From: a virus | IMG/VR virus record: IMGVR_UViG_3300046694_000296 | Coordinates: 124,001-188,000 of that record | Direction: 5' to 3' (one strand) | DNA length: 64,000 nucleotides | In this document: in pieces, positions 1 through 64,000 of the stretch | How positions within the stretch are numbered: the first letter of the stretch is position 1 | Layout of the letters: every line of letters begins with the position of its first letter | Position numbers and translations under genes: made by a program | Notes under the pieces: generated by a model | The model's database searches: none | The model's input: only the letters and a program-made list of their open reading frames with translations | Told to the model about the DNA's origin: nothing

Positions 1-1797
1 GTCCACACGCCGTTCCTCGACGTCGAGGCGATCGCCGAGGGCGTGCTCAAAGACAGCCAGCTGATCCCGGCGCTGAAAACGCGTATCGATCTGGTGGATG
101 CGCCTGAGTCGATCATCGGCTCGGTGAATCAGCGCTTGGCCGACGCGAAGACGAAGCTCTCGGGCGACCTGACGGCCGCAATCGCCAACGAGCAGACGCT
201 CCGACAGGGCGCGGACAACAGCATGGCCGCGCAGATCACGACGCTTGTGTCAGCGAGCAACGCGAACACGGCGGCGATCACCTCCGAGCAGACCGCGCGC
301 ACGACCGCTGATACGGCGCTCTCCACGCGCATCGACACGATTGCGGCCAACACGGGGAACAACACGGCCGCAGTGCAGGCGGAAGCTACCGCGCGCACGA
401 ACGCCGACACGGCGCTCGCCACGCAGATCAACACGGTGGCCGCGGCCTACGGCGTCGATGCGTCGAACCTGTGTGCAAACCCGGTGGCCGCCGGCGGCTC
501 GAACGCGGGCTGGAGCAACAACACGGCAGTGGGCGGCACGACGCTCGACGTCCCGCTGCAGGCGCCCGCGGCCTACGTGTTCAAGCAGAACGTTCGGGAC
601 AACCGCTACACCACGCGCACGGTGCCGGTGACCGGCGGACAGACGCACTATCTGGAGATGCGCGCAGCGACGCCGGTCGCCGCCGTGCCGATCTATCTCG
701 GGCTGCACCTTACCGGCCCGGGCAAGACTGACTTCTACGCCTGGGCGGGCTCGCTCACGGCAACGAGCGCATGGACGCGCGTGGCGGGCACGGTCACGAT
801 CCCCGACGGTTACACGACCGCCGAGCTCTACGTGCTGATTGATTTCGCCGCAGGCTCGGCCAACGACAAGAACCGCTGGTATTACACCGACGTCGAATGG
901 CGCGCCGCCTCGCTCGTGCAGCCGGCAATGGCCGCCATCAGCACCGAGCAAACCGCGCGGGCCTCCGCCGACAGCGCGCTCTCGACCCGTATCGACAGCG
1001 TGAATGCGTCGCTTGGCACGACCAACGCGAACGTGCAGACCGAGATCAACGCCCGCGTGGCGGGGGACAGCGCGAACGCGAGCTCCATCACGCAGATCAA
1101 CTCGACGCTCGGCAGCCATACGGCCTCGATTAGCACCCAGCAAAGCTCGATCAACGGACTGAACGCGCAATACACGGTCAAGATCGACAACAACGGCTGG
1201 GTGAGCGGCTTCGGTCTTGCGTCGTATCCGATCAACGGCGGCTTCGTGAGCGAGTTCGCGGTGCACGCGCAGAAGTTCTCGGTGTGGATTCCCGGCTACC
1301 CGGGCGTTCAGCCGTTCACGATCGGCGTGGTCAACGGCCAGCCCCGCGTCATCATCAGCAGCGCGCTGATCGGCGACGCGTCGATCAACCGCGCGATGAT
1401 CGGCTACGCGCAGGTCAACGAGGAACACGTCGGCTACGCGGCGATCAAGACCGCGCATATCGGCGAAGCGCAGATTGACACCCTGCGCATCGGCGCGAAT
1501 GCAGTCACGACGATGGTGGCCTTCGCCGGCACTGGCAACTGGACGTATCAGTCGAGCGGCGGTCAAGTGGTGGTCATGATCTCGGCCATTTGCGGCACGA
1601 CCGGCGCCGGGCAGACTCCGATTTCAGGCGCGGCTACGGTGACCGTGGGCGGCATTTCGGCAGGCGTGCAAGCGGTCTATACCACGCGCTGCGCTTCCTT
1701 CACTCAGGCTACGCTGGGTGCCGGCGCGTTCGGAGTGAGCGTCACCGCATCCGGCGCCAGCGCTGTCTTTGTAGTCATTCTTGAGGCAAAACGATGA
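1..1797 (+). CDS. Tail tip / host-specificity protein J, C-terminal part (partial)
   Basis: The frame is open from base 1, so the N-terminus lies outside the window; about 598 codons are visible. The text starts with TPFLDVEAIAEG followed by an IDLVDAP segment and several E-Q-T-A-R-x-x-A-D-x-A-L helical repeats, which are typical of the region after the FnIII domains in lambda-J-like proteins. The end (YTVKIDNNGWVSGFGLAS, then SALIGDASINRAMIG) matches the DUF1983-type C-terminal region of phage central tail proteins. In that family the protein forms the tail tip and contacts the receptor. This argues for a siphovirus tail. A GTG at 43 is only an internal codon. The stop overlaps the next start (ATGA). 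Confidence 0.85.
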   Translation, partial: VHTPFLDVEAIAEGVLKDSQLIPALKTRIDLVDAPESIIGSVNQRLADAKTKLSGDLTAAIANEQTLRQGADNSMAAQITTLVSASNANTAAITSEQTARTTADTALSTRIDTIAANTGNNTAAVQAEATARTNADTALATQINTVAAAYGVDASNLCANPVAAGGSNAGWSNNTAVGGTTLDVPLQAPAAYVFKQNVRDNRYTTRTVPVTGGQTHYLEMRAATPVAAVPIYLGLHLTGPGKTDFYAWAGSLTATSAWTRVAGTVTIPDGYTTAELYVLIDFAAGSANDKNRWYYTDVEWRAASLVQPAMAAISTEQTARASADSALSTRIDSVNASLGTTNANVQTEINARVAGDSANASSITQINSTLGSHTASISTQQSSINGLNAQYTVKIDNNGWVSGFGLASYPINGGFVSEFAVHAQKFSVWIPGYPGVQPFTIGVVNGQPRVIISSALIGDASINRAMIGYAQVNEEHVGYAAIKTAHIGEAQIDTLRIGANAVTTMVAFAGTGNWTYQSSGGQVVVMISAICGTTGAGQTPISGAATVTVGGISAGVQAVYTTRCASFTQATLGAGAFGVSVTASGASAVFVVILEAKR

Positions 1798-2195
1798 TTG
1801 AAAGCATCATGGCGGCAGCACCGACAGCGGGCTACGTCGATTTCGTGACGGTCGATGCAACGGGCCGCATCCTGAATTCGGCGCACATGCCGGAATCAAT
1901 GTTCAAGATCCAGGTGCCGCCGGATGGCTGCTCGCTGGTGCTCGGTCTGGGCGACCCCGAAACACACTACGTGGCGGGCGGCGCGGTCGCCCCGCGCCCG
2001 GCCTGTCCTGCCGTGCTCGACGGCATGACGCTCACGAACCTGCCCGCGCCGTGCACGATCACCCTCGAAGGGGTCGACTACGCATGCACGGACGACACCT
2101 GTGAGCTTTCGTTCAGCCACGCGGGCGCCTTTTCGGTCAAGGTCACGCCGGCCTGGCCGATGCTCGACGCCACTTTTGAGGTTACGCAAGCATGA
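1794..2195 (+). CDS. Hypothetical tail-module protein
   Basis: A 133-residue protein whose ATG overlaps the J stop codon (ATGA), so it is probably translationally coupled to J. It has no signal peptide or membrane segment. It has four cysteines in the second half (CPA, CTI, CTDDTC) and a beta-rich look. I do not recognise the family. Its position between the tail tip gene and the tail fibre gene suggests a small accessory tail protein, but that is inference from location only. Confidence 0.7.
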   Translation: MIESIMAAAPTAGYVDFVTVDATGRILNSAHMPESMFKIQVPPDGCSLVLGLGDPETHYVAGGAVAPRPACPAVLDGMTLTNLPAPCTITLEGVDYACTDDTCELSFSHAGAFSVKVTPAWPMLDATFEVTQA

Positions 2196-2380
2196 AGATC
2201 CACCACAAGATCGACGTTGCACCGCGCCGCGCGGCCGACTACATGCCGATCGGCGAGCAGCTGGACGCGCTCATGAAGGGGCTCGCGGCGCTGAAAGAGC
2301 AGGGCGTCGCGCTGCCGCCCGAGACGGTCGCGTGGATCGAGCACTGCCAGAGCGTGAAAGCTGCACACCCGAAAGCCTGA
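2192..2380 (+). CDS. Small phage protein with YxPIGEQLDAL motif
   Basis: A 62-residue protein that overlaps the previous stop by four bases (ATGA). The central DYMPIGEQLDALMKG segment followed by LPPETVAWI and a short basic end resembles the many small phage tail-region proteins that carry a YPSIGDQLDALxxA signature. The role of that family is not established; it is often found beside tail fibre or chaperone genes. It is the last gene before an operator/promoter that starts a new transcription unit for the tail fibre. Confidence 0.65.
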   Translation: MKIHHKIDVAPRRAADYMPIGEQLDALMKGLAALKEQGVALPPETVAWIEHCQSVKAAHPKA

Positions 2381-2385
2381 TTAGT

Positions 2386-2415
2386 TTGCCTAGTAAGTAA
2401 CCCGTGACTTACAAT
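2386..2415 (+). promoter_or_regulatory. Operator-promoter for the tail fibre gene
   Basis: Palindrome AAGTAAC-CC-GTGACTT at 2395-2410; its right arm runs into a -10 hexamer TACAAT at 2410-2415. A -35-like TTGCCT lies at 2386-2391, 18 bp upstream. It is one of 23 copies of this element in the window. Confidence 0.75.
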
Positions 2416-2451
2416 CGAGGAGATAACAGTCTCTTCGACAAGGGTTCCTGC

Positions 2452-5400
2452 ATGGCTCAGCTCAAGCAAGTTTGCACCGTCACCAACGGCTCGCAGACGG
2501 TAACGGTGATTGGCGTGAATGTGGCTTACCGCATTCGCGCCAACAATATCTTCATGACGTCGCCGGACCTCGTGCCTTATACGGTCGCGAAGGATGCCGA
2601 GTTCGACGGCACGAACACCGTGGTCACGCTCGCGGCGAGCTATCAGGGCGACTCCGGCGCGATGGCGCAGGGCGTCTTCGTCACCGACTTCACCTACCCG
2701 GACAATATCCCGCTCATCAGCCAGGGCGACGTCGGCACGGCCGCGATCTGGACCAAGGCGATGTATCAGCTGCAGGAGATGATCGGCAGCGTGACGCCGG
2801 CGGGCCTGACTGCGTTCATCACCCAGATCAACGCCACGCAGAAGGCGGCAGCCGACGCGCGCGACGCAGCGTTAGCTTCCCAGACCGCCGCGAAGACGAG
2901 CGAGACGAACAGCAAGACCTCCGAGACGAACGCTGCGGCCAGCAAGACGGCGGCGAAGACCTCCGAGACGAATGCCAAGACCTCGGAAACGAATAGCAAG
3001 ACCAGCGAAACGAATAGCGCCGCGAGCGCGAAGGCGAGCGCCGATAGCGCGACCGCATCGGCCAACAGCGCGACCGCATCGGCGGGCTCAGCCACGGCCG
3101 CCGGCACCAGCGAGCGCAATGCCTCGGGCTCGGCCGCAGCAGCCTTGGCTTCGCAGGGCGCGGCGAAGACCAGCGAGACGAATAGCAAGACGAGCGAGAC
3201 GAATGCCTCGGGTTCGGCCGCGGCCGCGCTTGCTTCGCAGGGTGCAGCGAAGACCTCCGAGACGAACGCGAAAACTTCCGAGACAAACGCCAAGACCTCG
3301 GAAACAAATAGCAAGACCAGCGAAACCAACGCGAAGACGTCCGAGACGAATGCCGCGGCATCCGCCGGTGCGGCCGCTGCCGACCGCGCGACGGTGCAGG
3401 GCATCCTCAAGACGATGAACGCGCTGTATCTCGGCAAGAAGGCTTCGGACCCGACGACCGACAACAACGGCGATCCGCTGCAAGTCGGCGCGGAATACTG
3501 GAACGTCACCAAGGCGCTGATGCGCGTCTACACCGCCTCGGGCTGGCGTGATGAAGATGCGGACGCCCAGACGCAGGCCGCGAACGCGACGGCAAGCGCG
3601 TCGGCAGCGGCGGGCTCCGCCGCAGCGGCCTCGACCAGCGCCGCCAATGCCTCGACCAGCGAGCAGAACGCGAAGACGTCCGAGACGAATTCGAAGACCT
3701 CGGAAACGAACGCCAAGACCTCCGAGCAAGCCGCCGCCGCAAGCAAGCAGGCCGCCGCGACCTCAGAAGGCAATGCCAAGACCAGCGAGACGAACGCCAA
3801 GACCAGCGAGCAGAATGCCGCGGCCAGCGCCGCACATGCGGATCAGGTGGCGGCCACGATCGGCAACCCGGTGTCGAAGAACGGCGACACCATGACGGGC
3901 GACCTGTGGGTTGACGGAGCAAAGCTGCAAAGCACCCGCTACGGCACGGGCGGCGCGGTTGTCCTGCGCGGCACAAGTGGCACGCAGGCGTCGCCGACTG
4001 CGCTCGCGGCGGGAAGCCAGTCGGGCATCGTGGCATTCCGCGGCTATGACGGCGCGAATTATCAGGACATGGCCTCCATCGACGCATGGGCGGATGCTGA
4101 CGTCTCTAGCACCGCCTCTGCTGGGCAGCTTCGCTTTTCGACGACGCCAGCGGGTTCTGTCAACAAGACCGAGCGGATGCGCATCACGAGCACGGGACGG
4201 GTGCTCATCGGCACCGTGACCGATGACGGCTCGAACATGCTGCAGGTGGCGGGCAGCGTCGCCATCGGCGGCAACCAGACGTTCACGAACACGACGAACA
4301 GCACCATCGGCTCGATCTCGTCCAGCGCATACGCGGGCGGCCTGTCGATCGAAGCCTTCAACGTTGGCAACACGGCGAAGAAGAACCTGGCGCTCTCGCC
4401 GTGGGGCGGTCGCGTGCTCGTGGGAACGGCAACCGATGACGGCGCGACGCTGTTGCAGGTCAATGGCGCGGGCAAGTTCGCCGGCCAGCTCGTGACGGCG
4501 TATGCGAATCCGATCAACTACCTGAACGACACGAGCGGCAGCGGCGCGGCCGATCTTCGCTTCCAGTCGAACGCGGTGACGCGCTGGAGCATCCAGAAGA
4601 GCTCGGCGAACAACTTCAACCTCGCGCGCTTCGATTCGACCGGCGTGTTCGTCGACAATCCGCTGTCGTTCGCCACGGCAACGGGCATTGGCACGTTCAC
4701 GCAAGTGCCGGTTCATCCGACTGCAGCCGCCTACGACAATGGCACGAACAGCGCGACGACCGCCTTCGTCTATGCGAACGCGATGGGGCTGCGCGCGCCG
4801 CTCGGCGGCTCGGTGGATCTGAACACCATCACCACGTCCGGCGTCTATCACCAGCCGACCAACGCCAACGCGACGACGGCGCTGAACTACCCGACGACGA
4901 ACGCCGGCATGCTTGAGGTCTACACCTCCGGCAGCATGACGTATCAGACCTACACGCGTTATGACACCGGCGTGAAATACACGCGCTCCTATTACAACGG
5001 GACGTGGTATGCGTGGAAGCAGCTGGTGGACACGGCCAACGCATCGACGATCACCGGTGCGACGACGTTCTCCGGCACGACCTCGTTCTCTGGCGCTTCG
5101 ACCTTCACGGGCGGCGTGACCACGAACGCAGCAGCCATCGAAGGCGGCGCGGCCTACAGCACGCTCTACTTCCGCAACGGCGGCAAGGATCGCTGGCAGA
5201 TCTACAAGGACAACGTCGCTGAGTCCACCGGCAACGCTGGCGGCAACTTTGGCATCAACGCGGTCGCAGATAACGGCACGACGTCGTTCCAAGTCCTGAC
5301 GATCAACCGCGCGACCTACCAGATGCAGCTTAACGGCGGTCTGCAGAACAACGGCACCGGCCAGAAGGCGGGCCTGCTGATGCAGAACACGACCGCCTCG

Positions 5401-6888
5401 ACCGGACGCAAGTGGAGCGTCTACTCGAACGACGGCGGCAGTTTCGTCCTCGGCGATGAAACGGCCGGCATTGCGCGTCTCGCGGTGAACAGCAACGGTC
5501 TATTCGGCATGACGGGCGATCTCCAGCTCAATGCCGCAGGCACCACCAACTTCAGCTACCGCCTGTTGTTCGTCAACGGCAGCTATGCGCCGTTCATGCG
5601 CAGTGACAATAACGGCAGCATTCAGGCTATCAACAGCGCGAACACGAACGTCAATCTGACGATTGCGGACAATGGCAACCTGACGGTGCGCGGTGTTGTC
5701 TACAGCCAGATCGGTCAGAACACTTCGTCCGGCGCCTTCCGCACGACGTCTGAAATCGGCGGGGCGTTTGTCGACTGGAGCAACAACCGCACCTTCGCCG
5801 TTCAGGTGGACGCGCCTAACGCCGGCTCGGCCTACGGCGGCATCCGTTGGACTCGCTGGGGCGCTCGTCATCTTGCCGCGATTGACGCCTACGAGGGCGG
5901 TTCTGCAAGCACTCAGCCGACGATCGTGTTCCACATCGGCACCCAGGGAAATGCGTGGACGTTCGGCAATACGGACATCACACGCGGCGCGGGCGGCTAC
6001 GTGTGGGGTTCGTGGAACTTCGACCCGAACTCGAAGCTGAGCACGGGCGGCGGCACGATCACTAACGAGCTGAACGTCTTGTGGAACGGGGATCAGGGCT
6101 ATCAAGGCCGCTTTGGACCCGGCTACGTGAAGCTCGCGCGCTATGACTATGGCGCATACATCGACCTGATGCGCTCGATGAACCAGGACTACCTGTGGCG
6201 CATCCATTACAACATCAACAACGACTATCTGGAGTTCATCCGAAACGGTAACCAGACCGTTTCCTTCAGCCCGGACGGCAACATCTACTCGCCGGCGGCG
6301 GGATGGATGTCAAACAAGGTCAACCGCACTGGCGACACGTTCAGCGGCACGGTGTGGTTCAACGGCGCGACGACCGCCGGCTATACCCAGTTCGGCTACA
6401 TCAACGCAGGCGCGGCATCGACCTACACCGGCGGCACGAACAACGGCACGTTCTCGATTTTCGCGGCCAACATGATCGCGGCCTCGCAGGTGTGGGCCGT
6501 GTCTGACCGACGTCTCAAGACCGACATCGAAGACGTGTCCGAAGACGACGCCGTGCGCTTTGTCGTCGAAGTCGCACCGAAGCGCTACCTCAAGGAAGGC
6601 GTGCGCGAGTGGGGCTATCTCGCGCAGGACGTGGGCAAGTCGATGGATGGCAAGGGCAGCGAACTTGTCACCCTCACCGAGCGCGAAGGCTTGGAAGAAG
6701 AGATCGACGACGACGGCTTCGTCTCGCCGGCCGATCACGCGCTCAACGTCAGCCACAACCAGATCATCCCGATTCACGGCGCGGTGCTTCGCAAGCTCCT
6801 ACGTGAAGCGGATGAACGCGACGCGCTGATGCAGAAGATGATGGCGCGCATCGAGTCGCTTGAAGCGGCACTCTCAAAGGCAGCATGA
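2452..6888 (+). CDS. Side tail fibre with C-terminal S74 chaperone domain
   Basis: 1478 residues. I start it at ATG 2452 (MAQLKQVC), with AGGG about 8 nt upstream; an in-frame GTG at 2404 lies inside the promoter and cannot be on that transcript. N-terminal about 130 residues: probable attachment domain. About residues 140-480: Ala/Ser/Thr-rich coiled-coil with many KTSETNA heptads, as in lambda Stf-like fibres. Middle: beta-rich shaft and receptor region with repeated GTATDDG-type units. The end carries the intramolecular chaperone autoprocessing domain (peptidase S74), with the S-D-R-R-L-K motif at residues 1351-1356. In that family the serine-lysine dyad cleaves the chaperone off after trimerisation, which here would release about 128 residues. 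It has its own operator-promoter. Confidence 0.9.
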   Translation: MAQLKQVCTVTNGSQTVTVIGVNVAYRIRANNIFMTSPDLVPYTVAKDAEFDGTNTVVTLAASYQGDSGAMAQGVFVTDFTYPDNIPLISQGDVGTAAIWTKAMYQLQEMIGSVTPAGLTAFITQINATQKAAADARDAALASQTAAKTSETNSKTSETNAAASKTAAKTSETNAKTSETNSKTSETNSAASAKASADSATASANSATASAGSATAAGTSERNASGSAAAALASQGAAKTSETNSKTSETNASGSAAAALASQGAAKTSETNAKTSETNAKTSETNSKTSETNAKTSETNAAASAGAAAADRATVQGILKTMNALYLGKKASDPTTDNNGDPLQVGAEYWNVTKALMRVYTASGWRDEDADAQTQAANATASASAAAGSAAAASTSAANASTSEQNAKTSETNSKTSETNAKTSEQAAAASKQAAATSEGNAKTSETNAKTSEQNAAASAAHADQVAATIGNPVSKNGDTMTGDLWVDGAKLQSTRYGTGGAVVLRGTSGTQASPTALAAGSQSGIVAFRGYDGANYQDMASIDAWADADVSSTASAGQLRFSTTPAGSVNKTERMRITSTGRVLIGTVTDDGSNMLQVAGSVAIGGNQTFTNTTNSTIGSISSSAYAGGLSIEAFNVGNTAKKNLALSPWGGRVLVGTATDDGATLLQVNGAGKFAGQLVTAYANPINYLNDTSGSGAADLRFQSNAVTRWSIQKSSANNFNLARFDSTGVFVDNPLSFATATGIGTFTQVPVHPTAAAYDNGTNSATTAFVYANAMGLRAPLGGSVDLNTITTSGVYHQPTNANATTALNYPTTNAGMLEVYTSGSMTYQTYTRYDTGVKYTRSYYNGTWYAWKQLVDTANASTITGATTFSGTTSFSGASTFTGGVTTNAAAIEGGAAYSTLYFRNGGKDRWQIYKDNVAESTGNAGGNFGINAVADNGTTSFQVLTINRATYQMQLNGGLQNNGTGQKAGLLMQNTTASTGRKWSVYSNDGGSFVLGDETAGIARLAVNSNGLFGMTGDLQLNAAGTTNFSYRLLFVNGSYAPFMRSDNNGSIQAINSANTNVNLTIADNGNLTVRGVVYSQIGQNTSSGAFRTTSEIGGAFVDWSNNRTFAVQVDAPNAGSAYGGIRWTRWGARHLAAIDAYEGGSASTQPTIVFHIGTQGNAWTFGNTDITRGAGGYVWGSWNFDPNSKLSTGGGTITNELNVLWNGDQGYQGRFGPGYVKLARYDYGAYIDLMRSMNQDYLWRIHYNINNDYLEFIRNGNQTVSFSPDGNIYSPAAGWMSNKVNRTGDTFSGTVWFNGATTAGYTQFGYINAGAASTYTGGTNNGTFSIFAANMIAASQVWAVSDRRLKTDIEDVSEDDAVRFVVEVAPKRYLKEGVREWGYLAQDVGKSMDGKGSELVTLTEREGLEEEIDDDGFVSPADHALNVSHNQIIPIHGAVLRKLLREADERDALMQKMMARIESLEAALSKAA
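2884..3850 (+). repeat. Coding repeats (KTSETN heptads) in the tail fibre
   Basis: Degenerate 21-bp units encode K-T-S-E-T-N-A/S, interleaved with AAAS-type linkers. They occur in blocks at about 2890-3010, 3165-3350, 3665-3730 and 3775-3815. The reading frame is preserved and the codons vary, as expected for a selected trimeric coiled-coil rather than a recent microsatellite. Confidence 0.8.
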
Positions 6889-7454
6889 CCATGCAGAACT
6901 TCCTCCTCTACGACCCGGCAACGGGCGCAGTCAACGGCGCGATCGCACTCCCCGAGGGGAGTGTTGCGCCGATGTCGAACATGATCGCGTGCACCGCGGA
7001 GCAGTCGGGCGAGGTCGACAGGTGGCGCGTCGATCTGTCGGGCGAGACGCCGGTGCTTGCCGAGATCGACGCCGCGACGCGCCTGAACACGCTCAAGGTG
7101 CAGCTCTCGGCATCCATTGACGCGCAGGTCGCCACCGTCTACTCGAGCTGGATGCGCTTTCAGGCCGAATACGAGTCGCGCGAGGCGGCCGCCCAAGCCT
7201 ACAAGGACGCCGGCTACTCGGGCGACGTCTCCCGGTGGATCTCCGGTTTCTCAGACGCCGCGAACAAGACGCCGCAGGAGGCCGCCGATCTGATTCTCGA
7301 ACAGTCGGTGAGTCTGCGTGGCGCACTCGAGGCGCTCGGCGCGCTACGCATGCGCAAATACGAAGTGCTGATGGCCGCCGATTGCGATGCGGCCGCCGCC
7401 ACGCACGCCTCGATTACCGCGGCGATCAACGCCGTTGCAGCAACCATTCACTGA
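6885..7454 (+). CDS. Tail fibre assembly-type phage protein
   Basis: 189 residues starting at ATG 6885, overlapping the fibre stop; ATG 6891 is an equally placed alternative. After a short N-terminal domain there is a helical region with AAQAYKDAGYSGDVSRW, a KTPQEAADLILEQ segment and LRGALEALGALRMRKYEV. This pattern is common in proteins next to tail fibres in Burkholderia prophages, usually labelled tail fibre assembly or tail protein. Its direct position after the fibre supports a chaperone or fibre-tip role, but the biochemical function is inferred. Confidence 0.65.
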   Translation: MTMQNFLLYDPATGAVNGAIALPEGSVAPMSNMIACTAEQSGEVDRWRVDLSGETPVLAEIDAATRLNTLKVQLSASIDAQVATVYSSWMRFQAEYESREAAAQAYKDAGYSGDVSRWISGFSDAANKTPQEAADLILEQSVSLRGALEALGALRMRKYEVLMAADCDAAAATHASITAAINAVAATIH

Positions 7455-7465
7455 CAGGAGCAGCG

Positions 7466-7936
7466 ATGAAGGTAGCGTTTTTCAAGGGCCGTCACCCGGG
7501 CGTGAAAGGGTGGCTGGGCGTGATGACGAAGTGGTGGACGGAAGGTCTGTATAGCCATGCGGAGCTCGTCGTCGGCAAGACCCCCGACGGCAAGCACATC
7601 TGCTGGAGCTCGACCTTCCTCGACGGCGGCGTGCGCCGCGCGGAGCTCGAGCTGGACCCGGCCGACTGGGACGTGTTTGATCTCCGCACGACGCCCGCGC
7701 AAGAGGCCGCGGCGCTCGCATGGTTCGAAGAGCACAAGGGCTTGCCGTATGACGTGCGCGGCCTCTTCGGCTTCGTGTGGCGCCGGGAAGAGGGCGAGAA
7801 GGAGAAGTGGTTCTGCTCCGAAGCCGTTGCGGCCGCACTCGGCTGGCCCGAAGCCTGGCGGTTCGACCCGAACACGCTCGCCGCGGTCATCAAGCCGATG
7901 GAGATCGACCCGAACTTCGTGGGGGTGCTCGCATGA
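7466..7936 (+). CDS. Permuted papain-like (NlpC/P60-fold) cysteine peptidase or amidase
   Basis: 156 residues. The start is ATG 7466 with AGGAG at 7456-7460; the open frame extends upstream but has no initiation signal. An early YSHAELVVG segment supplies the likely catalytic His. A later KWFCSEAV segment supplies the likely nucleophilic Cys, in the His-before-Cys order of the permuted YiiX/YaeF-type papain-like fold. A final FDPNTLAAVI is also common in phage members. No signal peptide is seen. Such proteins occur beside tail genes and may process peptidoglycan or a tail protein. The substrate is unknown. Confidence 0.7.
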   Translation: MKVAFFKGRHPGVKGWLGVMTKWWTEGLYSHAELVVGKTPDGKHICWSSTFLDGGVRRAELELDPADWDVFDLRTTPAQEAAALAWFEEHKGLPYDVRGLFGFVWRREEGEKEKWFCSEAVAAALGWPEAWRFDPNTLAAVIKPMEIDPNFVGVLA

Positions 7937-8481
7937 TCTACGTCCTGCTCACGCTGCTCAACCTCGTGTTCACGGGATTCGCCTACGTGCTGGCGCCGGT
8001 GGTCGCCCTCTTCTGCCGCGCCGACGGTTGGCTGCCCAAGTGGCTTGCGTGGTTCCAGACGTTTGACGCCTCGCTCGATGCGGGCTGGCGCGACGGCTAC
8101 TTCCCGGTGACAGGCACGCCGACCGGGCGAGCACGCTGGTGGCTGCGCACGAAGTGGCTATGGCGCAACCCGGCATACGGCTTTTGCTACTGGGCGATCG
8201 GCATCAACTTCGTGCCGGCCGACTGGGAGATCGTCAGCTTCGTGCGGCACGACGACGGCACATGCGACTTCCACGCGCGCACGAAGGACGGCCGCTACTT
8301 CAACCTGATGGCCGCGACGGGCACGAAGCTCGGCTGGAAGGCATGGAACTACTTCGACGGGCTCGATGAGGCCGGACAACCCAAGTGGAAGACATCGCCT
8401 TGGGGCCCGGCCTGGCGCACACCGATCTGCTTCACGCCGGGCAAGGGCTTCTTCGGCGCACTTTCGCGCCTGCGTGGATAA
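7933..8481 (+). CDS. Membrane-anchored phage protein of unknown function
   Basis: 182 residues beginning at ATG 7933, overlapping the previous stop (ATGA). Residues 1-28 (MIYVLLTLLNLVFTGFAYVL) form one strong hydrophobic segment, so it is probably an inner-membrane anchor. The rest is Trp/Tyr-rich (WLAWFQTFDASLD, RWWLRTKWLWRNPAYGF) with a soluble C-terminal half. The WFQT-D-x-x-LD motif and the RNPAYGF motif look conserved in a phage family of unknown role. It ends the tail-side transcription unit just before an operator-promoter. Confidence 0.7.
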   Translation: MIYVLLTLLNLVFTGFAYVLAPVVALFCRADGWLPKWLAWFQTFDASLDAGWRDGYFPVTGTPTGRARWWLRTKWLWRNPAYGFCYWAIGINFVPADWEIVSFVRHDDGTCDFHARTKDGRYFNLMAATGTKLGWKAWNYFDGLDEAGQPKWKTSPWGPAWRTPICFTPGKGFFGALSRLRG

Positions 8482-8503
8482 GTAACGACTGACTCACTAT
8501 AAT
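8480..8503 (+). promoter_or_regulatory. Operator and strong -10 for the 114-residue protein
   Basis: A degenerate operator AAGTAAC-GA-CTGACTC at 8480-8495 is followed directly by CACTATAAT, whose -10 TATAAT lies at 8498-8503. This is the best -10 hexamer in the tail/lysis region. Confidence 0.7.
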
Positions 8504-8556
8504 GGGTGACGTGGCATCACAACACGTCACCCCTTTCACCTATCAAGGAGCATCAC

Positions 8557-8901
8557 ATGGCTATCTCGAAAGAAATCGTTCAGGAAGCAACCGGCGTCAC
8601 GCTCGCCCATCACGTCGTCATCAGCGTGACCGCCGACAAGGCCGGTCAGACCGTCACGGGCCAAGTCGCAAGCTACGTCTCGGCAGACGCAAAGGCAGCG
8701 GGCAAGCAGCCGGTGGGTGCACCGGCGTTCATCACGGTGTCGGGCTTGCCGGGCGCCAAGGAAAACGTGTTCTCGTTCTTCGAGAACCAGATCGTCGCGG
8801 CGCAACCGGCCGACGCCGCAAGCCAGCCTTCGGCAGCCTATGCCTTCGGCGGCGCGTCGCGCTACACGTTCGCGGGCGGCAGCGTCGTCGCGGATGCGTG
8901 A
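8557..8901 (+). CDS. Hypothetical protein, own strong promoter
   Basis: 114 residues starting at ATG 8557 (MAISKEIVQEATG) with AAGGAG at 8545-8550. An in-frame GTG at 8506 precedes the ribosome site and was rejected. The protein looks beta-rich (LAHHVVISVTADKAGQTVTGQVASYVS) with an Ala/Gly/Ser-rich C-terminal half and no cysteines. A consensus -10 and a near-perfect Shine-Dalgarno suggest high expression, which would fit a virion or decoration-like protein. I do not recognise a family. Confidence 0.65.
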   Translation: MAISKEIVQEATGVTLAHHVVISVTADKAGQTVTGQVASYVSADAKAAGKQPVGAPAFITVSGLPGAKENVFSFFENQIVAAQPADAASQPSAAYAFGGASRYTFAGGSVVADA

Positions 8902-8906
8902 CAGAT

Positions 8907-8922
8907 AAGTAAGCGGTAGCTT
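8907..8922 (+). promoter_or_regulatory. Operator upstream of the lysis cassette
   Basis: AAGTAAG-CG-GTAGCTT, with TTTACAGG directly after it as a weak -10. It is a weaker match to the dispersed palindrome and sits in the only gap before the lysis genes. Confidence 0.55.
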
Positions 8923-8987
8923 TACAGGGGCGGGCCTCGGCTGTTAACATCGCCCCTGTTTACACCATTCCGCGAGAGAGCGACGGC

Positions 8988-9320
8988 ATGAGTTTCACTG
9001 ACCCAAAAGACCAGGAGAACCTGATGACCATCGCCCGGGAAGTTGCCAAGGCGACCGTTGATGAGATGGGTGCTCGCCTGGACGAGCGCGACAAGAAGCT
9101 GCGCGAGAGCATCGTTGATGACGTGCGCAAGGAGCTGAAGTCCTACTTCGGCGAGCAGAAGCCGTCTGACCACCTGATCGAACACAACCGCATCGCCAAG
9201 TTCCTCACGTGGGTTGACGGCCTCGGCAAGAGCTTCTGGAGCTCGATCATCAGCAACGTGCTTCGCTCGGCCATTACCGGCGCTTTCGCGGTTTTCGTCT
9301 ACACGAAATGGAAGGGCTGA
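8988..9320 (+). CDS. Small protein with C-terminal membrane helix, lysis region
   Basis: 110 residues. The first 75 are charged and helical (DEMGARLDERDKKLRESIVDDVRKELKSYF), a likely coiled-coil. The last about 28 residues form one amphipathic-to-hydrophobic membrane helix ending in a basic tail (VYTKWKG). This layout is common for phage proteins next to holins. It could be an antiholin or a membrane-tethered regulator of lysis. It is the first gene after the operator at 8907 and precedes the three-helix holin candidate. Confidence 0.55.
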   Translation: MSFTDPKDQENLMTIAREVAKATVDEMGARLDERDKKLRESIVDDVRKELKSYFGEQKPSDHLIEHNRIAKFLTWVDGLGKSFWSSIISNVLRSAITGAFAVFVYTKWKG

Positions 9321-9325
9321 ACCCC

Positions 9326-9649
9326 ATGCGATTTCTGAACACCCTCAAGACCCTGCTGGACGATCGGCTGGTCATCATGCTGATCCCGGCGCTGTGCATC
9401 CTCGCGACCGACACGCCGGTGCTCTTCAGCCTCGGCTACGCGGTAGCGATCGTGGTTGCCATCGTCGCCGTCGCGCACTCGCTGCGCCTGCTCATCCTGC
9501 CGCACGTGCAGATGGGCGACCTCGTGCGCATGGCCGCATGTGACCCGCTGCCGGCCGCACTCGTGTTTGCCACCGTGCTCGGCTTCATGGGCCTCATCGT
9601 TCACGCGATGGTCGCCTGGATTCAGGCCGCCGCCGGCCATGTTGCCTAA
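9326..9649 (+). CDS. Putative holin
   Basis: 107 residues. ATG 9326 (MRFLNTLKTLLDD) with AAGGG at 9312-9316 is preferred over ATG 9308, which overlaps the previous gene. Three hydrophobic segments are visible: about 18-36 (VIMLIPALCILATDTPVLF), 38-58 (YAVAIVVAIVAVAHSLRLLI) and 78-100. Size, helix number and the place directly before a muralytic enzyme fit a class I holin that makes inner-membrane holes. No sequence family could be named. It overlaps the endolysin start by 11 bp. Confidence 0.6.
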   Translation: MRFLNTLKTLLDDRLVIMLIPALCILATDTPVLFSLGYAVAIVVAIVAVAHSLRLLILPHVQMGDLVRMAACDPLPAALVFATVLGFMGLIVHAMVAWIQAAAGHVA

Positions 9650-10253
9650 GCTCGCATCCCTCTATATCCCCGTGCTCGCAGCGCAGATCACCGCGCTGTG
9701 GCCCGCGATGCCCGCGCCCTCAACGCTCGCCGCACAGGTCGAGCAAGAGACTTGTGTCTCGCTCACGTCTACCCGCTGCTGGAACCCCAAGACCGAGCTC
9801 AAGACGAGCCGGGAATACGGGTTCGGCCTCGGCCAGCTCACCGTCACCCCGAAGTTCAACAACTTCGAGGCGGCGAAGGGCTGGGACAAGAGCCTCAAGG
9901 GCTGGAAGTGGGATGACCGGTTCGATCCGGCCATGCAGCTCAAGGCACTCGTCGCCTACGACCGCAACCTCTTCAACTCGATCAAGTTCGGCGCCACGCC
10001 CGAGGATCGCCTGCAGTTCACCTTCTCCGCCTACAACGGCGGGCTCGGCGGCGTCATCAACGACCGGCACGTGTGCATGGCGACCAAGGGCTGCAACCCC
10101 GACAAGTGGTTCGGCAACGTCGAGAAGACGAGCCTCAAGGCTCGCACGAAGGTGAAGGGCTACGGCCAGAGCTTCTTCGACATCAACCGCGGCTACGTGC
10201 GCTCGATCTGGTTCGACCGCCGCCAGCGCTACCTCTTCATGGACACGAAATGA
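9639..10253 (+). CDS. Endolysin, lytic transglycosylase (SLT-like) fold
   Basis: 204 residues. ATG 9639 is inside the end of the holin gene; the open frame before it is only a shadow of the holin. Residues 1-24 are mildly hydrophobic (LASLYIPVLAAQITALWP) and could act as a signal-anchor. Then comes the SLT pattern: AAQVEQET with the likely catalytic Glu, YGFGLGQLTVT, and a late SAYNGGLGGV. In SLT enzymes the Glu cleaves the MurNAc-GlcNAc bond of peptidoglycan. It sits between holin and spanins, as expected for the main lysis enzyme. Confidence 0.8.
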   Translation: MLPKLASLYIPVLAAQITALWPAMPAPSTLAAQVEQETCVSLTSTRCWNPKTELKTSREYGFGLGQLTVTPKFNNFEAAKGWDKSLKGWKWDDRFDPAMQLKALVAYDRNLFNSIKFGATPEDRLQFTFSAYNGGLGGVINDRHVCMATKGCNPDKWFGNVEKTSLKARTKVKGYGQSFFDINRGYVRSIWFDRRQRYLFMDTK

Positions 10254-10846
10254 GAAATGCAGCCATCTACGTGCTCGTCGCCGCACTGATCTTCCTCGCC
10301 GGCTTCGTCGGCGGCATTCACCAGGCACGCGTCAACGCGCTCAAGGACGAGGTGAAGGCACAGGCCATCGTCCACAAGACCGACGCCGTGCACGTTGCCC
10401 AGGCGCAGGCGAAGTCCGCTGCGATCGAGACGAAGGTCGAGCACACCGCTGTGGCCATCGACACCAACAAGGCAGCCATCAAGCAGCGCGTCACCGCCTC
10501 GGTGAAGCGTCAGGCGGCCGCTGTCAACCCCATTCCCACGGAGACACCCGATCATGAAACGCTTTCTGCTGGCCCTGGCTGTGGCTTTTATCTCGACGTT
10601 GGCACTGTGCGCCTGCTCAACGCCAGTCGTGCGGGAACCGCTCTTGATTCCGCCGGCGGCGGCGATGAAGCGCGCGACGCCGCTCCAGCCCTTTGCTTTA
10701 CCGATTTCGTCGACGCCGACCAAGACCTGACACGCCTCTACCTGGATCTGTCCGAGCGCCACGACGCGCTGGTCGATTCGGTTGAGCAGTTCCAGTCCGA
10801 GCAACGCTCCCGGCTCGGCATCAAGGAACCCGCATCGAACGATTGA
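10250..10846 (+). CDS. Rz: Rz-like inner-membrane spanin
   Basis: 198 residues starting at ATG 10250, overlapping the endolysin stop. Residues 5-22 (AIYVLVAALIFLAGFVGG) are a single N-terminal membrane anchor. A charged Ala/Lys/Glu-rich periplasmic coiled-coil follows. The second half carries another complete gene (Rz1) in the +1 frame, as in lambda. A helical end (LTRLYLDLSERHDALVDSVEQF) resembles the Rz end. The partner is the nested lipoprotein; together they fuse inner and outer membrane at lysis. Confidence 0.8.
   Translation: MRNAAIYVLVAALIFLAGFVGGIHQARVNALKDEVKAQAIVHKTDAVHVAQAQAKSAAIETKVEHTAVAIDTNKAAIKQRVTASVKRQAAAVNPIPTETPDHETLSAGPGCGFYLDVGTVRLLNASRAGTALDSAGGGDEARDAAPALCFTDFVDADQDLTRLYLDLSERHDALVDSVEQFQSEQRSRLGIKEPASND
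10554..10730 (+). CDS. Rz1: Rz1-like outer-membrane spanin lipoprotein, nested in Rz
   Basis: A 58-residue gene lying entirely within the Rz gene in another frame. It has a basic start (MKRFLLALAVAFIS), a hydrophobic core and a lipobox-like LALCAC-S ending at Cys21. Two cysteines (19 and 21) are close, and Cys21 is the more likely lipidated one. The mature part is short and proline-rich (PVVREPLLIPPAAA), as in lambda Rz1. Lambda-type nested spanins are well known, so this assignment is firm despite the small size. Confidence 0.8.
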   Translation: MKRFLLALAVAFISTLALCACSTPVVREPLLIPPAAAMKRATPLQPFALPISSTPTKT

Positions 10847-10854
10847 GCACCACT

Positions 10855-10879
10855 GGCCCGGCAACACGCTGGGCCTTTT
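10855..10879 (+). terminator. Terminator after the lysis genes
   Basis: Stem GGCCC (10855-10859) pairs with GGGCC (10871-10875), followed by TTTT. It separates the spanins from phoH. Confidence 0.65.
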
Positions 10880-10900
10880 CACTTCCGAGGAGCACTACTG

Positions 10901-11635
10901 ATGGCAAAGCAACCTACTCGACGCGCCGAAGCGCGCAACACCAAGCGGCGCGGCGACGCACCCGTCAATGAGCTGGAGATGGAGCAGCGCGTGCCGTTTC
11001 GCGCGCCGCCGCCCCTGGCTCCGAAGACGGACAGCCAGCGCCGCTACATGAATGCCATCAAGCACTTCCAGCTCGTCTTCGGCACGGGGCCGGCCGGCAC
11101 GGGCAAGACCTATATCGCGGGCGCCATCGCCGCGCAGCGCCTTGCTGACAAGGAGATCGAGAAGATCGTCATCACGCGGCCCGCCGTCGATGCTGGCGAA
11201 TCCCTCGGCTTTTTGCCGGGTGAGCTCGAGGAAAAGTATGGCGTCTACATTCAGCCGTTCCGGGACGTGCTCGACGAGCGTCTGGGCAAGAGCTTCGTGG
11301 ACTACCTGCTGCGCACGGGCCGCATCGAGGCCGCACCGCTCGCGTTCATGCGCGGGCGCACGTTCAAGGACTGCGTGGTCGTCTTGGACGAGGCGCAGAA
11401 CACGACACCCACGCAGATGAAGCTCTTCCTCACGCGTATCGGCGAGGGCTGCACGGTGATCGTCAACGGCGACCTCAAGCAGAAGGACATTCCCGGCCCG
11501 AGCGGGCTCGAGGATGCACTCAAGCGCCTGTCGTTCATCCCGAACGTGAAGGTGGTGGAGTTCAGCCGCAAGGACGTCGTGCGATCCGGCCTGGTTCAGG
11601 AGATCGTCGAAGCCTACGAGCAGCAGGCCGCGTGA
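10901..11635 (+). CDS. phoH: PhoH-like ATPase
   Basis: 244 residues, with GGAG upstream. After a basic, disordered N-terminus of about 40 residues it has FGTGPAGTGKT (Walker A, 63-70), ITRPAVDAGESLGFLPG (the PhoH signature), VVVLDEAQNTT (Walker B) and VNGDLKQKD (sensor). This order is diagnostic of the PhoH family, which includes bacterial RNA helicase/NTPase members and is common in large lytic and temperate phages. Its exact phage role is unsettled. It forms a single-gene unit bounded by terminators on both sides. Confidence 0.9.
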   Translation: MAKQPTRRAEARNTKRRGDAPVNELEMEQRVPFRAPPPLAPKTDSQRRYMNAIKHFQLVFGTGPAGTGKTYIAGAIAAQRLADKEIEKIVITRPAVDAGESLGFLPGELEEKYGVYIQPFRDVLDERLGKSFVDYLLRTGRIEAAPLAFMRGRTFKDCVVVLDEAQNTTPTQMKLFLTRIGEGCTVIVNGDLKQKDIPGPSGLEDALKRLSFIPNVKVVEFSRKDVVRSGLVQEIVEAYEQQAA

Positions 11636-11660
11636 TGGGAGGCGACGCCAGCTGAAGGAA

Positions 11661-11695
11661 GGGAGGCGGGTTTAACCCCGTCTCCCGCGCGTTTC
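11661..11695 (+). terminator. Hairpin terminator after phoH
   Basis: GGGAGGCGGG (11661-11670), loop TTTAAC, and CCCGTCTCCC (11677-11686) make a 10-bp stem with one G-T pair. A short mixed tract GCGCGTTTCTG follows. The U-run is weak. Confidence 0.55.
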
Positions 11696-11819
11696 TGAGG
11701 AACGAGGAATCACTTGGGGCTTGGAACGTGTTCCCTCTATATATAACCCTTCTTTAACTTCTTTCTATACTGTAACTAGAGACTTACTTTAAATATCAAT
11801 TAGTGAGGAACGCAGGACC

Positions 11820-12518
11820 GTGAACTTACCTCAATGCTTCGGCGACGCGCTCACCCCCGCTGACTGTGAAATGCTGGCCCTGACACGCGTCGATCCCTCG
11901 CTGCGGGCGGCCGAATCGCTGCTCTACAGCCGCAAGTGGTTCGATTTCAGGGCGCTCCACCCCGTGCAAGCCACGTATCGGTTCGCCCACGAATACGCGG
12001 AGAGCGTCAAGCGCGCATATGCCCGCCAGAAAGACATTCGCACGCTCGCGGGCGTGCAGGGTTTCGATGTCGAGAAGCTCTTCGAGAGCCGTGAACTCAG
12101 CGCGATGTGGCGGGCCCGACAGGCGTTCGACGCGATCGGCGTGCGCTATGACTTCGGCCTCGACTTCATCATGAAGCGATTCTGTGAACGCGGCTGGCGC
12201 GTCTTCCCGCGTCCGAACCAGCTGTATGCCGAAGAGGTGATCCTCGATGTGCGCGACGCGTGGCACCGGGAGTGCAAGGCCAAGACGCAACTCGCCCGGC
12301 ACGAGCGGTTCGATGCGCGCAACTACACCGGCCACCCCGACGAGAAAGCCTATCAGGCGTGGCAGGTCGATCAGGTCAAGGCCCGCGGCGGCAACCGCGC
12401 AATGCTGCTCGGACGGCTGCTGCAGGAGAACGTGCTCACCGAAGCGGTGGTGCACGCCGCCTTTGGCGAGGCAATGCTTGCCCAAGCGCGCAAATTCGTA
12501 GTTGCTGCCGATAAGTAA
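11820..12518 (+). CDS. Hypothetical protein
   Basis: 232 residues from a GTG start (MNLPQCFGDALTP), with GAGG about 11 nt upstream. It is mostly alpha-helical, rich in Arg/Ala, with no recognised motif, signal or membrane segment. Upstream is an unusual AT-rich stretch (11738-11800) with TATACT at 11765 and a degenerate half-operator (CTTACTT), probably its promoter. It precedes the replication operon, from which it is separated by an operator. No function is proposed. Confidence 0.7.
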   Translation: MNLPQCFGDALTPADCEMLALTRVDPSLRAAESLLYSRKWFDFRALHPVQATYRFAHEYAESVKRAYARQKDIRTLAGVQGFDVEKLFESRELSAMWRARQAFDAIGVRYDFGLDFIMKRFCERGWRVFPRPNQLYAEEVILDVRDAWHRECKAKTQLARHERFDARNYTGHPDEKAYQAWQVDQVKARGGNRAMLLGRLLQENVLTEAVVHAAFGEAMLAQARKFVVAADK

Positions 12519-12532
12519 TTCGTTACTATACT
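12513..12532 (+). promoter_or_regulatory. Operator-promoter of the replication operon
   Basis: AAGTAAT-TC-GTTACTA at 12513-12528, with TATACT at 12527-12532 overlapping the right arm. It drives the Hfq-like gene, helicase and primase. Confidence 0.8.
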
Positions 12533-12581
12533 GACTGACAGACGACCTAACGTCTCATTCAATTTCACCCCGGAGCATCAC

Positions 12582-13034
12582 ATGAGCCTCACCCCCGAAC
12601 AAGCCCGTGCAGAACAACTCGCCTATGGTCGCTCGACCCTGCGCGCCAATCCCGATTACCCGCGTCGTATCCAGCAGCCCGAGCGCGCAGGCTACAGCCA
12701 GCGCCCGGTTGCCCCGCGCAAGCCGAACACCGCAGGCCACGACGTCATTCTGAAGGCCATGCAAGAGGGCGGTCAGCGCGCGACGATCGTCACGCAGGGC
12801 GACGGCGTTGCGTTCGAAGGCGTCATCACGGGTCGCGACAAATACACGATCACGCTCAAGACGGCGCATCCCGACGCTGAGCGCGCAGCAGCCGGCGAAA
12901 CGGTTCGCCGCGTGTTCTACAAGTCGGCGATCGAGCAGTTCTGGGGCGAAGAAGTCCGTCGCAACATTCACGACACCGAGCGCGACGAAGAGGGCTTCCG
13001 CTCGCTGGCTGAAATGACCAAGGCGGTGAACTGA
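12582..13034 (+). CDS. Hfq-like (LSm fold) RNA-binding protein
   Basis: 150 residues, preceded by GGAG. The basic N-terminal about 48 residues look disordered. Residues 50-120 read like Hfq: GHDVILKAMQ (N-terminal helix), RATIVTQGDGVAFEGVITG followed by RDKYTITLK (Sm1 strands), then RRVFYKSAIEQF, matching the Hfq Sm2 motif YKHA with Ser in place of His. The C-terminal tail is acidic. In bacteria Hfq forms hexamers that pair small RNAs with mRNAs. A phage copy in front of the helicase and primase could act on phage or host RNA; that role is inference. The fold call rests on motif reading only. Confidence 0.65.
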   Translation: MSLTPEQARAEQLAYGRSTLRANPDYPRRIQQPERAGYSQRPVAPRKPNTAGHDVILKAMQEGGQRATIVTQGDGVAFEGVITGRDKYTITLKTAHPDAERAAAGETVRRVFYKSAIEQFWGEEVRRNIHDTERDEEGFRSLAEMTKAVN

Positions 13035-14422
13035 TGACTGCAGCCGCACCGACACTTTCTGTGGTGCCGGCGGCGAGCACGGTCGAGGAACCGCCCAAGT
13101 TCAACTTTGACGCGGAGTTCCAGGCCCGCATCGCCGCGCTGACACTGCGCGATTCGACCTTCAACTCGATGGTGGATGGGCTCGTGAAGGCCGACTACTT
13201 CGAGTCGGAGATCGAAGCCTATCTGGTGGGAGCAGCGCTGCGCTACTTCCAGAAATACAAGAAGGCGCCCGCGGGTCTGCCGATTTACGCGATGCTGATC
13301 CGCGACGACATCGACTCGAAGGTGCTGCCGAAGAACCTGGCGACCGCCGCCATCGGTCGGCTCAAGGAGCTCTTCGCCGAAGACATCTCGGATCGCGAGT
13401 TCGTGGTCGATCAGGTTGCCACCTTTGCCCGTCACCAAGCGGTGCAAGAGGCGATGTTCAAGGCGATCCCGATGCTCGACAAGGGCAACTTCGATGCGAT
13501 CTCCACGCTCATGCGTGGCGCGCTCGACGTGGGCGCAACGAGCGGCGACGACGAATACGACTACGGTGCGGAGATCGACACCCGCACGGCCACGCGCTTG
13601 CAGCGCGCCGCCGGCAAGGCACCGCCCACGGGAATCACGACCGGCTACAAGGTGATCGACGAGCTCCTGTTTCACAAGGGCTGGGGTCGCAAGGAGCTGC
13701 AGGTCATTCTCGGCGGCCCGAAAGCGGGCAAGACGACAAGCCTGATCGACTTTGGTCTGAACGCATGGGCCGCAGGCTTCAACGTGCTCTACGCCTCGTG
13801 TGAAGTCGGCAAGGACGTCATCAGCGCCCGGATGGACGCGAACGTCTCGCAGACGCTCTTCAAGGAGCTCGACAGCCACACGCACGAAGTCCGGCAGAAG
13901 GTCGCCGAGCACGTGCAGAAGTGCTTGCGCTCGGACGGCACGCGCTCGGTGTTCAAGGTCCACGAATACCCGACGGGCGGGCTGAAGCCTTCGGAGCTGC
14001 GCCGGCTGCTGGAGCGCTACAAGACCAAAGGCGTCGTGTTCGATCTGGTGATCGTCGACTACGCGGACATCATGTGCCCGGAGCGTCACACCGACAGCGC
14101 CATTGAAAACAGCAAGTCGATCTACGTGGATCTGCGCGGGATCGCCATTCGCGAGAACTGCGCGGTGCTGACGGCCACGCAAGCGAACCGGCTGGGCTCA
14201 AACGCAAACGTCATCAAGGCCGAACACGTCGCAGAAGACTTTAACAAGGTCCGTATTGCTGACCTGATGATCTCGATTAACCGCACCGACGAAGAGCGTG
14301 CAGCGGGCCGTGCCCGGTTGTTCTTTGCGGCATCGCGAAATCAGGAAGGCGAGTTCACACTCGAAATCGAGCAGGCGCTCGACCGCATGAAATTCATCAC
14401 CCGAGTCCTCGGGTTCGTTTAA
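13034..14422 (+). CDS. DnaB-like replicative DNA helicase
   Basis: 462 residues, with TGATG overlap to the Hfq-like gene. An N-terminal helical domain (about 35-165) precedes a RecA-fold ATPase: LGGPKAGKTT (Walker A, 227-235), LYASCEVGKD (motif H1a-like), FDLVIVDYADIM (Walker B) and AVLTATQANRLG (H3). These fit the DnaB/gp41 superfamily 4 hexameric helicases that unwind DNA 5' to 3' at forks. A primase follows two genes later, so both probably form the phage primosome. Confidence 0.88.
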   Translation: MTAAAPTLSVVPAASTVEEPPKFNFDAEFQARIAALTLRDSTFNSMVDGLVKADYFESEIEAYLVGAALRYFQKYKKAPAGLPIYAMLIRDDIDSKVLPKNLATAAIGRLKELFAEDISDREFVVDQVATFARHQAVQEAMFKAIPMLDKGNFDAISTLMRGALDVGATSGDDEYDYGAEIDTRTATRLQRAAGKAPPTGITTGYKVIDELLFHKGWGRKELQVILGGPKAGKTTSLIDFGLNAWAAGFNVLYASCEVGKDVISARMDANVSQTLFKELDSHTHEVRQKVAEHVQKCLRSDGTRSVFKVHEYPTGGLKPSELRRLLERYKTKGVVFDLVIVDYADIMCPERHTDSAIENSKSIYVDLRGIAIRENCAVLTATQANRLGSNANVIKAEHVAEDFNKVRIADLMISINRTDEERAAGRARLFFAASRNQEGEFTLEIEQALDRMKFITRVLGFV

Positions 14423-14432
14423 GGAGCTGGTT

Positions 14433-14774
14433 GTGAAAGAACGTCCGCTGGTCCTCATCTATTCAAACTGGAACGAGTGTCAGAAATTCCGGCGCGAGCA
14501 CGGGCTCGGCCTTCGTCCGGCCGAAATGAAGGCCGAGAACATGAGGCTCGGGCTCATGGGCCACCGTGACTTCGACTTCATGTTGGTCGACACGGCTCTC
14601 GCGCCGGAGTTGGAAGCGGAGCTCGAGCGCCGCGGGTGCACGCATGTGGTGCCGGTCACGCGCTGGCGCTACCGCATCGCCGACGCCATTGCGAACGCCG
14701 TCGAATGGGTTTTCGATCGAATGATGGCCTTCCTAGATGTGCCGCGCACCAAGCGCGTGCGGGTGATGAAGTGA
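14433..14774 (+). CDS. Hypothetical protein between helicase and primase
   Basis: 113 residues from GTG 14433, with AAGGAG at 14421-14426. It starts with an alternating hydrophobic strand (PLVLIYSNWNECQKF) and later has DFDFMLVDTAL, a Rossmann-like beta-alpha pattern without a nucleotide-binding loop. The end is basic (RTKRVRVMK). It overlaps the primase GTG start by four bases. I do not recognise the family; location suggests a replication accessory factor. Confidence 0.65.
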   Translation: MKERPLVLIYSNWNECQKFRREHGLGLRPAEMKAENMRLGLMGHRDFDFMLVDTALAPELEAELERRGCTHVVPVTRWRYRIADAIANAVEWVFDRMMAFLDVPRTKRVRVMK

Positions 14775-15868
14775 ACGACGACCTCGGCGAGCTCCTCGAG
14801 CGCGTAGACATGGCTGCATACCTCGACCGCGAGGGCGTCTCCTATCGGGAGACGCACGGACGGTCGGGGGCACAGCTCAACATTCGGGAGTGCCCGCTGT
14901 GCGGCAATAGCGACTGGAAGGTCTACGTCAATGCCGAGTCGGGCGTCGGGAACTGCTTTGCAGGCTCGCACCCCGCAGAGGAGCGGTTCTTCACCAAATA
15001 CAAGTTCATCCGCGCACACCTCGGCTCGCCGGTCGGCGGCAAGGTGGTCGATCACATTCGTGTGTTCGCGCGTGAAATGGGCTGGCGGCCCGCGCGTCGC
15101 GTCTCAGCCAAGGTCGAGAACGCACCGGGCGCATGGGAGCTTCCCGCGCACGTCACGCTGCCGCACAACGGGCAGAACATGCCGTATCTGGAGAATCGCG
15201 GGATCGACGCGGAGCTCGCCGCATATTTTCACCTCGGCTACTGTCCGAACGGGGCGAGCTTCCGATTCTTGTCTGAGCGCGGCTGGGCCACGCAGGACTG
15301 GTCGCGTCGCATCCTGATCCCGGTCTACGACCTCGATGGCAAGATCGCGACCTTCCAAGGGCGCGACGTCACGGGTCGGGCCGAAAAGAAATACCTGTTC
15401 CCGCCGGGCATCGACGGCTCGGGCGTGCACCTCTTCAATGGGCTCAACGTCCGTGACACGAAGCGTATCGTGGTGGGTGAGGGCGCATTCGACGTGGCTG
15501 CGACCAAGATCGCGCTCGATGGCGACGCCGAGCTGCGCGACGTGGTGCCGGTGGGCACGTTCGGCAAACATCTGTCCTCGGGCAGCGAGAACAGCCAGCT
15601 CGCGAAGTTCCAGACGCTCAAGGAGCGCGGTGTCGAAGAGGTGACCTTCCTCTGGGACGGCGAAGTCCAGGCGACCGACGACGCGATCAAGGCGGGCCTG
15701 ATGCTCAAGTCAGTCGGCTTTCGCGTGCGCGTCGCGATGTTGCCGCCGGGCAAGGATCCAAACGAAGTGTCTGCTGACGTGGTGCGCGCCGCCTTCTATC
15801 AGGCGAAGCTGCTCGACCGGAAGTCGGCGCTGGAGATCATGACGCTTCGTCGCAAGCTGAACGGATAA
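14771..15868 (+). CDS. DnaG-type DNA primase
   Basis: 365 residues from GTG 14771 (GTGA overlap with the previous stop). N-terminal zinc-ribbon-like region: ECPLCGNSDWK, then VGNCFAGSH. The middle has an RILIPVYDLDGKIATFQGRDV segment typical of the phage primase core. It ends in a TOPRIM-like domain: RIVVGEGAFDVAAT supplies the catalytic Glu, and VTFLWDGEVQATDDA the acidic pair. Such enzymes make RNA primers for lagging-strand synthesis. It is in one operon with the helicase. An operator-promoter overlaps its stop. Confidence 0.85.
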   Translation: MNDDLGELLERVDMAAYLDREGVSYRETHGRSGAQLNIRECPLCGNSDWKVYVNAESGVGNCFAGSHPAEERFFTKYKFIRAHLGSPVGGKVVDHIRVFAREMGWRPARRVSAKVENAPGAWELPAHVTLPHNGQNMPYLENRGIDAELAAYFHLGYCPNGASFRFLSERGWATQDWSRRILIPVYDLDGKIATFQGRDVTGRAEKKYLFPPGIDGSGVHLFNGLNVRDTKRIVVGEGAFDVAATKIALDGDAELRDVVPVGTFGKHLSSGSENSQLAKFQTLKERGVEEVTFLWDGEVQATDDAIKAGLMLKSVGFRVRVAMLPPGKDPNEVSADVVRAAFYQAKLLDRKSALEIMTLRRKLNG

Positions 15869-15886
15869 GTCACCCGTTACTATACT
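15867..15886 (+). promoter_or_regulatory. Operator-promoter after the primase
   Basis: AAGTCAC-CC-GTTACTA at 15867-15882; TATACT at 15881-15886. It drives the WGR-like gene and probably the ligase cluster. Confidence 0.8.
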
Positions 15887-15917
15887 GTTAGATAATCGTT
15901 CAATCAGGGAGGGCGCA

Positions 15918-16409
15918 ATGGCTGAGTTCAAGGTGACGCGCCGGTTTGCAGAGCATCGAGGTGGCACGAAGGCGTATCAGATTTTCGAAGTGCAGTGCGA
16001 AACGAACGTCGCCATCGTTCTCCAATACGGCAAGTTCAGCACCGGCTCGGACCCCGTGTCGATGGGTGGCTCAGTCAGCATCGAGGGCGTCTATGGGCAA
16101 CGGCAGGCGCGGGGCGTCGCCGATCGCAAGCAGACCGAGAAGATGCGACGTGGCTATGACGGATGGACCGAAGACACGTTCACGGCCGCCGACGAAGCCT
16201 CGTTCAAGGACGTGCTCAAGAAGCTGTGGGGCGACCGTAAGGCCGAGCAGGTTTTCGCTCGCGTCTCAAAGGGCATGGTGACTGCCTCGACCGACCCGCA
16301 ACCATCCGAACCCCCGCCAGAAGTCGATCCCGAAAATGATGATGAGGGCGACACGAAAGCGCCCGTAATCGAAATCGAACAATCCTCGCCCGAATGGGGC
16401 AGCTGGTAG
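15918..16409 (+). CDS. WGR-domain-like protein with C-terminal GSW tag
   Basis: 163 residues. Residues 10-85 (KAYQIFEVQCETN, LQYGKFSTGSD, TEKMRRGYDGW) follow the WGR pattern: a strand pair, a tyr-gly-lys/arg turn and a late K-x-x-x-GY. WGR domains bind nucleic acids, for example in PARPs. The rest is an acidic linker (EPPPEVDPENDDEGD), ending in SSPEWGSW. That last peptide is shared with five other proteins in the window. The next gene has its own ribosome site (AGGAGAG) after the stop, so the GSW codons are not needed for that. The WGR call is tentative. Confidence 0.5.
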   Translation: MAEFKVTRRFAEHRGGTKAYQIFEVQCETNVAIVLQYGKFSTGSDPVSMGGSVSIEGVYGQRQARGVADRKQTEKMRRGYDGWTEDTFTAADEASFKDVLKKLWGDRKAEQVFARVSKGMVTASTDPQPSEPPPEVDPENDDEGDTKAPVIEIEQSSPEWGSW

Positions 16410-16418
16410 GAGAGAGCA

Positions 16419-17057
16419 ATGACCACCGAAGTAGCGAATCCGATTTTGCCGCCGTCCGTGTCTGCCGATGCGAAGCGCAACGCCTTCTACACGAAGTGCC
16501 CGGAGCAGCAGTCGACCAAGCCGTATGCGATGTGCCAATACATCGCGGCGAATCAGAGTGACGCCTCGCTCAAGACGCTCTACGCCGATTGCATGGCGGC
16601 GATTCACCGCGGCCGCTGCGTCGCGGTCGATATGAAGGCGGAGGAGCAGCTGAAGGGCCAAGCGATCTACTTCATCGAGCGCGTGAAGGGCGCCGCAGTG
16701 GTTGCTGCGCAAACCGCCTGGACATCGCCGCTCACGCTGAAGGCGAACCGTGCGCGTCGCGAGTATGCCGCGCCGGTCGCGGCCCCGGCGCCCGCACCCA
16801 AGAAGCCCGTATTCGAGTTCGACGGCAACATCTACGCCGCCGCGCTCAACGCCGCTGTGAAGAAGGAATCGAATGCAACTAACGATCCTGCTCCGCAGCC
16901 GAAGGTGACGCCCGTCGCTGTTGCGCCGGTCGCACCGACCCCGGCCGTCAAGCCGGTAGCCGCACCGACCATTCAAGTAAACCTCACGCGCCGCGCAGGG
17001 GAGTCGCCGCTCGACTTCGCCCGGCGGCTGCGCGCATCACAGGGAGCACAGGCATGA
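16419..17057 (+). CDS. Hypothetical protein with Pro/Ala-rich linker
   Basis: 212 residues, with AGGAGAG upstream. The first 115 residues look folded and have three cysteines (KCPEQQ, AMCQYI, DCMAAI). A central Ala/Pro linker follows (AAPVAAPAPAPKKP), then FDGNIYAAALNAAVKK, a second Ala/Pro/Val linker and a short basic end (RRAGESPLDFARRLRA). It overlaps the next gene (ATGA). No family is recognised. Confidence 0.65.
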   Translation: MTTEVANPILPPSVSADAKRNAFYTKCPEQQSTKPYAMCQYIAANQSDASLKTLYADCMAAIHRGRCVAVDMKAEEQLKGQAIYFIERVKGAAVVAAQTAWTSPLTLKANRARREYAAPVAAPAPAPKKPVFEFDGNIYAAALNAAVKKESNATNDPAPQPKVTPVAVAPVAPTPAVKPVAAPTIQVNLTRRAGESPLDFARRLRASQGAQA

Positions 17058-17356
17058 CCAAGACCTACAAGCCGTTCAAGCTGCTGGAGACAGGCGAGAA
17101 GTTCATCGACCTCGACACCGGCGTGCTCTGCATGAAGATCGGCGGCATCGACAACCAAGGTAACGCGATGCACCTGTCGGCCGGCTACGACATCTTCCAT
17201 CGCACGAAGATCGGTGCAGTCGCACTGCAGCCGTTCAAGGCACACGGCCGCGATTATCCGGTCGGCGCGGTGCTCGCATTCGATGAAAAAGAAGCCGTTG
17301 AAATCCCGCCTTTCCTGGATTTCAAGGCGGTCGAACAACTTCAAACACAAGGGTAA
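17054..17356 (+). CDS. Hypothetical protein
   Basis: 100 residues, coupled to the previous gene by ATGA. It is compact, mixed alpha/beta, with one Cys and no motif that I can name (GEKFIDLDTGVLCMKIGGID; DYPVGAVLAFDEKEAVEI). It precedes the ligase in the same run of genes. Confidence 0.65.
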   Translation: MTKTYKPFKLLETGEKFIDLDTGVLCMKIGGIDNQGNAMHLSAGYDIFHRTKIGAVALQPFKAHGRDYPVGAVLAFDEKEAVEIPPFLDFKAVEQLQTQG

Positions 17357-17370
17357 GTAACACATGACTT
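17355..17370 (+). promoter_or_regulatory. Operator-like palindrome over the ligase start codon
   Basis: AAGTAAC-AC-ATGACTT, whose right arm contains the ligase ATG (17364). No -10 hexamer follows within 20 bp. It may be a roadblock-type (stoperator-like) site or a weak match. Confidence 0.5.
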
Positions 17371-18773
17371 CCGCCGTAATGACCAGCTGCCAGGCGTTCA
17401 ACGTGATCGAGAAAATCGCCGCGACCTCCAGCAAGAACGACAAGCAGGCGATGGTGAAGCAGTTCCTCGCCTTCGACACCTTCAAGCGCGTGCTCGTCGC
17501 CGCACTCGACCCACTCGTGACCTACGGCATGCAGCAAGTGCCCGATCGCCTACCCAACACAGCACCGGGCGCCAACACCTTCGAGAACGCTGGAATCTGG
17601 GAGACGCTCGACCAGCTGCGGCTGCGCAATCTCACCGGCAACGCCGCGCGCGACGAAGTGCAGCGCTTGATGACCTTCCTCACGCCCGAGTCGGCCGAGC
17701 TCTTCAAGCGGATCTTGCGCAAGGATCTGCGCGCGGGCTTCTCCGAATCGACCGTCAACAAGGCATGGAAGGGGCTCATCCGCGAGTTCCCCTACATGCG
17801 CTGCGCGCTCCTGAAGGACGCGAAGCTCGACACGTGGACGTGGGAAGCGGGCGTGATCTCGCAGGAGAAGGCCGACGGCATGTTCATGAACATCGACCAC
17901 GAGGAGGGCGGGGTGGTGCGCATGACGAGCCGACAGGGCACGCCGTTTGATGTCGAGACGTTCGGCGTCTTCGCCGACCATGTGCGTGCGATGTTCCCTG
18001 CCGGCACGCAGACGCACGGCGAAATGCTCGTGGTGGTCAACGGCGAAATCGCCCCGCGCGAAATCAGCAACGGTATCCTGAACCGCGTGGCGGCGGGCGG
18101 CCAGTTCTCGCATGCCGAGACACCGCGGTTCTTCGCGTGGGATCAAATCCCGCTGGCCGTGGTCGCGCCGAAGGGCAAATACGAAGTCGGGTATCGCGAG
18201 CGTCTGAAGGCGATGGTCAAAGGCATGACGAACGGCCCGCGTGCACTCGGCATCCAGAGCGCGATGATTCAGGTCATTCCGACGAAGGTGGTCAAGTCGC
18301 TGGAAGAGGCGATGACTCACTATCGCGATCTGCTGGCCCAAGGCAAGGAAGGCACGATCATCAAGAACGGGGCCGCGACGTGGAAGGACGGCACGAGCAA
18401 GGAGCAGATCAAGCTCAAGCTCGAGGTGGACGTCGATTTGAAGGTGATCGCCATTGCGCCGGGCCGTGTGGGCACGAAGAACGAAGGCCGCGCTGGCGCT
18501 TTCACCTGCGAGACGTCCGAGGGCGGGCTGCGCGTCGATGTGACGGTGAAGAACGAGGCGCTACGCGATGAGGTCGATGCCAACCCCGAGAAGTTCATCG
18601 GTGGGATCATTGCAGTGCGCGCGAACGCGGTGATGAAGCCGAGCGAGAGCAACGACCGGCATAGCCTGTTTTTGCCGCGCATGGTCGAAGCAGGGCTTCG
18701 CCTCGACAAGAGCGAGCCGGATACGCTCACGCAAGTCATCGCGCAGTTCGACGCGGCAGTGAAGGGGGCATAA
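17364..18773 (+). CDS. ATP-dependent DNA ligase (T4 gp30-like)
   Basis: 469 residues. The helical N-terminal domain (1-140) includes DLRAGFSESTVNKAW. The nucleotidyltransferase core starts at SQEKADGMFMNI, with Lys169 of motif I (KxDG). Later motifs are HGEMLVV (III-like), EGTIIKN (IV) and IKLKLEVDVDLKVI (V). An OB-fold follows. The length fits T4-type ligases (about 487). It seals nicks in duplex DNA with ATP. An operator-like palindrome covers its start. It lies downstream of primase and helicase, consistent with lagging-strand repair. Confidence 0.9.
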   Translation: MTSAVMTSCQAFNVIEKIAATSSKNDKQAMVKQFLAFDTFKRVLVAALDPLVTYGMQQVPDRLPNTAPGANTFENAGIWETLDQLRLRNLTGNAARDEVQRLMTFLTPESAELFKRILRKDLRAGFSESTVNKAWKGLIREFPYMRCALLKDAKLDTWTWEAGVISQEKADGMFMNIDHEEGGVVRMTSRQGTPFDVETFGVFADHVRAMFPAGTQTHGEMLVVVNGEIAPREISNGILNRVAAGGQFSHAETPRFFAWDQIPLAVVAPKGKYEVGYRERLKAMVKGMTNGPRALGIQSAMIQVIPTKVVKSLEEAMTHYRDLLAQGKEGTIIKNGAATWKDGTSKEQIKLKLEVDVDLKVIAIAPGRVGTKNEGRAGAFTCETSEGGLRVDVTVKNEALRDEVDANPEKFIGGIIAVRANAVMKPSESNDRHSLFLPRMVEAGLRLDKSEPDTLTQVIAQFDAAVKGA

Positions 18774-18995
18774 GTGGAGCAGCTGACTCTTCCTGCGATC
18801 CTCGCCGCGTCGCCGGCGCCCTGGCGCTCGCAGGTCAACTTCGACGGCATGGGCGGCTGCCGCATGCTCGATGCGAACAACGCCGAAGTGCCGCTGCTGT
18901 CGATCATCGCGTTCGCGGGCATTCTCACCGCGACGATCGCCATGCAAAAAGCATCGAAGGCGTCGCAACCGACCGAAGCGCAGCCCAGCGCATAA
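18774..18995 (+). CDS. Small protein with hydrophobic helix
   Basis: 73 residues from a GTG that directly follows the ligase stop. After APWRSQVNFDGMGGCRMLDANNAEVP there is one hydrophobic stretch (LLSIIAFAGILTATIAMQ), then a polar tail. The PW...D-A-x-x-x-x-V layout recalls small phage proteins of unknown role. It could be membrane-associated. It is followed by a clear intrinsic terminator. Confidence 0.5.
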   Translation: MEQLTLPAILAASPAPWRSQVNFDGMGGCRMLDANNAEVPLLSIIAFAGILTATIAMQKASKASQPTEAQPSA

Positions 18996-19020
18996 CGCGC
19001 GCAGTGCGTTGCCTCACCGA

Positions 19021-19047
19021 GCCCGGCCAAAGCGCCGGGCTTTTGTC
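19021..19047 (+). terminator. Intrinsic terminator of the ligase operon
   Basis: GCCCGGC (19021-19027), loop CAAAGC, GCCGGGC (19034-19040), then TTTTGTC. Perfect 7-bp GC-rich stem. Confidence 0.85.
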
Positions 19048-19100
19048 GTTGCGCTCGGGTTTACCGGGGCCGTATCATATGCGGATCACCGGAGAGGGCA

Positions 19101-19499
19101 ATGGCCTACAAGAATTTCACGCTCGGCGACCTGCGCACGCTGCTCGCGCCGCTATCGAATACGCGCAAGCAAGCAGTGCTCTACACGCTCGACACTCACG
19201 GCACGCTCGACCACACGATGATCCTCGGGTGGAAAGAAGCGCTGCGCACGCCCGCGAGCGAGTTCGCAAAGGACATCGTTCGCGCACAGCCGCGCCACCT
19301 GCGACTGGATTACGTCTTCTGGGAGTATCACGAAAGCGGGCAAGCTGCACCCTTGTTCGGGCTAGAGGACAGCGTGCGGGAGCTGGCAATGGGGCGCGGT
19401 TTTGACGAGCTGCAGGCACTCTACGATCGCATGATCTGGATCGACAGCAGGGTGGAGGCCGAGCATTTCGTTACAACCATCCTGAAGGAACTGGCGTGA
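19101..19499 (+). CDS. Hypothetical protein
   Basis: 132 residues starting at ATG 19101, with GAGAGGG upstream. It is predicted mostly helical and soluble (LGDLRTLLAPLSNTRKQAV; DELQALYDRMIWIDSRVEAEHF). No motif is recognised. It is a lone plus-strand gene between the ligase terminator and the H-NS-like gene, at the edge of the plasmid block. Confidence 0.6.
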   Translation: MAYKNFTLGDLRTLLAPLSNTRKQAVLYTLDTHGTLDHTMILGWKEALRTPASEFAKDIVRAQPRHLRLDYVFWEYHESGQAAPLFGLEDSVRELAMGRGFDELQALYDRMIWIDSRVEAEHFVTTILKELA

Positions 19500-19542
19500 G
19501 GGATTGCTAAAATCGCCAGTTCCCGCAATTGAAGGAACTGGA

Positions 19543-19857
19543 ATGGCACCGAATTCACCGCAGTCACTTGAGGAGATGCGCGAACAGCTGGCGCGCTTGC
19601 AGGAAGCAATCAAAGAGGCCGAGGTCCACCAGCGCGAACAGGCGATGGGTCAGATTCAGGAGTTGATGTATAAGAACAGCATCACGCTCGAAGACCTCCA
19701 GCAAGCGATGACGCCGGCAAAGAAGAAGGGCAAGCAGAAAGGCAAGGCTGCCGCGAAATACCGCGACCCCGAGACAGGGCAGGAATGGAGCGGGATGGGC
19801 AAGCCGCCCGCGTGGATCAGAGATAAGGACCGCGACCAGTTCTTGATCGCGGCTTAG
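19543..19857 (+). CDS. H-NS-like nucleoid protein / xenogeneic silencer
   Basis: 104 residues from ATG 19543, with AAGGAAC upstream; an earlier TTG at 19504 was rejected. N-terminal helical oligomerisation domain (SLEEMREQLARLQEAIKEAE), a basic linker (AKKKGKQKGKAAA), then a C-terminal DNA-binding domain (KYRDPETGQEWSGMGKPPAWI) that matches the H-NS loop family with G-M-G in place of G-R-G. A -10-like TAAAAT lies at 19508-19513. H-NS proteins bind AT-rich DNA and silence it; plasmid-borne copies often act as stealth factors. It is convergent with the toxin gene. Confidence 0.88.
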   Translation: MAPNSPQSLEEMREQLARLQEAIKEAEVHQREQAMGQIQELMYKNSITLEDLQQAMTPAKKKGKQKGKAAAKYRDPETGQEWSGMGKPPAWIRDKDRDQFLIAA

Positions 19858-19858
19858 A

Positions 19859-20137
19859 TCAGGGGTATTGCTGGCGAGTATGCACGACGTTCACCACGTC
19901 GATGCGATCTGGCAGGGCCCGGAACACCAGAATGTAGTTTCGCGTGACGACGAGCTCCTGCGTGCCCGGCAGCCGACCCTCTTTGAATCTGACGCTCGCC
20001 TGTGCGACGTAGAGCGCCGCATCGTCGATCTGTTTTCGCAGGCTGACGGCGGCGCGGTAGTCGTATATAGAGACGTGGCGAACAATTGCTTTGACATCAG
20101 CCCGCGCTGCGCGGCTCCAGTGAACGGATCGAGTCAT
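19859..20137 (-). CDS. ParE/RelE-family toxin
   Basis: 92 residues. The pattern VHWSRAARADVKAIVRHVS, then VRFKEGRLPGTQELVVTRNYILVFRALPDRIDVVNVVHTRQQYP is the RelE/ParE fold (mRNA interferase or gyrase poison). The late R-x-Y-I-L-V and V-V-H-x-R-Q-x-x-P closing motifs are characteristic of ParE-type members. Its ATG overlaps the antitoxin stop (ATGA). The pair probably stabilises the plasmid prophage after cell division. Confidence 0.88.
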   Translation of the reverse strand: MTRSVHWSRAARADVKAIVRHVSIYDYRAAVSLRKQIDDAALYVAQASVRFKEGRLPGTQELVVTRNYILVFRALPDRIDVVNVVHTRQQYP

Positions 20138-20328
20138 CGGCTGTGACGTTTCTCCGCTTCACGAAGGATCTCGTCGAGCTCATCCATTACGACCGAGTGC
20201 GGGACCGTTTCGCCGCGCTCGATCTCATCTAGTCCTTCCTGCACCTTCTTGCGGAACCACGCATCGTAGGAGTCAGCTTCTTCCTGCGTGTCATGGTCGT
20301 AGATTAGGGGGTCGAGCTTGGTGGTCAT
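20134..20328 (-). CDS. Antitoxin (ParD/RelB type)
   Basis: 64 residues, with GGAGG in front of its ATG (20328). Acidic, helical sequence (EEADSYDAWFRKKVQEGLDEIERGETVPHSVVMDELDEIL). The W-F-R-x-K-V-x-x-G-L...G-x-x-x-P-H-x-x-V-x-x-x-L motif is common in ParD-like antitoxins, which bind both the toxin and their own operator. First gene of the toxin-antitoxin operon, as usual. Confidence 0.85.
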   Translation of the reverse strand: MTTKLDPLIYDHDTQEEADSYDAWFRKKVQEGLDEIERGETVPHSVVMDELDEILREAEKRHSR

Positions 20329-20480
20329 AAAGCCTCCGAATTCATCCCTTCATCATAGCGCGCGCGCCCTTGGCGCGTCACCGCGCATAGCGATTGACAT
20401 AATAAGCATTAACACCCGTTTTAGCGCCAGAAAGCCTGACGCGATTTGATCTTCCCCGGAAACGGCGATTAAACGCTTCA

Positions 20481-20500
20481 CTGCTAATACGGATTAGCAG
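20481..20500. repeat. Perfect 20-bp palindrome
   Basis: CTGCTAAT-ACGG-ATTAGCAG: two exact 8-bp arms around ACGG, in the gap between the antitoxin and the zinc-ribbon gene. It differs from the dispersed operator and from the iterons. It could be a binding site, a resolution or centromere site, or a bidirectional terminator stem without a U-tract. Confidence 0.6.
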
Positions 20501-20515
20501 ACAAGGGTTTCGCCG

Positions 20516-20767
20516 CTAGGTGTCGCTCATGATCTTGGCAAGGCCCGGGTAATAGACGTCGCAGCGCTCGCTCCAGGCGGGCGACGCGCGCCGTGGACAG
20601 TCTGCCAGCTCACCGGCAAGGTCGGTCATGGCGAAGTCGGCACCGAGGCGCGCGACGAGCTTTGCCAGCTGATAGCGCCCGCGCCGCTCGCACCGGGTGC
20701 AGGCGAGCTCGATGTGGCTCACGCGTGCGGCGACCTCACCGAGCGGGACAGCGCCGTCTCTTTTCAT
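20516..20767 (-). CDS. Small zinc-ribbon-like hypothetical protein
   Basis: 83 residues; ATG at 20767 with GAGG upstream. It has an HIELACTRCERRGRY segment (CxxC knuckle) and further cysteines (DCPRR, RCDVYYPGL), giving a possible four-Cys zinc site. The same layout is seen in many proteobacterial hypothetical proteins linked to prophages and plasmids. Function unknown. Confidence 0.65.
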   Translation of the reverse strand: MKRDGAVPLGEVAARVSHIELACTRCERRGRYQLAKLVARLGADFAMTDLAGELADCPRRASPAWSERCDVYYPGLAKIMSDT

Positions 20768-20776
20768 CGCCGCACC

Positions 20777-21007
20777 TCAGTAGTTGCTGTCCAGCCAGGC
20801 TCTTGCCCAAGAGATCGCGCGGTCGTTCGCCGCGGCCTCGGTGTCGTAATAGCCAATGTCGAAGAAGTGGAAAATTTCGCCCTCGTCTTCGTCTTCCCAC
20901 GGGCCGCGCTCGACCTCAACCCACGCGTGCCAGAGGAAGTTACGACACTCGGGAAACGACCGAATCGTCCACTCGCGATGTTCCACCTTCATTGACGGCT
21001 GTTTCAA
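20777..21007 (-). CDS. Hypothetical protein, TTG start
   Basis: 76 residues. I keep the TTG at 21007 as the start because a strong GGAGGG lies 5 nt upstream; the ATG at 20992 (MKVEHREW) has none. The protein is Trp-rich and acidic in the middle (GPWEDEDEGEIFHFFDIGYYDTEAAA). No motif is recognised. It is transcribed away from rep together with the zinc-ribbon gene. Confidence 0.6.
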   Translation of the reverse strand: MKQPSMKVEHREWTIRSFPECRNFLWHAWVEVERGPWEDEDEGEIFHFFDIGYYDTEAAANDRAISWARAWLDSNY

Positions 21008-21024
21008 CGTTTCCCTCCACAGGC

Positions 21025-21047
21025 TTATCCACGGGTGCTGTGGATAA
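21025..21047. promoter_or_regulatory. Inverted pair of DnaA boxes
   Basis: TTATCCACG (21025-21033; one mismatch to the consensus TTATCCACA) faces TGTGGATAA (21039-21047; a perfect box on the other strand). It lies downstream of rep. Confidence 0.7.
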
Positions 21048-21096
21048 GCAAGGTGCGTGCGTGACAGACCGGTAGTTGCATTTTGCCAATCCCGCG

Positions 21097-21113
21097 CGAA
21101 TAAACAGGGGCAC
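21097..21113 (+). repeat. Isolated iteron copy downstream of rep
   Basis: GCGAATAAACAGGGGCA matches the last oriV iteron (22272-22288). It abuts the rep stop codon, about 50 bp from the DnaA box pair. Confidence 0.7.
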
Positions 21114-22087
21114 TAGAACGATTTGGTCACACGCGGCACGCTTGTCAGGCTCGGCGACAGGAGCAGTCCCGATTGCGTCGCCTCGACCCTAGCGTGCGGA
21201 TAGACCTCAAGCACCTGCCCGAGAGAGCGCTTGAGCACCTCGCGGAATTTGCGATGCCGCTCGGCCTCGCTGCCGAACTGCAGGCGCAACACCTCCCACG
21301 GCACGGTCGTCGGCCGACGCAGCGCGAACATGCGATAGGTCAGCCAGCAATACAGGTCGATCGACATAGGCGACTGCCGCAGCGCGCGCAAGGCCCGCAG
21401 ATCGACCGGCACCGGATGCTGCGTGACCTCATTGAAGAACCGGGATGAGAGCGTGACCGTGCTTTGCCATAGGCCCGCTTGATCGGGCCGCTGCTTTGAC
21501 CACCACAGGTTCATCTCGTCGGCGACCGTGAACTTGCCGCTGCCGAAGTCCTGCCCTGCTCCGCTCGTGATGATCGCCATGTCGGCCGCGAAAAGACGCT
21601 TCATCATCTCGCGCAGCCGCGTGATCGAGCCGTTCTTGCCACCGGAGTGCGAGGTGACGCCGATGGAGTTCATGAACTCGGAGAGCGTGTCGCCCAGCAC
21701 GATGCGAGGCTCCTTCGTGCGAACGGCCTCCGTCGACAACCACGCCAGCAGCAGGCGCGGGATCGTCCCATAGGGATAGCCCATGCTGCGCGCCTTGGTA
21801 GGATCGTGCGGGTGTTCGGGGTCCGCTTCGTAGCCCGGCTTGATGATGAGCATAGCCTCGCCCATCCCGCGGCCCCAGAACGGTAGTGCCCGGTCGGGCT
21901 CGCGATATGGCAGCGTCGCCTGCACCAACGCCCGGCCGAGAAAGCCAGCCATGCCAGCGGCGACCGCATCTTCCTGGTCAATCGCCTGAGCCTCTTCGAG
22001 CAGGCGCGCGGTGACGTTGCCATGCGGCACACCGCCCTTGCGCTTATTCTTCTCCCGCTCGACCAGATCACCCACGACGCCCTCCAC
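21113..22087 (-). CDS. repA: RepA-type plasmid replication initiator
   Basis: 324 residues from a GTG at 22087; a stop is directly upstream in frame, so no longer start exists, and no good ribosome site is seen. Key segments: LPYREPDRALPFWGRGMGEAML; IPRLLLAWLSTEAVRTKEPRIVLGDTLSEFMNSIG; ITRLREMMKRLFAADMAI; VPVDLRALRALRQSPMSIDLYCWLTYRMF. These match the RepA_C-type initiators of proteobacterial broad-host-range plasmids, which bind iterons to start theta replication. The iteron array lies directly upstream, and one iteron also sits at its 3' end, which could couple initiator level and origin activity. Confidence 0.88.
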   Translation of the reverse strand: MEGVVGDLVEREKNKRKGGVPHGNVTARLLEEAQAIDQEDAVAAGMAGFLGRALVQATLPYREPDRALPFWGRGMGEAMLIIKPGYEADPEHPHDPTKARSMGYPYGTIPRLLLAWLSTEAVRTKEPRIVLGDTLSEFMNSIGVTSHSGGKNGSITRLREMMKRLFAADMAIITSGAGQDFGSGKFTVADEMNLWWSKQRPDQAGLWQSTVTLSSRFFNEVTQHPVPVDLRALRALRQSPMSIDLYCWLTYRMFALRRPTTVPWEVLRLQFGSEAERHRKFREVLKRSLGQVLEVYPHARVEATQSGLLLSPSLTSVPRVTKSF

Positions 22088-22126
22088 GAATTCGGCGCAT
22101 TAGACCGTAAACTTTGCGCCGCGTCG

Positions 22127-22288
22127 CGCATAGATGGGGGCGCTTGTAACAATCCACAAAGTCCTGTGGATTAGGGCGGTTATCAACAAATAAATGGGGG
22201 CGCGCCAGCGAATAGATGGGGGCGCTCGAACGAATAGCTGGGGGCGGCTGGCGAATAAATGGGGGCGCGTGACGAATAAACAGGGGCG
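22127..22288 (+). repeat. Iteron array, six copies
   Basis: Consensus GCGAATAAATGGGGGCGC. Copies at 22127-22143, 22187-22204, 22208-22225, 22230-22247, 22251-22269 and 22272-22288. The last four are spaced 21-22 bp apart, about two helical turns, so initiators would bind one face. The sixth copy has CAGGGG in place of TGGGGG. Confidence 0.88.
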
Positions 22289-22464
22289 TTTTTGCTTCCA
22301 ACCCATTGAAACGAAAAGCGAAAACATCGCCTCTAGTATTGCTTTTAGTGTTTACGTTTACTCATAGTTGCTAGTAGAGCAGCCCGCTTCTGTGGACAAC
22401 TGCGTTGCCCACCATACGCGAGCCGCCCACGAGCGACGGAGAGATATTGCCGAGTCAAAACCGA

Positions 22465-22508
22465 CCGCCCCTATTTATTCGCTACGGGGTGCGCCCCCGT
22501 TTATTCGT
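22465..22508 (-). repeat. Two inverted iterons at the far side of oriV
   Basis: Reverse-orientation copies at 22465-22482 (CGCCCCTATTTATTCG core) and 22491-22508 (GCGCCCCCGTTTATTCGT), directly after the stop of the parB-like gene. They could serve handcuffing (copy control) or couple partition-gene readthrough to the origin. Confidence 0.8.
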
Positions 22509-22883
22509 TCAGTCCATCCCGAGGCGCTTCTTCTCACGTGCGACCGCAACGCGCAGCGCTTCGGCGATGAAGTCGTTCTTGGTCTGCCCAGTGGCAAAGC
22601 AGATCAGGTTCAAATCCTCTTTGAGCGCGGGCGGGATACGCACTGGCTGCTGCACGGGTGCCTCTTTTTTCGGGCGCATCGCGCGCAGGGCTGACAGGTC
22701 AAGCTTGGTGCCGTGCGCCCTACTCTCCTCGGCGGCCGGCGCTGGCGCCTGTGCTTCTGGCGGCGCGATCGGTCGCACATTGTCAGCGGGCGGTGCCGTG
22801 GTCACCGCAGCCACCTCGCTCTTCAGTGCGCCCAGAATGGCGCTACGGCCCTTCGGCGCGCTCATCACGTCGTCTTTGCTCAT
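22509..22883 (-). CDS. Ribbon-helix-helix partition protein (ParB-like)
   Basis: 124 residues from ATG 22883, overlapping the ParA stop (ATGA). A long Ala/Pro-rich, probably flexible N-terminus is followed by a C-terminal ribbon-helix-helix motif: PVRIPPALKEDLNLICFATGQTKNDFIAEALRVAVAREKKR. Small RHH proteins behind a short ParA are the centromere-binding adaptors of type Ib partition systems. Translational coupling to ParA fits that role. It is too short to be a classical HTH ParB. Confidence 0.78.
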   Translation of the reverse strand: MSKDDVMSAPKGRSAILGALKSEVAAVTTAPPADNVRPIAPPEAQAPAPAAEESRAHGTKLDLSALRAMRPKKEAPVQQPVRIPPALKEDLNLICFATGQTKNDFIAEALRVAVAREKKRLGMD

Positions 22884-23551
22884 GATCCGAATGCTCCCAG
22901 ATAGGTGTCTTTCATCTCGTTCGCGGCAGCGGCATCCCACCACTCGCCGGTCAGCTCGGTGACGCCCTTGCCTTGCGCCAAGGCGAACTTGTAGCTCTCG
23001 CGCGAGGCGATCAGATGCTTCATGAGGGGTAGCCGATCCTTGAACGCCTCCATCTGCTTGAGCATGGATTTGGTCATGCGCTTGCGCTTGTCGGCCTGAT
23101 TGAGCACGACCCGCACGTCAATCTTCTTGGTGTATGTGCCGAGAAGCTCGTGGAGATCAGGCACGGTGTCGAGATCCGCCGGCGACGGGATGAGCGGCGC
23201 GATGACCTTCTCTGCCACTGCCAGCCCGTAGCGAAACCCGTCCGAGTCCTTGCCGCCGACGTCGATGAACACGTCGTCATACTCGTCGACCAGGCGGCCA
23301 AGAATGTCAGCGAACTCCTCTTCCGTCAGGCGCTTCTCTCGCGGCCAACGCTCAACGTGGACCTGGGACAACTCGGGATGCTCCGCGCGGCGCAAGGCCC
23401 ACTTTGTCGTGGTGCCCTGCCCGTCCAGATCGAATACCGCGACACGTCGGTCGAGAGATGCGCGGATAACGACCAAGTTTTGCGTAATGGTTGATTTGCC
23501 GACACCACCCTTCTCTGTTCCCACCATAAATACGTCCTTGATTACGGACAT
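22880..23551 (-). CDS. parA: ParA partition ATPase
   Basis: 223 residues, short with no N-terminal HTH, as in type Ib ParA. Deviant Walker A: VGTEKGGVGKSTITQN (residues about 11-26). FDLDGQGTTTKW follows as the A' motif (usually D-x-D-P-Q), and DVFIDVGGKDSDG is Walker B. ParA forms nucleoid-bound gradients that move plasmid copies apart. It is followed by the RHH adaptor. About 100 bp upstream lies a repeated 33-bp element that could be the centromere. A half-match to the dispersed operator (AAGTAAC at 23611) is also upstream. Confidence 0.9.
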   Translation of the reverse strand: MSVIKDVFMVGTEKGGVGKSTITQNLVVIRASLDRRVAVFDLDGQGTTTKWALRRAEHPELSQVHVERWPREKRLTEEEFADILGRLVDEYDDVFIDVGGKDSDGFRYGLAVAEKVIAPLIPSPADLDTVPDLHELLGTYTKKIDVRVVLNQADKRKRMTKSMLKQMEAFKDRLPLMKHLIASRESYKFALAQGKGVTELTGEWWDAAAANEMKDTYLGAFGS

Positions 23552-23650
23552 CGCAGCCTCGCTGGCTATTGTGATTGCCGCGTAGCGTAATCCAAAGAGG
23601 ACAGTTCCTCAAGTAACTTCTCAAGTGTGGGATGACGTGGCGTAGGTTGC

Positions 23651-23683
23651 TATCTTGATACCAATCTTGATACCAACATACCA
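23651..23683. repeat. 33-bp duplicated TTGATACC element, copy A
   Basis: It contains ATCTTGATACCA twice in tandem (period 13 bp), then an ATACCA core. A second copy of the same length and order is at 53607-53639. Copy A lies upstream of parA. It may be a centromere-like site for the RHH protein, or an operator for another regulator. Confidence 0.7.
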
Positions 23684-23780
23684 ACGGCGTGAGTTGCGTC
23701 GCAACGAACCTAGCGACCTAGCGAACGAGCCAGCAAGCGAGGCAGGGAGGGGCAGGAGAAGGTAGTTCGGTCGATGCCAA

Positions 23781-23806
23781 GAAAAAGCCCACGCTAGAAC
23801 GTGGGC
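23781..23806 (-). terminator. Intrinsic terminator of the repressor gene
   Basis: GCCCACG / CGTGGGC stem (23787-23793 with 23800-23806), loop of 6. On the minus strand it is followed by TTTTTC (23786-23781). It lies 42 bp beyond the repressor stop. Confidence 0.85.
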
Positions 23807-23847
23807 TTCAGATGGAGCGAGATTGCTTCAACGGAGTCTCCCGGGCA

Positions 23848-24303
23848 TTACACCTTGTCAGTGCGCTTGCCATATTCCTTCAACACACCGCGGATAGCTG
23901 TGTTGAACTTCGGGTCGTCAAAGTCGAGGTCGGCGGTGCCGGCTTCTTCCAATGCTAGGCGCTCGAACTCTCGTTGCGTGCGGGTGACGAAACGGTCGCC
24001 CAGGATCTCTTCGATCACCTTCCATGCATCCGGCATGTATTCGGTCATCACCATGCGCAAGAGGTTCGCCGGGTCCAGACCTAGCACGATTGCCATTGCG
24101 CGGACCTTGTTGACCGGCAGCTTCGTCTTGCCTTGCCGGAAGAGGGTGACGATGTTTCGGTTGCTGTAGCCGAGCGCCTCGCAGATTTCTGTCTGCGTCT
24201 TGCCGCTCAGGTCGATCACTTGACCGAGGTATTCGGCCACGCTCAGTTGCTTGGCAGGGTGTCGCTTTGCTTTCACTTCCGGTGCTGCTGCCTTTGCATT
24301 CAT
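23848..24303 (-). CDS. XRE-type HTH regulator, candidate immunity repressor
   Basis: 151 residues. Residues about 20-75 form a Cro/CI-type helix-turn-helix (LSVAEYLGQVIDLSGKTQ, then TEICEALGYSNRNIVTLFRQGK, then LPVNKVRAMAIVLG). The remainder is helical and acidic, without a LexA-like protease site (no Ala-Gly and Ser-Lys pair seen). It sits alone on the minus strand between ParA and the start of the rightward early genes. A copy of the dispersed palindrome overlaps its own promoter and others lie just upstream, consistent with autoregulation. That it binds these operators is inference from position. Confidence 0.78.
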   Translation of the reverse strand: MNAKAAAPEVKAKRHPAKQLSVAEYLGQVIDLSGKTQTEICEALGYSNRNIVTLFRQGKTKLPVNKVRAMAIVLGLDPANLLRMVMTEYMPDAWKVIEEILGDRFVTRTQREFERLALEEAGTADLDFDDPKFNTAIRGVLKEYGKRTDKV

Positions 24304-24318
24304 GGTTGCGCCCTCTCT

Positions 24319-24374
24319 ATTGTTAGTAAACAGTAACTCACATATTTGGCGGGAAGATTGGTAACCGCTAACTT
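24319..24374 (-). promoter_or_regulatory. Two operators at the repressor promoter
   Basis: Read on the minus strand: GAGTTAC-TG-TTTACTA at 24339-24324, followed by ACAAT as the -10 end (24323-24319). A second copy, TGGTAAC-CG-CTAACTT (24359-24374, plus strand), lies 19 bp further upstream. Confidence 0.7.
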
Positions 24375-24485
24375 CCCTCGATGCATTCGATTATAGACGT
24401 AAAAATTGCATGCCAAACAGAGATCGAAGCCGAGCGTGGTGGCGATATGCGCTGGCGAAGACGTATCGCGTGCGGTTGCGCACAC

Positions 24486-24509
24486 TACAATATAAGTCAC
24501 AGCTTACGT
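24486..24509 (+). promoter_or_regulatory. Operator and -10 for the first rightward gene
   Basis: -10 TACAAT at 24486-24491, followed by the operator AAGTCAC-AG-CTTACGT at 24494-24509, so bound repressor would cover the initial transcribed region. The 24304-24550 gap therefore carries three operators and divergent promoters and looks like an immunity switch. Confidence 0.7.
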
Positions 24510-24550
24510 AACAGAACGAAAACGTTCAAACCAAACCGAGGAGTAGGAAC

Positions 24551-24790
24551 ATGCTGCAGAACATGACCATCGTGCCCGTCAGCCAAGATCAGGCGATCGT
24601 TATTCTGGCCGAGACGACCGAGACGGGAAGCACGCTGGACGGGGGTTCTGTGCAGACGACCGTCTGCCGACACCCGCTGATTGGCGAGTTGGTCCTCATT
24701 CAGAACGCGATCGACGCCTCCGCCGTGGTGCTCGATCGCGCGCAGGTTCCCGCGCTAAGTGATTGGTTACATCCAAGCGCTGCTCATTGA
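24551..24790 (+). CDS. Hypothetical early protein
   Basis: 79 residues, with GAGGAG 9 nt upstream. It starts MLQNMTIVPVSQDQAIVILAETTETG and has a beta-rich look. No motif is recognised. It is the first gene transcribed rightward from the repressor region, the place where cro-like, anti-repressor or anti-host genes often lie; nothing in the sequence supports a specific choice. Confidence 0.55.
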   Translation: MLQNMTIVPVSQDQAIVILAETTETGSTLDGGSVQTTVCRHPLIGELVLIQNAIDASAVVLDRAQVPALSDWLHPSAAH

Positions 24791-24862
24791 CGCCAAGAAG
24801 CGGTCGGTAGACTTAGGTCAGTCGAATACAACCGTTGTTTTTTCTCAATAGGGGAACCGCCA

Positions 24863-27202
24863 ATGAAAGTTAACAACCGCGTCCTGGTCATGCGTGAGGC
24901 AATCACGAAGATCGTGCCGATGTTAACTCAACGCTCGGTGAAGGTAACGCAGCAAGGCACGCAAGCGTTCGTCGAGTATCACGGGACGACGCTGGAAGTT
25001 AAGCGCGTGAACCTGCCGTATATCCCCGAAGACGCCAGCGACCAGCTGCTCGACGCGACGCAGGGCTTCCTCGACCACGAGGTCGGCCACGTTCTGTTCA
25101 CGGAGCAGAAGTTCGTCAAGAAGGCCGCGAAGCTCCAGGTGCACTCGCTGCACAACATGATCGAGGACACCTTCGTCGAGCGGAAGATGGGCGAGAAATT
25201 CCCCGGTTGCGGATCGAACCTGACCCGCATGCACGGTTTCTTCCTGACCGAGTGGATCGACACGCAGCTCAAGGAGAAGCCCGAGCATGCCGCCGCGATT
25301 CTGATGGTCTGCGCGATTCGTGCATGGGCGGGCCAGCCCGCCTTCGTCGGCTACATGAAAGACAAGTGGTCGATGATGGAAGACGTCGTGAACCGGCTCG
25401 GTGCCGACTTCCCGAAGATGATCCGGGGCGTCAACAGCAGCGAAGCGGGCCTGAAGGTCGCGATCGAAGCGAAGAAGCGTCTCACGCCGAAGCCGCAACC
25501 GAAAGCACCGACGCCGCCGACGCCTCCGCAGCCGGCACCGCCCGAGCCGCCGAAAGCTGAAGAGCCGCAGCCGTCCGACGACGAGAACGCGAAGAACGGC
25601 GCGGAGCAAAGCAGCGGCGAGTCGCACGATGACGCCGACGACAAAGAGCCGCAGCAACCGAACGATATGCCCAACCTCACCGACGAGGAGCCCGAGCAGA
25701 GCGCATCCAGCGCCCCGCAGCCGGAGGGTGACGACGAGGACGAGGACGAGCTCGACGACGCTGAAGGTGAGGAAGATCGGGAGCCGGAAGGTGAGCCCGA
25801 ACAGGAGCAGCCCGCACCTGCGCCGGGCGACGAAGAGGACGACGACGCAGAGGATACCGAGAGCCCGCTGGACGTCAACGAGCCGGACGACGACCTCGAC
25901 GACGAGGACGAGGACACCAGCACCGAGCAGGACGACGAGGGTGACAACGCGGGCGGTGGCATGTCGGGCGAAGAGGCCGACAACGACCATGACGTCGGCG
26001 ACGAAGAGGGCGCACCGAGCGGTGGCGGCGACGGTCTGCCCGGTGGCGAAGAGTCGGGCGACACCGCCGAGAGCGATGCGGGCGACGCGGGCGGCCAGGA
26101 CGAGAACGGAGCGGGCCAGCAAGACGCGGGCGACGAAGAGGGGCACGGCACGCCCGAAGCAGGCGAGGGCGATCAGCCGATCGAGCGCGATCCGAACGAC
26201 GATCGCGACTTCTTCAAGGAGTTCGAAGACGCTGACGTGAAGGAGTTCGACGAGGCGGCCGCCGAAGCACTCTCGAAACAAGCGGTCGAGGCTGCGCGCG
26301 GTGCGGACTACATCGTGTTCACCCGCGACGAGGACGTCCTCGAAGTGCTGGACGTGCCCGATGCGTTCGGGCAGGAGGAAGTCACCCGAATGCAGAGCAA
26401 GGTGGACCACATGATCGGGCCGCTGCAGAAAGATTTGCAGCGCGCTATCGCGGCGCGTTCTGCAGCAATCTGGACGGGCGGGCACCGGCGCGGCCAGCTG
26501 CACGGCGCATCACTCGCCCGCGTGCTCACCGGCCGCGACGACGTGTTCAGGCAGAAGCAGGTGTCCCGCACGAAGGACGTCGCGGTGTCGCTCCTCGTCG
26601 ATGCGTCCGGCTCGATGTGGGAGCACGACAAGATTCGCGTCGCCACTTATGCCGCGTATGCGCTCTCGGCGGTGCTCGACAACATCGGCATCACCAACGA
26701 GGTGCTCGCCTTCAGCACGAAGGAGCTGAGCTTCCCGGCAATGTCGGCGATGCACAAAGAGGCAAGCGAGCACGGCCTCAAATACTCGCGGGGCGCCGCG
26801 CTCGATATGCGCATCCTGAAGTCCTACGCCGAGCGCATGACGCCGCTCGTGCGCCGACGCTTCGCGTTGCTCGCGGGTGCTAACGCAATGCTGCAAGAGA
26901 ACGTCGATGGCGAGAGCGTGCAGATCGCGAATCACCGTCTCCAGCAGCAGCGCGCGACGCGCAAGGTGATGATGGTGCTCTCGGATGGGATGCCTGCGTG
27001 CGATGGGCGTCGCAGCCCGGTCCTCGCGTCGCACCTGAAAGAGGTAGTGCGACAGATCGAAAAGCGCGGCACCGACGTCGTAGCGCTCGGCATTCTCGAC
27101 CCTTCGGTGAAACAGTTCTACGACCGCGCGCTGGTCCTCAATTCGGTGGCAGAGCTGCCCGGCGTCGTGATGAAGGAGCTGCACCGACTCCTCGTGCAGT
27201 GA
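24863..27202 (+). CDS. cobT: CobT-like VWA protein with N-terminal HExxH motif
   Basis: 779 residues, with GGGGAA upstream. Region 1 (1-200) has FLDHEVGHVLFTE, an HExxH zinc-peptidase-like motif at 72-76, and then HNMIEDTFVERKM with possible third-ligand acidic residues. Region 2 (about 205-470) is an extremely acidic Pro/Asp/Glu/Gly linker. Region 3 (about 480-779) carries LLVDASGSMWEHD with the MIDAS motif D580-x-S-x-S, and VMMVLSDGMP, a von Willebrand A fold. This matches proteins annotated as phage CobT. The AAA partner follows. In cobaltochelatase the CobS/CobT pair drives Co insertion, but no CobN is seen here, so a MoxR/VWA-type remodelling role is more likely. Confidence 0.82.
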   Translation: MKVNNRVLVMREAITKIVPMLTQRSVKVTQQGTQAFVEYHGTTLEVKRVNLPYIPEDASDQLLDATQGFLDHEVGHVLFTEQKFVKKAAKLQVHSLHNMIEDTFVERKMGEKFPGCGSNLTRMHGFFLTEWIDTQLKEKPEHAAAILMVCAIRAWAGQPAFVGYMKDKWSMMEDVVNRLGADFPKMIRGVNSSEAGLKVAIEAKKRLTPKPQPKAPTPPTPPQPAPPEPPKAEEPQPSDDENAKNGAEQSSGESHDDADDKEPQQPNDMPNLTDEEPEQSASSAPQPEGDDEDEDELDDAEGEEDREPEGEPEQEQPAPAPGDEEDDDAEDTESPLDVNEPDDDLDDEDEDTSTEQDDEGDNAGGGMSGEEADNDHDVGDEEGAPSGGGDGLPGGEESGDTAESDAGDAGGQDENGAGQQDAGDEEGHGTPEAGEGDQPIERDPNDDRDFFKEFEDADVKEFDEAAAEALSKQAVEAARGADYIVFTRDEDVLEVLDVPDAFGQEEVTRMQSKVDHMIGPLQKDLQRAIAARSAAIWTGGHRRGQLHGASLARVLTGRDDVFRQKQVSRTKDVAVSLLVDASGSMWEHDKIRVATYAAYALSAVLDNIGITNEVLAFSTKELSFPAMSAMHKEASEHGLKYSRGAALDMRILKSYAERMTPLVRRRFALLAGANAMLQENVDGESVQIANHRLQQQRATRKVMMVLSDGMPACDGRRSPVLASHLKEVVRQIEKRGTDVVALGILDPSVKQFYDRALVLNSVAELPGVVMKELHRLLVQ

Positions 27203-27240
27203 GGCGTTTACGCCACGCGGGCAAATCTGCCTGCATAGGA

Positions 27241-27284
27241 TAGTAAGCGGTGACTTGACGCGTCCGTGAGTAACCGCTTACTAT
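27241..27284 (+). promoter_or_regulatory. Promoter with two operators for cobS
   Basis: Operator 1, TAGTAAG-CG-GTGACTT (27241-27256), overlaps a -35 TTGACG (27255-27260). Operator 2, GAGTAAC-CG-CTTACTA (27268-27283), overlaps the -10 TACTAT (27279-27284). Spacing between hexamers is 18 bp. Confidence 0.78.
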
Positions 27285-27339
27285 TTCACCTGTAGCGAAT
27301 GCAAACCAATTTCAATTTTTCTCTGCATCGGAGGATTCA

Positions 27340-28551
27340 ATGAGCGATACCGGCGACAAGATCACTTGCCAGGAGTGCGGCGCGCTAACCCACGCGATTC
27401 AGCTCCACCTGCCGGATGCCCACCCGGGCATGACTCTCGCCGACTATCAGGCGAAATACCCCGAAGCACCGATCCTCTCCAAGCGCGCTCAAGCTGAACT
27501 CGAACGCCAGCGCGCAGCAAAAGCTGCCGCAGCTGCACCCGTGACCGCCGCGATGGCGGGCGGTGCTGTGCCCGCTAATGTGATCGCGCTGAACCCCGAA
27601 GGCAAGACGACCGCCACGCTGCACGACACGTTCGGCTTGCTCGACGGTCACGGTAAGCCGGTGCCCGCAGCGCTCAATTCGCGCAAGGGTCCGATCGAAA
27701 TCACCGTGTTCGCCTCGCCGCGTGACGCCGATATGGTGCCGGCGATCGACCCCGGCTTCATCTTCGATATCGAAAACCTGCGCAACGCGATCATGGCGCT
27801 CGAACTCCGCAAGAACCTCTACGTGTGGGGTCACGCCGGAACGGGCAAGACGACGCTCATCGAACAGATCATGGCGCGCACCGGGCGGCCGGTGATTCGC
27901 GTGCAGCACTCGATCGGCACCGAAGAGTCGCACGTCCTCGGTCAGTGGGTGGTGCGCGGCGGTCAGACCGAGTTTCAACCGGGCCTGCTCCCGCTCGCGA
28001 TGCGCAACGGCTGGACCTACCTCGCCGACGAATACGACTTCGGTAACCCCGCGGTCCTCGCCGTGTATCAACCGATCCTCGAACCGGGCAAGAGCCTCGT
28101 CATCAAGGACGCACCCGACGAGTGGCGTGTGGTGAAACCGCACGAGAACTTCCGCTTCGTCGCAACGGGCAACACGAACGGTTCCGGTGACGACACGGGC
28201 CTCTATCAAGGCACGCAGATTCAGAACGCCGCGAACTATGACCGTTTCGGCATGGTGCTCGAGGCGACCTACATGCAGCCGGAGCTCGAGTCGGCGATTC
28301 TGGTGCAGCGCAGCCGGATTCAGAAGAAGAACGCCGATCAGCTGGTGGACTTCGCGAACCGCGTGCGCGAAGCCTATAAGAACAAGGAGATCGCGAGCAC
28401 CATCTCGCCGCGATGCCTGATCGACGCGGCCGACATCGGTCTGCGACGCGCGAACTGGCGCTTGGGCGTGACGCTCTCCTTCATCAACAAGCTCTCTGCG
28501 GTGGACCGCGCTGTCGTTGACGGCGTTGCATCGCGAATTCTCGACAAGTAA
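27340..28551 (+). CDS. cobS: CobS/MoxR-type AAA+ ATPase with N-terminal zinc finger
   Basis: 403 residues, with GGAGG upstream. Residues 8-45 (ITCQECGALTHAIQLHLPDAHPGMTLADYQAKYP) are a MucR/Ros-like zinc-finger pattern (C-x2-C ... H-x4-H). The AAA+ core has WGHAGTGKTT (Walker A, 164-171), WTYLADEYDFGNP (Walker B) and FRFVATGNTNGSGDDTG (sensor 1 and the MoxR/CobS insertion). It pairs with the VWA protein upstream as in CobS-CobT or MoxR-VWA modules. It has its own double-operator promoter. Confidence 0.88.
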   Translation: MSDTGDKITCQECGALTHAIQLHLPDAHPGMTLADYQAKYPEAPILSKRAQAELERQRAAKAAAAAPVTAAMAGGAVPANVIALNPEGKTTATLHDTFGLLDGHGKPVPAALNSRKGPIEITVFASPRDADMVPAIDPGFIFDIENLRNAIMALELRKNLYVWGHAGTGKTTLIEQIMARTGRPVIRVQHSIGTEESHVLGQWVVRGGQTEFQPGLLPLAMRNGWTYLADEYDFGNPAVLAVYQPILEPGKSLVIKDAPDEWRVVKPHENFRFVATGNTNGSGDDTGLYQGTQIQNAANYDRFGMVLEATYMQPELESAILVQRSRIQKKNADQLVDFANRVREAYKNKEIASTISPRCLIDAADIGLRRANWRLGVTLSFINKLSAVDRAVVDGVASRILDK

Positions 28552-28575
28552 CCTAGTAAGTAACGGATTACCAAT
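28546..28575 (+). promoter_or_regulatory. Operator overlapping the start of the sigma-like gene
   Basis: AAGTAAC appears at 28546-28552 and again at 28558-28564; the second forms AAGTAAC-GG-ATTACCA (28558-28573), followed by AT. The ATG at 28577 is only a few bases on, so a promoter here would give a nearly leaderless message; the site could instead block read-through from cobS. Confidence 0.6.
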
Positions 28576-28576
28576 C

Positions 28577-29215
28577 ATGCTGCAATCGGCCCAATCGACT
28601 ATCAATACCCGCACCTCGACCCGCTACGAGGACCACACCGGCATGCTGCACAAACTCGCAAAGCGCGGCTGGGGCCGATTGCAGGAGGCAGGGCTCGACG
28701 TGACCTACGAGGACGTCTACCAGCATATGTGCGAGAGCTTCGTGAAGTGCCAGTCCACCTACAAGGTCGACACCGGCTTCTCGTTCTCGGCGTATTACGG
28801 TCGCTCGATCTGGAACAACTTCAACCACTGGGCCGAGCGCCAGATCGAGGAGAAGCATACGCTTGGCCTCGTCTCGGTCGAGAGCCTGTGCGGCAGCGAC
28901 GACGAAGGCGAAACCGACGTGTTCGAATTCATCGAGCAAGAGGACGACGAAGAGACGCCTGAAGACCGGCTCGCCGCGCGTCAGGAGTCGCACCGGCTTG
29001 CCCGCATGCTCTCGGACGATGCCAAGCGCATGGTCGCGCTGCTCGCGCACCAGACCCCGGCGCTCGAACAGTGGATGGACGAGCGCAACGCGCGCATGTT
29101 GAAAAAGACCTACCAAATCAACCTGTGGCTCATTGGCGAGTTCCTGGGTTTCGAGCGCAAGAAGGTGAGTCGCCTGCGCCTGGAGCTGGAGCGCGTCTAC
29201 GGCGTGGAGCTGTGA
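28577..29215 (+). CDS. Sigma-70-like transcription factor
   Basis: 212 residues from ATG 28577 (MLQSAQSTINTRTS); an in-frame GTG at 28517 lies inside cobS. Residues about 35-85 (VTYEDVYQHMCESFVKCQ, then TGFSFSAYYGRSIWNNFNHWAERQ) follow sigma region 2: D/E-D-hydrophobic-Q, then an F-S-x-Y-Y/W-x-x-x-x-I-W promoter-melting helix. An acidic middle (DDEGETDVFEFIEQEDDEETPED) follows. The end (INLWLIGEFLGFERKKVSRLRLELERVYG) is region-4-like HTH. It may direct host RNA polymerase to phage promoters, perhaps the TATACT class. It overlaps the next gene by one base. Confidence 0.7.
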   Translation: MLQSAQSTINTRTSTRYEDHTGMLHKLAKRGWGRLQEAGLDVTYEDVYQHMCESFVKCQSTYKVDTGFSFSAYYGRSIWNNFNHWAERQIEEKHTLGLVSVESLCGSDDEGETDVFEFIEQEDDEETPEDRLAARQESHRLARMLSDDAKRMVALLAHQTPALEQWMDERNARMLKKTYQINLWLIGEFLGFERKKVSRLRLELERVYGVEL

Positions 29216-29829
29216 TGAGCCACCCGAGCTGCTTCGGGCTGCCGTCGGTGTTCACCGCGAGCACGCAGACCTGCACGGCGTGCGCCTCGCGCAGCGAATG
29301 CGTGAGCGCCTGCTATTCGATGCTCGTCTCGCTCTCGGACAAGATCGACGTGACGGCCCCGCTCGCGCAGCTAGAGCGCACGGCCCGCGTCGTGACCGCG
29401 CAGTCGATACCCGCGCACGCGGTCGCAACGACGATCGCGGCGCCCGCGCCCGCCGCAGTGCAGGTGAACCTGGCGCACGGTGAGCGCGAGCATGACCTTC
29501 TTACGAGCCTGCCTGTGCGGGTGCAAAAGGTGATGCGCCCGCTTCTCAAGCGCGGCGGGGATGCCCGCGCACGCCTTGCGCTCGCGAAAGGGCAGAACCC
29601 CTTCGACGGGCGCGGCCCGCAGTGGTTGCGCCTTGCCGGTGAAAAGCTCCTCGCCGGCAGCTTCACCAAGGGCGAGCTGCGGCACGCCTACATCAACGAA
29701 TACGGCTGGTCGGAGTCGACCGCCTTCTCGCGCGTGTCCATCGTCGTGTCGGTGATTCCGGCGTTGCGTCTGGGCCGCGTCAGGGGCGACACGGTGCTTC
29801 GTGCGCCGACGCTCGCCCGGGATCATTGA
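29215..29829 (+). CDS. Cysteine-cluster protein downstream of the sigma-like gene
   Basis: 204 residues from ATG 29215 (TGATG overlap with the sigma-like stop). The N-terminus has five cysteines, C6, C20, C23, C29 and C33 (PSCFGLPS; TCTACASRSECVSAC), a likely zinc or iron-sulphur site. After an Ala/Pro linker there is a basic helical C-terminal domain (KVMRPLLKRGGDARARLALAKGQ; AYINEYGWSESTAFSRVSIVVS). It could be a DNA-binding partner of the sigma-like protein, given the tight coupling. No family is named with confidence. Confidence 0.65.
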   Translation: MSHPSCFGLPSVFTASTQTCTACASRSECVSACYSMLVSLSDKIDVTAPLAQLERTARVVTAQSIPAHAVATTIAAPAPAAVQVNLAHGEREHDLLTSLPVRVQKVMRPLLKRGGDARARLALAKGQNPFDGRGPQWLRLAGEKLLAGSFTKGELRHAYINEYGWSESTAFSRVSIVVSVIPALRLGRVRGDTVLRAPTLARDH

Positions 29830-29860
29830 AGCATCAACCCATTCACCGCAGGAGCTCAAG

Positions 29861-32800
29861 TTGAATATCAAGCACCTCCTGTCCGCGCGCAGCGATTTCT
29901 CGCTCGGGGAGTCCACCTTGCAGGTCGGCACCCTGATCGACACCGCGAAGGCGCAGGGCTATGAGACGGTCGCCCTCGTGGACAACATGACCATCTCCAA
30001 CATGGTCGCGTTCACCGACAAGGCGAAGAAAGCGGGGATCAAGCCGATCGTGGGCTGCACGATTCGCATGGTCGACGATCCGACCTACCGCAAGCCGCCG
30101 AAGGCGTCGGGTGAGGTCGAGCGTCCGAACCCGCTCGTCATGCTCAAGGTCTACGCCAAGACCGACGCGGGCCTGCGCAGCCTCATGAAGCTGCTCTCCA
30201 AGGGAAACAGCCCGGAATACTTCTACTACCACTCGCGCGTGGGCCTCGAGGACGTGCTGCAGCTGGAGGAGTGCGCGGTGAGCACGGGCGACTTCTATGG
30301 CCTGTTCCATCACAAGCGCTGGGAGGAGATCGCATACCGGCTAAGCGAAAAGTTCGGCCGCGACTTCTGCGTCGAATTCGTGCCCGGCGGCACGCCGCTG
30401 CACAAGACGCTCAACAAGCTCGCGCTCCTTTGCCACGACCGCTTCATTTCGACGCCGATCGGCACCTGGCCCGCGCTCTATGCGACCGACGATCAAGCCG
30501 ACAGCCTCGACGTGCTGCGCGCGATTCTCGGCAACAACAAGATGACCGACAGGTGGCTCAACAAGCCCTACCTGCGCAACTTCTCGATCCGCGCGCCGGG
30601 CGATCTGGTGCGCGCGCTCGTCGCGGAAGGCTTGCCCGCGAAGGAGATCATCAACGGCAACCAGGCGCTTGTCGATTCGTGCACGTTCGAATTCAAGAAG
30701 CTCGAGCCGTGTCTGCCGAAGATGGCCGACGACGAGTTTCTGGCGCTGGTCGAGCAGGTCAAGAAAGGCTGGGCGCAGCGCTTCGCCGCGCCCGTGCTCG
30801 GGCATCAGCCCGCGCCCGAAGAGCTGCCGCAATACAAAGCGCGCCTCGCTTACGAACTGGACGTGCTGCGCAAGATGGGCTTCTCGGGCTACTTCCTGCT
30901 GGTGCAGCACATCGTGCAGTGGAGCAAGCAAAACGGCATTCTGGTCGGCCCCGGCCGCGGTTCGGTAGGTGGGAGCCTCGTCGCCTATCTGATGGGAATC
31001 ACTGACGTCGATCCGATCCGCTTCAACCTGCTGTTCGAGCGTTTCATCAATCCTGAGCGTCTTGACTTGCCCGACGCCGACCTCGACTTTATGTCCAAGC
31101 GCCGGCATGAGGTGATCGACTACATCGCCGAGCACTTCGGGCGCGAGAACGTCGCGGGCGTGTCCAACTACAACACGATGGGCGCCGCGGGCGTGATGCG
31201 CGATACCTCGCGCGTGCACGAACTCAACCCGTTCGACTACGCCTGCTCGAAGCAGATGGAAAAGCAGCACGGGGTTTCCCTCTCGCTGGAAGAGTCCGCT
31301 GCGATCGTGCCGGAGATCGACAAGTTCAAGGGCCAGTTTGCCGGCATCTGGAAGCATATGGTCAACCTCGAAGGCGCGGCGCGCGGGCTCGGGCAGCACG
31401 CCGCCGGTGTGATCGTCGCGGGTGAGCCGATCATCAACCGCGCCGTGGTCGAGACACGCACCGGCGGGCCGGTGTGCAATTGGGACAAGCGCACGGTCGA
31501 GGACTTCGGGCTCATCAAGATGGACATCTTGGGCCTGACCAACCTCGACGTGATGAAGCTCGCGGCCGACTACATCAAGGAGCGACACGGCAAGTCGATC
31601 GACTTCCTGCGTCTGCCGCTCGATGACAAGAAGGTGATGGAGGCATTCGGGCGGGGCGACACCACGGGCGTGTTCCAGTTCGAGTCGCCCGGCATGCGTC
31701 GGTTGCTGCGCGAGATGGCGCTCGCGGGTCCGGTGACCTTCGACGACCTCGTGGCGGTGGTCGCGCTCTATCGTCCGGGTCCGCTCGACGCGGGTCTGTG
31801 CGACGACTACGTGGCGATCAAGCAAGGGTCCAAGCAACCCTACTACGAGCACCCGAACATGGCGCCCGCGCTGAAGGACACCTACGGGGTGATCGTGTAT
31901 CAGGAGCAGGTGATGCAGATCGCGCGGGACTTGGCGGGCTTCACGATGGCCGGCGCCGACCACCTGCGTAAAGCGATGGGCAAGAAGGACAAGGAGAAGA
32001 TGGCCGAGATGCGCCAGAAGTGGGTCGATGGCTGTATGACGCACTCAGGCATGTCCGAAGGCACGGCGCACGCGCTCTTTGACAAGATCGAAGTGTTCGC
32101 CGGCTACGCCTTCAACAAGTCGCACTCGGTGGAATATGCGGTGATTTCATTCTGGACGATGTGGCTCAAGTGCTACTACCCGGCCGAATACTTCGCCGCC
32201 TCGCTCACCGAAATCGACAAAGAAGAGAAGCGCGAACCGCTCGTGCAGGACGCGCGGCGCATGGGCATGCAGGTCTTGCCACCCGACATCAACCATTCGA
32301 GCGCACGGGTAGAGATCGTGGGCGAGGACAAGCTCTACGCCCCGTTCCAGGCGCTCAAGGGTCTGTCCGAGAAGGCTGCGGGCTACATCGTCGATGCGCG
32401 CAACAAGTGGGGCAAGCCCTTTGCCAACCGCACCGACCTCGACGCGGCACTGAAGGCGGCGGAATACTCGGGCCGGCACATCAACCAGAGCGTGAAGGAC
32501 AAGCTGGTGCTCATTGGTGCCTTCGCCGAGTGCGAGGGCGACAAGGTGCCCGCCATGCACCCCGATCGGCTGAAAAACCGCATCGAGCTTCTGCCAGGTT
32601 TCACGGTCGATACTGTGAAAGCTGATCGAACGCTCAACGCTGAGCACCTTGCCTTGCTGCAACTGGTGCGCATCGGTGAGGAGACGCGCTCATGCGAGAA
32701 GTGTTCGCTCAAGGGCGGCTGTCACCCGATGCCGCGCATCGGTAAGACGCCGAAGTTCATGGTGGTGTCCGACAACCCGAACTGGCAGGAGGAGAAGGCG

Positions 32801-33205
32801 GGCAAGCTGCTCGAAGGCGACAACGCGAAGCTCGTCATCAACGCACTGAAGGAAGCGGGGCTCTCGGCGCAGGACGGCTATTTCACCACGCTGGTGAAGT
32901 CGGGCAAGCCGAAGGAGCAGAAGACGCTCACCAACGAGCAGATAAATGCGTGTAGCCAATATCTGCAGCGTGAGCTTGAAGTCCTCAAGCCACCAGTCAT
33001 CGTAACGCTCGGCTCAAATGCCGCCCGTTTCTTCGCGCCGACTGTAAAGGGTGGATCAATGGAGTTGGCTGGGAAAGTTATCTTCGATCCAAAGCGCGAT
33101 GCGTCGATTGTGTTCGGGATCAATCCGGGTCAAATCTTCCACGATCCGGGCAAGTATGCGGTCCTTCAGACGGTGGCAGCAAAAGTAGCTGATTTGGTCA
33201 GTTGA
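29861..33205 (+). CDS. dnaE: DNA polymerase III alpha subunit fused to a UDG-like domain
   Basis: 1114 residues from TTG 29861, chosen because GGAG lies 7 nt upstream. N-terminal PHP-like domain starts ARSDFSLGEST, but has LVDNMTISNM where cellular DnaE has a T-D-H, so metal binding looks lost. The C-family palm has LPDADLDF (D405, D407, D409) and GLIKMDILGL. The fingers and tHhH region run to about 930. From about residue 940 a family-4-type uracil-DNA glycosylase-like domain follows: CEKC-x5-C (945-954), MVVSDNPNWQEEKAGKLLEGDN and INACSQYLQRELEVLKPPVIVTLGSNA. The fusion is unusual. It is shorter than bacterial DnaE (about 1160) and seems to lack the usual OB/tau-binding end. Confidence 0.88.
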   Translation: MNIKHLLSARSDFSLGESTLQVGTLIDTAKAQGYETVALVDNMTISNMVAFTDKAKKAGIKPIVGCTIRMVDDPTYRKPPKASGEVERPNPLVMLKVYAKTDAGLRSLMKLLSKGNSPEYFYYHSRVGLEDVLQLEECAVSTGDFYGLFHHKRWEEIAYRLSEKFGRDFCVEFVPGGTPLHKTLNKLALLCHDRFISTPIGTWPALYATDDQADSLDVLRAILGNNKMTDRWLNKPYLRNFSIRAPGDLVRALVAEGLPAKEIINGNQALVDSCTFEFKKLEPCLPKMADDEFLALVEQVKKGWAQRFAAPVLGHQPAPEELPQYKARLAYELDVLRKMGFSGYFLLVQHIVQWSKQNGILVGPGRGSVGGSLVAYLMGITDVDPIRFNLLFERFINPERLDLPDADLDFMSKRRHEVIDYIAEHFGRENVAGVSNYNTMGAAGVMRDTSRVHELNPFDYACSKQMEKQHGVSLSLEESAAIVPEIDKFKGQFAGIWKHMVNLEGAARGLGQHAAGVIVAGEPIINRAVVETRTGGPVCNWDKRTVEDFGLIKMDILGLTNLDVMKLAADYIKERHGKSIDFLRLPLDDKKVMEAFGRGDTTGVFQFESPGMRRLLREMALAGPVTFDDLVAVVALYRPGPLDAGLCDDYVAIKQGSKQPYYEHPNMAPALKDTYGVIVYQEQVMQIARDLAGFTMAGADHLRKAMGKKDKEKMAEMRQKWVDGCMTHSGMSEGTAHALFDKIEVFAGYAFNKSHSVEYAVISFWTMWLKCYYPAEYFAASLTEIDKEEKREPLVQDARRMGMQVLPPDINHSSARVEIVGEDKLYAPFQALKGLSEKAAGYIVDARNKWGKPFANRTDLDAALKAAEYSGRHINQSVKDKLVLIGAFAECEGDKVPAMHPDRLKNRIELLPGFTVDTVKADRTLNAEHLALLQLVRIGEETRSCEKCSLKGGCHPMPRIGKTPKFMVVSDNPNWQEEKAGKLLEGDNAKLVINALKEAGLSAQDGYFTTLVKSGKPKEQKTLTNEQINACSQYLQRELEVLKPPVIVTLGSNAARFFAPTVKGGSMELAGKVIFDPKRDASIVFGINPGQIFHDPGKYAVLQTVAAKVADLVS

Positions 33206-33212
33206 GCCTCAC

Positions 33213-33248
33213 TATACTCGGTAGCGTCTAGTAAGTAACAGGTGACAT
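33213..33248 (+). promoter_or_regulatory. Promoter and operator in front of the HNH gene
   Basis: -10 TATACT at 33213-33218, then an operator AAGTAAC-AG-GTGACAT at 33233-33248 that touches the ATG (33249). Confidence 0.7.
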
Positions 33249-33746
33249 ATGGAACAGTGGAAAGACGTCGTTGGCTACGAAGGGCGCTATCAGGTATCGG
33301 ATCTCGGCAATGTGCGCAGCTTGCCGAATGCAACACGCTCGGGGGTCCGGCTTTTGGCGCTCAACACATTTCGCAACGGCTACAAATACGTGAACCTCTA
33401 TCGAGGCACGTCAAAGAAGGAGAAGTGGCTCGTGCACATGCTGGTCGCGCAGGCATTTATTGGCTCTGCACCGGTCGGGCAAGAAGTTCGGCACCGCGAC
33501 GGCGTGCGCGGGAACTGCGCGCTTACCAACCTATGTTACGGAACGCGAGTAGAGAACCAAGCAGATCGGATCGAGCATGGGACGTCTAATCAAGGCGTTA
33601 GGCATCCCCGCGCCAGGCTCGTAGAGACGCAAGTATTGGAGATTAGAAACTCCAATGAGATCGCTTCAACATTAGCAGCAAAGTATTCAGTTTCAGAGTC
33701 GCTGATCCACCAGATCAAGCGATGCCAAGTATGGCGACACATTTAA
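33249..33746 (+). CDS. HNH homing endonuclease (NUMOD4-HNH)
   Basis: 165 residues. Residues 1-25 (EQWKDVVGYEGRYQVSDLGNVRSL) are a NUMOD4 DNA-binding motif. An HNH core follows (VHMLVAQAFIG, EVRHRDGVRGNCALTNLCYGT, ENQADRIEHGT), then an HTH-like end (EIASTLAAKYSVSESLIHQI). Free-standing enzymes of this type cut intronless alleles and spread the flanking DNA. The 3' half is visibly richer in A/T than its neighbours, a sign of transfer. It sits between dnaE and the SSB region. Its ribosome site is unclear, because the operator abuts the ATG. Confidence 0.88.
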   Translation: MEQWKDVVGYEGRYQVSDLGNVRSLPNATRSGVRLLALNTFRNGYKYVNLYRGTSKKEKWLVHMLVAQAFIGSAPVGQEVRHRDGVRGNCALTNLCYGTRVENQADRIEHGTSNQGVRHPRARLVETQVLEIRNSNEIASTLAAKYSVSESLIHQIKRCQVWRHI

Positions 33747-33762
33747 CACTCAAGGAACGAAC

Positions 33763-34419
33763 ATGACAACTGACACCTTCTCCGTCGAGGAAATCGGCGC
33801 AATCGTCGGCGATATCGAGAACCCGCCCGTCGGCGGCACGAACGCAGCTGCCACCGCGCCCACTGTCGCCGCCTCCGCCAACGCACCGGCCGCGCAGCCT
33901 GCGGCAACCGTCTCGGGCCTGAAGGTCTTCGTGGATGCCGACCAGCTGAAGAAGGATCTGGCGGTCAACCCGAACGATCTGGACGACGCGGTGACCAGCC
34001 AAGCGCCGATGTTCGTGCACTACGCGCAGCAAGCCGCGTATGCGCGCCGCCAGTATGAGAAGAGCAAGCTCGCCGCTGAGATCATGGAAAGCCAGCTCGA
34101 TAGCGCCTGGCGCAAGAAGCTCGCGGAAGACGGCGGCAAGGTGACCGAGAAGATGGTCGAGAACGCCGTGAAGGCCGATCCGCGCTATGCGAAGGCACAC
34201 AATCAGGTGATCGAGGCCCGGGCGCTCTTTGACATCGCGAACGACGCGCGTGAAGCCTATATGCAGCGCAAGGACATGATCGTGCAGGTGTCGGTCGATC
34301 GCCGTCGCGAGCGCGAAGGGCAGATGCGCATTCTCGCGGCGAAGGAAGGCGAGAACGCAACGCAGTCGGGCCGTGAAGCCGCGCTCGCCGCAGAAGCCGC
34401 GCGCCGCCAAGCCGCCTGA
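33763..34419 (+). CDS. Helical hypothetical protein before the SSB gene
   Basis: 218 residues, with AAGGAAC upstream. An Ala/Pro-rich N-terminus (about 25-50) is followed by a long helical, coiled-coil-like body (FVHYAQQAAYARRQYEKSKLAAEIMESQL; RALFDIANDAREAYMQRKDMIVQV) and a charged end. The same layout is often seen just before phage single-strand-binding proteins, so it may be a recombination or replication mediator. That is inferred from synteny and shape. Confidence 0.6.
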   Translation: MTTDTFSVEEIGAIVGDIENPPVGGTNAAATAPTVAASANAPAAQPAATVSGLKVFVDADQLKKDLAVNPNDLDDAVTSQAPMFVHYAQQAAYARRQYEKSKLAAEIMESQLDSAWRKKLAEDGGKVTEKMVENAVKADPRYAKAHNQVIEARALFDIANDAREAYMQRKDMIVQVSVDRRREREGQMRILAAKEGENATQSGREAALAAEAARRQAA

Positions 34420-34449
34420 CAGGATCTTTTAACTTTTGCGTGGTCCGGT

Positions 34450-34469
34450 GAGTCACCCGTTACTATACT
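34450..34469 (+). promoter_or_regulatory. Operator-promoter of the SSB gene
   Basis: GAGTCAC-CC-GTTACTA (34450-34465), with TATACT at 34464-34469. A further right half-site GTGACTT occurs at 34526-34532, in the leader. Confidence 0.8.
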
Positions 34470-34568
34470 TAAGAGGGCAGGGTGAGACGGTGAAGCGAGA
34501 GCACACCGGATCGTCCGCAAAACCTGTGACTTACGACCTAAAAACTTCTGACTAAGGAAAACGAAACT

Positions 34569-35576
34569 ATGTCTACTGCTCAACTGATGGAACTGCTTGC
34601 GAAGCGCAAGGCTGCAACGGGCGGCGCAAAAACGATCAAGCCGAAGGCTGGTCGCAACCGCTACCGCATCCTCCCGGGCTGGCGCACCAACGGCGACCCG
34701 ACGTTCTTCCACGACTTCGGTCAGCACTTCATCAAGGACGCAGCGGGTCAGGTGAAGGCAGTCTACATCTGTGCGGACAAGACCTTCGGTCGTCCGTGCG
34801 AGGTGTGCGACGCGGTGGCACAAGGCATCGCCGCATCGACCGATGACGTGACGAAAAAGCGCATCGAGGAAGCGAAGTCGAGCGGCCGCGTGTTGCTCAA
34901 CGTCCTCGAGCTCGACGGCACGCAGCCGACGGTGCCGCAGATCCTCGAAGTCGCGCCCTCGGTGTTCAACGGCAAGAAGGGCGTCGGCGGCATCATCGCG
35001 CTGTTCGACGAATGGCCCAACATGCTCGATCCGAACACCGGCCACGACATCATCGTCGAGAAGTCGGGCTCGGGCCTCGACACCGCCTACAGCGTGCAGA
35101 TCGCGGGCTCCTCGAAGCCGGTCCCAGCCGAAGCGCTCACGAAGCTGGTTGACCTCGACGCCTACGTGATGCAGGAAAACGCGCAAGCGCAGCAGCGTGC
35201 ACTCGCCTCGGTTCGCGCCGTCGCAGGTCTGCCTGCTCCGACGCAGACCTACGCACCGGCAGCCCTGCCGCCGGGCGCAGCGAACGCCTACACCGCGCAA
35301 GAGCCGGCACCGTGGGAAGCCGACGACACGCTCGACATCGGCTCGTTGTCGAACCCGGTAGCGGCCGCAGCAGTGGCCCAGCCGGTCGCAGCACCGGCAC
35401 CGGCACCGGCGGCGCCCGCAGCAACCGTGGAAGTCGCAGCAGCGGTCGCAGCGGTTGCTACGCAGCCGGTCGCAGCAGCCGCTCCCGCAGCGGTGGCCCA
35501 GCCCGTAGCCGCAGCCGCCCCGGCAGCAGCAGGCACGGGTGACCCGGAGCTCGACGCTCTGCTCGCGGGCCTGTAA
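34569..35576 (+). CDS. gp32-like single-stranded DNA-binding protein
   Basis: 335 residues. Residues 20-190 form the core: NRYRILPGWRTNGDPTFFHDFGQHF, ICADKTFGRPCEVCDAV (zinc cysteines, CxxC) and VLLNVLELDGTQ. These resemble the gp32-type phage SSBs with a zinc motif. A long Ala/Pro/Val linker (about 215-320) leads to an acidic, hydrophobic tip (TGDPELDALLAGL), the usual partner-docking tail. It coats ssDNA during replication and recombination. It is monocistronic: operator-promoter before, strong terminator after. Confidence 0.85.
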   Translation: MSTAQLMELLAKRKAATGGAKTIKPKAGRNRYRILPGWRTNGDPTFFHDFGQHFIKDAAGQVKAVYICADKTFGRPCEVCDAVAQGIAASTDDVTKKRIEEAKSSGRVLLNVLELDGTQPTVPQILEVAPSVFNGKKGVGGIIALFDEWPNMLDPNTGHDIIVEKSGSGLDTAYSVQIAGSSKPVPAEALTKLVDLDAYVMQENAQAQQRALASVRAVAGLPAPTQTYAPAALPPGAANAYTAQEPAPWEADDTLDIGSLSNPVAAAAVAQPVAAPAPAPAAPAATVEVAAAVAAVATQPVAAAAPAAVAQPVAAAAPAAAGTGDPELDALLAGL

Positions 35577-35598
35577 TCGAAGCCTGATGTAACGACCA

Positions 35599-35626
35599 GC
35601 GGCGAGGCTCACCCCTCGCCGCTTTT
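35599..35626 (+). terminator. Intrinsic terminator of the SSB gene
   Basis: GCGGCGAGG (35599-35607), loop CTCACC, CCTCGCCGC (35614-35622), then TTTT. Perfect 9-bp stem. Confidence 0.9.
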
Positions 35627-35644
35627 CAATGAGAGGTTTCGATA

Positions 35645-36586
35645 GTGGCAAAGAACACCATCCTCGTCGACGGCAACAGCATCGGGCGAGCCTCGCACAA
35701 GGGCACCGTGCTGACCGTGGGTAGCTTCCAGACGCAAGCCATCTTCGGCTTCGTGCGCTCAATGGGCGCGCTCTACCGCGACTACCCCGCCTTCAACGCG
35801 TCGTTTGTCCTGTGGGACGGCAGGGCCGATCATCGCTATGCGATCTACCCCGACTACAAGTTGAAGCGCGCAGAGGCGATGAGCGACCCGGAAGTGAAAG
35901 CCGACAAAGAGGCATACAACGCGCAGCTGCCGTTCATCAAGAAGGCGCTCGACATGCTCGGCGTGCCGCAGATGGTCAATTCGGCGCTCGAAGCTGACGA
36001 CCTCGCGGGCTACTTCGTGCCGCGTCTGACGAAGACGGGCAAGGTGCTACTCGTCACGGGCGACTCAGACTGGTGGCAGCTCGTCGGCCCTGACTGCGAT
36101 TGGTTTGATCCTCGCAAAGCGGGAATGTATGTGTCGATCGCCGACTTCTTCCAGAAGACGGGCTACTTCACCCCGGACGAATACATCGAGGGCAAGGCGC
36201 TGATCGGGGATTCGACCGACGACATTCCGCCGGCCGGTGGCATCGGCAAGAAGGGCGCACCCGAATTCATGGCGCAGTTCCGCTCGATGGAGAAGTTCCG
36301 CGCGCTCTGTGACTCGGGCGAGTTCCAGCCAAAGCTCAAGAAGCACGTCGAGCTGTGGAAGGGCGAGAGCCGCCGCAACTGGGACAGGAACATGCAGCTG
36401 ATGGACCTGCGCAACGCGCCCGCACCGGACCCGGCCAAGACGACGATCATCCCGGGCACGCTCAACGAGGATGGGTTTCGCGCGCTGTGTGAGCGCCTTG
36501 CATTTCGGTCGATTCTTGCGCAATGGGATCACTTCATGAACCCATTTCGCCAACGCTACGAGGCGCGTCTCGCACGCGCCGCCTGA
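35645..36586 (+). CDS. 5'-3' exonuclease (flap endonuclease family)
   Basis: 313 residues from GTG 35645, with GAGAGG upstream. PIN/FEN features: ILVDGNSIGR (first Asp), FVLWDGRADHRYAIYPDYKLKR, then SALEADDLAGYF and LLVTGDSDWWQLV (acidic cluster), and IGDSTDDIPPAGGIGKKGA (helix-3-turn-helix and last acids). In phages such as T4 and T5 these enzymes remove RNA primers and flaps. It lies between SSB and RecA. The next small gene is 12 bp downstream. Confidence 0.9.
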   Translation: MAKNTILVDGNSIGRASHKGTVLTVGSFQTQAIFGFVRSMGALYRDYPAFNASFVLWDGRADHRYAIYPDYKLKRAEAMSDPEVKADKEAYNAQLPFIKKALDMLGVPQMVNSALEADDLAGYFVPRLTKTGKVLLVTGDSDWWQLVGPDCDWFDPRKAGMYVSIADFFQKTGYFTPDEYIEGKALIGDSTDDIPPAGGIGKKGAPEFMAQFRSMEKFRALCDSGEFQPKLKKHVELWKGESRRNWDRNMQLMDLRNAPAPDPAKTTIIPGTLNEDGFRALCERLAFRSILAQWDHFMNPFRQRYEARLARAA

Positions 36587-36598
36587 AGGACACAGAAC

Positions 36599-36853
36599 AT
36601 GGACGACATTGTGATTGAAAAGAACGTCCCGCCGCCGAAGGCAGGACACGGTTCATGGGGCAGCGTGCTTGCCCGCATGGAGATCAACGACTCGTTCGTC
36701 GCCGACGACGAGAAGGCAGCACGCGGGGCGATTCGCGTCGCGGCCGCGCGCCAGAACATTCACCTGACGATCCGCAAAGAAGTGGACGCAGCCGGCAAAC
36801 CCGTTGAAGGAAAGATGCGCGTGTGGCGCATCGCAAAGGAGCAAGCAGAATGA
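36599..36853 (+). CDS. Small phage protein before recA
   Basis: 84 residues. It begins MDDIVIEKNVPPPKAGHGSWGSVLARMEINDSF and ends RKEVDAAGKPVEGKMRVWRIAK. The V-P-x-P...M-x-x-x-D-S-F...R-x-A-x-x...x-V-W-R pattern occurs in a common family of small phage and plasmid proteins of unknown function that look like a mini DNA-binding or regulator domain. It overlaps recA by four bases (ATGA). Confidence 0.65.
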   Translation: MDDIVIEKNVPPPKAGHGSWGSVLARMEINDSFVADDEKAARGAIRVAAARQNIHLTIRKEVDAAGKPVEGKMRVWRIAKEQAE

Positions 36854-37899
36854 GCGCAGCAGACGATCTGGCAAAAGCAATCCTGGGCGCGGTGGGCGCC
36901 AACGACGACGAGCTGGAGGTGCCCGGCTACATCGACACTGGCTATGAGCCGCTGAACGAGATCTTGACCGGCGACCCGAAGAACGGCGGCATCCCGATTG
37001 GGCGCATCGTCGAAATCTTCGGCCCGTCGAGCTCCGGTAAGACGTGGCTCGCGACGCAGATCATGGTCGCCGCACAGAAGGCGGGCGGGGTGTCGATGTT
37101 CATGGACCACGAACTGACGTTCCAGCAGCCGTTTGCGGAGCGCAGCGGCCTGAACCCGCAGTTCCCGTTCTTCATTTACAAGCGCCCGCCGACGTGGGAA
37201 GAGTCCAACACGCTCGCGCTGCAAGCCGCTGAAGCGATCCGCAAGAGCAAGAAGCTCGACCCGCTGGCGCCCATCGTGTGCGTGTTCGATTCGGTCGCCG
37301 CGATGATCCCGAAGTCCGTCTGGGAGAAGGGCATCGGCGAATACTCGATGAACGACACGACGGCGCTCGCGCGGGTGTCCTCGACGACGATCAAGGCGGT
37401 CAACCAGAAGGCGGCAGAGTTCAACCTGACCATCGTCTACCTGAACCAGATCCGCACGAAACCCGGCGTGGTCTACGGTGACCCGACCACGACGCCGGGC
37501 GGCTCGTCCTTCGAGTTCTACGCGACGATGCGCCTCGCGCTCGGCAAGAAGTTCATCCGTGCGAAGGTCAACGGCAAGGACGAGATCGTCGGACAGCTGA
37601 TGGGCATCGAGACGAAGAAGAACAAGCTCTCGCGGCCGCGTCAGGAAGTCGACCTGCGCCTGCAGTTCGAGGACGACGGCATGACGAAGGTGAACCTCAC
37701 GCTCTCGCTGCTGGACTACGCGGTCGCCACGGGCAAGCTGAAGAAGCTCTCCACGGGCCGCATCGAGTGGGTCAATGGTTCGAGCTACCCGCCGGGCCAG
37801 CTCGCCGACATGATCGACAAGGGCGGCCTGAAGCCGGTCTTGCTGAACATTCTCTACCCGGCGCACTACCCGGCAGTCACGCCCGCTGCCGCAGCCTAA
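36850..37899 (+). CDS. recA: RecA/UvsX-like recombinase
   Basis: 349 residues from ATG 36850. It lacks the RecA N-terminal helix and starts the core early: GGIPIGRIVEIFGPSSSGKT (Walker A at 58-65), VCVFDSVAAMIPK (Walker B), FNLTIVYLNQIRTKPGVVYGDPTTTPGG (L2 loop and the conserved Q-I-R) and FYATMRLALGKKF. It catalyses strand exchange in phage recombination and repair. It works with the SSB upstream and SbcCD and RuvC downstream. Confidence 0.9.
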   Translation: MSAADDLAKAILGAVGANDDELEVPGYIDTGYEPLNEILTGDPKNGGIPIGRIVEIFGPSSSGKTWLATQIMVAAQKAGGVSMFMDHELTFQQPFAERSGLNPQFPFFIYKRPPTWEESNTLALQAAEAIRKSKKLDPLAPIVCVFDSVAAMIPKSVWEKGIGEYSMNDTTALARVSSTTIKAVNQKAAEFNLTIVYLNQIRTKPGVVYGDPTTTPGGSSFEFYATMRLALGKKFIRAKVNGKDEIVGQLMGIETKKNKLSRPRQEVDLRLQFEDDGMTKVNLTLSLLDYAVATGKLKKLSTGRIEWVNGSSYPPGQLADMIDKGGLKPVLLNILYPAHYPAVTPAAAA

Positions 37900-37913
37900 G
37901 AAATCGCCGTCCC

Positions 37914-37919
37914 TATACT
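37914..37919 (+). promoter_or_regulatory. TATACT -10 without operator
   Basis: CCCTATACTCG follows the recA stop by 14 bp. No AAGTAAC palindrome is near, so this promoter may escape the repressor. Confidence 0.45.
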
Positions 37920-37952
37920 CGAAAGCAAGTCAAACGAGTATGGGGACAAGCG

Positions 37953-38309
37953 ATGGAACAACACGTGATCGAATTTGCGCCGCCGGCCGAAGGGCTCGAC
38001 GGCGTTTTGCCATTCAACACCTTTCGCCTCGGGCGCGTGTGGCATGAGCGTCTGAAAACGGGCGACGAGGTGTTCCTCATGTGGGCGAAGAAGATGCAGG
38101 TGTTCGCCCGCGCCCGCGTCGGTGCCGTCTACAAGGGGAAGCTACGCGAGCTCGCCAATGAGCATGCGCGCTTCAACCACAACCAGCTTGCGCTGGACGT
38201 CTCAGGTGCCCCGGATCGTCTGATGGTGAACATGACGAAGCGCTACGGGCCGCACCTCATTCACGACAATAAGCTCGCAACGTGCATTTATTTACAGAGG
38301 ATCGAATGA
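37953..38309 (+). CDS. ASCH/PUA-like small protein
   Basis: 118 residues from ATG 37953 (MEQHVIEFAPP); the upstream open frame is a shadow of recA. The pattern LPFNTFRLGRVWHERLKTGDEVFLMWAKKMQVFARARVGAVYKG is ASCH-like: a substrate-binding barrel with the G-D-x-V-x-L strand, seen in RNA-binding or nucleotide-binding proteins. A later HARFNHNQL and a KRYGP motif are noted. Function is unproven. It overlaps the next gene by ATGA. Confidence 0.6.
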   Translation: MEQHVIEFAPPAEGLDGVLPFNTFRLGRVWHERLKTGDEVFLMWAKKMQVFARARVGAVYKGKLRELANEHARFNHNQLALDVSGAPDRLMVNMTKRYGPHLIHDNKLATCIYLQRIE

Positions 38310-38557
38310 TCGACATTCCAATCGAACTACCCCCACTTTGGAAAGCCTCGCGCTATGACAACGACTGTGTGCTGATCGAAGCGCCGCACGGCGCAGTCAC
38401 CATCAACGTGAAGGAACGCTCCTACGTGTATGGGACCATGCGCCCGCGCCGCACGGTGCTCGGCGTGGACGTCTATCGTGGGCGCGACTGGCGCAAATAC
38501 CTGTTCGAAGATGCTGTCGAATGTCTCTGGCGATATTCGGAGCTGTCGCATGGCTAA
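38306..38557 (+). CDS. Hypothetical protein
   Basis: 83 residues from ATG 38306 (MIDIPIELPPLW), coupled to the ASCH-like gene. Beta-rich with a charged end (RGRDWRKYLFEDAVECLWRYSEL). No motif recognised. It overlaps the next gene start by 8 bp. Confidence 0.6.
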   Translation: MIDIPIELPPLWKASRYDNDCVLIEAPHGAVTINVKERSYVYGTMRPRRTVLGVDVYRGRDWRKYLFEDAVECLWRYSELSHG

Positions 38558-38753
38558 GAACGCATCGCCGGAAGAAGTTGCGCGCCACAACGACGTCACG
38601 CGCCAGGTCATCATCGGCACGCTCTGCGAGGCGGGGCTCACCTCCACCGTGTCCGTCAGACTCGCGCGGGAAATCATGGACGTTATCGCGCGTCGCGGCT
38701 ACGAGCCGCAGATTCTCGGGCTGAACCAACTCAAGAACGGGAAGAGGATCTGA
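38550..38753 (+). CDS. Small helical protein
   Basis: 67 residues from ATG 38550 (MAKNASPEEVARHNDVT). Short, helical and basic, possibly a small nucleic-acid binder (TSTVSVRLAREIMDVIARRGYEP). A longer reading from 38430 overlaps the previous gene heavily and is rejected. Its stop overlaps the next ATG by one base. Confidence 0.55.
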   Translation: MAKNASPEEVARHNDVTRQVIIGTLCEAGLTSTVSVRLAREIMDVIARRGYEPQILGLNQLKNGKRI

Positions 38754-39196
38754 TGGCTGAGCTGAAGGTCAAGGAGTGGAAACCGTCACCCTGCGGCAAG
38801 TATCAGTCGGCGCAGGTCAAGAAGGGCCACAACCTCTACGGCGAGATCCGCAAATACACGAACGGCATGAGCATCTACTGGGCCTTCAGGAAGCCCGACG
38901 AGGTGTTCGTGGAGCTTGACGCCTGGGCGATCGACACCGAGACGATCTCCGTGATGAAGAGCCGGCGCGTCACCCACATCGGCATCCTCGTCTCGAACGG
39001 CGACCAATACCTGACGCGCATCGAGACGATGACCGACAAGGACAAAGGTGCGGTCGTCCTCAACTACACCACCCATCGCGGCGCACGCGGCAAGTTCGGC
39101 GCCCGGCAGTGGTATCTGCCGCGCAGCCAGTTCGTGCAGCAACTCGCGCCGCCCGAGTCCACCATCGAGCAGATGAAGATCAAAGGACGAAGATAA
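38753..39196 (+). CDS. Hypothetical protein
   Basis: 147 residues. Mixed alpha/beta with several aromatic strands (GMSIYWAFRKPDEVFVELDAWAID; RQWYLPRSQFVQQL) and a basic end. No motif recognised. Last gene of a four-gene coupled run after recA; an operator overlaps its stop codon. Confidence 0.6.
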   Translation: MAELKVKEWKPSPCGKYQSAQVKKGHNLYGEIRKYTNGMSIYWAFRKPDEVFVELDAWAIDTETISVMKSRRVTHIGILVSNGDQYLTRIETMTDKDKGAVVLNYTTHRGARGKFGARQWYLPRSQFVQQLAPPESTIEQMKIKGRR

Positions 39197-39222
39197 GTAA
39201 GCCGTTACGTGTTTGCTACAAT
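39195..39222 (+). promoter_or_regulatory. Operator and -10 for the SleB gene
   Basis: AAGTAAG-CC-GTTACGT (39195-39210), then -10 TACAAT at 39217-39222. Here the operator sits in the spacer just upstream of the -10. Confidence 0.7.
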
Positions 39223-39252
39223 CGGTCATTCTGAAATGAGGGAACCAACACG

Positions 39253-39660
39253 ATGATTCTAGCCACAGCGCTTTTATGCCTGACCATGAATGTTTACTTC
39301 GAGGCCCGCGACCAACCGATTGCCGGGCAATACGCAGTCGCCGCCGTCACCATGAACCGCGCGGCCGACGATCCGAAACAGGTCTGCGATGTGGTGATGC
39401 AGCCGCATCAATTCAGCTGGACCGATAAGCTCCTCCAGCGCGACGAAGTGGGCTGGAAGCTGCGCAAGGCCGGCGTGCCCAAGGACGACTTCGCATGGGC
39501 TATGGCAAGCCGAGTCGCCTTCAACACGCTCAATGGCCACAAGATCGACGCCACGCACGGCGCGACCTACTATCACACGAAGGAAGTGCGCCCCGCGTGG
39601 CGCAAGCAATTCATCCACGCAGTGACGATCGGCGACCACGTTTTTTATCGCGTAACGTAA
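39253..39660 (+). CDS. SleB-like cell wall hydrolase
   Basis: 135 residues. The core MNVYFEARDQPIAGQYAVAAVTMNRA, VCDVVMQPHQFSWT and the closing HGATYYHTKEVRPAWRK plus TIGDHVFYR match the SleB/Hydrolase_2 family of peptidoglycan hydrolases; the Glu of F-E-A-R is the usual catalytic residue. A short hydrophobic N-terminus (MILATALLCLTMN) may be part of the core rather than a signal. It is a second muralytic gene, far from the lysis cassette and under its own operator-promoter. Confidence 0.82.
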   Translation: MILATALLCLTMNVYFEARDQPIAGQYAVAAVTMNRAADDPKQVCDVVMQPHQFSWTDKLLQRDEVGWKLRKAGVPKDDFAWAMASRVAFNTLNGHKIDATHGATYYHTKEVRPAWRKQFIHAVTIGDHVFYRVT

Positions 39661-39678
39661 GCAACGCGTTACTATACT
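39659..39678 (+). promoter_or_regulatory. Operator-promoter for the membrane protein
   Basis: AAGCAAC-GC-GTTACTA (39659-39674), with TATACT at 39673-39678. Downstream CACCTGTAGCGAA also follows the cobS promoter. Confidence 0.78.
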
Positions 39679-39731
39679 ATCACCTGTAGCGAACAAGTTT
39701 CACCCTATCAACCACTCAGGAGTCACCTCGC

Positions 39732-40277
39732 ATGTCCATCTCGTCGTTCTTCTCCAAGCTGTTCACACACGTATTCACGTGGGGCTTCCTGCTCTACGGT
39801 CTGCTCGCCCCGGCGCATGGCTACGAAAACCTCGCTGTGTTCTCGGTCGGCATGATCTCGCTGATGTCGCTCATCGGCACGCTCGTGAGTGGCGGCATCG
39901 CCTCGGTCGACGTTCCGGGCAGTCGCTTCGGGAAGATCGCCTTCAAGCTGTTCCAGTGGTCATCCATGTTCCTGGTCATTGCGCTGGCTGAGCATGGGCA
40001 CTTCATATCGGCAGCGCTGCTGACGCTCAACTTCTTCGTCCATGACGCCGCATACCGCGCCTTCCGTGCACGAGAGAAAGCCATCAAGCAGATGCTCAGG
40101 GAGTTCGCCGACGAGATGAAAGCCTACGACCAGCAGGTTGCGGCCGACGTCCAGCGTGCCAACGACGAGTATCGCGACGAGAAGCCGACAACGGTGAAGG
40201 CAGATCCGAAAGCCCCGCGTGACCCCGCCTTCGGTTACCCGTTCACCCCGCACGACATCGCCGCGACCAGCGCGTAA
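39732..40277 (+). CDS. Multi-pass membrane protein
   Basis: 181 residues, with CAGGAG upstream. About four hydrophobic segments lie in the first 110 residues (FTWGFLLYGLLAPAHG; LAVFSVGMISLMSLIGTLVSGG; LFQWSSMFLVIALAEHG; FISAALLTLNFFVHDAA). A soluble, charged C-terminal half follows (REKAIKQMLREFADEMKAYDQQV). No family recognised. A solitary, repressor-controlled membrane protein could act in host takeover or exclusion; that is speculation. Confidence 0.65.
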   Translation: MSISSFFSKLFTHVFTWGFLLYGLLAPAHGYENLAVFSVGMISLMSLIGTLVSGGIASVDVPGSRFGKIAFKLFQWSSMFLVIALAEHGHFISAALLTLNFFVHDAAYRAFRAREKAIKQMLREFADEMKAYDQQVAADVQRANDEYRDEKPTTVKADPKAPRDPAFGYPFTPHDIAATSA

Positions 40278-40295
40278 CGCATCACCAGCAGTAGA

Positions 40296-40318
40296 AACAG
40301 GGGCCGCGTGCCCCTGTT
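40296..40318. terminator. Hairpin between the membrane protein gene and sbcD
   Basis: AACAGGGG (40296-40303) pairs with CCCCTGTT (40311-40318), loop of 7. There is no U-tract on the plus strand, so termination efficiency is doubtful. Confidence 0.45.
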
Positions 40319-40375
40319 CAGCTTCCAGACATCGGTCAGCACAATGACCGTATCAAATTGAAAACGAGGGAAACC

Positions 40376-41443
40376 ATGCAGCCATATGGGCTTCTGAGCG
40401 ACACACACCTGCACGAATGGAGCGCGTTTGCGCAGACCGGCGACGATCTGGTCAACACCCGCCTCAAGACCATCCAAGACGAGTTCTACCGCTGCGCCGA
40501 CGAGACGAAGAAGGCGGGCGGCGACACCGTGTATCACGGCGGTGATCTGTTTCATGTGCGCGGGTCGGTTACGCCGCCCGTGCTGAATACGACGCTCGCA
40601 ATGTTCGCGCGTATCTACCGCGAGCTTGGCGTGAAGTTTCGCCTGCTCCCGGGCAATCACGACCTGACACACAAGCACAGCAACGCAGTTGGCAATGCGG
40701 TCGAAGCGATGCGCAGCGATTGGGTGGAGGTCGGCCACGACGTGCAGATCCACGAGGACCACAACGTTGTGATGGTGCCCTGGATCGAGCGTGTCGAAGA
40801 CCTGAAGGCAAAGCTCGTCGAAATCCGCGACGACATCGGCAGCATCTCCCCTGGCTCGCTCAGCAACTCCGACCTCATCATCCATGCGCCGATCGACGGC
40901 GTGATCGCAGGTCTGCCCGACCACGGCCTGACCGGGGCGTGGCTCGCGGAGCTCGGCTTCAAGCGTGTCTTCTCGGGCCACTACCACGCGCACAAGGAAA
41001 TCGTGCCCGGCAAGGTGTGGTCGATCGGTGCCTCGACACATCAAACATGGGGCGATACGGGCACGAAGGCGGGCTTCCTCATCGTCGGCGAGAACGATGT
41101 CAAGTGGCACTGCTCGCGGGCGCCGCACTTTGTGGACATCGAAGCGGGCATGGACCCGAGCGAGGTGGCGCTGCGCTGCGACGGAAATTACGTCCGCGTC
41201 AAAGTCAGCAACGCCAAGCCGAGCGAGGTCACTGCGATCCGTGACGCGCTCACGAAGCACGGCGCGCTCGGGGTGAGCGTCAATGTCGTGAAGACGCCGA
41301 CCACGGGCCGCGCATCGACGAGCACAGTGAAAGCGGGCGCATCGCTTGAGGTGCAGGTGACGGATTACGTGAAGGCCGGCAGCTTCGAGCATGCCGATTT
41401 GGTTGCGCAGGGCGCAATCGCAGTTCTCGCGGAGGCAGTGTAA
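40376..41443 (+). CDS. sbcD: SbcD/gp47-like nuclease subunit
   Basis: 355 residues from ATG 40376, with GAGGGAAA upstream. Metallophosphoesterase motifs occur in order: LLSDTHLHEW (D-x-H), YHGGDLFHVRG (GD), LLPGNHDLTH (GNHD), LIIHAPIDG (H) and VFSGHYHAHKEI (GHxH). The C-terminal part is a capping or partner-binding region. With SbcC it forms the Mre11-Rad50-type complex (T4 gp47-gp46) that resects DNA ends for recombination. It is directly adjacent to sbcC, with no gap. Confidence 0.9.
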   Translation: MQPYGLLSDTHLHEWSAFAQTGDDLVNTRLKTIQDEFYRCADETKKAGGDTVYHGGDLFHVRGSVTPPVLNTTLAMFARIYRELGVKFRLLPGNHDLTHKHSNAVGNAVEAMRSDWVEVGHDVQIHEDHNVVMVPWIERVEDLKAKLVEIRDDIGSISPGSLSNSDLIIHAPIDGVIAGLPDHGLTGAWLAELGFKRVFSGHYHAHKEIVPGKVWSIGASTHQTWGDTGTKAGFLIVGENDVKWHCSRAPHFVDIEAGMDPSEVALRCDGNYVRVKVSNAKPSEVTAIRDALTKHGALGVSVNVVKTPTTGRASTSTVKAGASLEVQVTDYVKAGSFEHADLVAQGAIAVLAEAV

Positions 41444-43405
41444 ATGGAGATTCTTAAACTACGAGCGGTCAACTTCCTGACGCTCGGTGACTCGGGCGAC
41501 CTGCTGCTCAAGGACCGCGGTTTGGTCCTGATTCAAGGCGTCAACAACGACGACCCGTCCGCGATCTCGAACGGTGCGGGCAAGAGCTCCATCGCCGACG
41601 CGCTGTGCTGGGCGCTTTACGGCACCACCGCACGCGAAGAGTCGGGCGATTCCGTCATCAACAAGAAGGCGAAGAAGGGCACCTACGTGTCGGTGATCCT
41701 GCAAGACGGCGAGACGGTTTACGACATTCGCCGCCACCGCAAGGACAAGCAGTTCAAGAACGCGACCACGATCACGCGCTGGAACCCGGCCGCCGAGTAT
41801 GAGAACGGTGCGCAGGGCGAGCGCATCGAGAAGGGCACCGAGAAGGAGATCCAGCTGCAGATCAATGAGATCGTCGGCTGCAACTACGACGTGTTCAAGT
41901 CGGCCATCTACGCCGGCCAGGAGGATATGCCCGACCTGCCGAAGATGACCGACAAGCCGCTCAAGATGCTCATCGAGAAGGCGTCGGGCATCGAACGACT
42001 GGAGTCGGCCTACACGATTGCGAACCGTAAGCACGACGAGGCAAAGGCGGCGGTCGAATCGGTCAACACGAAGATCGCGCTGCTGGAGAACCAGATCGTC
42101 AACTGGAAAGTGTCGCTCGCGAACGCCGAGGTCAAGCACAAGGAGTTCGAGGACAACCGCCCGGTCACGCAGCAATACTTCCTGAAGGAAGCTGAGACGA
42201 TCGCCGCGTGTCTGAAAGACAACTTCGCGAAGTTCCAGGCGGTCGGCGAGGCTGCACTGATCGAGGAGCGCGACAAGCTGCAAGCGATCCTCGCAGATCA
42301 CAGCAAGTTCACGACCGAAGCACGCGCGCTGCATGGCGTCGCGGTGCAGGCCGAATCAAGCCTCGCTGCGTGGAACCGCAGCTATGAAATGCAGCGGGCC
42401 GACATGTTGCGCGCGGTGGAAGCCGTGAAGAATGCCCCCGCAGCGATGGCGAAGCCCTGCACCGAATGTGGCAAGCCGCATACCGCCGAAGAGCTGGACG
42501 AGTTCGTCGCACACCAGACCAAGCGCGCGAAGGAGTTGGCAGCGCAGGTAGCGACGGTTCAGGCGACGGTGACCGAGCATCAGAACGACCACGCCGCGAA
42601 GCTGCGCGCGTATGAGGATTTCCTGAAGACGATTCCCGACGTGTCGGCTACGAGCACGCGGCTCGCCGAGGTCAACAAGAGCCTCGCCTACGCGGCCGCC
42701 CTGCGCAGCGCCGTGCAGCGCGACAAGCAGAACTACGACCGCATGAAGGAAGAGGCGGCGAAGGCGCTCACGACCGTCAACCCGCACCAGTCCGCGATCG
42801 ACTTGGGCCGGGAGAACGTGGGCAAGTGCGAGCAGGCGATCGACAAGCTCAAGGCTGACGCGGCCGAGCTCATCAAGGCGGTCGAAGTCGCGGCGAGCGT
42901 CGCGAAGGTGTTCAGCCCCGGTGGCGTGCGTGCGCAGATCCTCGATACGGTCACGCCGTTCCTGAACGATCGCACCAGCGACTACCTGTCGGCGCTCTCC
43001 GACGGGAACATCAGCGCCGTGTGGTCGACACTGAGCACGACCGCGAAGGGCGAGCTCCGCGAGAAATTCAACATCGAGGTCGAGAACGCCACCGGTGCTG
43101 AGTCGTTCGGTGGTCTGTCGGGCGGGGAAAAGCGCAAGGTCAGGCTCGCGACGATGCTCGCGCTGCAAGACTTGGTGGCCTCCCGCGCGACCAAGCCGAT
43201 CAACCTGTGGCTCGGCGACGAGATTGACGATGCGCTCGACGCAGCGGGCCTCGAACGGCTCATGACCGTGCTGGAGCAGAAGGCGCGCGAGAAGGGAACC
43301 GTGCTGATTATCAGCCACGAAAGCCTCGCCGATTGGGTGGATCAGGTCTGCACCGTCACGAAGGAAGGCGGGCAATCGACCGTGACCGGAGCGCTCTGCG
43401 CATGA
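41444..43405 (+). CDS. sbcC: SbcC/gp46-like ATPase subunit
   Basis: 653 residues. N-terminal ABC half: GLVLIQGVNNDDPSAISNGAGKSS, a Walker A with an insertion like that of T4 gp46, and YAGQEDMPDLPKM (Q-loop). A central coiled-coil carries a zinc-hook-like CTEC (339-342) in KPCTECGKPH. The C-terminal half has FGGLSGGEKRKVRLA (signature), LWLGDEIDDALD (Walker B) and IISHESLADW (switch His). It is the Rad50-like partner of SbcD. Short coiled-coil compared with bacterial SbcC (about 1000), as usual for phages. Confidence 0.9.
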   Translation: MEILKLRAVNFLTLGDSGDLLLKDRGLVLIQGVNNDDPSAISNGAGKSSIADALCWALYGTTAREESGDSVINKKAKKGTYVSVILQDGETVYDIRRHRKDKQFKNATTITRWNPAAEYENGAQGERIEKGTEKEIQLQINEIVGCNYDVFKSAIYAGQEDMPDLPKMTDKPLKMLIEKASGIERLESAYTIANRKHDEAKAAVESVNTKIALLENQIVNWKVSLANAEVKHKEFEDNRPVTQQYFLKEAETIAACLKDNFAKFQAVGEAALIEERDKLQAILADHSKFTTEARALHGVAVQAESSLAAWNRSYEMQRADMLRAVEAVKNAPAAMAKPCTECGKPHTAEELDEFVAHQTKRAKELAAQVATVQATVTEHQNDHAAKLRAYEDFLKTIPDVSATSTRLAEVNKSLAYAAALRSAVQRDKQNYDRMKEEAAKALTTVNPHQSAIDLGRENVGKCEQAIDKLKADAAELIKAVEVAASVAKVFSPGGVRAQILDTVTPFLNDRTSDYLSALSDGNISAVWSTLSTTAKGELREKFNIEVENATGAESFGGLSGGEKRKVRLATMLALQDLVASRATKPINLWLGDEIDDALDAAGLERLMTVLEQKAREKGTVLIISHESLADWVDQVCTVTKEGGQSTVTGALCA

Positions 43406-43920
43406 GCGCGCGAAACAAGAAGTCCAGCGTGCTCGACGACCTTGTGGCGAGCGCCACCCAGTTCACACGATATGAGGAGAATCGAAGCATGACACTCGAT
43501 GCCAAGCAGAAGGCAGCAGACGAGATAGCCGCACGCATTAACAGCGGGCTGCGCGGACACGGACGCACGTCGTTCAAGCTCACCGGCCCGGCGCAACTGA
43601 CCATCAAGACGCGCCAGTCGCAATACAAGAAGAAGGCATTCTTGGGCGACGAGGAGATGGCGCTCACCAGCGCATACGCGGGCAAGCGCGGCGACGTGAT
43701 CGCGGTGTTCAAGAACAACGTGCCGACCGAATACGCCTACATCGAAATTCCGCTGATGGAAGCGCGCGAGCGACTGAGTGGCTTTTCAGATTTCATTGCG
43801 GCGCTCAACATCGAGGACTTCGACAAGATCGTCGATGGCATCGAGCAGGGTATCGCGCAGGCAGCCGCCGTCGAGCGCGAAGAGGCAATGGCAGAATCCC
43901 CCGAGTTTGGTAGCTGGTAA
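43402..43920 (+). CDS. Hypothetical recombination-module protein with GSW tag
   Basis: 172 residues from ATG 43402 (MSARNKKSSVLDDLV), overlapping the sbcC stop. Central strands with basic residues (GHGRTSFKLTGPAQLTIKTRQSQYKKKAF) might bind nucleic acid. The C-terminus is acidic (QAAAVEREEAMAESPEFGSW) and ends in the same G-S-W as the WGR-like protein. The following gene has its own AAGGAAAGG ribosome site after the stop, so the tag is not a by-product of a Shine-Dalgarno. Function unknown. Confidence 0.65.
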   Translation: MSARNKKSSVLDDLVASATQFTRYEENRSMTLDAKQKAADEIAARINSGLRGHGRTSFKLTGPAQLTIKTRQSQYKKKAFLGDEEMALTSAYAGKRGDVIAVFKNNVPTEYAYIEIPLMEARERLSGFSDFIAALNIEDFDKIVDGIEQGIAQAAAVEREEAMAESPEFGSW

Positions 43921-43932
43921 AAGGAAAGGAAC

Positions 43933-44499
43933 ATGAAACTCAAGTTGGTCGGCTTGGACCCGAGCCTCACAAATACGGGCATCGCGATCATGGAATACGA
44001 CACCGACACGTGCGCGCTGTCGGTTGCGAAGCTCCATCTGGTCGAGACGGAAAACCAGAAGGGCAAGCAGGTGCGCCAGAACTCTGACGACCTGCGTCGC
44101 TGTCGCGAGATCGTCGCGGGCATGCGCGCCGCGTGCGACGGCGCGCTCTTCGCCATCTCTGAAGTGCCCACGGGCGCGCAGAGCGCCCGGGCAGCGCTCG
44201 CATTCGGTATGGTCATCGGCATGCTCGCGACGCTGCCTGTGCCGCTCATTCAGGTCACGCCGACCGAGGTGAAGCTCGCCGCAGTCGGGCACCGCCAGGC
44301 CGCGAAGGAGGAAATGATCGAGTGGGCGATGGGCCGGCACCCGAACGCGGGCTGGCTCACGAAGAAGGTCAAGGGCGTGGTTTCCCCGGTCGCCAAGAAC
44401 GAACACTTGGCCGATGCGGTCGCGGTCGTCGAGGCTGGAATTCTGACCGACCAGTTCAAGCAAGCCGTCGCCATGCTGTCGTTCGCGAAGGCAGCTTGA
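43933..44499 (+). CDS. RuvC-like Holliday junction resolvase
   Basis: 188 residues, with AAAGGAA upstream. RNase H-fold resolvase motifs: LVGLDPSLTNTGIAI (D9), LFAISEVPTGAQSARA (Glu), VPLIQVTPTEVKLAAVGHRQAAKEEM and NEHLADAVAVVEAG (C-terminal acidic pair). Similar proteins process branched phage DNA before packaging. It closes the SbcDC-recombination cluster. Confidence 0.85.
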   Translation: MKLKLVGLDPSLTNTGIAIMEYDTDTCALSVAKLHLVETENQKGKQVRQNSDDLRRCREIVAGMRAACDGALFAISEVPTGAQSARAALAFGMVIGMLATLPVPLIQVTPTEVKLAAVGHRQAAKEEMIEWAMGRHPNAGWLTKKVKGVVSPVAKNEHLADAVAVVEAGILTDQFKQAVAMLSFAKAA

Positions 44500-44521
44500 G
44501 CGCGCAAGCGCTCTGCCTACC

Positions 44522-44596
44522 TATACTGAAAAGGGAAGAGGTCGCAAGGGCGACTTATTTTTTGGCTTTGCTGTAGAGTAACCGCTGACTTACAAT
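44522..44596 (+). promoter_or_regulatory. Two promoters before nrdA, one with operator
   Basis: Upstream: TATACT at 44522-44527 without a palindrome. Downstream: operator GAGTAAC-CG-CTGACTT (44576-44591) fused to -10 TACAAT (44591-44596). The pair could give one constitutive and one repressible start for nrdA. Confidence 0.65.
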
Positions 44597-44632
44597 CTCT
44601 TCCCCCTCTCCGAACGAACCCGAGAAACACTG

Positions 44633-46909
44633 ATGAACGTGATTAAGCGTGACGGCTCAAGCGAGCCGCTGGACATTGCCAAGATTCAAAAATGCGTCGA
44701 ATGGGCCTGTGCGGGCCTGAACGTGTCGCAGTCCGAGCTCGAGACGAGCGTCGGCGACATGCTCTTCGACGGCATGAGCACCCAAGACATTCACCGCGCG
44801 ACGATTCTCGCCGCCGCGGGCCTGATCTCCCTCGCTGCACCGGACTACACGTTCGTCGCTGCGCGCCTCTTGAAGCAGCAGATCTTCAAGGAATCGGTCG
44901 GCTCGATCAACTACCCGCACCTGTCTGAATACGTGGGCGCAGCGGTCGCTGCCGAGAAGCTGACGCCTGAGCTGACGGATGGCCGCTTCGACCTGGAAAA
45001 GCTCAACGACGCCATCGTGCCGGACCGCGACTACCAGTTCGACTATCTGGGCCTGCAAACGCTCGCCGATCGCTACTTCATCCGTGAGACGCCCGACGGC
45101 CGCATCATGGAGATGCCGCAGCACTTCTTCATGCGCTGCGCGATGGGCCTGGCCCTGCGCGAAGACAACCCGACCGCCCGGGCCATCGAGTTCTACACGG
45201 TCCTGTCGAGCTTCGAATTCATCAACTCTACCCCGACGCTGTTCAACTCGGCGACGCTGCACCAGCAAATGTCGTCCTGCTACGGCAACCGCGTGGGCGA
45301 CTCCATCGTGTCGGACCCGGGCGCGCACCCCTACGACTCGATCTACGGCGCGATCACCGAATGCGCGCTGCTGTCGAAGTATGCCGGTGGCATCGGCACC
45401 GACTGGACGCCTGTGCGCGGCAAGAACAGCCACATCAAGGGCACCAACGGGAAGTCCTCGGGCGTCGTGCCTTACCTGAAGGTCTACAACGACACCGCGG
45501 TCGCCGTGAACCAAGGCGGCAAGCGCAAGGGCTCGTTCGCGCCGTATCTGGAGACGTGGCACCCGGACCTGCCGGCCTTCCTGCAACTGCGTAAGAACAC
45601 GGGCGACGAGCACGCCCGCGCGCACGACATTTTCCCGGCGAACTGGATTCCCGACCTCTTCATGGAGCGCGTCGAGCAGAAGGGCAAGTGGCACTTCTTC
45701 GATCCGCACCAGCACCCGGACCTGCACGAGCTGCACGGCGACGCCTTCAAGGCCCGCTACGAGGAGCTGGAAGCACAGGGCGCATACGTGGGCGAGGTCG
45801 AAGCGCTCTCGCTCTGGAAGGATATGCTGACCGCCTTGTTCGAGACGGGCAACCCGTGGATGACGTGGAAGGACGAGATGAATCGTCGCAACCCGCAAAG
45901 CCACGTCGGGGTGATCCACAACTCGAACCTGTGCACGGAGATCGCACTGAACAACTCGGACACCGAGACGTTCGTGTGCAACCTCGGCAGCGTGAACGTC
46001 GCCAAGGTCAACCCGTTCGACCATCCCGAGCGCTTCGCCGAAGTCGTCGCGACCGCGATGCGGATGCTCGACAACGTGATCGACATCAACTTCTACCCGA
46101 GCGACCGCGCCGCCGAGTCGAACCTGAAGCACCGTCCGGTGGGCCTGGGCCTCATGGGCATGACCGACCTCATGGCGCAAAAGGGCATCGACTGGGAGTC
46201 GGAAGCGTGTCTCCAGTTCAACGACGAGCTGCTGGAAGGGCTCTCGTATTGGGCGATTCACGCCTCGGTGGGCCTCGCGATTCAGCGCGGCGCATACAGC
46301 ACGTTCGCCGGCTCGAAGTGGTCGCAGGGCATCCTGCCGATCGACACGGCACGTGACCAGACGACCAGCGGCAAATACAACTGGGACTACCTGCGCTTCG
46401 CCGTGAAGGCTTACGGCATGCGCAACTGCAACACGATGGCGATTGCGCCGACCGCGACCATCAGCAACATCATCGGCGTGACGCCGTGCATCGAGCCGAA
46501 CTTCGAACTGTTCTTCTCCAAGAAGAACATGGGCGGCAAGTTCCTCGTGCTGGCACCGTCGCTGCGCTACGCGGCACCGGGCTACACGGTCAAGACCTGC
46601 TTCGATATCGACCCGGACTGGATCGTCAAGGCCGCCGCGCGACGCCAGAAGTGGATCGACCAAGCCCAGAGCACGAACATCTGGATCAAGGCGGGCACGA
46701 AGGGCAAGCGCCTGTCGGAGATCTACATCATGGCGTGGAAGCTTGGCCTGAAGACGACCTACTACCTGCGCAGCCAGTCGGCAGAGGAAGCACAGAAGCC
46801 GGCCGATCACGCCGTCGATGCGCTCGCGCCCGCAGTCGATGTGATGGAGCAAGACGTCTCGGCGGGCCTGTGCTCGATCGAGAACCCCGATTGCACGTCC
46901 TGCCAATAA
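44633..46909 (+). CDS. nrdA: Ribonucleoside-diphosphate reductase alpha subunit
   Basis: 758 residues. N-terminal ATP-cone-like region (MNVIKRDGSSEPLDIAKIQKCVEWA). The core has FINSTPTLFNSAT, QMSSCYGNRVGDS (active-site Cys), a GIGTDWTPVRGKNSHIKG segment, NSNLCTEIALNNSDTETFVCNLGSVN (with the N-x-C-x-E motif), TATISNIIGVTPCIEPNF, and the terminal redox pair NPDCTSCQ. It is a class Ia reductase alpha chain that makes dNDPs, with NrdB encoded just downstream. Repressor-regulated promoter. Confidence 0.93.
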   Translation: MNVIKRDGSSEPLDIAKIQKCVEWACAGLNVSQSELETSVGDMLFDGMSTQDIHRATILAAAGLISLAAPDYTFVAARLLKQQIFKESVGSINYPHLSEYVGAAVAAEKLTPELTDGRFDLEKLNDAIVPDRDYQFDYLGLQTLADRYFIRETPDGRIMEMPQHFFMRCAMGLALREDNPTARAIEFYTVLSSFEFINSTPTLFNSATLHQQMSSCYGNRVGDSIVSDPGAHPYDSIYGAITECALLSKYAGGIGTDWTPVRGKNSHIKGTNGKSSGVVPYLKVYNDTAVAVNQGGKRKGSFAPYLETWHPDLPAFLQLRKNTGDEHARAHDIFPANWIPDLFMERVEQKGKWHFFDPHQHPDLHELHGDAFKARYEELEAQGAYVGEVEALSLWKDMLTALFETGNPWMTWKDEMNRRNPQSHVGVIHNSNLCTEIALNNSDTETFVCNLGSVNVAKVNPFDHPERFAEVVATAMRMLDNVIDINFYPSDRAAESNLKHRPVGLGLMGMTDLMAQKGIDWESEACLQFNDELLEGLSYWAIHASVGLAIQRGAYSTFAGSKWSQGILPIDTARDQTTSGKYNWDYLRFAVKAYGMRNCNTMAIAPTATISNIIGVTPCIEPNFELFFSKKNMGGKFLVLAPSLRYAAPGYTVKTCFDIDPDWIVKAAARRQKWIDQAQSTNIWIKAGTKGKRLSEIYIMAWKLGLKTTYYLRSQSAEEAQKPADHAVDALAPAVDVMEQDVSAGLCSIENPDCTSCQ

Positions 46910-46917
46910 CCTGAAGG

Positions 46918-46939
46918 AAGGGCCGGGCAACCGGCCCTT
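46918..46939 (+). terminator. GCAA-tetraloop hairpin after nrdA
   Basis: AAGGGCCGG-GCAA-CCGGCCCTT: a perfect 9-bp stem with a GNRA tetraloop, 8 bp before the next ATG. There is no U-tract; it could stabilise nrdA mRNA or modulate the next gene's translation. Confidence 0.6.
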
Positions 46940-46946
46940 GTCACCT

Positions 46947-47207
46947 ATGAGCAATGTCATCGACCTCGGCGCCCGACGCGCCGCCAAGCAAGCGCCCGCA
47001 CCTGTTGTCGAAGAAGCGCCGCTGCCGGCCGCCATGCAACAGGCGATCGAGCAGAACTTCGCGCAGATCGGATTTGCGCACTCGCTCGTCGGCCAGGCGC
47101 TTCACTTCTACGCCAATCAGGGCTTCGATCATGGTCAGCACGCACGCGTTGCGCTCGCGGCGATGAACGGCGCTCTCGAACTCGTTCCCGGAGAAACACA
47201 AGCATGA
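46947..47207 (+). CDS. Small protein between nrdA and nrdB
   Basis: 86 residues from ATG 46947 (MSNVIDLGARRAAKQA). Ala/Pro-rich N-terminus, then a helical segment (MQQAIEQNFAQIGFAHSLVGQALHFYANQGFDHG). It overlaps nrdB (ATGA). It may be a reductase accessory protein by position, but it is not a glutaredoxin or thioredoxin (no CxxC). Function unknown. Confidence 0.55.
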   Translation: MSNVIDLGARRAAKQAPAPVVEEAPLPAAMQQAIEQNFAQIGFAHSLVGQALHFYANQGFDHGQHARVALAAMNGALELVPGETQA

Positions 47208-48196
47208 AAACCGCCGCACAGATTATCAACGAACGCCGGCTGGCCTTCGGCCCGAAGTCGGAGCTGATGGCGATCTCGCCCGCCAAGCACAAGTGGGCGC
47301 GCGACATCTGGCGTCAGATGAAAGCGAACAACTGGGACTTGCACGAGACGGATCTGACCGAGGACGGCCCGTGCTGGCGCAGCGGCCGCATGACCGAAGG
47401 GGAGAAGTTCGCCTACGAGAGCGCGCTCGCATTCGCCTCGAACCTCGATGGGTTCCAGCTGCACTCGCTCGCCAACGTCGAGGCGTGCATCACCTCGCCC
47501 GAGGTGGAGATGTGCATCAAGCGCCAGATGTATGAAGAGGCGCTGCACGTCGACGCCTACAGCGAGATGGTCGAGACGATCAGCTCCGATCCGATGAGCG
47601 TCTACATGCGTTTCGAGCGCGACGGCATGCTCGCAGCGAAGAACGAGCACATCCTCGAGCAAAACCATATTCTGAAAGCAGAGCAGACGCCCGCACAGTT
47701 CGCCCGCGCCATCGTCGCGAACATTGCGCTGGAGGGCATCTACTTCTATAGCGCGTTCCTGGTGTTCTACGCGCTCGCACGCAACGGGAAGATGACCGGC
47801 TCGGCCGACAGCGTGAAGCTGATCCACCGCGACGAGCGCACGCACCTCGGCCTCTTCAAGAAGATGCACGAGACGTTCATGGCCGAGAACCCGGAGGTCT
47901 ACGACGCGCAGTTCTGGGCCGACGCAGAGGCGATCCTGAAGGGCGCGGTGGATCTCGAAGCAGCATGGGGCGGCTACATCGTCAGCAAGGGCATGCTGGG
48001 CCTCACGCCGAAGATCATCACCGAGTTCCTGCAGACGACGGCGAACGAACACGCGGTCGATATCGGCCTGGCGCCCCTGTTTCCCGGCGTCAAAGACCCG
48101 GTGCCGTGGTTCGGCCCGTTCTCGCGCGGCGAAGAGTCCAACTTCTTCGAGGCCAAGGTCGGGGACTATGCCGTGGGCACGCTCGACTGGGATTAA
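47204..48196 (+). CDS. nrdB: Ribonucleoside-diphosphate reductase beta subunit
   Basis: 330 residues. Diiron ligands and radical site: EMCIKRQMYEEALHVDAYSEMV contains E-x2-H and a following Tyr, the likely radical residue. LEGIYFYSAFLVFYALA supplies the second-half Glu, and KLIHRDERTHLGLF gives E-x2-H. The C-terminal end (SNFFEAKVGDYAVGTLDWD) resembles the NrdA-docking tail. Class Ia small subunit. Confidence 0.92.
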   Translation: MKTAAQIINERRLAFGPKSELMAISPAKHKWARDIWRQMKANNWDLHETDLTEDGPCWRSGRMTEGEKFAYESALAFASNLDGFQLHSLANVEACITSPEVEMCIKRQMYEEALHVDAYSEMVETISSDPMSVYMRFERDGMLAAKNEHILEQNHILKAEQTPAQFARAIVANIALEGIYFYSAFLVFYALARNGKMTGSADSVKLIHRDERTHLGLFKKMHETFMAENPEVYDAQFWADAEAILKGAVDLEAAWGGYIVSKGMLGLTPKIITEFLQTTANEHAVDIGLAPLFPGVKDPVPWFGPFSRGEESNFFEAKVGDYAVGTLDWD

Positions 48197-48211
48197 TTCG
48201 CCGTAACGTAT

Positions 48212-48257
48212 AAGTCACGCGTTACTATACTGTCACCTAACGCCCGGGCAACCGGGC
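48212..48257 (+). promoter_or_regulatory. Operator-promoter with 5' leader hairpin
   Basis: AAGTCAC-GC-GTTACTA (48212-48227), TATACT at 48226-48231. The expected start (about 48238) lies just before GCCCGG-GCAA-CCGGGC (48242-48257), so the message would begin with a stable GNRA hairpin. Confidence 0.78.
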
Positions 48258-48275
48258 ATTACCTGAAGGAAGAGC

Positions 48276-48704
48276 ATGAGAAAGAAACTGATGTGCCTGT
48301 TGAGTGTCGCCGCGCTGTTCGTTGTCACCGCGCTTGCGTTGACCAGCTGCGGCCACCGCGACGACTACGCCTATCCGCAAGCACCGGCGGTCGCCCAAGC
48401 GCCTGTCATCCAGCAAGCGCCCGCGTATGTCGCGCCGCCGGTCACGGTCGTGCAAGCCGCGCCTGCCCATGACGGTTTCCTCACCGGGATGCTGATGGGC
48501 CACCTGATGTCGGGCGGCGGCACACAGAACCACTATTACCACCCGCCTGCGCCCGCGTATCACCCGGCGCCCGTGGTGCGCAACACAACGATCGTCCAGC
48601 GCAACACGACTATCGTGCGACCGGCGGTTGCGGCACCACGCGCCGGGGCATACGTGTATCGCCCATCCCGCCCGAGCAGCTTCGGCTCGTTCAAACGTCG
48701 ATAG
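48276..48704 (+). CDS. Secreted lipoprotein, Pro/Ala-rich
   Basis: 142 residues, with AAGGAAGAG upstream. A signal peptide (MRKKLMCLLSVAALFVVTALALTSC) has a lipobox LTSC; Cys25 would be lipidated. The mature part is Pro/Ala/Tyr-rich (QAPVIQQAPAYVAPPVTVVQ) with a central LMGHLMSGGG, repeated NTTIV units and an Arg/Ser-rich end. Single gene with its own repressible promoter, between nrdB and thyX. Phage lipoproteins such as T5 Llp block receptors; that role is only a suggestion here. It could also be a minor spanin-like or lysogenic-conversion protein. Confidence 0.7.
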   Translation: MRKKLMCLLSVAALFVVTALALTSCGHRDDYAYPQAPAVAQAPVIQQAPAYVAPPVTVVQAAPAHDGFLTGMLMGHLMSGGGTQNHYYHPPAPAYHPAPVVRNTTIVQRNTTIVRPAVAAPRAGAYVYRPSRPSSFGSFKRR

Positions 48705-48733
48705 TCGCGCCAGAAGTCTGATTTGAGAATGTC

Positions 48734-48754
48734 GGTCGGGCGCAATGCCCGACC
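48734..48754 (+). terminator. Hairpin after the lipoprotein gene
   Basis: GGTCGGGC (48734-48741), loop GCAAT, GCCCGACC (48747-48754). Perfect 8-bp stem, no clear U-tract. Confidence 0.55.
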
Positions 48755-48833
48755 CAATCGAGAGGTTCCATTGACGTCGCACACCGGACCGGTGGCGAGC
48801 TCAATGCAGTCTTTCAACGAGGAGTAACCACAC

Positions 48834-49706
48834 ATGATCGAAGTCAATGGCAAGAACTGCCGCGTGCGCGTCATTGCGCACAGCGTCCCGGATTTTCGCG
48901 ACAACGCGAAGGAAATCTTTACGCTGGAGTTGCGTTACTGGCGGGCGGTGCATTCCGAGCTTATGACGCACCGCGACTTCAGCCGCAACGCCGGCTCGTC
49001 GCGAGCGATCCCGGTCGCCAAGATGATCGAGCAGGTCCGCAACGACCCGGCCGGCCCGCTGCATTGGGGCAAGAACCAGCCCGGCATGAAAGCGCAAGAA
49101 GAACTCACGCTTGACCAGCAGGAGCACGCGAAGATCATTTGGCGCGACGCGGCGAACGCAGCGGCCGACTACGCTCAGCAGATGATGGATCTCGGGCTGC
49201 ACAAGCAAGTCGCCAACCGGGCTCTTGAGCCGTATCAGTGGATCAACGTGCTCGTCACCTCGACGGAATGGGACAACTGGTTCAATCTGCGCGCGCACGC
49301 CGACGCCCAGCCCGAGATTCAAGACCTCGCCTACACCATGCGCGACGCGATGGAGCAGAGCACGCCGGTCAAGCGCGGCATCAAGCGCGACAGCGAAAAC
49401 GGGTGGCACCTGCCGTATGTGCTTGACAGCGAGCGCGAATTCATTCGCCTCGACGTGCTCAAGAAGCTCTCGACGGCCCGCTGCGCGCGCCTGTCCTATG
49501 AGCCCTTTGACGGCAACGCGGCGATCGAGAAGGAGATCGAGCGCTACAACCTACTGGTCGGCAGCGAGCCGCTGCACGCATCGCCCACTGAGCACCAAGC
49601 CTGCCCGCTGCCGGCCGGCTCGGATCAAAGCCGCAACTTCCGGGGTTGGCACCAGTATCGCGTGAACGTCGAGGCAGACGCTTATCTGGCGAAGCGCGCA
49701 GCGTAA
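48834..49706 (+). CDS. thyX: FAD-dependent thymidylate synthase
   Basis: 290 residues, with GAGGAG upstream. The ThyX signature is present in variant form: MTHRDFSRNAGSSRAIP (residues 45-60; the family pattern is R-H-R-x7-S-x-R). ANRALEPYQWINVLVTSTEWDNWFNLR and ADAQPEIQDLA follow the usual flavin and dUMP-binding order. ThyX makes dTMP from dUMP using methylene-tetrahydrofolate and FAD. It fits the dNTP-supply cluster with NrdAB, the MazG-like protein and the kinase. Confidence 0.9.
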   Translation: MIEVNGKNCRVRVIAHSVPDFRDNAKEIFTLELRYWRAVHSELMTHRDFSRNAGSSRAIPVAKMIEQVRNDPAGPLHWGKNQPGMKAQEELTLDQQEHAKIIWRDAANAAADYAQQMMDLGLHKQVANRALEPYQWINVLVTSTEWDNWFNLRAHADAQPEIQDLAYTMRDAMEQSTPVKRGIKRDSENGWHLPYVLDSEREFIRLDVLKKLSTARCARLSYEPFDGNAAIEKEIERYNLLVGSEPLHASPTEHQACPLPAGSDQSRNFRGWHQYRVNVEADAYLAKRAA

Positions 49707-49711
49707 TGCAA

Positions 49712-49755
49712 CGGTAACGGGTTGCCTCACTATACTGATAAGTAACCCGTTACAC
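49712..49755 (+). promoter_or_regulatory. Promoter flanked by two operators
   Basis: A weak copy CGGTAAC-GG-GTTGCCT (49712-49727), -10 TATACT (49731-49736), then a strong copy AAGTAAC-CC-GTTACAC (49740-49755) starting 4 bp after the -10. Confidence 0.75.
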
Positions 49756-49791
49756 ACGGTTAAAACGAAACCTCTACAGGAGCAACACCTC

Positions 49792-50472
49792 ATGACCGAA
49801 GCCGCAAACATGAACACGATGGACAACACGACCTACCACGCTGAAGTCCTGTCGACCGAATCGAAGCCCGACGCGATCAACTTCGGCCCGGCGACGCTGA
49901 TGATGGCGCTGAACCTCGCCGTGCAAGCGGGCAACCTGCTCGACCAGATCAAGCGCGCCGTGTTCTACGGCAAGGACATCGACCCGCAGATCGCCGGCCA
50001 GGCGCTGCAAGCGATTCCTGCGATGGCGAACGACATCAAGTTCCCGCTCGCGACGGATCGCTACCGCGACCCGCGCGACGCCGATTTCTACAACAGCATC
50101 GACCCGAAGGCGAAGGAAATCCTGTCGCTGCATGGCGTGGACGTGCGCCTGCTGCACGCGGCCCTCGGTCGCTTTACCGAGTCCACCGAGTTCATCGAGG
50201 CGCTGGTCCCGACGTTCTTCGGTCAGGTGTTCGACAAGGTGAACGGTCTGGAAGAAATCGGCGACGGCCGCTGGTATGACGAGATTGCGCTCGACGCACT
50301 CGGCTACACCGCGGAGCAGTGCAACTTCACGAACATCAAGAAGCTGAAGGACAAGAAGGCGGGCCGCTACCAGAAGGGCGCGTTCGATCCGAACGCTGCA
50401 GTGGATCGTGACACGACCGCCGAGCGCGCACTGCTCGAAGCGGGCGCGGCCACCGAAGCACAGGCGGCGTAA
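49792..50472 (+). CDS. MazG-like nucleotide pyrophosphohydrolase
   Basis: 226 residues, with AGGAG upstream. The C-terminal half has VNGLEEIGDGRWYDEIALDALGY (E-E-x-x-D, the magnesium-binding acidic helix) and FTNIKKLKDKKAGRYQKGAFDP, matching the N-x-x-K-L-x-x-R-x-x-R-Y-x-x-G-x-F end of phage MazG-like enzymes. These hydrolyse (d)NTPs to monophosphates or alarmones. Positioned in the nucleotide cluster; stop codon next to the kinase GTG. Confidence 0.75.
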   Translation: MTEAANMNTMDNTTYHAEVLSTESKPDAINFGPATLMMALNLAVQAGNLLDQIKRAVFYGKDIDPQIAGQALQAIPAMANDIKFPLATDRYRDPRDADFYNSIDPKAKEILSLHGVDVRLLHAALGRFTESTEFIEALVPTFFGQVFDKVNGLEEIGDGRWYDEIALDALGYTAEQCNFTNIKKLKDKKAGRYQKGAFDPNAAVDRDTTAERALLEAGAATEAQAA

Positions 50473-57876: not shown

Positions 57877-58691
57877 AGTGTCCTCACTGTGGTTCCGAGG
57901 GTCGAATTCACGTCCAAGTGTCTTTGAGTGCACCCGGAAGCATGTATCGACAGTTCTCCAAGCAGAATTTGCGGAGCAAAGAGGTCCACCTCCAAGGTGT
58001 TCTTTGGGAAACGACGGACTTTATCTGCGAGAGCAAGGACTGCGGTCGCGTCACCAACGGATACGGCAACTACGTCTCGAAGCTCAAGGAGCGGGTCGAC
58101 GAGCTGGAAGCGCAGCTGGCCGCGCTCGCCGCCTACGCCACCGCCGCCAACCCGATGACCGAGGAGGGCGACCGGGTGGCAAACGGCCGCTCACGACTGC
58201 GCGAAGCGTATTGCAAGCAGCAGCCGCTTCCGGTGCCCGACCAGATGGCGCTGGTGTTCCGCGCGGACCTTATGCGCGTCGAGAACCAGAACATGCAATA
58301 CGCCACGCATCGTCGATTCCTGATGGAGCGCGAGGATGCGATCAAGCACGCGATCGGCGACTACTACATGGCGCTCGACCTGCGCGCGCACGGCAGCGTC
58401 GCGGCCGGCGACGCCCTCGCCAAGATCCAGAACGTGCTCGGCATGCGCTGGAAGCAGAACGAAGAACTCACGCGCCGCCTCGGTGAAGCCGCGCAGACTG
58501 CCGCAGTGCCGCCCATGCTCGAAGGCACGTGGCTCATCACGCAGGGCAACGGCCGCCAATACACGGTGCACAGCAGCGCCAAAGCGAACATCGCGCGTGA
58601 CTGCGGTTACACGGTCGAAGAGATCCGTCGCGACGCCGAGAGCGCACCGGGACAATCGAATCAATGCATCACCACGGGGAACCAAGCATGA
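57873..58691 (+). CDS. Protein with N-terminal Ogr/Delta-like zinc finger
   Basis: 272 residues, ATGA-coupled. It begins MKCPHCGSEGRIHVQVSLS and continues to TTDFICESKDCGRVTNGYG, giving C-x2-C...C-x4-C in the spacing of the P2 Ogr/Delta activator family. A coiled-coil (KLKERVDELEAQLAALAAYA) and an unrelated phage early-protein region follow (DDA-like helices; LEGTWLITQGNGRQYTVHSS). Ogr proteins bind DNA and RNA polymerase alpha to activate late genes; an activator role here is possible but not shown. Confidence 0.6.
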   Translation: MKCPHCGSEGRIHVQVSLSAPGSMYRQFSKQNLRSKEVHLQGVLWETTDFICESKDCGRVTNGYGNYVSKLKERVDELEAQLAALAAYATAANPMTEEGDRVANGRSRLREAYCKQQPLPVPDQMALVFRADLMRVENQNMQYATHRRFLMEREDAIKHAIGDYYMALDLRAHGSVAAGDALAKIQNVLGMRWKQNEELTRRLGEAAQTAAVPPMLEGTWLITQGNGRQYTVHSSAKANIARDCGYTVEEIRRDAESAPGQSNQCITTGNQA

Positions 58692-59233
58692 AAACGCAGC
58701 AGCAAAGCGCCTTCGACGCGCTCAAGAAGCAGCTCCACGACGACGAGGATATGGCGTGGGCCTGGCACTGCAACATCGCGATGGCCGTCTACGACACTAC
58801 GCAGCCGGCGGTCGATCACCACAACAAGCACCGCTTCGCCAACGAGGGGGCCGCGCGCACGCTGAGCCGTCTGTTCGACGTGGATATGACGAAGCATCCG
58901 CATTGGGAGGATATGAAGGCGGGCTGGGCGATCCTCGACCAGCAGCGCGCCGCCCTTCGCGCGCCGGAAGAGGGCGAGGTGTGGCTGCACCGCAAGGGTG
59001 ACCGCTACACGGTGATCGGCACGACCGACGCGCCCGATGCCGGGAAGGCCGACAAGTTCCCGCGCGTGGTGTTCTACCGCGGCCCGGACGGTCGGAAGTG
59101 GTCGCGCCCGCTCTTGAGCTTCCTCGAGTCCTTCACGCTGGTGCCGGTGGAAACGCAACCCGGCTCGCCCAACTTCGACGGCGCAGAAGCCTACGAAGCG
59201 CATCTGCGCGCCACCGCGGGAGCGCAGGCATGA
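58688..59233 (+). CDS. DUF1653-like domain protein
   Basis: 181 residues from ATG 58688. N-terminal helical region (KTQQQSAFDALKKQLHDDEDMAWAWHCNIAMAVYD) common in phage early proteins, then a C-terminal barrel: GEVWLHRKGDRYTVIGTTD and VVFYRGPDGRKWSRPLLSFLESF, the pattern of DUF1653 (H-x-K-G-x-x-Y-x-V...Y-x-x-x-x-G-x-x-W-x-R-P-x-x-x-F). Function of that domain is unknown. Confidence 0.68.
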   Translation: MKTQQQSAFDALKKQLHDDEDMAWAWHCNIAMAVYDTTQPAVDHHNKHRFANEGAARTLSRLFDVDMTKHPHWEDMKAGWAILDQQRAALRAPEEGEVWLHRKGDRYTVIGTTDAPDAGKADKFPRVVFYRGPDGRKWSRPLLSFLESFTLVPVETQPGSPNFDGAEAYEAHLRATAGAQA

Positions 59234-59463
59234 AGCTCACCCCGTGGTTCCCGCCGGACACGAAGCCTGTCCGTCCCGGCATTTACATGGTGGAGGCGAC
59301 TAACCTCTGGTGGCGCTATTGGGACGGCGAACGCTGGCACTTTGGGGTGAGTGTTTCGGAAGAAGTGCCCGCTCCGACACGCGCCTCGAAATGGAATATC
59401 GCGCCGAATCAGAACGTCGCGTGGCGCGGCTGCGCAGAGGAGCAACCATGCCTGAGCTCCTGA
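59230..59463 (+). CDS. Small Trp-rich phage protein
   Basis: 77 residues from ATG 59230. MKLTPWFPPDTKPVRPGIYMVEATNLWWRYWDGERWHFG...VAWRG belongs to a common small-phage-protein pattern (W-x-P...K-P-V-R-x-G-x-Y...W-D-G-x-x-W...W-R-G). Role unknown. ATGA-coupled; its 3' end overlaps the next gene by 16 bp. Confidence 0.62.
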   Translation: MKLTPWFPPDTKPVRPGIYMVEATNLWWRYWDGERWHFGVSVSEEVPAPTRASKWNIAPNQNVAWRGCAEEQPCLSS

Positions 59464-59687
59464 CCGACGAAGAGATCGAGGCGATCACCCGCGCCGCCTA
59501 CACGGGCGGTAAGGGCGATCCCGAGCGCGACGTGCGCCGCCTGCTCATGCACACGGAAGTGCAGGGCGGGGCGCTCAAGGCTGTGGACGAGTTCTTCGCC
59601 ATGCGTGAGAAGGAACTCGGCAGCCTGTCCAAAGAAGCCGCAAGCGTGCACAAGCTGGTGCGCGCAGCACGGGGGATCAAGGAATGA
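59448..59687 (+). CDS. Small hypothetical protein
   Basis: 79 residues from ATG 59448 (MPELLTDEEIEAITRAAYTGGK), with GAGGAG upstream. Helical and charged. No motif. The long upstream frame from 59310 is a shadow. ATGA-coupled to the next gene. Confidence 0.6.
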   Translation: MPELLTDEEIEAITRAAYTGGKGDPERDVRRLLMHTEVQGGALKAVDEFFAMREKELGSLSKEAASVHKLVRAARGIKE

Positions 59688-60079
59688 CCGACGAGCAGAA
59701 AACGCAGCTGGAAGCGATCGTCGCGTGCCGGCCCGACTTCCTGCTGCATCACATCGAGCACGACACCAACTACGACGCCAAGCTGCTGAAGAAGGTGTTC
59801 GAGCTGGCGAAGGAGCGCGCGAACGCGCTGCTGGAGAGGGACGCGCTCTACACGATGGGTCAGATGCGCGACTACGCGCTTGGGTTCCACGAGTTGCGGG
59901 TCGGGGAACTGCGAGTCGATGCCGAGCGGTATCGACTCGTGCGGCAGGGCAAGGCGTTGACTGTGCGCGTGCCCGTGAAAGACAAGCAGATCATCTACTA
60001 CCTCGCGGACAAGCCTGAGCCGGGCTTTCCCGAAGCCTATGACGCCGCGGTGGACGCGGCGCGAGGGGTATCGCGATGA
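59684..60079 (+). CDS. Hypothetical protein
   Basis: 131 residues. N-terminal helices (TQLEAIVACRPDFLLHHIEHDTNYDAKLLKKVFELAKERANALLERDALYTMGQ), then a beta-rich end. No known motif. Within the coupled early cluster. Confidence 0.58.
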   Translation: MTDEQKTQLEAIVACRPDFLLHHIEHDTNYDAKLLKKVFELAKERANALLERDALYTMGQMRDYALGFHELRVGELRVDAERYRLVRQGKALTVRVPVKDKQIIYYLADKPEPGFPEAYDAAVDAARGVSR

Positions 60080-60273
60080 GGATCACGATCACCACCGCGC
60101 CGGCCCGCCGTAAGCCGCAGGTGGGCGACCGCAAGCTCATCAACGGCGTGGTCCACGTTCGCAAGCTGAAGCATTGCCGGGACGCGTATGGGCGCGTCAT
60201 CGGCGTCGACAAAACAGGCGGGCGCTATCACTACGAGTGGGCGCCGGTCGTCACGCAGGAGAAGGCAGCATGA
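60076..60273 (+). CDS. Small basic protein
   Basis: 65 residues, ATGA-coupled on both sides. MRITITTAPARRKPQVGDRKLINGVVHVRKLKHCRDAYGRVIG has a G-D-R-K-x-x-x-G-x-x-H-V-R strand pair, seen in other phage small proteins. Unknown role. Confidence 0.58.
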   Translation: MRITITTAPARRKPQVGDRKLINGVVHVRKLKHCRDAYGRVIGVDKTGGRYHYEWAPVVTQEKAA

Positions 60274-60815
60274 TGACGTTGCAGCAGTTCTATCTGACGA
60301 AGATCGCGGAAGAGGCGGCGGAAGTCGCCAAGATCGCGTTGAAGGCGCAGCAATTCGGGTTGACCGAGGTTCAACCCGGGCGCGAAGCGAGCAATGCCGA
60401 GCGCATGTATGCGGAGCTCAATGACCTGAACGCGATGGTGCTGGAACTCAACCGCGTCGGCTTCGGGCAGTTCTACTACCAAGCCAATCACGCGGCGATG
60501 TCCGTGAAGATGCAGAAATGCGAGAAGTATCTCGGCTACTCACGCTCGCTGGGCCTGGTCGAGCAGCCGCAGCCGGTATCGCTCGAATACGTCGAAGGCA
60601 TGATGGAGTCGATGAACATGGAGCTCGCGGTCGAGACGTCCCTGCGCGAAGAAGTGACGTTCAACGGCCACACCGCCGTCGTCGAGCAACGCTATGACAG
60701 CCAGGAGCGCCGCTACGGCCAGTGGATCATCGACGGGCTGGAGATGGACTACTACAAGGCGGTCGTCGCGCTGATGAAGCCGAAGGTGGTGCACACCGAG
60801 CAGGTGGCGGCGTGA
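60270..60815 (+). CDS. MazG-like all-alpha NTP pyrophosphatase relative
   Basis: 181 residues from ATG 60270. MMTLQQFYLTKIAEEAAEVAKIALKAQQFGLTEVQPG has the E-E-x-x-E helix of all-alpha NTP-PPases, and AERMYAELNDLNAMVLELN the second acidic helix (E-x-x-D). This would be the second MazG-type protein in the window. The C-terminal half is unassigned. Confidence 0.65.
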   Translation: MMTLQQFYLTKIAEEAAEVAKIALKAQQFGLTEVQPGREASNAERMYAELNDLNAMVLELNRVGFGQFYYQANHAAMSVKMQKCEKYLGYSRSLGLVEQPQPVSLEYVEGMMESMNMELAVETSLREEVTFNGHTAVVEQRYDSQERRYGQWIIDGLEMDYYKAVVALMKPKVVHTEQVAA

Positions 60816-61225
60816 GCGACGGCGAGGCATTGCGGCGCGAATTGAAGGCGGGCGATCAAATCATCGCGACGGATATCGCCTTTTTCAGACACGCGCCGGA
60901 TAAGCAATCGCAGCACATTGGCGATCTGCTGATGGTCAACAACCCGCGTATCGGCGACGCTGTTGGCGGTGTGTCGCTGAACAACCGGCCGGGCGAGTCG
61001 AGCCGAATCGGGCTAGGCAGCTCGCTGGTGGTCGGCAAGTTTCGTCGAGCAACACCCGACGACCCCGGCTACTTGGCAACCCGCGAGCAGTGGTTCGCCA
61101 TCAAGAACTTGGAGATCGAGAAGCTGCAAGCTCGGCTATGGGCGAAGGGAGTGGATTTTTGGGCCGTTCTCTCAGTCGCAGTTTTGCTGGCTGTTTGTCT
61201 GGTCACGAAAGGCAGTGTCCAATGA
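60812..61225 (+). CDS. Hypothetical protein with C-terminal membrane helix
   Basis: 137 residues from GTG 60812 (GTGA overlap). Soluble N-terminal part (GDQIIATDIAFFRHAPDKQ; NNPRIGDAVGGVSLNNRPGESS), then one C-terminal hydrophobic helix (VDFWAVLSVAVLLAVCLV). Could be tail-anchored to the inner membrane. Unknown function. Confidence 0.58.
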   Translation: MSDGEALRRELKAGDQIIATDIAFFRHAPDKQSQHIGDLLMVNNPRIGDAVGGVSLNNRPGESSRIGLGSSLVVGKFRRATPDDPGYLATREQWFAIKNLEIEKLQARLWAKGVDFWAVLSVAVLLAVCLVTKGSVQ

Positions 61226-61572
61226 GACTCCTAATCTGCGGCGGCCGAGACTTTGAGAACCTGCCGTGGGCATTCGAGAAGCTCGATGCGTTCCGGCGGG
61301 CCAATGCGGTCACGGTGGTGATCCACGGTGATGCGCGAGGTGCCGACACCATCGGGGGAAAATGGGCTGACACGCGCGGGATACCGGTCGAAAAGTATCC
61401 CGCCGACTGGGCCCGCCTCCGCAACGCAGCGGGGCCGGCTCGCAACGCGCAGATGCTCCGCGAGGGCAAGCCCGATCACGTGTTCGTGCTGCCGGGAGGA
61501 CGGGGCACTGCGAACATGGTCATTCAGGCAAAGGAGGCGGGCGTGCCGATTACGTTCGCGAAGGGATTATGA
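61222..61572 (+). CDS. SLOG-domain protein (DUF2493/YspA type)
   Basis: 116 residues from ATG 61222. MRLLICGGRDFENLPW, VVIHGDARGADTIGGKWADTRGIPVEKYPADWARL, AGPARNAQML and HVFVLPGGRGTANM give the full DUF2493 signature, a Rossmann-like SLOG fold that binds nucleotide-derived ligands. Several SLOG proteins sense signals in defence systems; small phage versions are common and unexplained. Confidence 0.85.
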   Translation: MRLLICGGRDFENLPWAFEKLDAFRRANAVTVVIHGDARGADTIGGKWADTRGIPVEKYPADWARLRNAAGPARNAQMLREGKPDHVFVLPGGRGTANMVIQAKEAGVPITFAKGL

Positions 61573-61745
61573 GCCTCAAGCACGAGAACGATCCAGTGAT
61601 GAACATCATCGCGCCGGAGGACATTCCGACCGAGTGCGTGCACAACGGATGCGGCGCGCGCACGACGCTCATCGAAACACACGCCAACTACACGCACGAG
61701 GAATGCGTCATGTGCGGGCAGCAGTATCACGTCTATCAGGACTGA
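61569..61745 (+). CDS. 58-residue zinc-ribbon protein
   Basis: Short gene, ATG 61569 to TGA 61745, ATGA-coupled to the SLOG gene. TECVHNGCGARTTLIE and HEECVMCGQQYHVY give four cysteines in two pairs (C-x4-C and C-x2-C), a zinc-ribbon pattern. Its compact placement between two coupled genes supports it. Confidence 0.65.
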   Translation: MSLKHENDPVMNIIAPEDIPTECVHNGCGARTTLIETHANYTHEECVMCGQQYHVYQD

Positions 61746-61748
61746 ACC

Positions 61749-62234
61749 ATGAGCAAGGACAAGACCGCCTACGTGAGCCGCGAAGGGCATCGACTCCAGA
61801 GGGTCGAGTGGCAACGCCTGCGTGCCGACAACGCCTACCGCACGGTTCGGGCGTTCGAGAACGACACGATTGGCGTGACCGCCGAGTGGGTGGGTATCGG
61901 CCAGAATCCGCAGACCGTGCCGCCCCAGCACTGGAAGCTCTACCGCCTGACGGTCGAGAACATCGTGCGCGCCGACGCAGAAGGGAATCCGCTGCCGGTG
62001 CCGCGCCGCACGGTCGATCCAAGCCTCACGCGCGACTTTCGCACCGAGCAGGAAGCGATCGACGCCTACGAAGACGCACTGGTGCGTTTCGGTGGTTGTG
62101 AGTGGTTGCCCGCGCCCGACGGCGCGACTGGCCCGCTCTTTGTCGAGCACGGCAACAAGTTGCAGGTGGGCGAAAGCAAGATCGACGTGCGCGAGCTGGC
62201 CGATGACGTCGCGGACCTCGCCGGGAGCTGGTGA
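61749..62234 (+). CDS. Hypothetical protein ending in AGSW
   Basis: 161 residues. Mixed alpha/beta without known motifs (YRTVRAFENDTIGVTAEWVGIGQ; LTRDFRTEQEAIDAYEDALVRFGG). The end, LADDVADLAGSW, carries the shared GSW tail. The stop overlaps the next ATG (TGATG), and GGGAG in the tail codons serves as ribosome site for the next gene. Confidence 0.6.
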   Translation: MSKDKTAYVSREGHRLQRVEWQRLRADNAYRTVRAFENDTIGVTAEWVGIGQNPQTVPPQHWKLYRLTVENIVRADAEGNPLPVPRRTVDPSLTRDFRTEQEAIDAYEDALVRFGGCEWLPAPDGATGPLFVEHGNKLQVGESKIDVRELADDVADLAGSW

Positions 62235-62482
62235 TGACGGAATGCGATGAAGTCGCCGAAGGGATGCGCGACGATTTTCTCGGCTGGATTCGCGCCGAAG
62301 AGCGCGAGTTGTCGCACTACGCGGCGCGCAGATTCGTGACCGCGCAGATGCCCGACGAGACACCGACGATCCGCGATGACGTGTCCTTGAGCCTCTTCGC
62401 CATCGCGCGGGTGCATGTGCACGACCACACGATGCGCCAGAAGATCGCTGAGATGGACAGTCCGATGGCCGGGAGTTGGTGA
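62234..62482 (+). CDS. Tandem paralogue 1 with GSW tail
   Basis: 82 residues from ATG 62234. Helical: FLGWIRAEERELSHYAARRFVTAQMPDETPTIRDDVSLSLFAIARVH. It shares the F-x-x-W...Y-A-A-R...V...L-x-x-A layout with the next two genes and ends MDSPMAGSW. Coupled by TGATG. Confidence 0.62.
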   Translation: MTECDEVAEGMRDDFLGWIRAEERELSHYAARRFVTAQMPDETPTIRDDVSLSLFAIARVHVHDHTMRQKIAEMDSPMAGSW

Positions 62483-62742
62483 TGGCACGGGATCGCAGCG
62501 GGGAAGCCCGGCGGTGGGTGCCGTCGTTCGCACAGTGGCTCGTCGAGAACAAGATGGAGCTCGATGGGTATGCCGCCTACATCTATGCGCGCAAGGTCGT
62601 CGTGCCGGATAGCGGCCGTCAATACCAGAAAGAGATCGGCGTGGCACTGCTCAAGCTGGCGCAGCAGGAATACGAAGTCGAGGCTCAGAAGCGAGAGCGC
62701 GACGAGGAGATGGCGAGCAACCCATTGGCCGGGAGTTGGTGA
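62482..62742 (+). CDS. Tandem paralogue 2 with GSW tail
   Basis: 86 residues from ATG 62482; TTG and GTG codons just before it overlap the previous gene. FAQWLVENKMELDGYAAYIYARKVVVPDS then VALLKLAQQEYEVEAQKRE; ends ASNPLAGSW. Same layout as its neighbours at low identity, so the duplication is old. Confidence 0.62.
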   Translation: MARDRSGEARRWVPSFAQWLVENKMELDGYAAYIYARKVVVPDSGRQYQKEIGVALLKLAQQEYEVEAQKRERDEEMASNPLAGSW

Positions 62743-63011
62743 TGGCAGAAGCCTCAAGAATCACTGCCGCGAACATGCTTCATGATTTCATGCGCTGGCT
62801 CGCGAAGGAAGGCTATGTGGTGGACGCCCTCGCGGCGCGCGAGTTCGTTGCCAAGCGACTACCGCACCAGTCCATCGACTATCGCATGAGCGTCGTCCAC
62901 AAGCTGCTCGAACTGGCGGAACGGGAAGCGAAGAAGGCGCGCGAGCAGCACGAGGCATCGCCGCCTCAAGATGAAGATTCAGCCGGCAGCCCATTGGCGG
63001 GTAGCTGGTAA
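62742..63011 (+). CDS. Tandem paralogue 3 with GSW tail
   Basis: 89 residues from ATG 62742. FMRWLAKEGYVVDALAAREFVAKRLPHQ then VVHKLLELAEREAKKARE, a disordered linker, and AGSPLAGSW. It is the last gene before a strong terminator, so here the tail codons do not serve as a ribosome site for any downstream gene, yet G-S-W is kept. Confidence 0.62.
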   Translation: MAEASRITAANMLHDFMRWLAKEGYVVDALAAREFVAKRLPHQSIDYRMSVVHKLLELAEREAKKAREQHEASPPQDEDSAGSPLAGSW

Positions 63012-63038
63012 CGGTTTGTCCATGAGTGGTTGGTTTTC

Positions 63039-63067
63039 AGGGGCGCCTTTGGGCGCCTCTTTTTTTG
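63039..63067 (+). terminator. Strong intrinsic terminator of the right cluster
   Basis: AGGGGCGCC (63039-63047), loop TTTG, GGCGCCTCT (63052-63060), running into TTTTTTT. One mismatch in the stem. Confidence 0.9.
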
Positions 63068-63324
63068 CCTCCAGCGCGCAGCCAAGCCTCGCGTGCTATT
63101 CGCGCGCCCGCACGCATTCCCTGTTAGCAAAAACGCATCCGAGATGCGAGTGCCGGGGCCAAAGACCCGTCTTTAAAGTCTCTCTTGTCGCGACGCACTA
63201 AGCGACGCGAGACAGGGAAGGGCAAAACGGTCCAGCACCATGCGATACGCGCCTTCTCCCGGTCGTGAAAATTGAAACCAGCGCGAACACAGCGCAAACC
63301 AATCTCACTCAGGAGAAATACGCC
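63068..63324. other. Non-coding gap before the last gene
   Basis: About 257 bp without a convincing gene. It has short GC-rich palindromic bits (for example GTCGCGAC at 63188) but no dispersed operator, no tRNA-like fold that I can see, and no clear -35/-10 pair. It ends with CAGGAG before the ATG at 63325. Confidence 0.5.
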
Positions 63325-64000
63325 ATGTCCAAGAAAGCCAACGCCTCGAAGAAGTCCCTCGTCGTCAACATGATCGGTGCCGCCGAAGCCGCACCGATGG
63401 ACGCTGATCTCGCAGCGCTCCTGAACGTGCTCGAAGTGCCGGGCGCTGCCGACGCAAGCGCGCCGACCATCGAGGTGATCGAGCAAGCCAATGCGCCGGT
63501 CATCGAAGCCGGGGGCGACATCATCGAGTCCGCTGATGTCGAAACGCTCGACCTGTCCGAGTCGCTTGCTGCGCTCGAAGACAGCGCGCCGATCATTGCG
63601 CTGCCTGAGCTGCTGCCCGAGACGCCTGCGGTGATCGAAATCCCCGCCGAAGTCCTCGCGGGTGGTGAATCCGCTGAGCTCGACGCGGTGCTCGCCAGCA
63701 TCGAGGTGCAAAACAGCTACGCCGCAGCGCCCACGGGTGACGTCGATCCGACGATCGAAGCCGCGACCGAACAAGAAGTCGCAGCCGCCACCGAAGAGCT
63801 GCCCGCGGTCGCCGCAGAGCCGGACGAAGAAGCGGGTGCCGCAGCGGGCGCTGCGCCTGCGAAGACCCGCACGCCGCGCGTGCACTACGCCAACAAGACC
63901 GATCGCATCAAAGCGCGCCTCGGTGCGAAGTTGGGCGACTACCTCGTCCTCGAACTCGCAGACGCCGAGCTCGACGGTGACGCCTTGAAAGCGAAGCAGG
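63325..64000 (+). CDS. Acidic Ala-rich protein (partial, runs off the window)
   Basis: 225 codons are visible from ATG 63325 with AGGAG upstream; no stop before the window end. A short basic start (MSKKANASKKSLVVNMIGAAEAA) precedes about 150 acidic, Ala/Val/Glu/Pro-rich residues, then a basic segment (TPRVHYANKTDRIKARLGAKLGDYLVLE) that may begin a folded domain. Low-complexity composition prevents assignment. It could be a DNA-mimic-like or scaffold-like region, but nothing proves this. Confidence 0.65.
   Translation, partial: MSKKANASKKSLVVNMIGAAEAAPMDADLAALLNVLEVPGAADASAPTIEVIEQANAPVIEAGGDIIESADVETLDLSESLAALEDSAPIIALPELLPETPAVIEIPAEVLAGGESAELDAVLASIEVQNSYAAAPTGDVDPTIEAATEQEVAAATEELPAVAAEPDEEAGAAAGAAPAKTRTPRVHYANKTDRIKARLGAKLGDYLVLELADAELDGDALKAKQ

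Follow-up and report, generated by a model that had tools for sequence, protein, structure and literature searches.

Dispersed palindromic operators and a candidate master repressor in a superfamily of large phage-plasmids

Is the minus-strand helix-turn-helix (HTH) gene of this phage DNA part of a local immunity switch, in which a repressor controls itself and the first early gene from three operator copies, as an earlier note proposed, or do these sites belong to something larger? The window analyzed here is the whole 64-kb stretch, which runs from 124001 to 188000 in a virus record of 215,656 bp. The record consists of two ~107-kb phage genomes that are ~80% identical, A (1-108902) and B (108903-215656), the latter holding the window. 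The two genomes join at an identical 156-bp stretch common to both, 127 bp of which is repeated at the record ends. In another contig of 105 kb, which is almost identical to B, the end of B runs straight into its start with 100% identity over 3 kb. Given the shared stretch and this self-closed contig, the assembly probably fused two phages that occurred together, and the 215-kb record is best seen as such a chimera. The finding is unaffected by this, and it gave us a second genome for comparison.

The putative repressor gene, its operators and its neighborhood

The gene (24303-23848, minus strand) encodes a protein of 151 aa of the XRE/lambda-repressor type, in agreement with its first description, with the HTH at residues ~22-89, a helical C-terminal part and no S24 domain. 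The protein matches PHROG transcriptional regulators (E=2.5e-7), and its match to HTH_3 (E=0.0027) is under the curated Pfam cut-off. The AlphaFold2 model has a five-helix HTH at residues 22-89 (pLDDT ~85-92), the DNA-binding domain typical of XRE/lambda-repressor-like proteins, and a C-terminal part that is helical and poorly resolved. Foldseek matched this model to the HTH domains of P22 c2 (TM-score 0.78 by target length), lambda CI, DdrO, ImmR, and Stl. The earlier note saw no LexA-type autocleavage site, and this was borne out: we found no S24 peptidase domain in the protein or in the whole record, which places the protein outside the class of LexA/CI-type self-cleaving repressors, defined by a C-terminal S24 domain. 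The record has no M78 (ImmA/IrrE) or Bro-N proteins, and the 64-kb window has no CTGTN8ACAG box. The whole-chain Foldseek matches to Stl and DdrO had an rmsd of 11-14 and were not counted as a sign that induction works as in these proteins. A profile search of the genome contigs with the alignment of the A and B repressors returned no relative, and an alignment of nine diverse repressor homologues had no stretch conserved enough for scanning.

All three operator copies are present, within a few bp of where they had been placed. O1 (24323..24340, TTAGTAAACAGTAACTCA, 15.8 bits) precedes the start codon of the repressor gene by ~20 bp, O2 (24358..24375, TTGGTAACCGCTAACTTC, 13.4 bits) is 35 bp from O1, and O3 (24493..24510, TAAGTCACAGCTTACGTA, 19.0 bits) is located at the divergent rightward promoter, with a small early gene (24551..24790, plus strand, 79 aa) under it. 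To obtain these scores, we excluded 24280-24800 and trained the palindromic matrix on all other parts of the window. A weak operator-like site (24756..24773, 11.8 bits) is found upstream of the CobT gene. In genome A the three operators are at 41111, 41146, and 41281, and their spacing (35 and 170 bp) is thus identical in the two genomes. O1 and O2 are poorer matches to the matrix than most copies, which is acceptable for autoregulation and falls short of proof.

The cluster had been described as the densest in the window, which is correct for a triple, although there is a tighter pair at 27240/27267. Because of this pair, and because any three of 24 sites placed at random would come within 170 bp of one another with P=0.04, density is by itself weak evidence; the strong evidence for the three-site cluster is its conservation. 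The proposal that the repressor controls itself and the divergent early gene is strongly supported by this conserved layout and by homologues at the same locus with operators of the same architecture. Further support comes from the absence of the sites from two related phages without the gene and from the expression of the E. coli homologue in a lysogen (see below). As in temperate-phage repressors, the operators lie at the repressor's own promoter and at the divergent early one, and this arrangement is conserved in Cupriavidus. The divergent position is occupied by a small ORF in the relatives inspected, with sequences that are barely alike across lineages, and the 79-aa protein of the window has no Pfam or PHROG match. 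From its position only, one could speculate that this gene is a candidate antirepressor or Cro-like partner.

The description of the repressor as a lone minus-strand gene did not hold. It heads a minus-strand block with a ParA/MipZ ATPase (23551-22880) directly behind it, a ParB-like ORF of 144 aa (22943-22509), iteron-like repeats, and, at the end, a RepA_C/TrfA-type initiator (22087-21113). The iteron-like repeats (22126-22268 and 22466-22507; consensus AATARATGGGGGCG) have a period of ~21-22 bp as well as inverted copies, and this region upstream of the initiator is likely to be the plasmid replication origin. Upstream of parA, TTGATACCAA repeats (23647-23684) form a candidate partition site or operator; a second, similar copy occurs 30 kb off, at about 53607-53640. 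On the divergent side of the repressor, the 79-aa ORF is followed by CobT, CobS, and DNA polymerase III alpha, and the window also encodes a tail fibre, a helicase, and a primase. The element is a siphophage-like phage-plasmid of ~107 kb: it carries the RepA_C, ParA, CobT, CobS, and DnaE genes of the SSU5/RHEph10-related superfamily, in synteny with named relatives. An ORF at 28517-29215 matches phage sigma factors weakly (PHROG E=4.5e-5), and the relatives from Rhizobium and Acinetobacter encode a sigma-70 factor near the corresponding place. Rfam and tRNA scans of the window gave no match, and when 12 kb were compared with phages and plasmids by megablast, only short dnaE matches came up.

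Predicted operators across the genome

The operator consensus is an 18-bp dyad, TAAGTMACNNGTKACTTA (TAAGTMAC-NN-GTKACTTA), derived by manual inspection and then turned into a palindromic weight matrix. At a threshold of at least 12 bits, the matrix finds 27 positions in the 64-kb window, compared with a mean of 0.23 in dinucleotide shuffles of the whole 64 kb. Genome A, which was unused in matrix training, has 38-39 sites, compared with ~1.3 expected per 120 kb, and genome B has 43 at a lower threshold. We thus count ~24 copies within the window, and some 35-40 for each phage genome, which places the set among distributed-operator systems of the P1 C1 or L5 type, defined by about 20 or more repressor sites dispersed at transcription units. 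Considering these counts and the scores from the matrix trained without the region, O1-O3 are real and are part of the ~24-site set. Hence, the three-site switch of the earlier note is supported, but its scope was understated, since the sites belong to a genome-wide operator regulon. The sites are under purifying selection: among 36 syntenic pairs of A and B, identity is 88% within the 18 bp and 96% in the half-site core, far above that of the flanks (45-69%).

The copies are spread over the window. Those at 12512..12529 (23.7 bits), 15866..15883 (24.0 bits), 39658..39675 (23.0 bits), 48211..48228 (23.8 bits), and 55249..55266 (23.3 bits) overlap a TATACT, as does the one upstream of the SSB gene (34449..34466, 21.9 bits), and three others lie next to a TATACT (49739..49756, 24.0 bits; 52560..52577, 23.6 bits; 57608..57625, 22.5 bits). 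The pair mentioned above is found between the CobT and CobS genes (27240..27257, 18.1 bits; 27267..27284, 22.3 bits), one copy is downstream of dnaE (33232..33249, 23.6 bits), and one is upstream of the ribonucleotide reductase gene (44575..44592, 21.2 bits). Further copies occur at 2394..2411 (TAAGTAACCCGTGACTTA, 26.6 bits), 8479..8496 (21.8 bits), 8906..8923 (19.0 bits), 17354..17371 (19.1 bits), 28557..28574 (21.7 bits), and 39194..39211 (17.5 bits). Outside the window, at record position ~200922, an operator stands directly upstream of a GC-rich, terminator-like hairpin, CCCGGGCGC-TAATC-GCGCCCGG, and genome A has an operator at the matching place (91097).

Across each genome, -10-like hexamers are concentrated near the sites (29 vs 1.9 expected in B, 34 vs 2.7 expected in A), at two preferred offsets where they overlap or abut the palindrome. 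Some sites have no nearby -10-like element. In the annotated genome of the related Rhizobium phage, N1_10, intergenic DNA makes up 8.5% of the stretch but holds 34 of the 36 sites, and nearly all of them are shortly upstream of a start codon. A repressor covering promoters would be placed in this way; for an activator, one would expect the distance upstream to vary less. The repressor might in addition stop elongation at promoterless sites, in the manner of stoperators, which would extend our main reading without excluding it. Many sites do lie in short gaps between co-directional late genes, with a few inside coding sequences, and the missing -10-like elements fit this extension. However, stoperators of the L5 type are asymmetric and point along the direction of transcription (PMC9283540, PMC6550527), unlike the palindromes found here, and many of our sites overlap -10-like sequences, which is enough for promoter repression. 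We thus regard such a block of elongation as rather unlikely.

Relatives with and without the gene

Repressor homologues occur at the matching locus, together with the small ORF, CobT, CobS, and DnaE, in the Rhizobium phages N1_10, V1VFA-S, X66, and B1VFA, in E. coli Cyrano, in Klebsiella pJN2-26, in Acinetobacter pABTJ2, and in a Cupriavidus metallidurans plasmid. A collection of plasmids contains homologues in 896 records. Unbiased dyad counts reveal an over-represented palindrome in most of these genomes. N1_10 has 36 sites in 100 kb. To compare lineages, we refined the motifs within one 22-bp frame for all, starting from the core that they share, a procedure that favours similarity; in this frame the half-sites share T-M-A-G-T-M-A, and differ mainly at the two central positions. 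These are CN in A and B, AT in N1_10, GT-like in V1VFA-S and the enterobacterial phages, GY in Cupriavidus, and GC in Acinetobacter. In each lineage whose best-matching copies were inspected, one of the sites precedes the repressor gene by no more than about 150 bp. The distances between repressors correlate with those between operators over 8 lineages (Mantel r=0.68, p=0.0016), in part because of shared descent. Ten related operator motifs have been paired with repressor sequences.

The closest named relative that we found is the XRE regulator of the 106-kb plasmid of Cupriavidus metallidurans ZM16 (NZ_CP090528), with 35% identity over 94%. It shares the order XRE-MipZ/ParA-ParB-like-TrfA on one side and divergent small ORF-CobT-CobS on the other. 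The three sites are also there, with the 35-bp spacing of O1 and O2 and the divergent site kept, but the palindrome is now TCAGTCAGN-NCTGACTGA. A retained order of this kind, with TrfA, and the position of the XRE gene at the head of the ParA/ParB-like/RepA block would suit a protein that mainly regulates copy number or partition, with the genome-wide palindromes bound by another regulator. Yet partition and replication have repeats of their own, the TTGATACCAA and iteron-like sequences described above (23647-23684; 22126-22268 and 22466-22507). Moreover, the homologue is away from ParA in the Rhizobium and enterobacterial relatives, and adjoins an integrase in Cyrano, and the operators still follow it. 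We therefore rejected a pure plasmid-maintenance role as very improbable.

Phages without the gene provide another comparison. In Pseudomonas phage nickie and Stenotrophomonas phage BUCTxx99 the CobT-CobS-DnaE modules are related but the locus has no repressor gene, and six operator matrices detected zero sites in 50 kb of each. Salmonella phage SSU5 (NC_018843) has kept ~16 sites in 50 kb, and its repressor gene is absent from the expected locus (42596-42761); SSU5 did not appear among the hits when the phage collection was searched with the Cyrano repressor. Sites without the gene are the pattern expected of a derivative that has recently lost its repressor, and SSU5, usually cited as a type phage-plasmid, may be a virulent derivative. 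The textbook parallel is mycobacteriophage D29, a deletion derivative with leftover sites.

These phages also bear on whether the palindromes are instead the sites of a phage activator or promoter-recognition factor, such as a sigma-70-like protein, with the XRE protein acting as an autoregulated local regulator only. Most transcription units are indeed preceded by sites, and the weakly sigma-like protein at 28517-29215, as well as the sigma-70 factor nearby in the Rhizobium relatives, would be candidates for such a factor. Nevertheless, the position of the sites, overlapping or adjoining the -10 with two different offsets, is unlike that of an activator site, and their palindromic sequence is unlike a sigma promoter. 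Phages of the SSU5 type have sites and no annotated sigma factor at that locus, and the sites are missing from the two related phages that lack the XRE gene. On the grounds of the two offsets, the palindromes, and the phages lacking both gene and sites, we rejected this very improbable reading.

The homologue in Cyrano, an SSU5-like phage-plasmid of E. coli LF82, is the putative repressor CYRAN_45. It is 37% identical over the HTH, its locus is likewise beside a small ORF and CobT-CobS-DnaE, it shares the operator architecture of the present system, and it is expressed in the lysogen. In contrast with the window, the operator center and outer bases differ, the neighbor is an integrase and not ParA/RepA, and there is one promoter site instead of two. 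CYRAN_45 is transcribed 10-fold above the prophage median in LF82, and production of Cyrano goes up 39-fold with ciprofloxacin (PMC9928086). We found no operator analysis of CYRAN_45 in the open-access papers searched.

A proposed mode of action and its known counterparts

The sites, their conservation, and their family-wide co-occurrence with the gene are what lead us to infer binding, dimerization, repression, and immunity, and to see the 151-aa protein as very likely the master lysogeny and immunity repressor of a large phage-plasmid superfamily. A dimer would presumably bind the 18-bp palindrome through the N-terminal lambda-repressor-type HTH and directly block promoters at the ~35-40 sites, most of which are just upstream of genes and over -10-like elements. 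Early, replication, and late transcription units would be shut off in the lysogen at many promoters, synthesis of the repressor itself would be tuned through O1 and O2, and the divergent small gene would be silenced through O3. The ParA, ParB-like, and RepA genes would keep the prophage as a plasmid, and the lysogen would be immune to superinfection by phages bearing matching operators. We put the probability of this reading, in which a dimeric repressor silences tens of promoters, regulates itself, blocks the divergent gene, and maintains plasmid lysogeny and immunity, at roughly 0.9.

Known systems offer several counterparts. The HTH fold, the palindromic operators, and the divergent promoter layout are shared with lambda CI and P22 c2, but the present protein has no S24 cleavage domain and its operators are tens of dispersed sites instead of two clusters. 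The C1 repressor of P1 is autoregulated and is not known to undergo LexA-type cleavage. P1 is likewise a phage-plasmid with one repressor and many dispersed operators, 22 per genome; these are asymmetric 17-mers (PMC8546580), whereas we find about 35-40 palindromes of 18 bp per genome and an XRE-type HTH protein. The stoperators of L5 and Bxb1 are also found genome-wide, in promoters and short gene gaps. Repressors of the L5 type act as monomers, each with two DNA-binding domains, on >20 asymmetric, direction-oriented 13-bp sites (PMC9283540), and in Cluster A mycobacteriophages the operator motifs drift together with the repressor (PMC6550527). By comparison, the sites here are palindromic, which sets them apart from L5-type stoperators, and one HTH is predicted per chain. 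Very likely, then, the present system works like those of P1 C1 and L5, with palindromic sites and a protein free of an autocleavage domain; the likeness that we claim is one of working only. Distributed operators are already known from P1 and L5, and the palindromic form described here is an added counterpart.

A broader possibility, which we find somewhat doubtful and advance tentatively, is that one repressor family with a slowly drifting palindromic code governs lysogeny and immunity throughout a superfamily of ~105-120-kb phage-plasmids. The hosts would be alpha-, beta-, and gammaproteobacteria, and clinical Klebsiella, E. coli, and Acinetobacter would harbor many of these elements, with the dimer silencing both initiation and elongation at tens of sites. 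If this were true, induction would need a route other than cleavage, possibly involving the small divergent gene. Relatives of the phage-plasmids SSU5, RHEph10, and pABTJ2 are widespread, yet the open-access papers searched gave no operator set or immunity rule for them. With a readable operator code, one can predict mutual exclusion among phage-plasmids, tell which isolates are virulent derivatives (such as SSU5), and name the genes that the lysogen keeps silent. The paired motifs and repressors are also useful to study how a repressor and its dozens of sites drift jointly. Finally, besides its TAAGTA-type operators, Cyrano (OV696614) contains a second, unrelated genome-wide palindrome, AAACAANTTGTTT, with 18 sites in 100 kb, which marks a second regulon in SSU5-type phage-plasmids, and thus another regulator exists, at least in this element.
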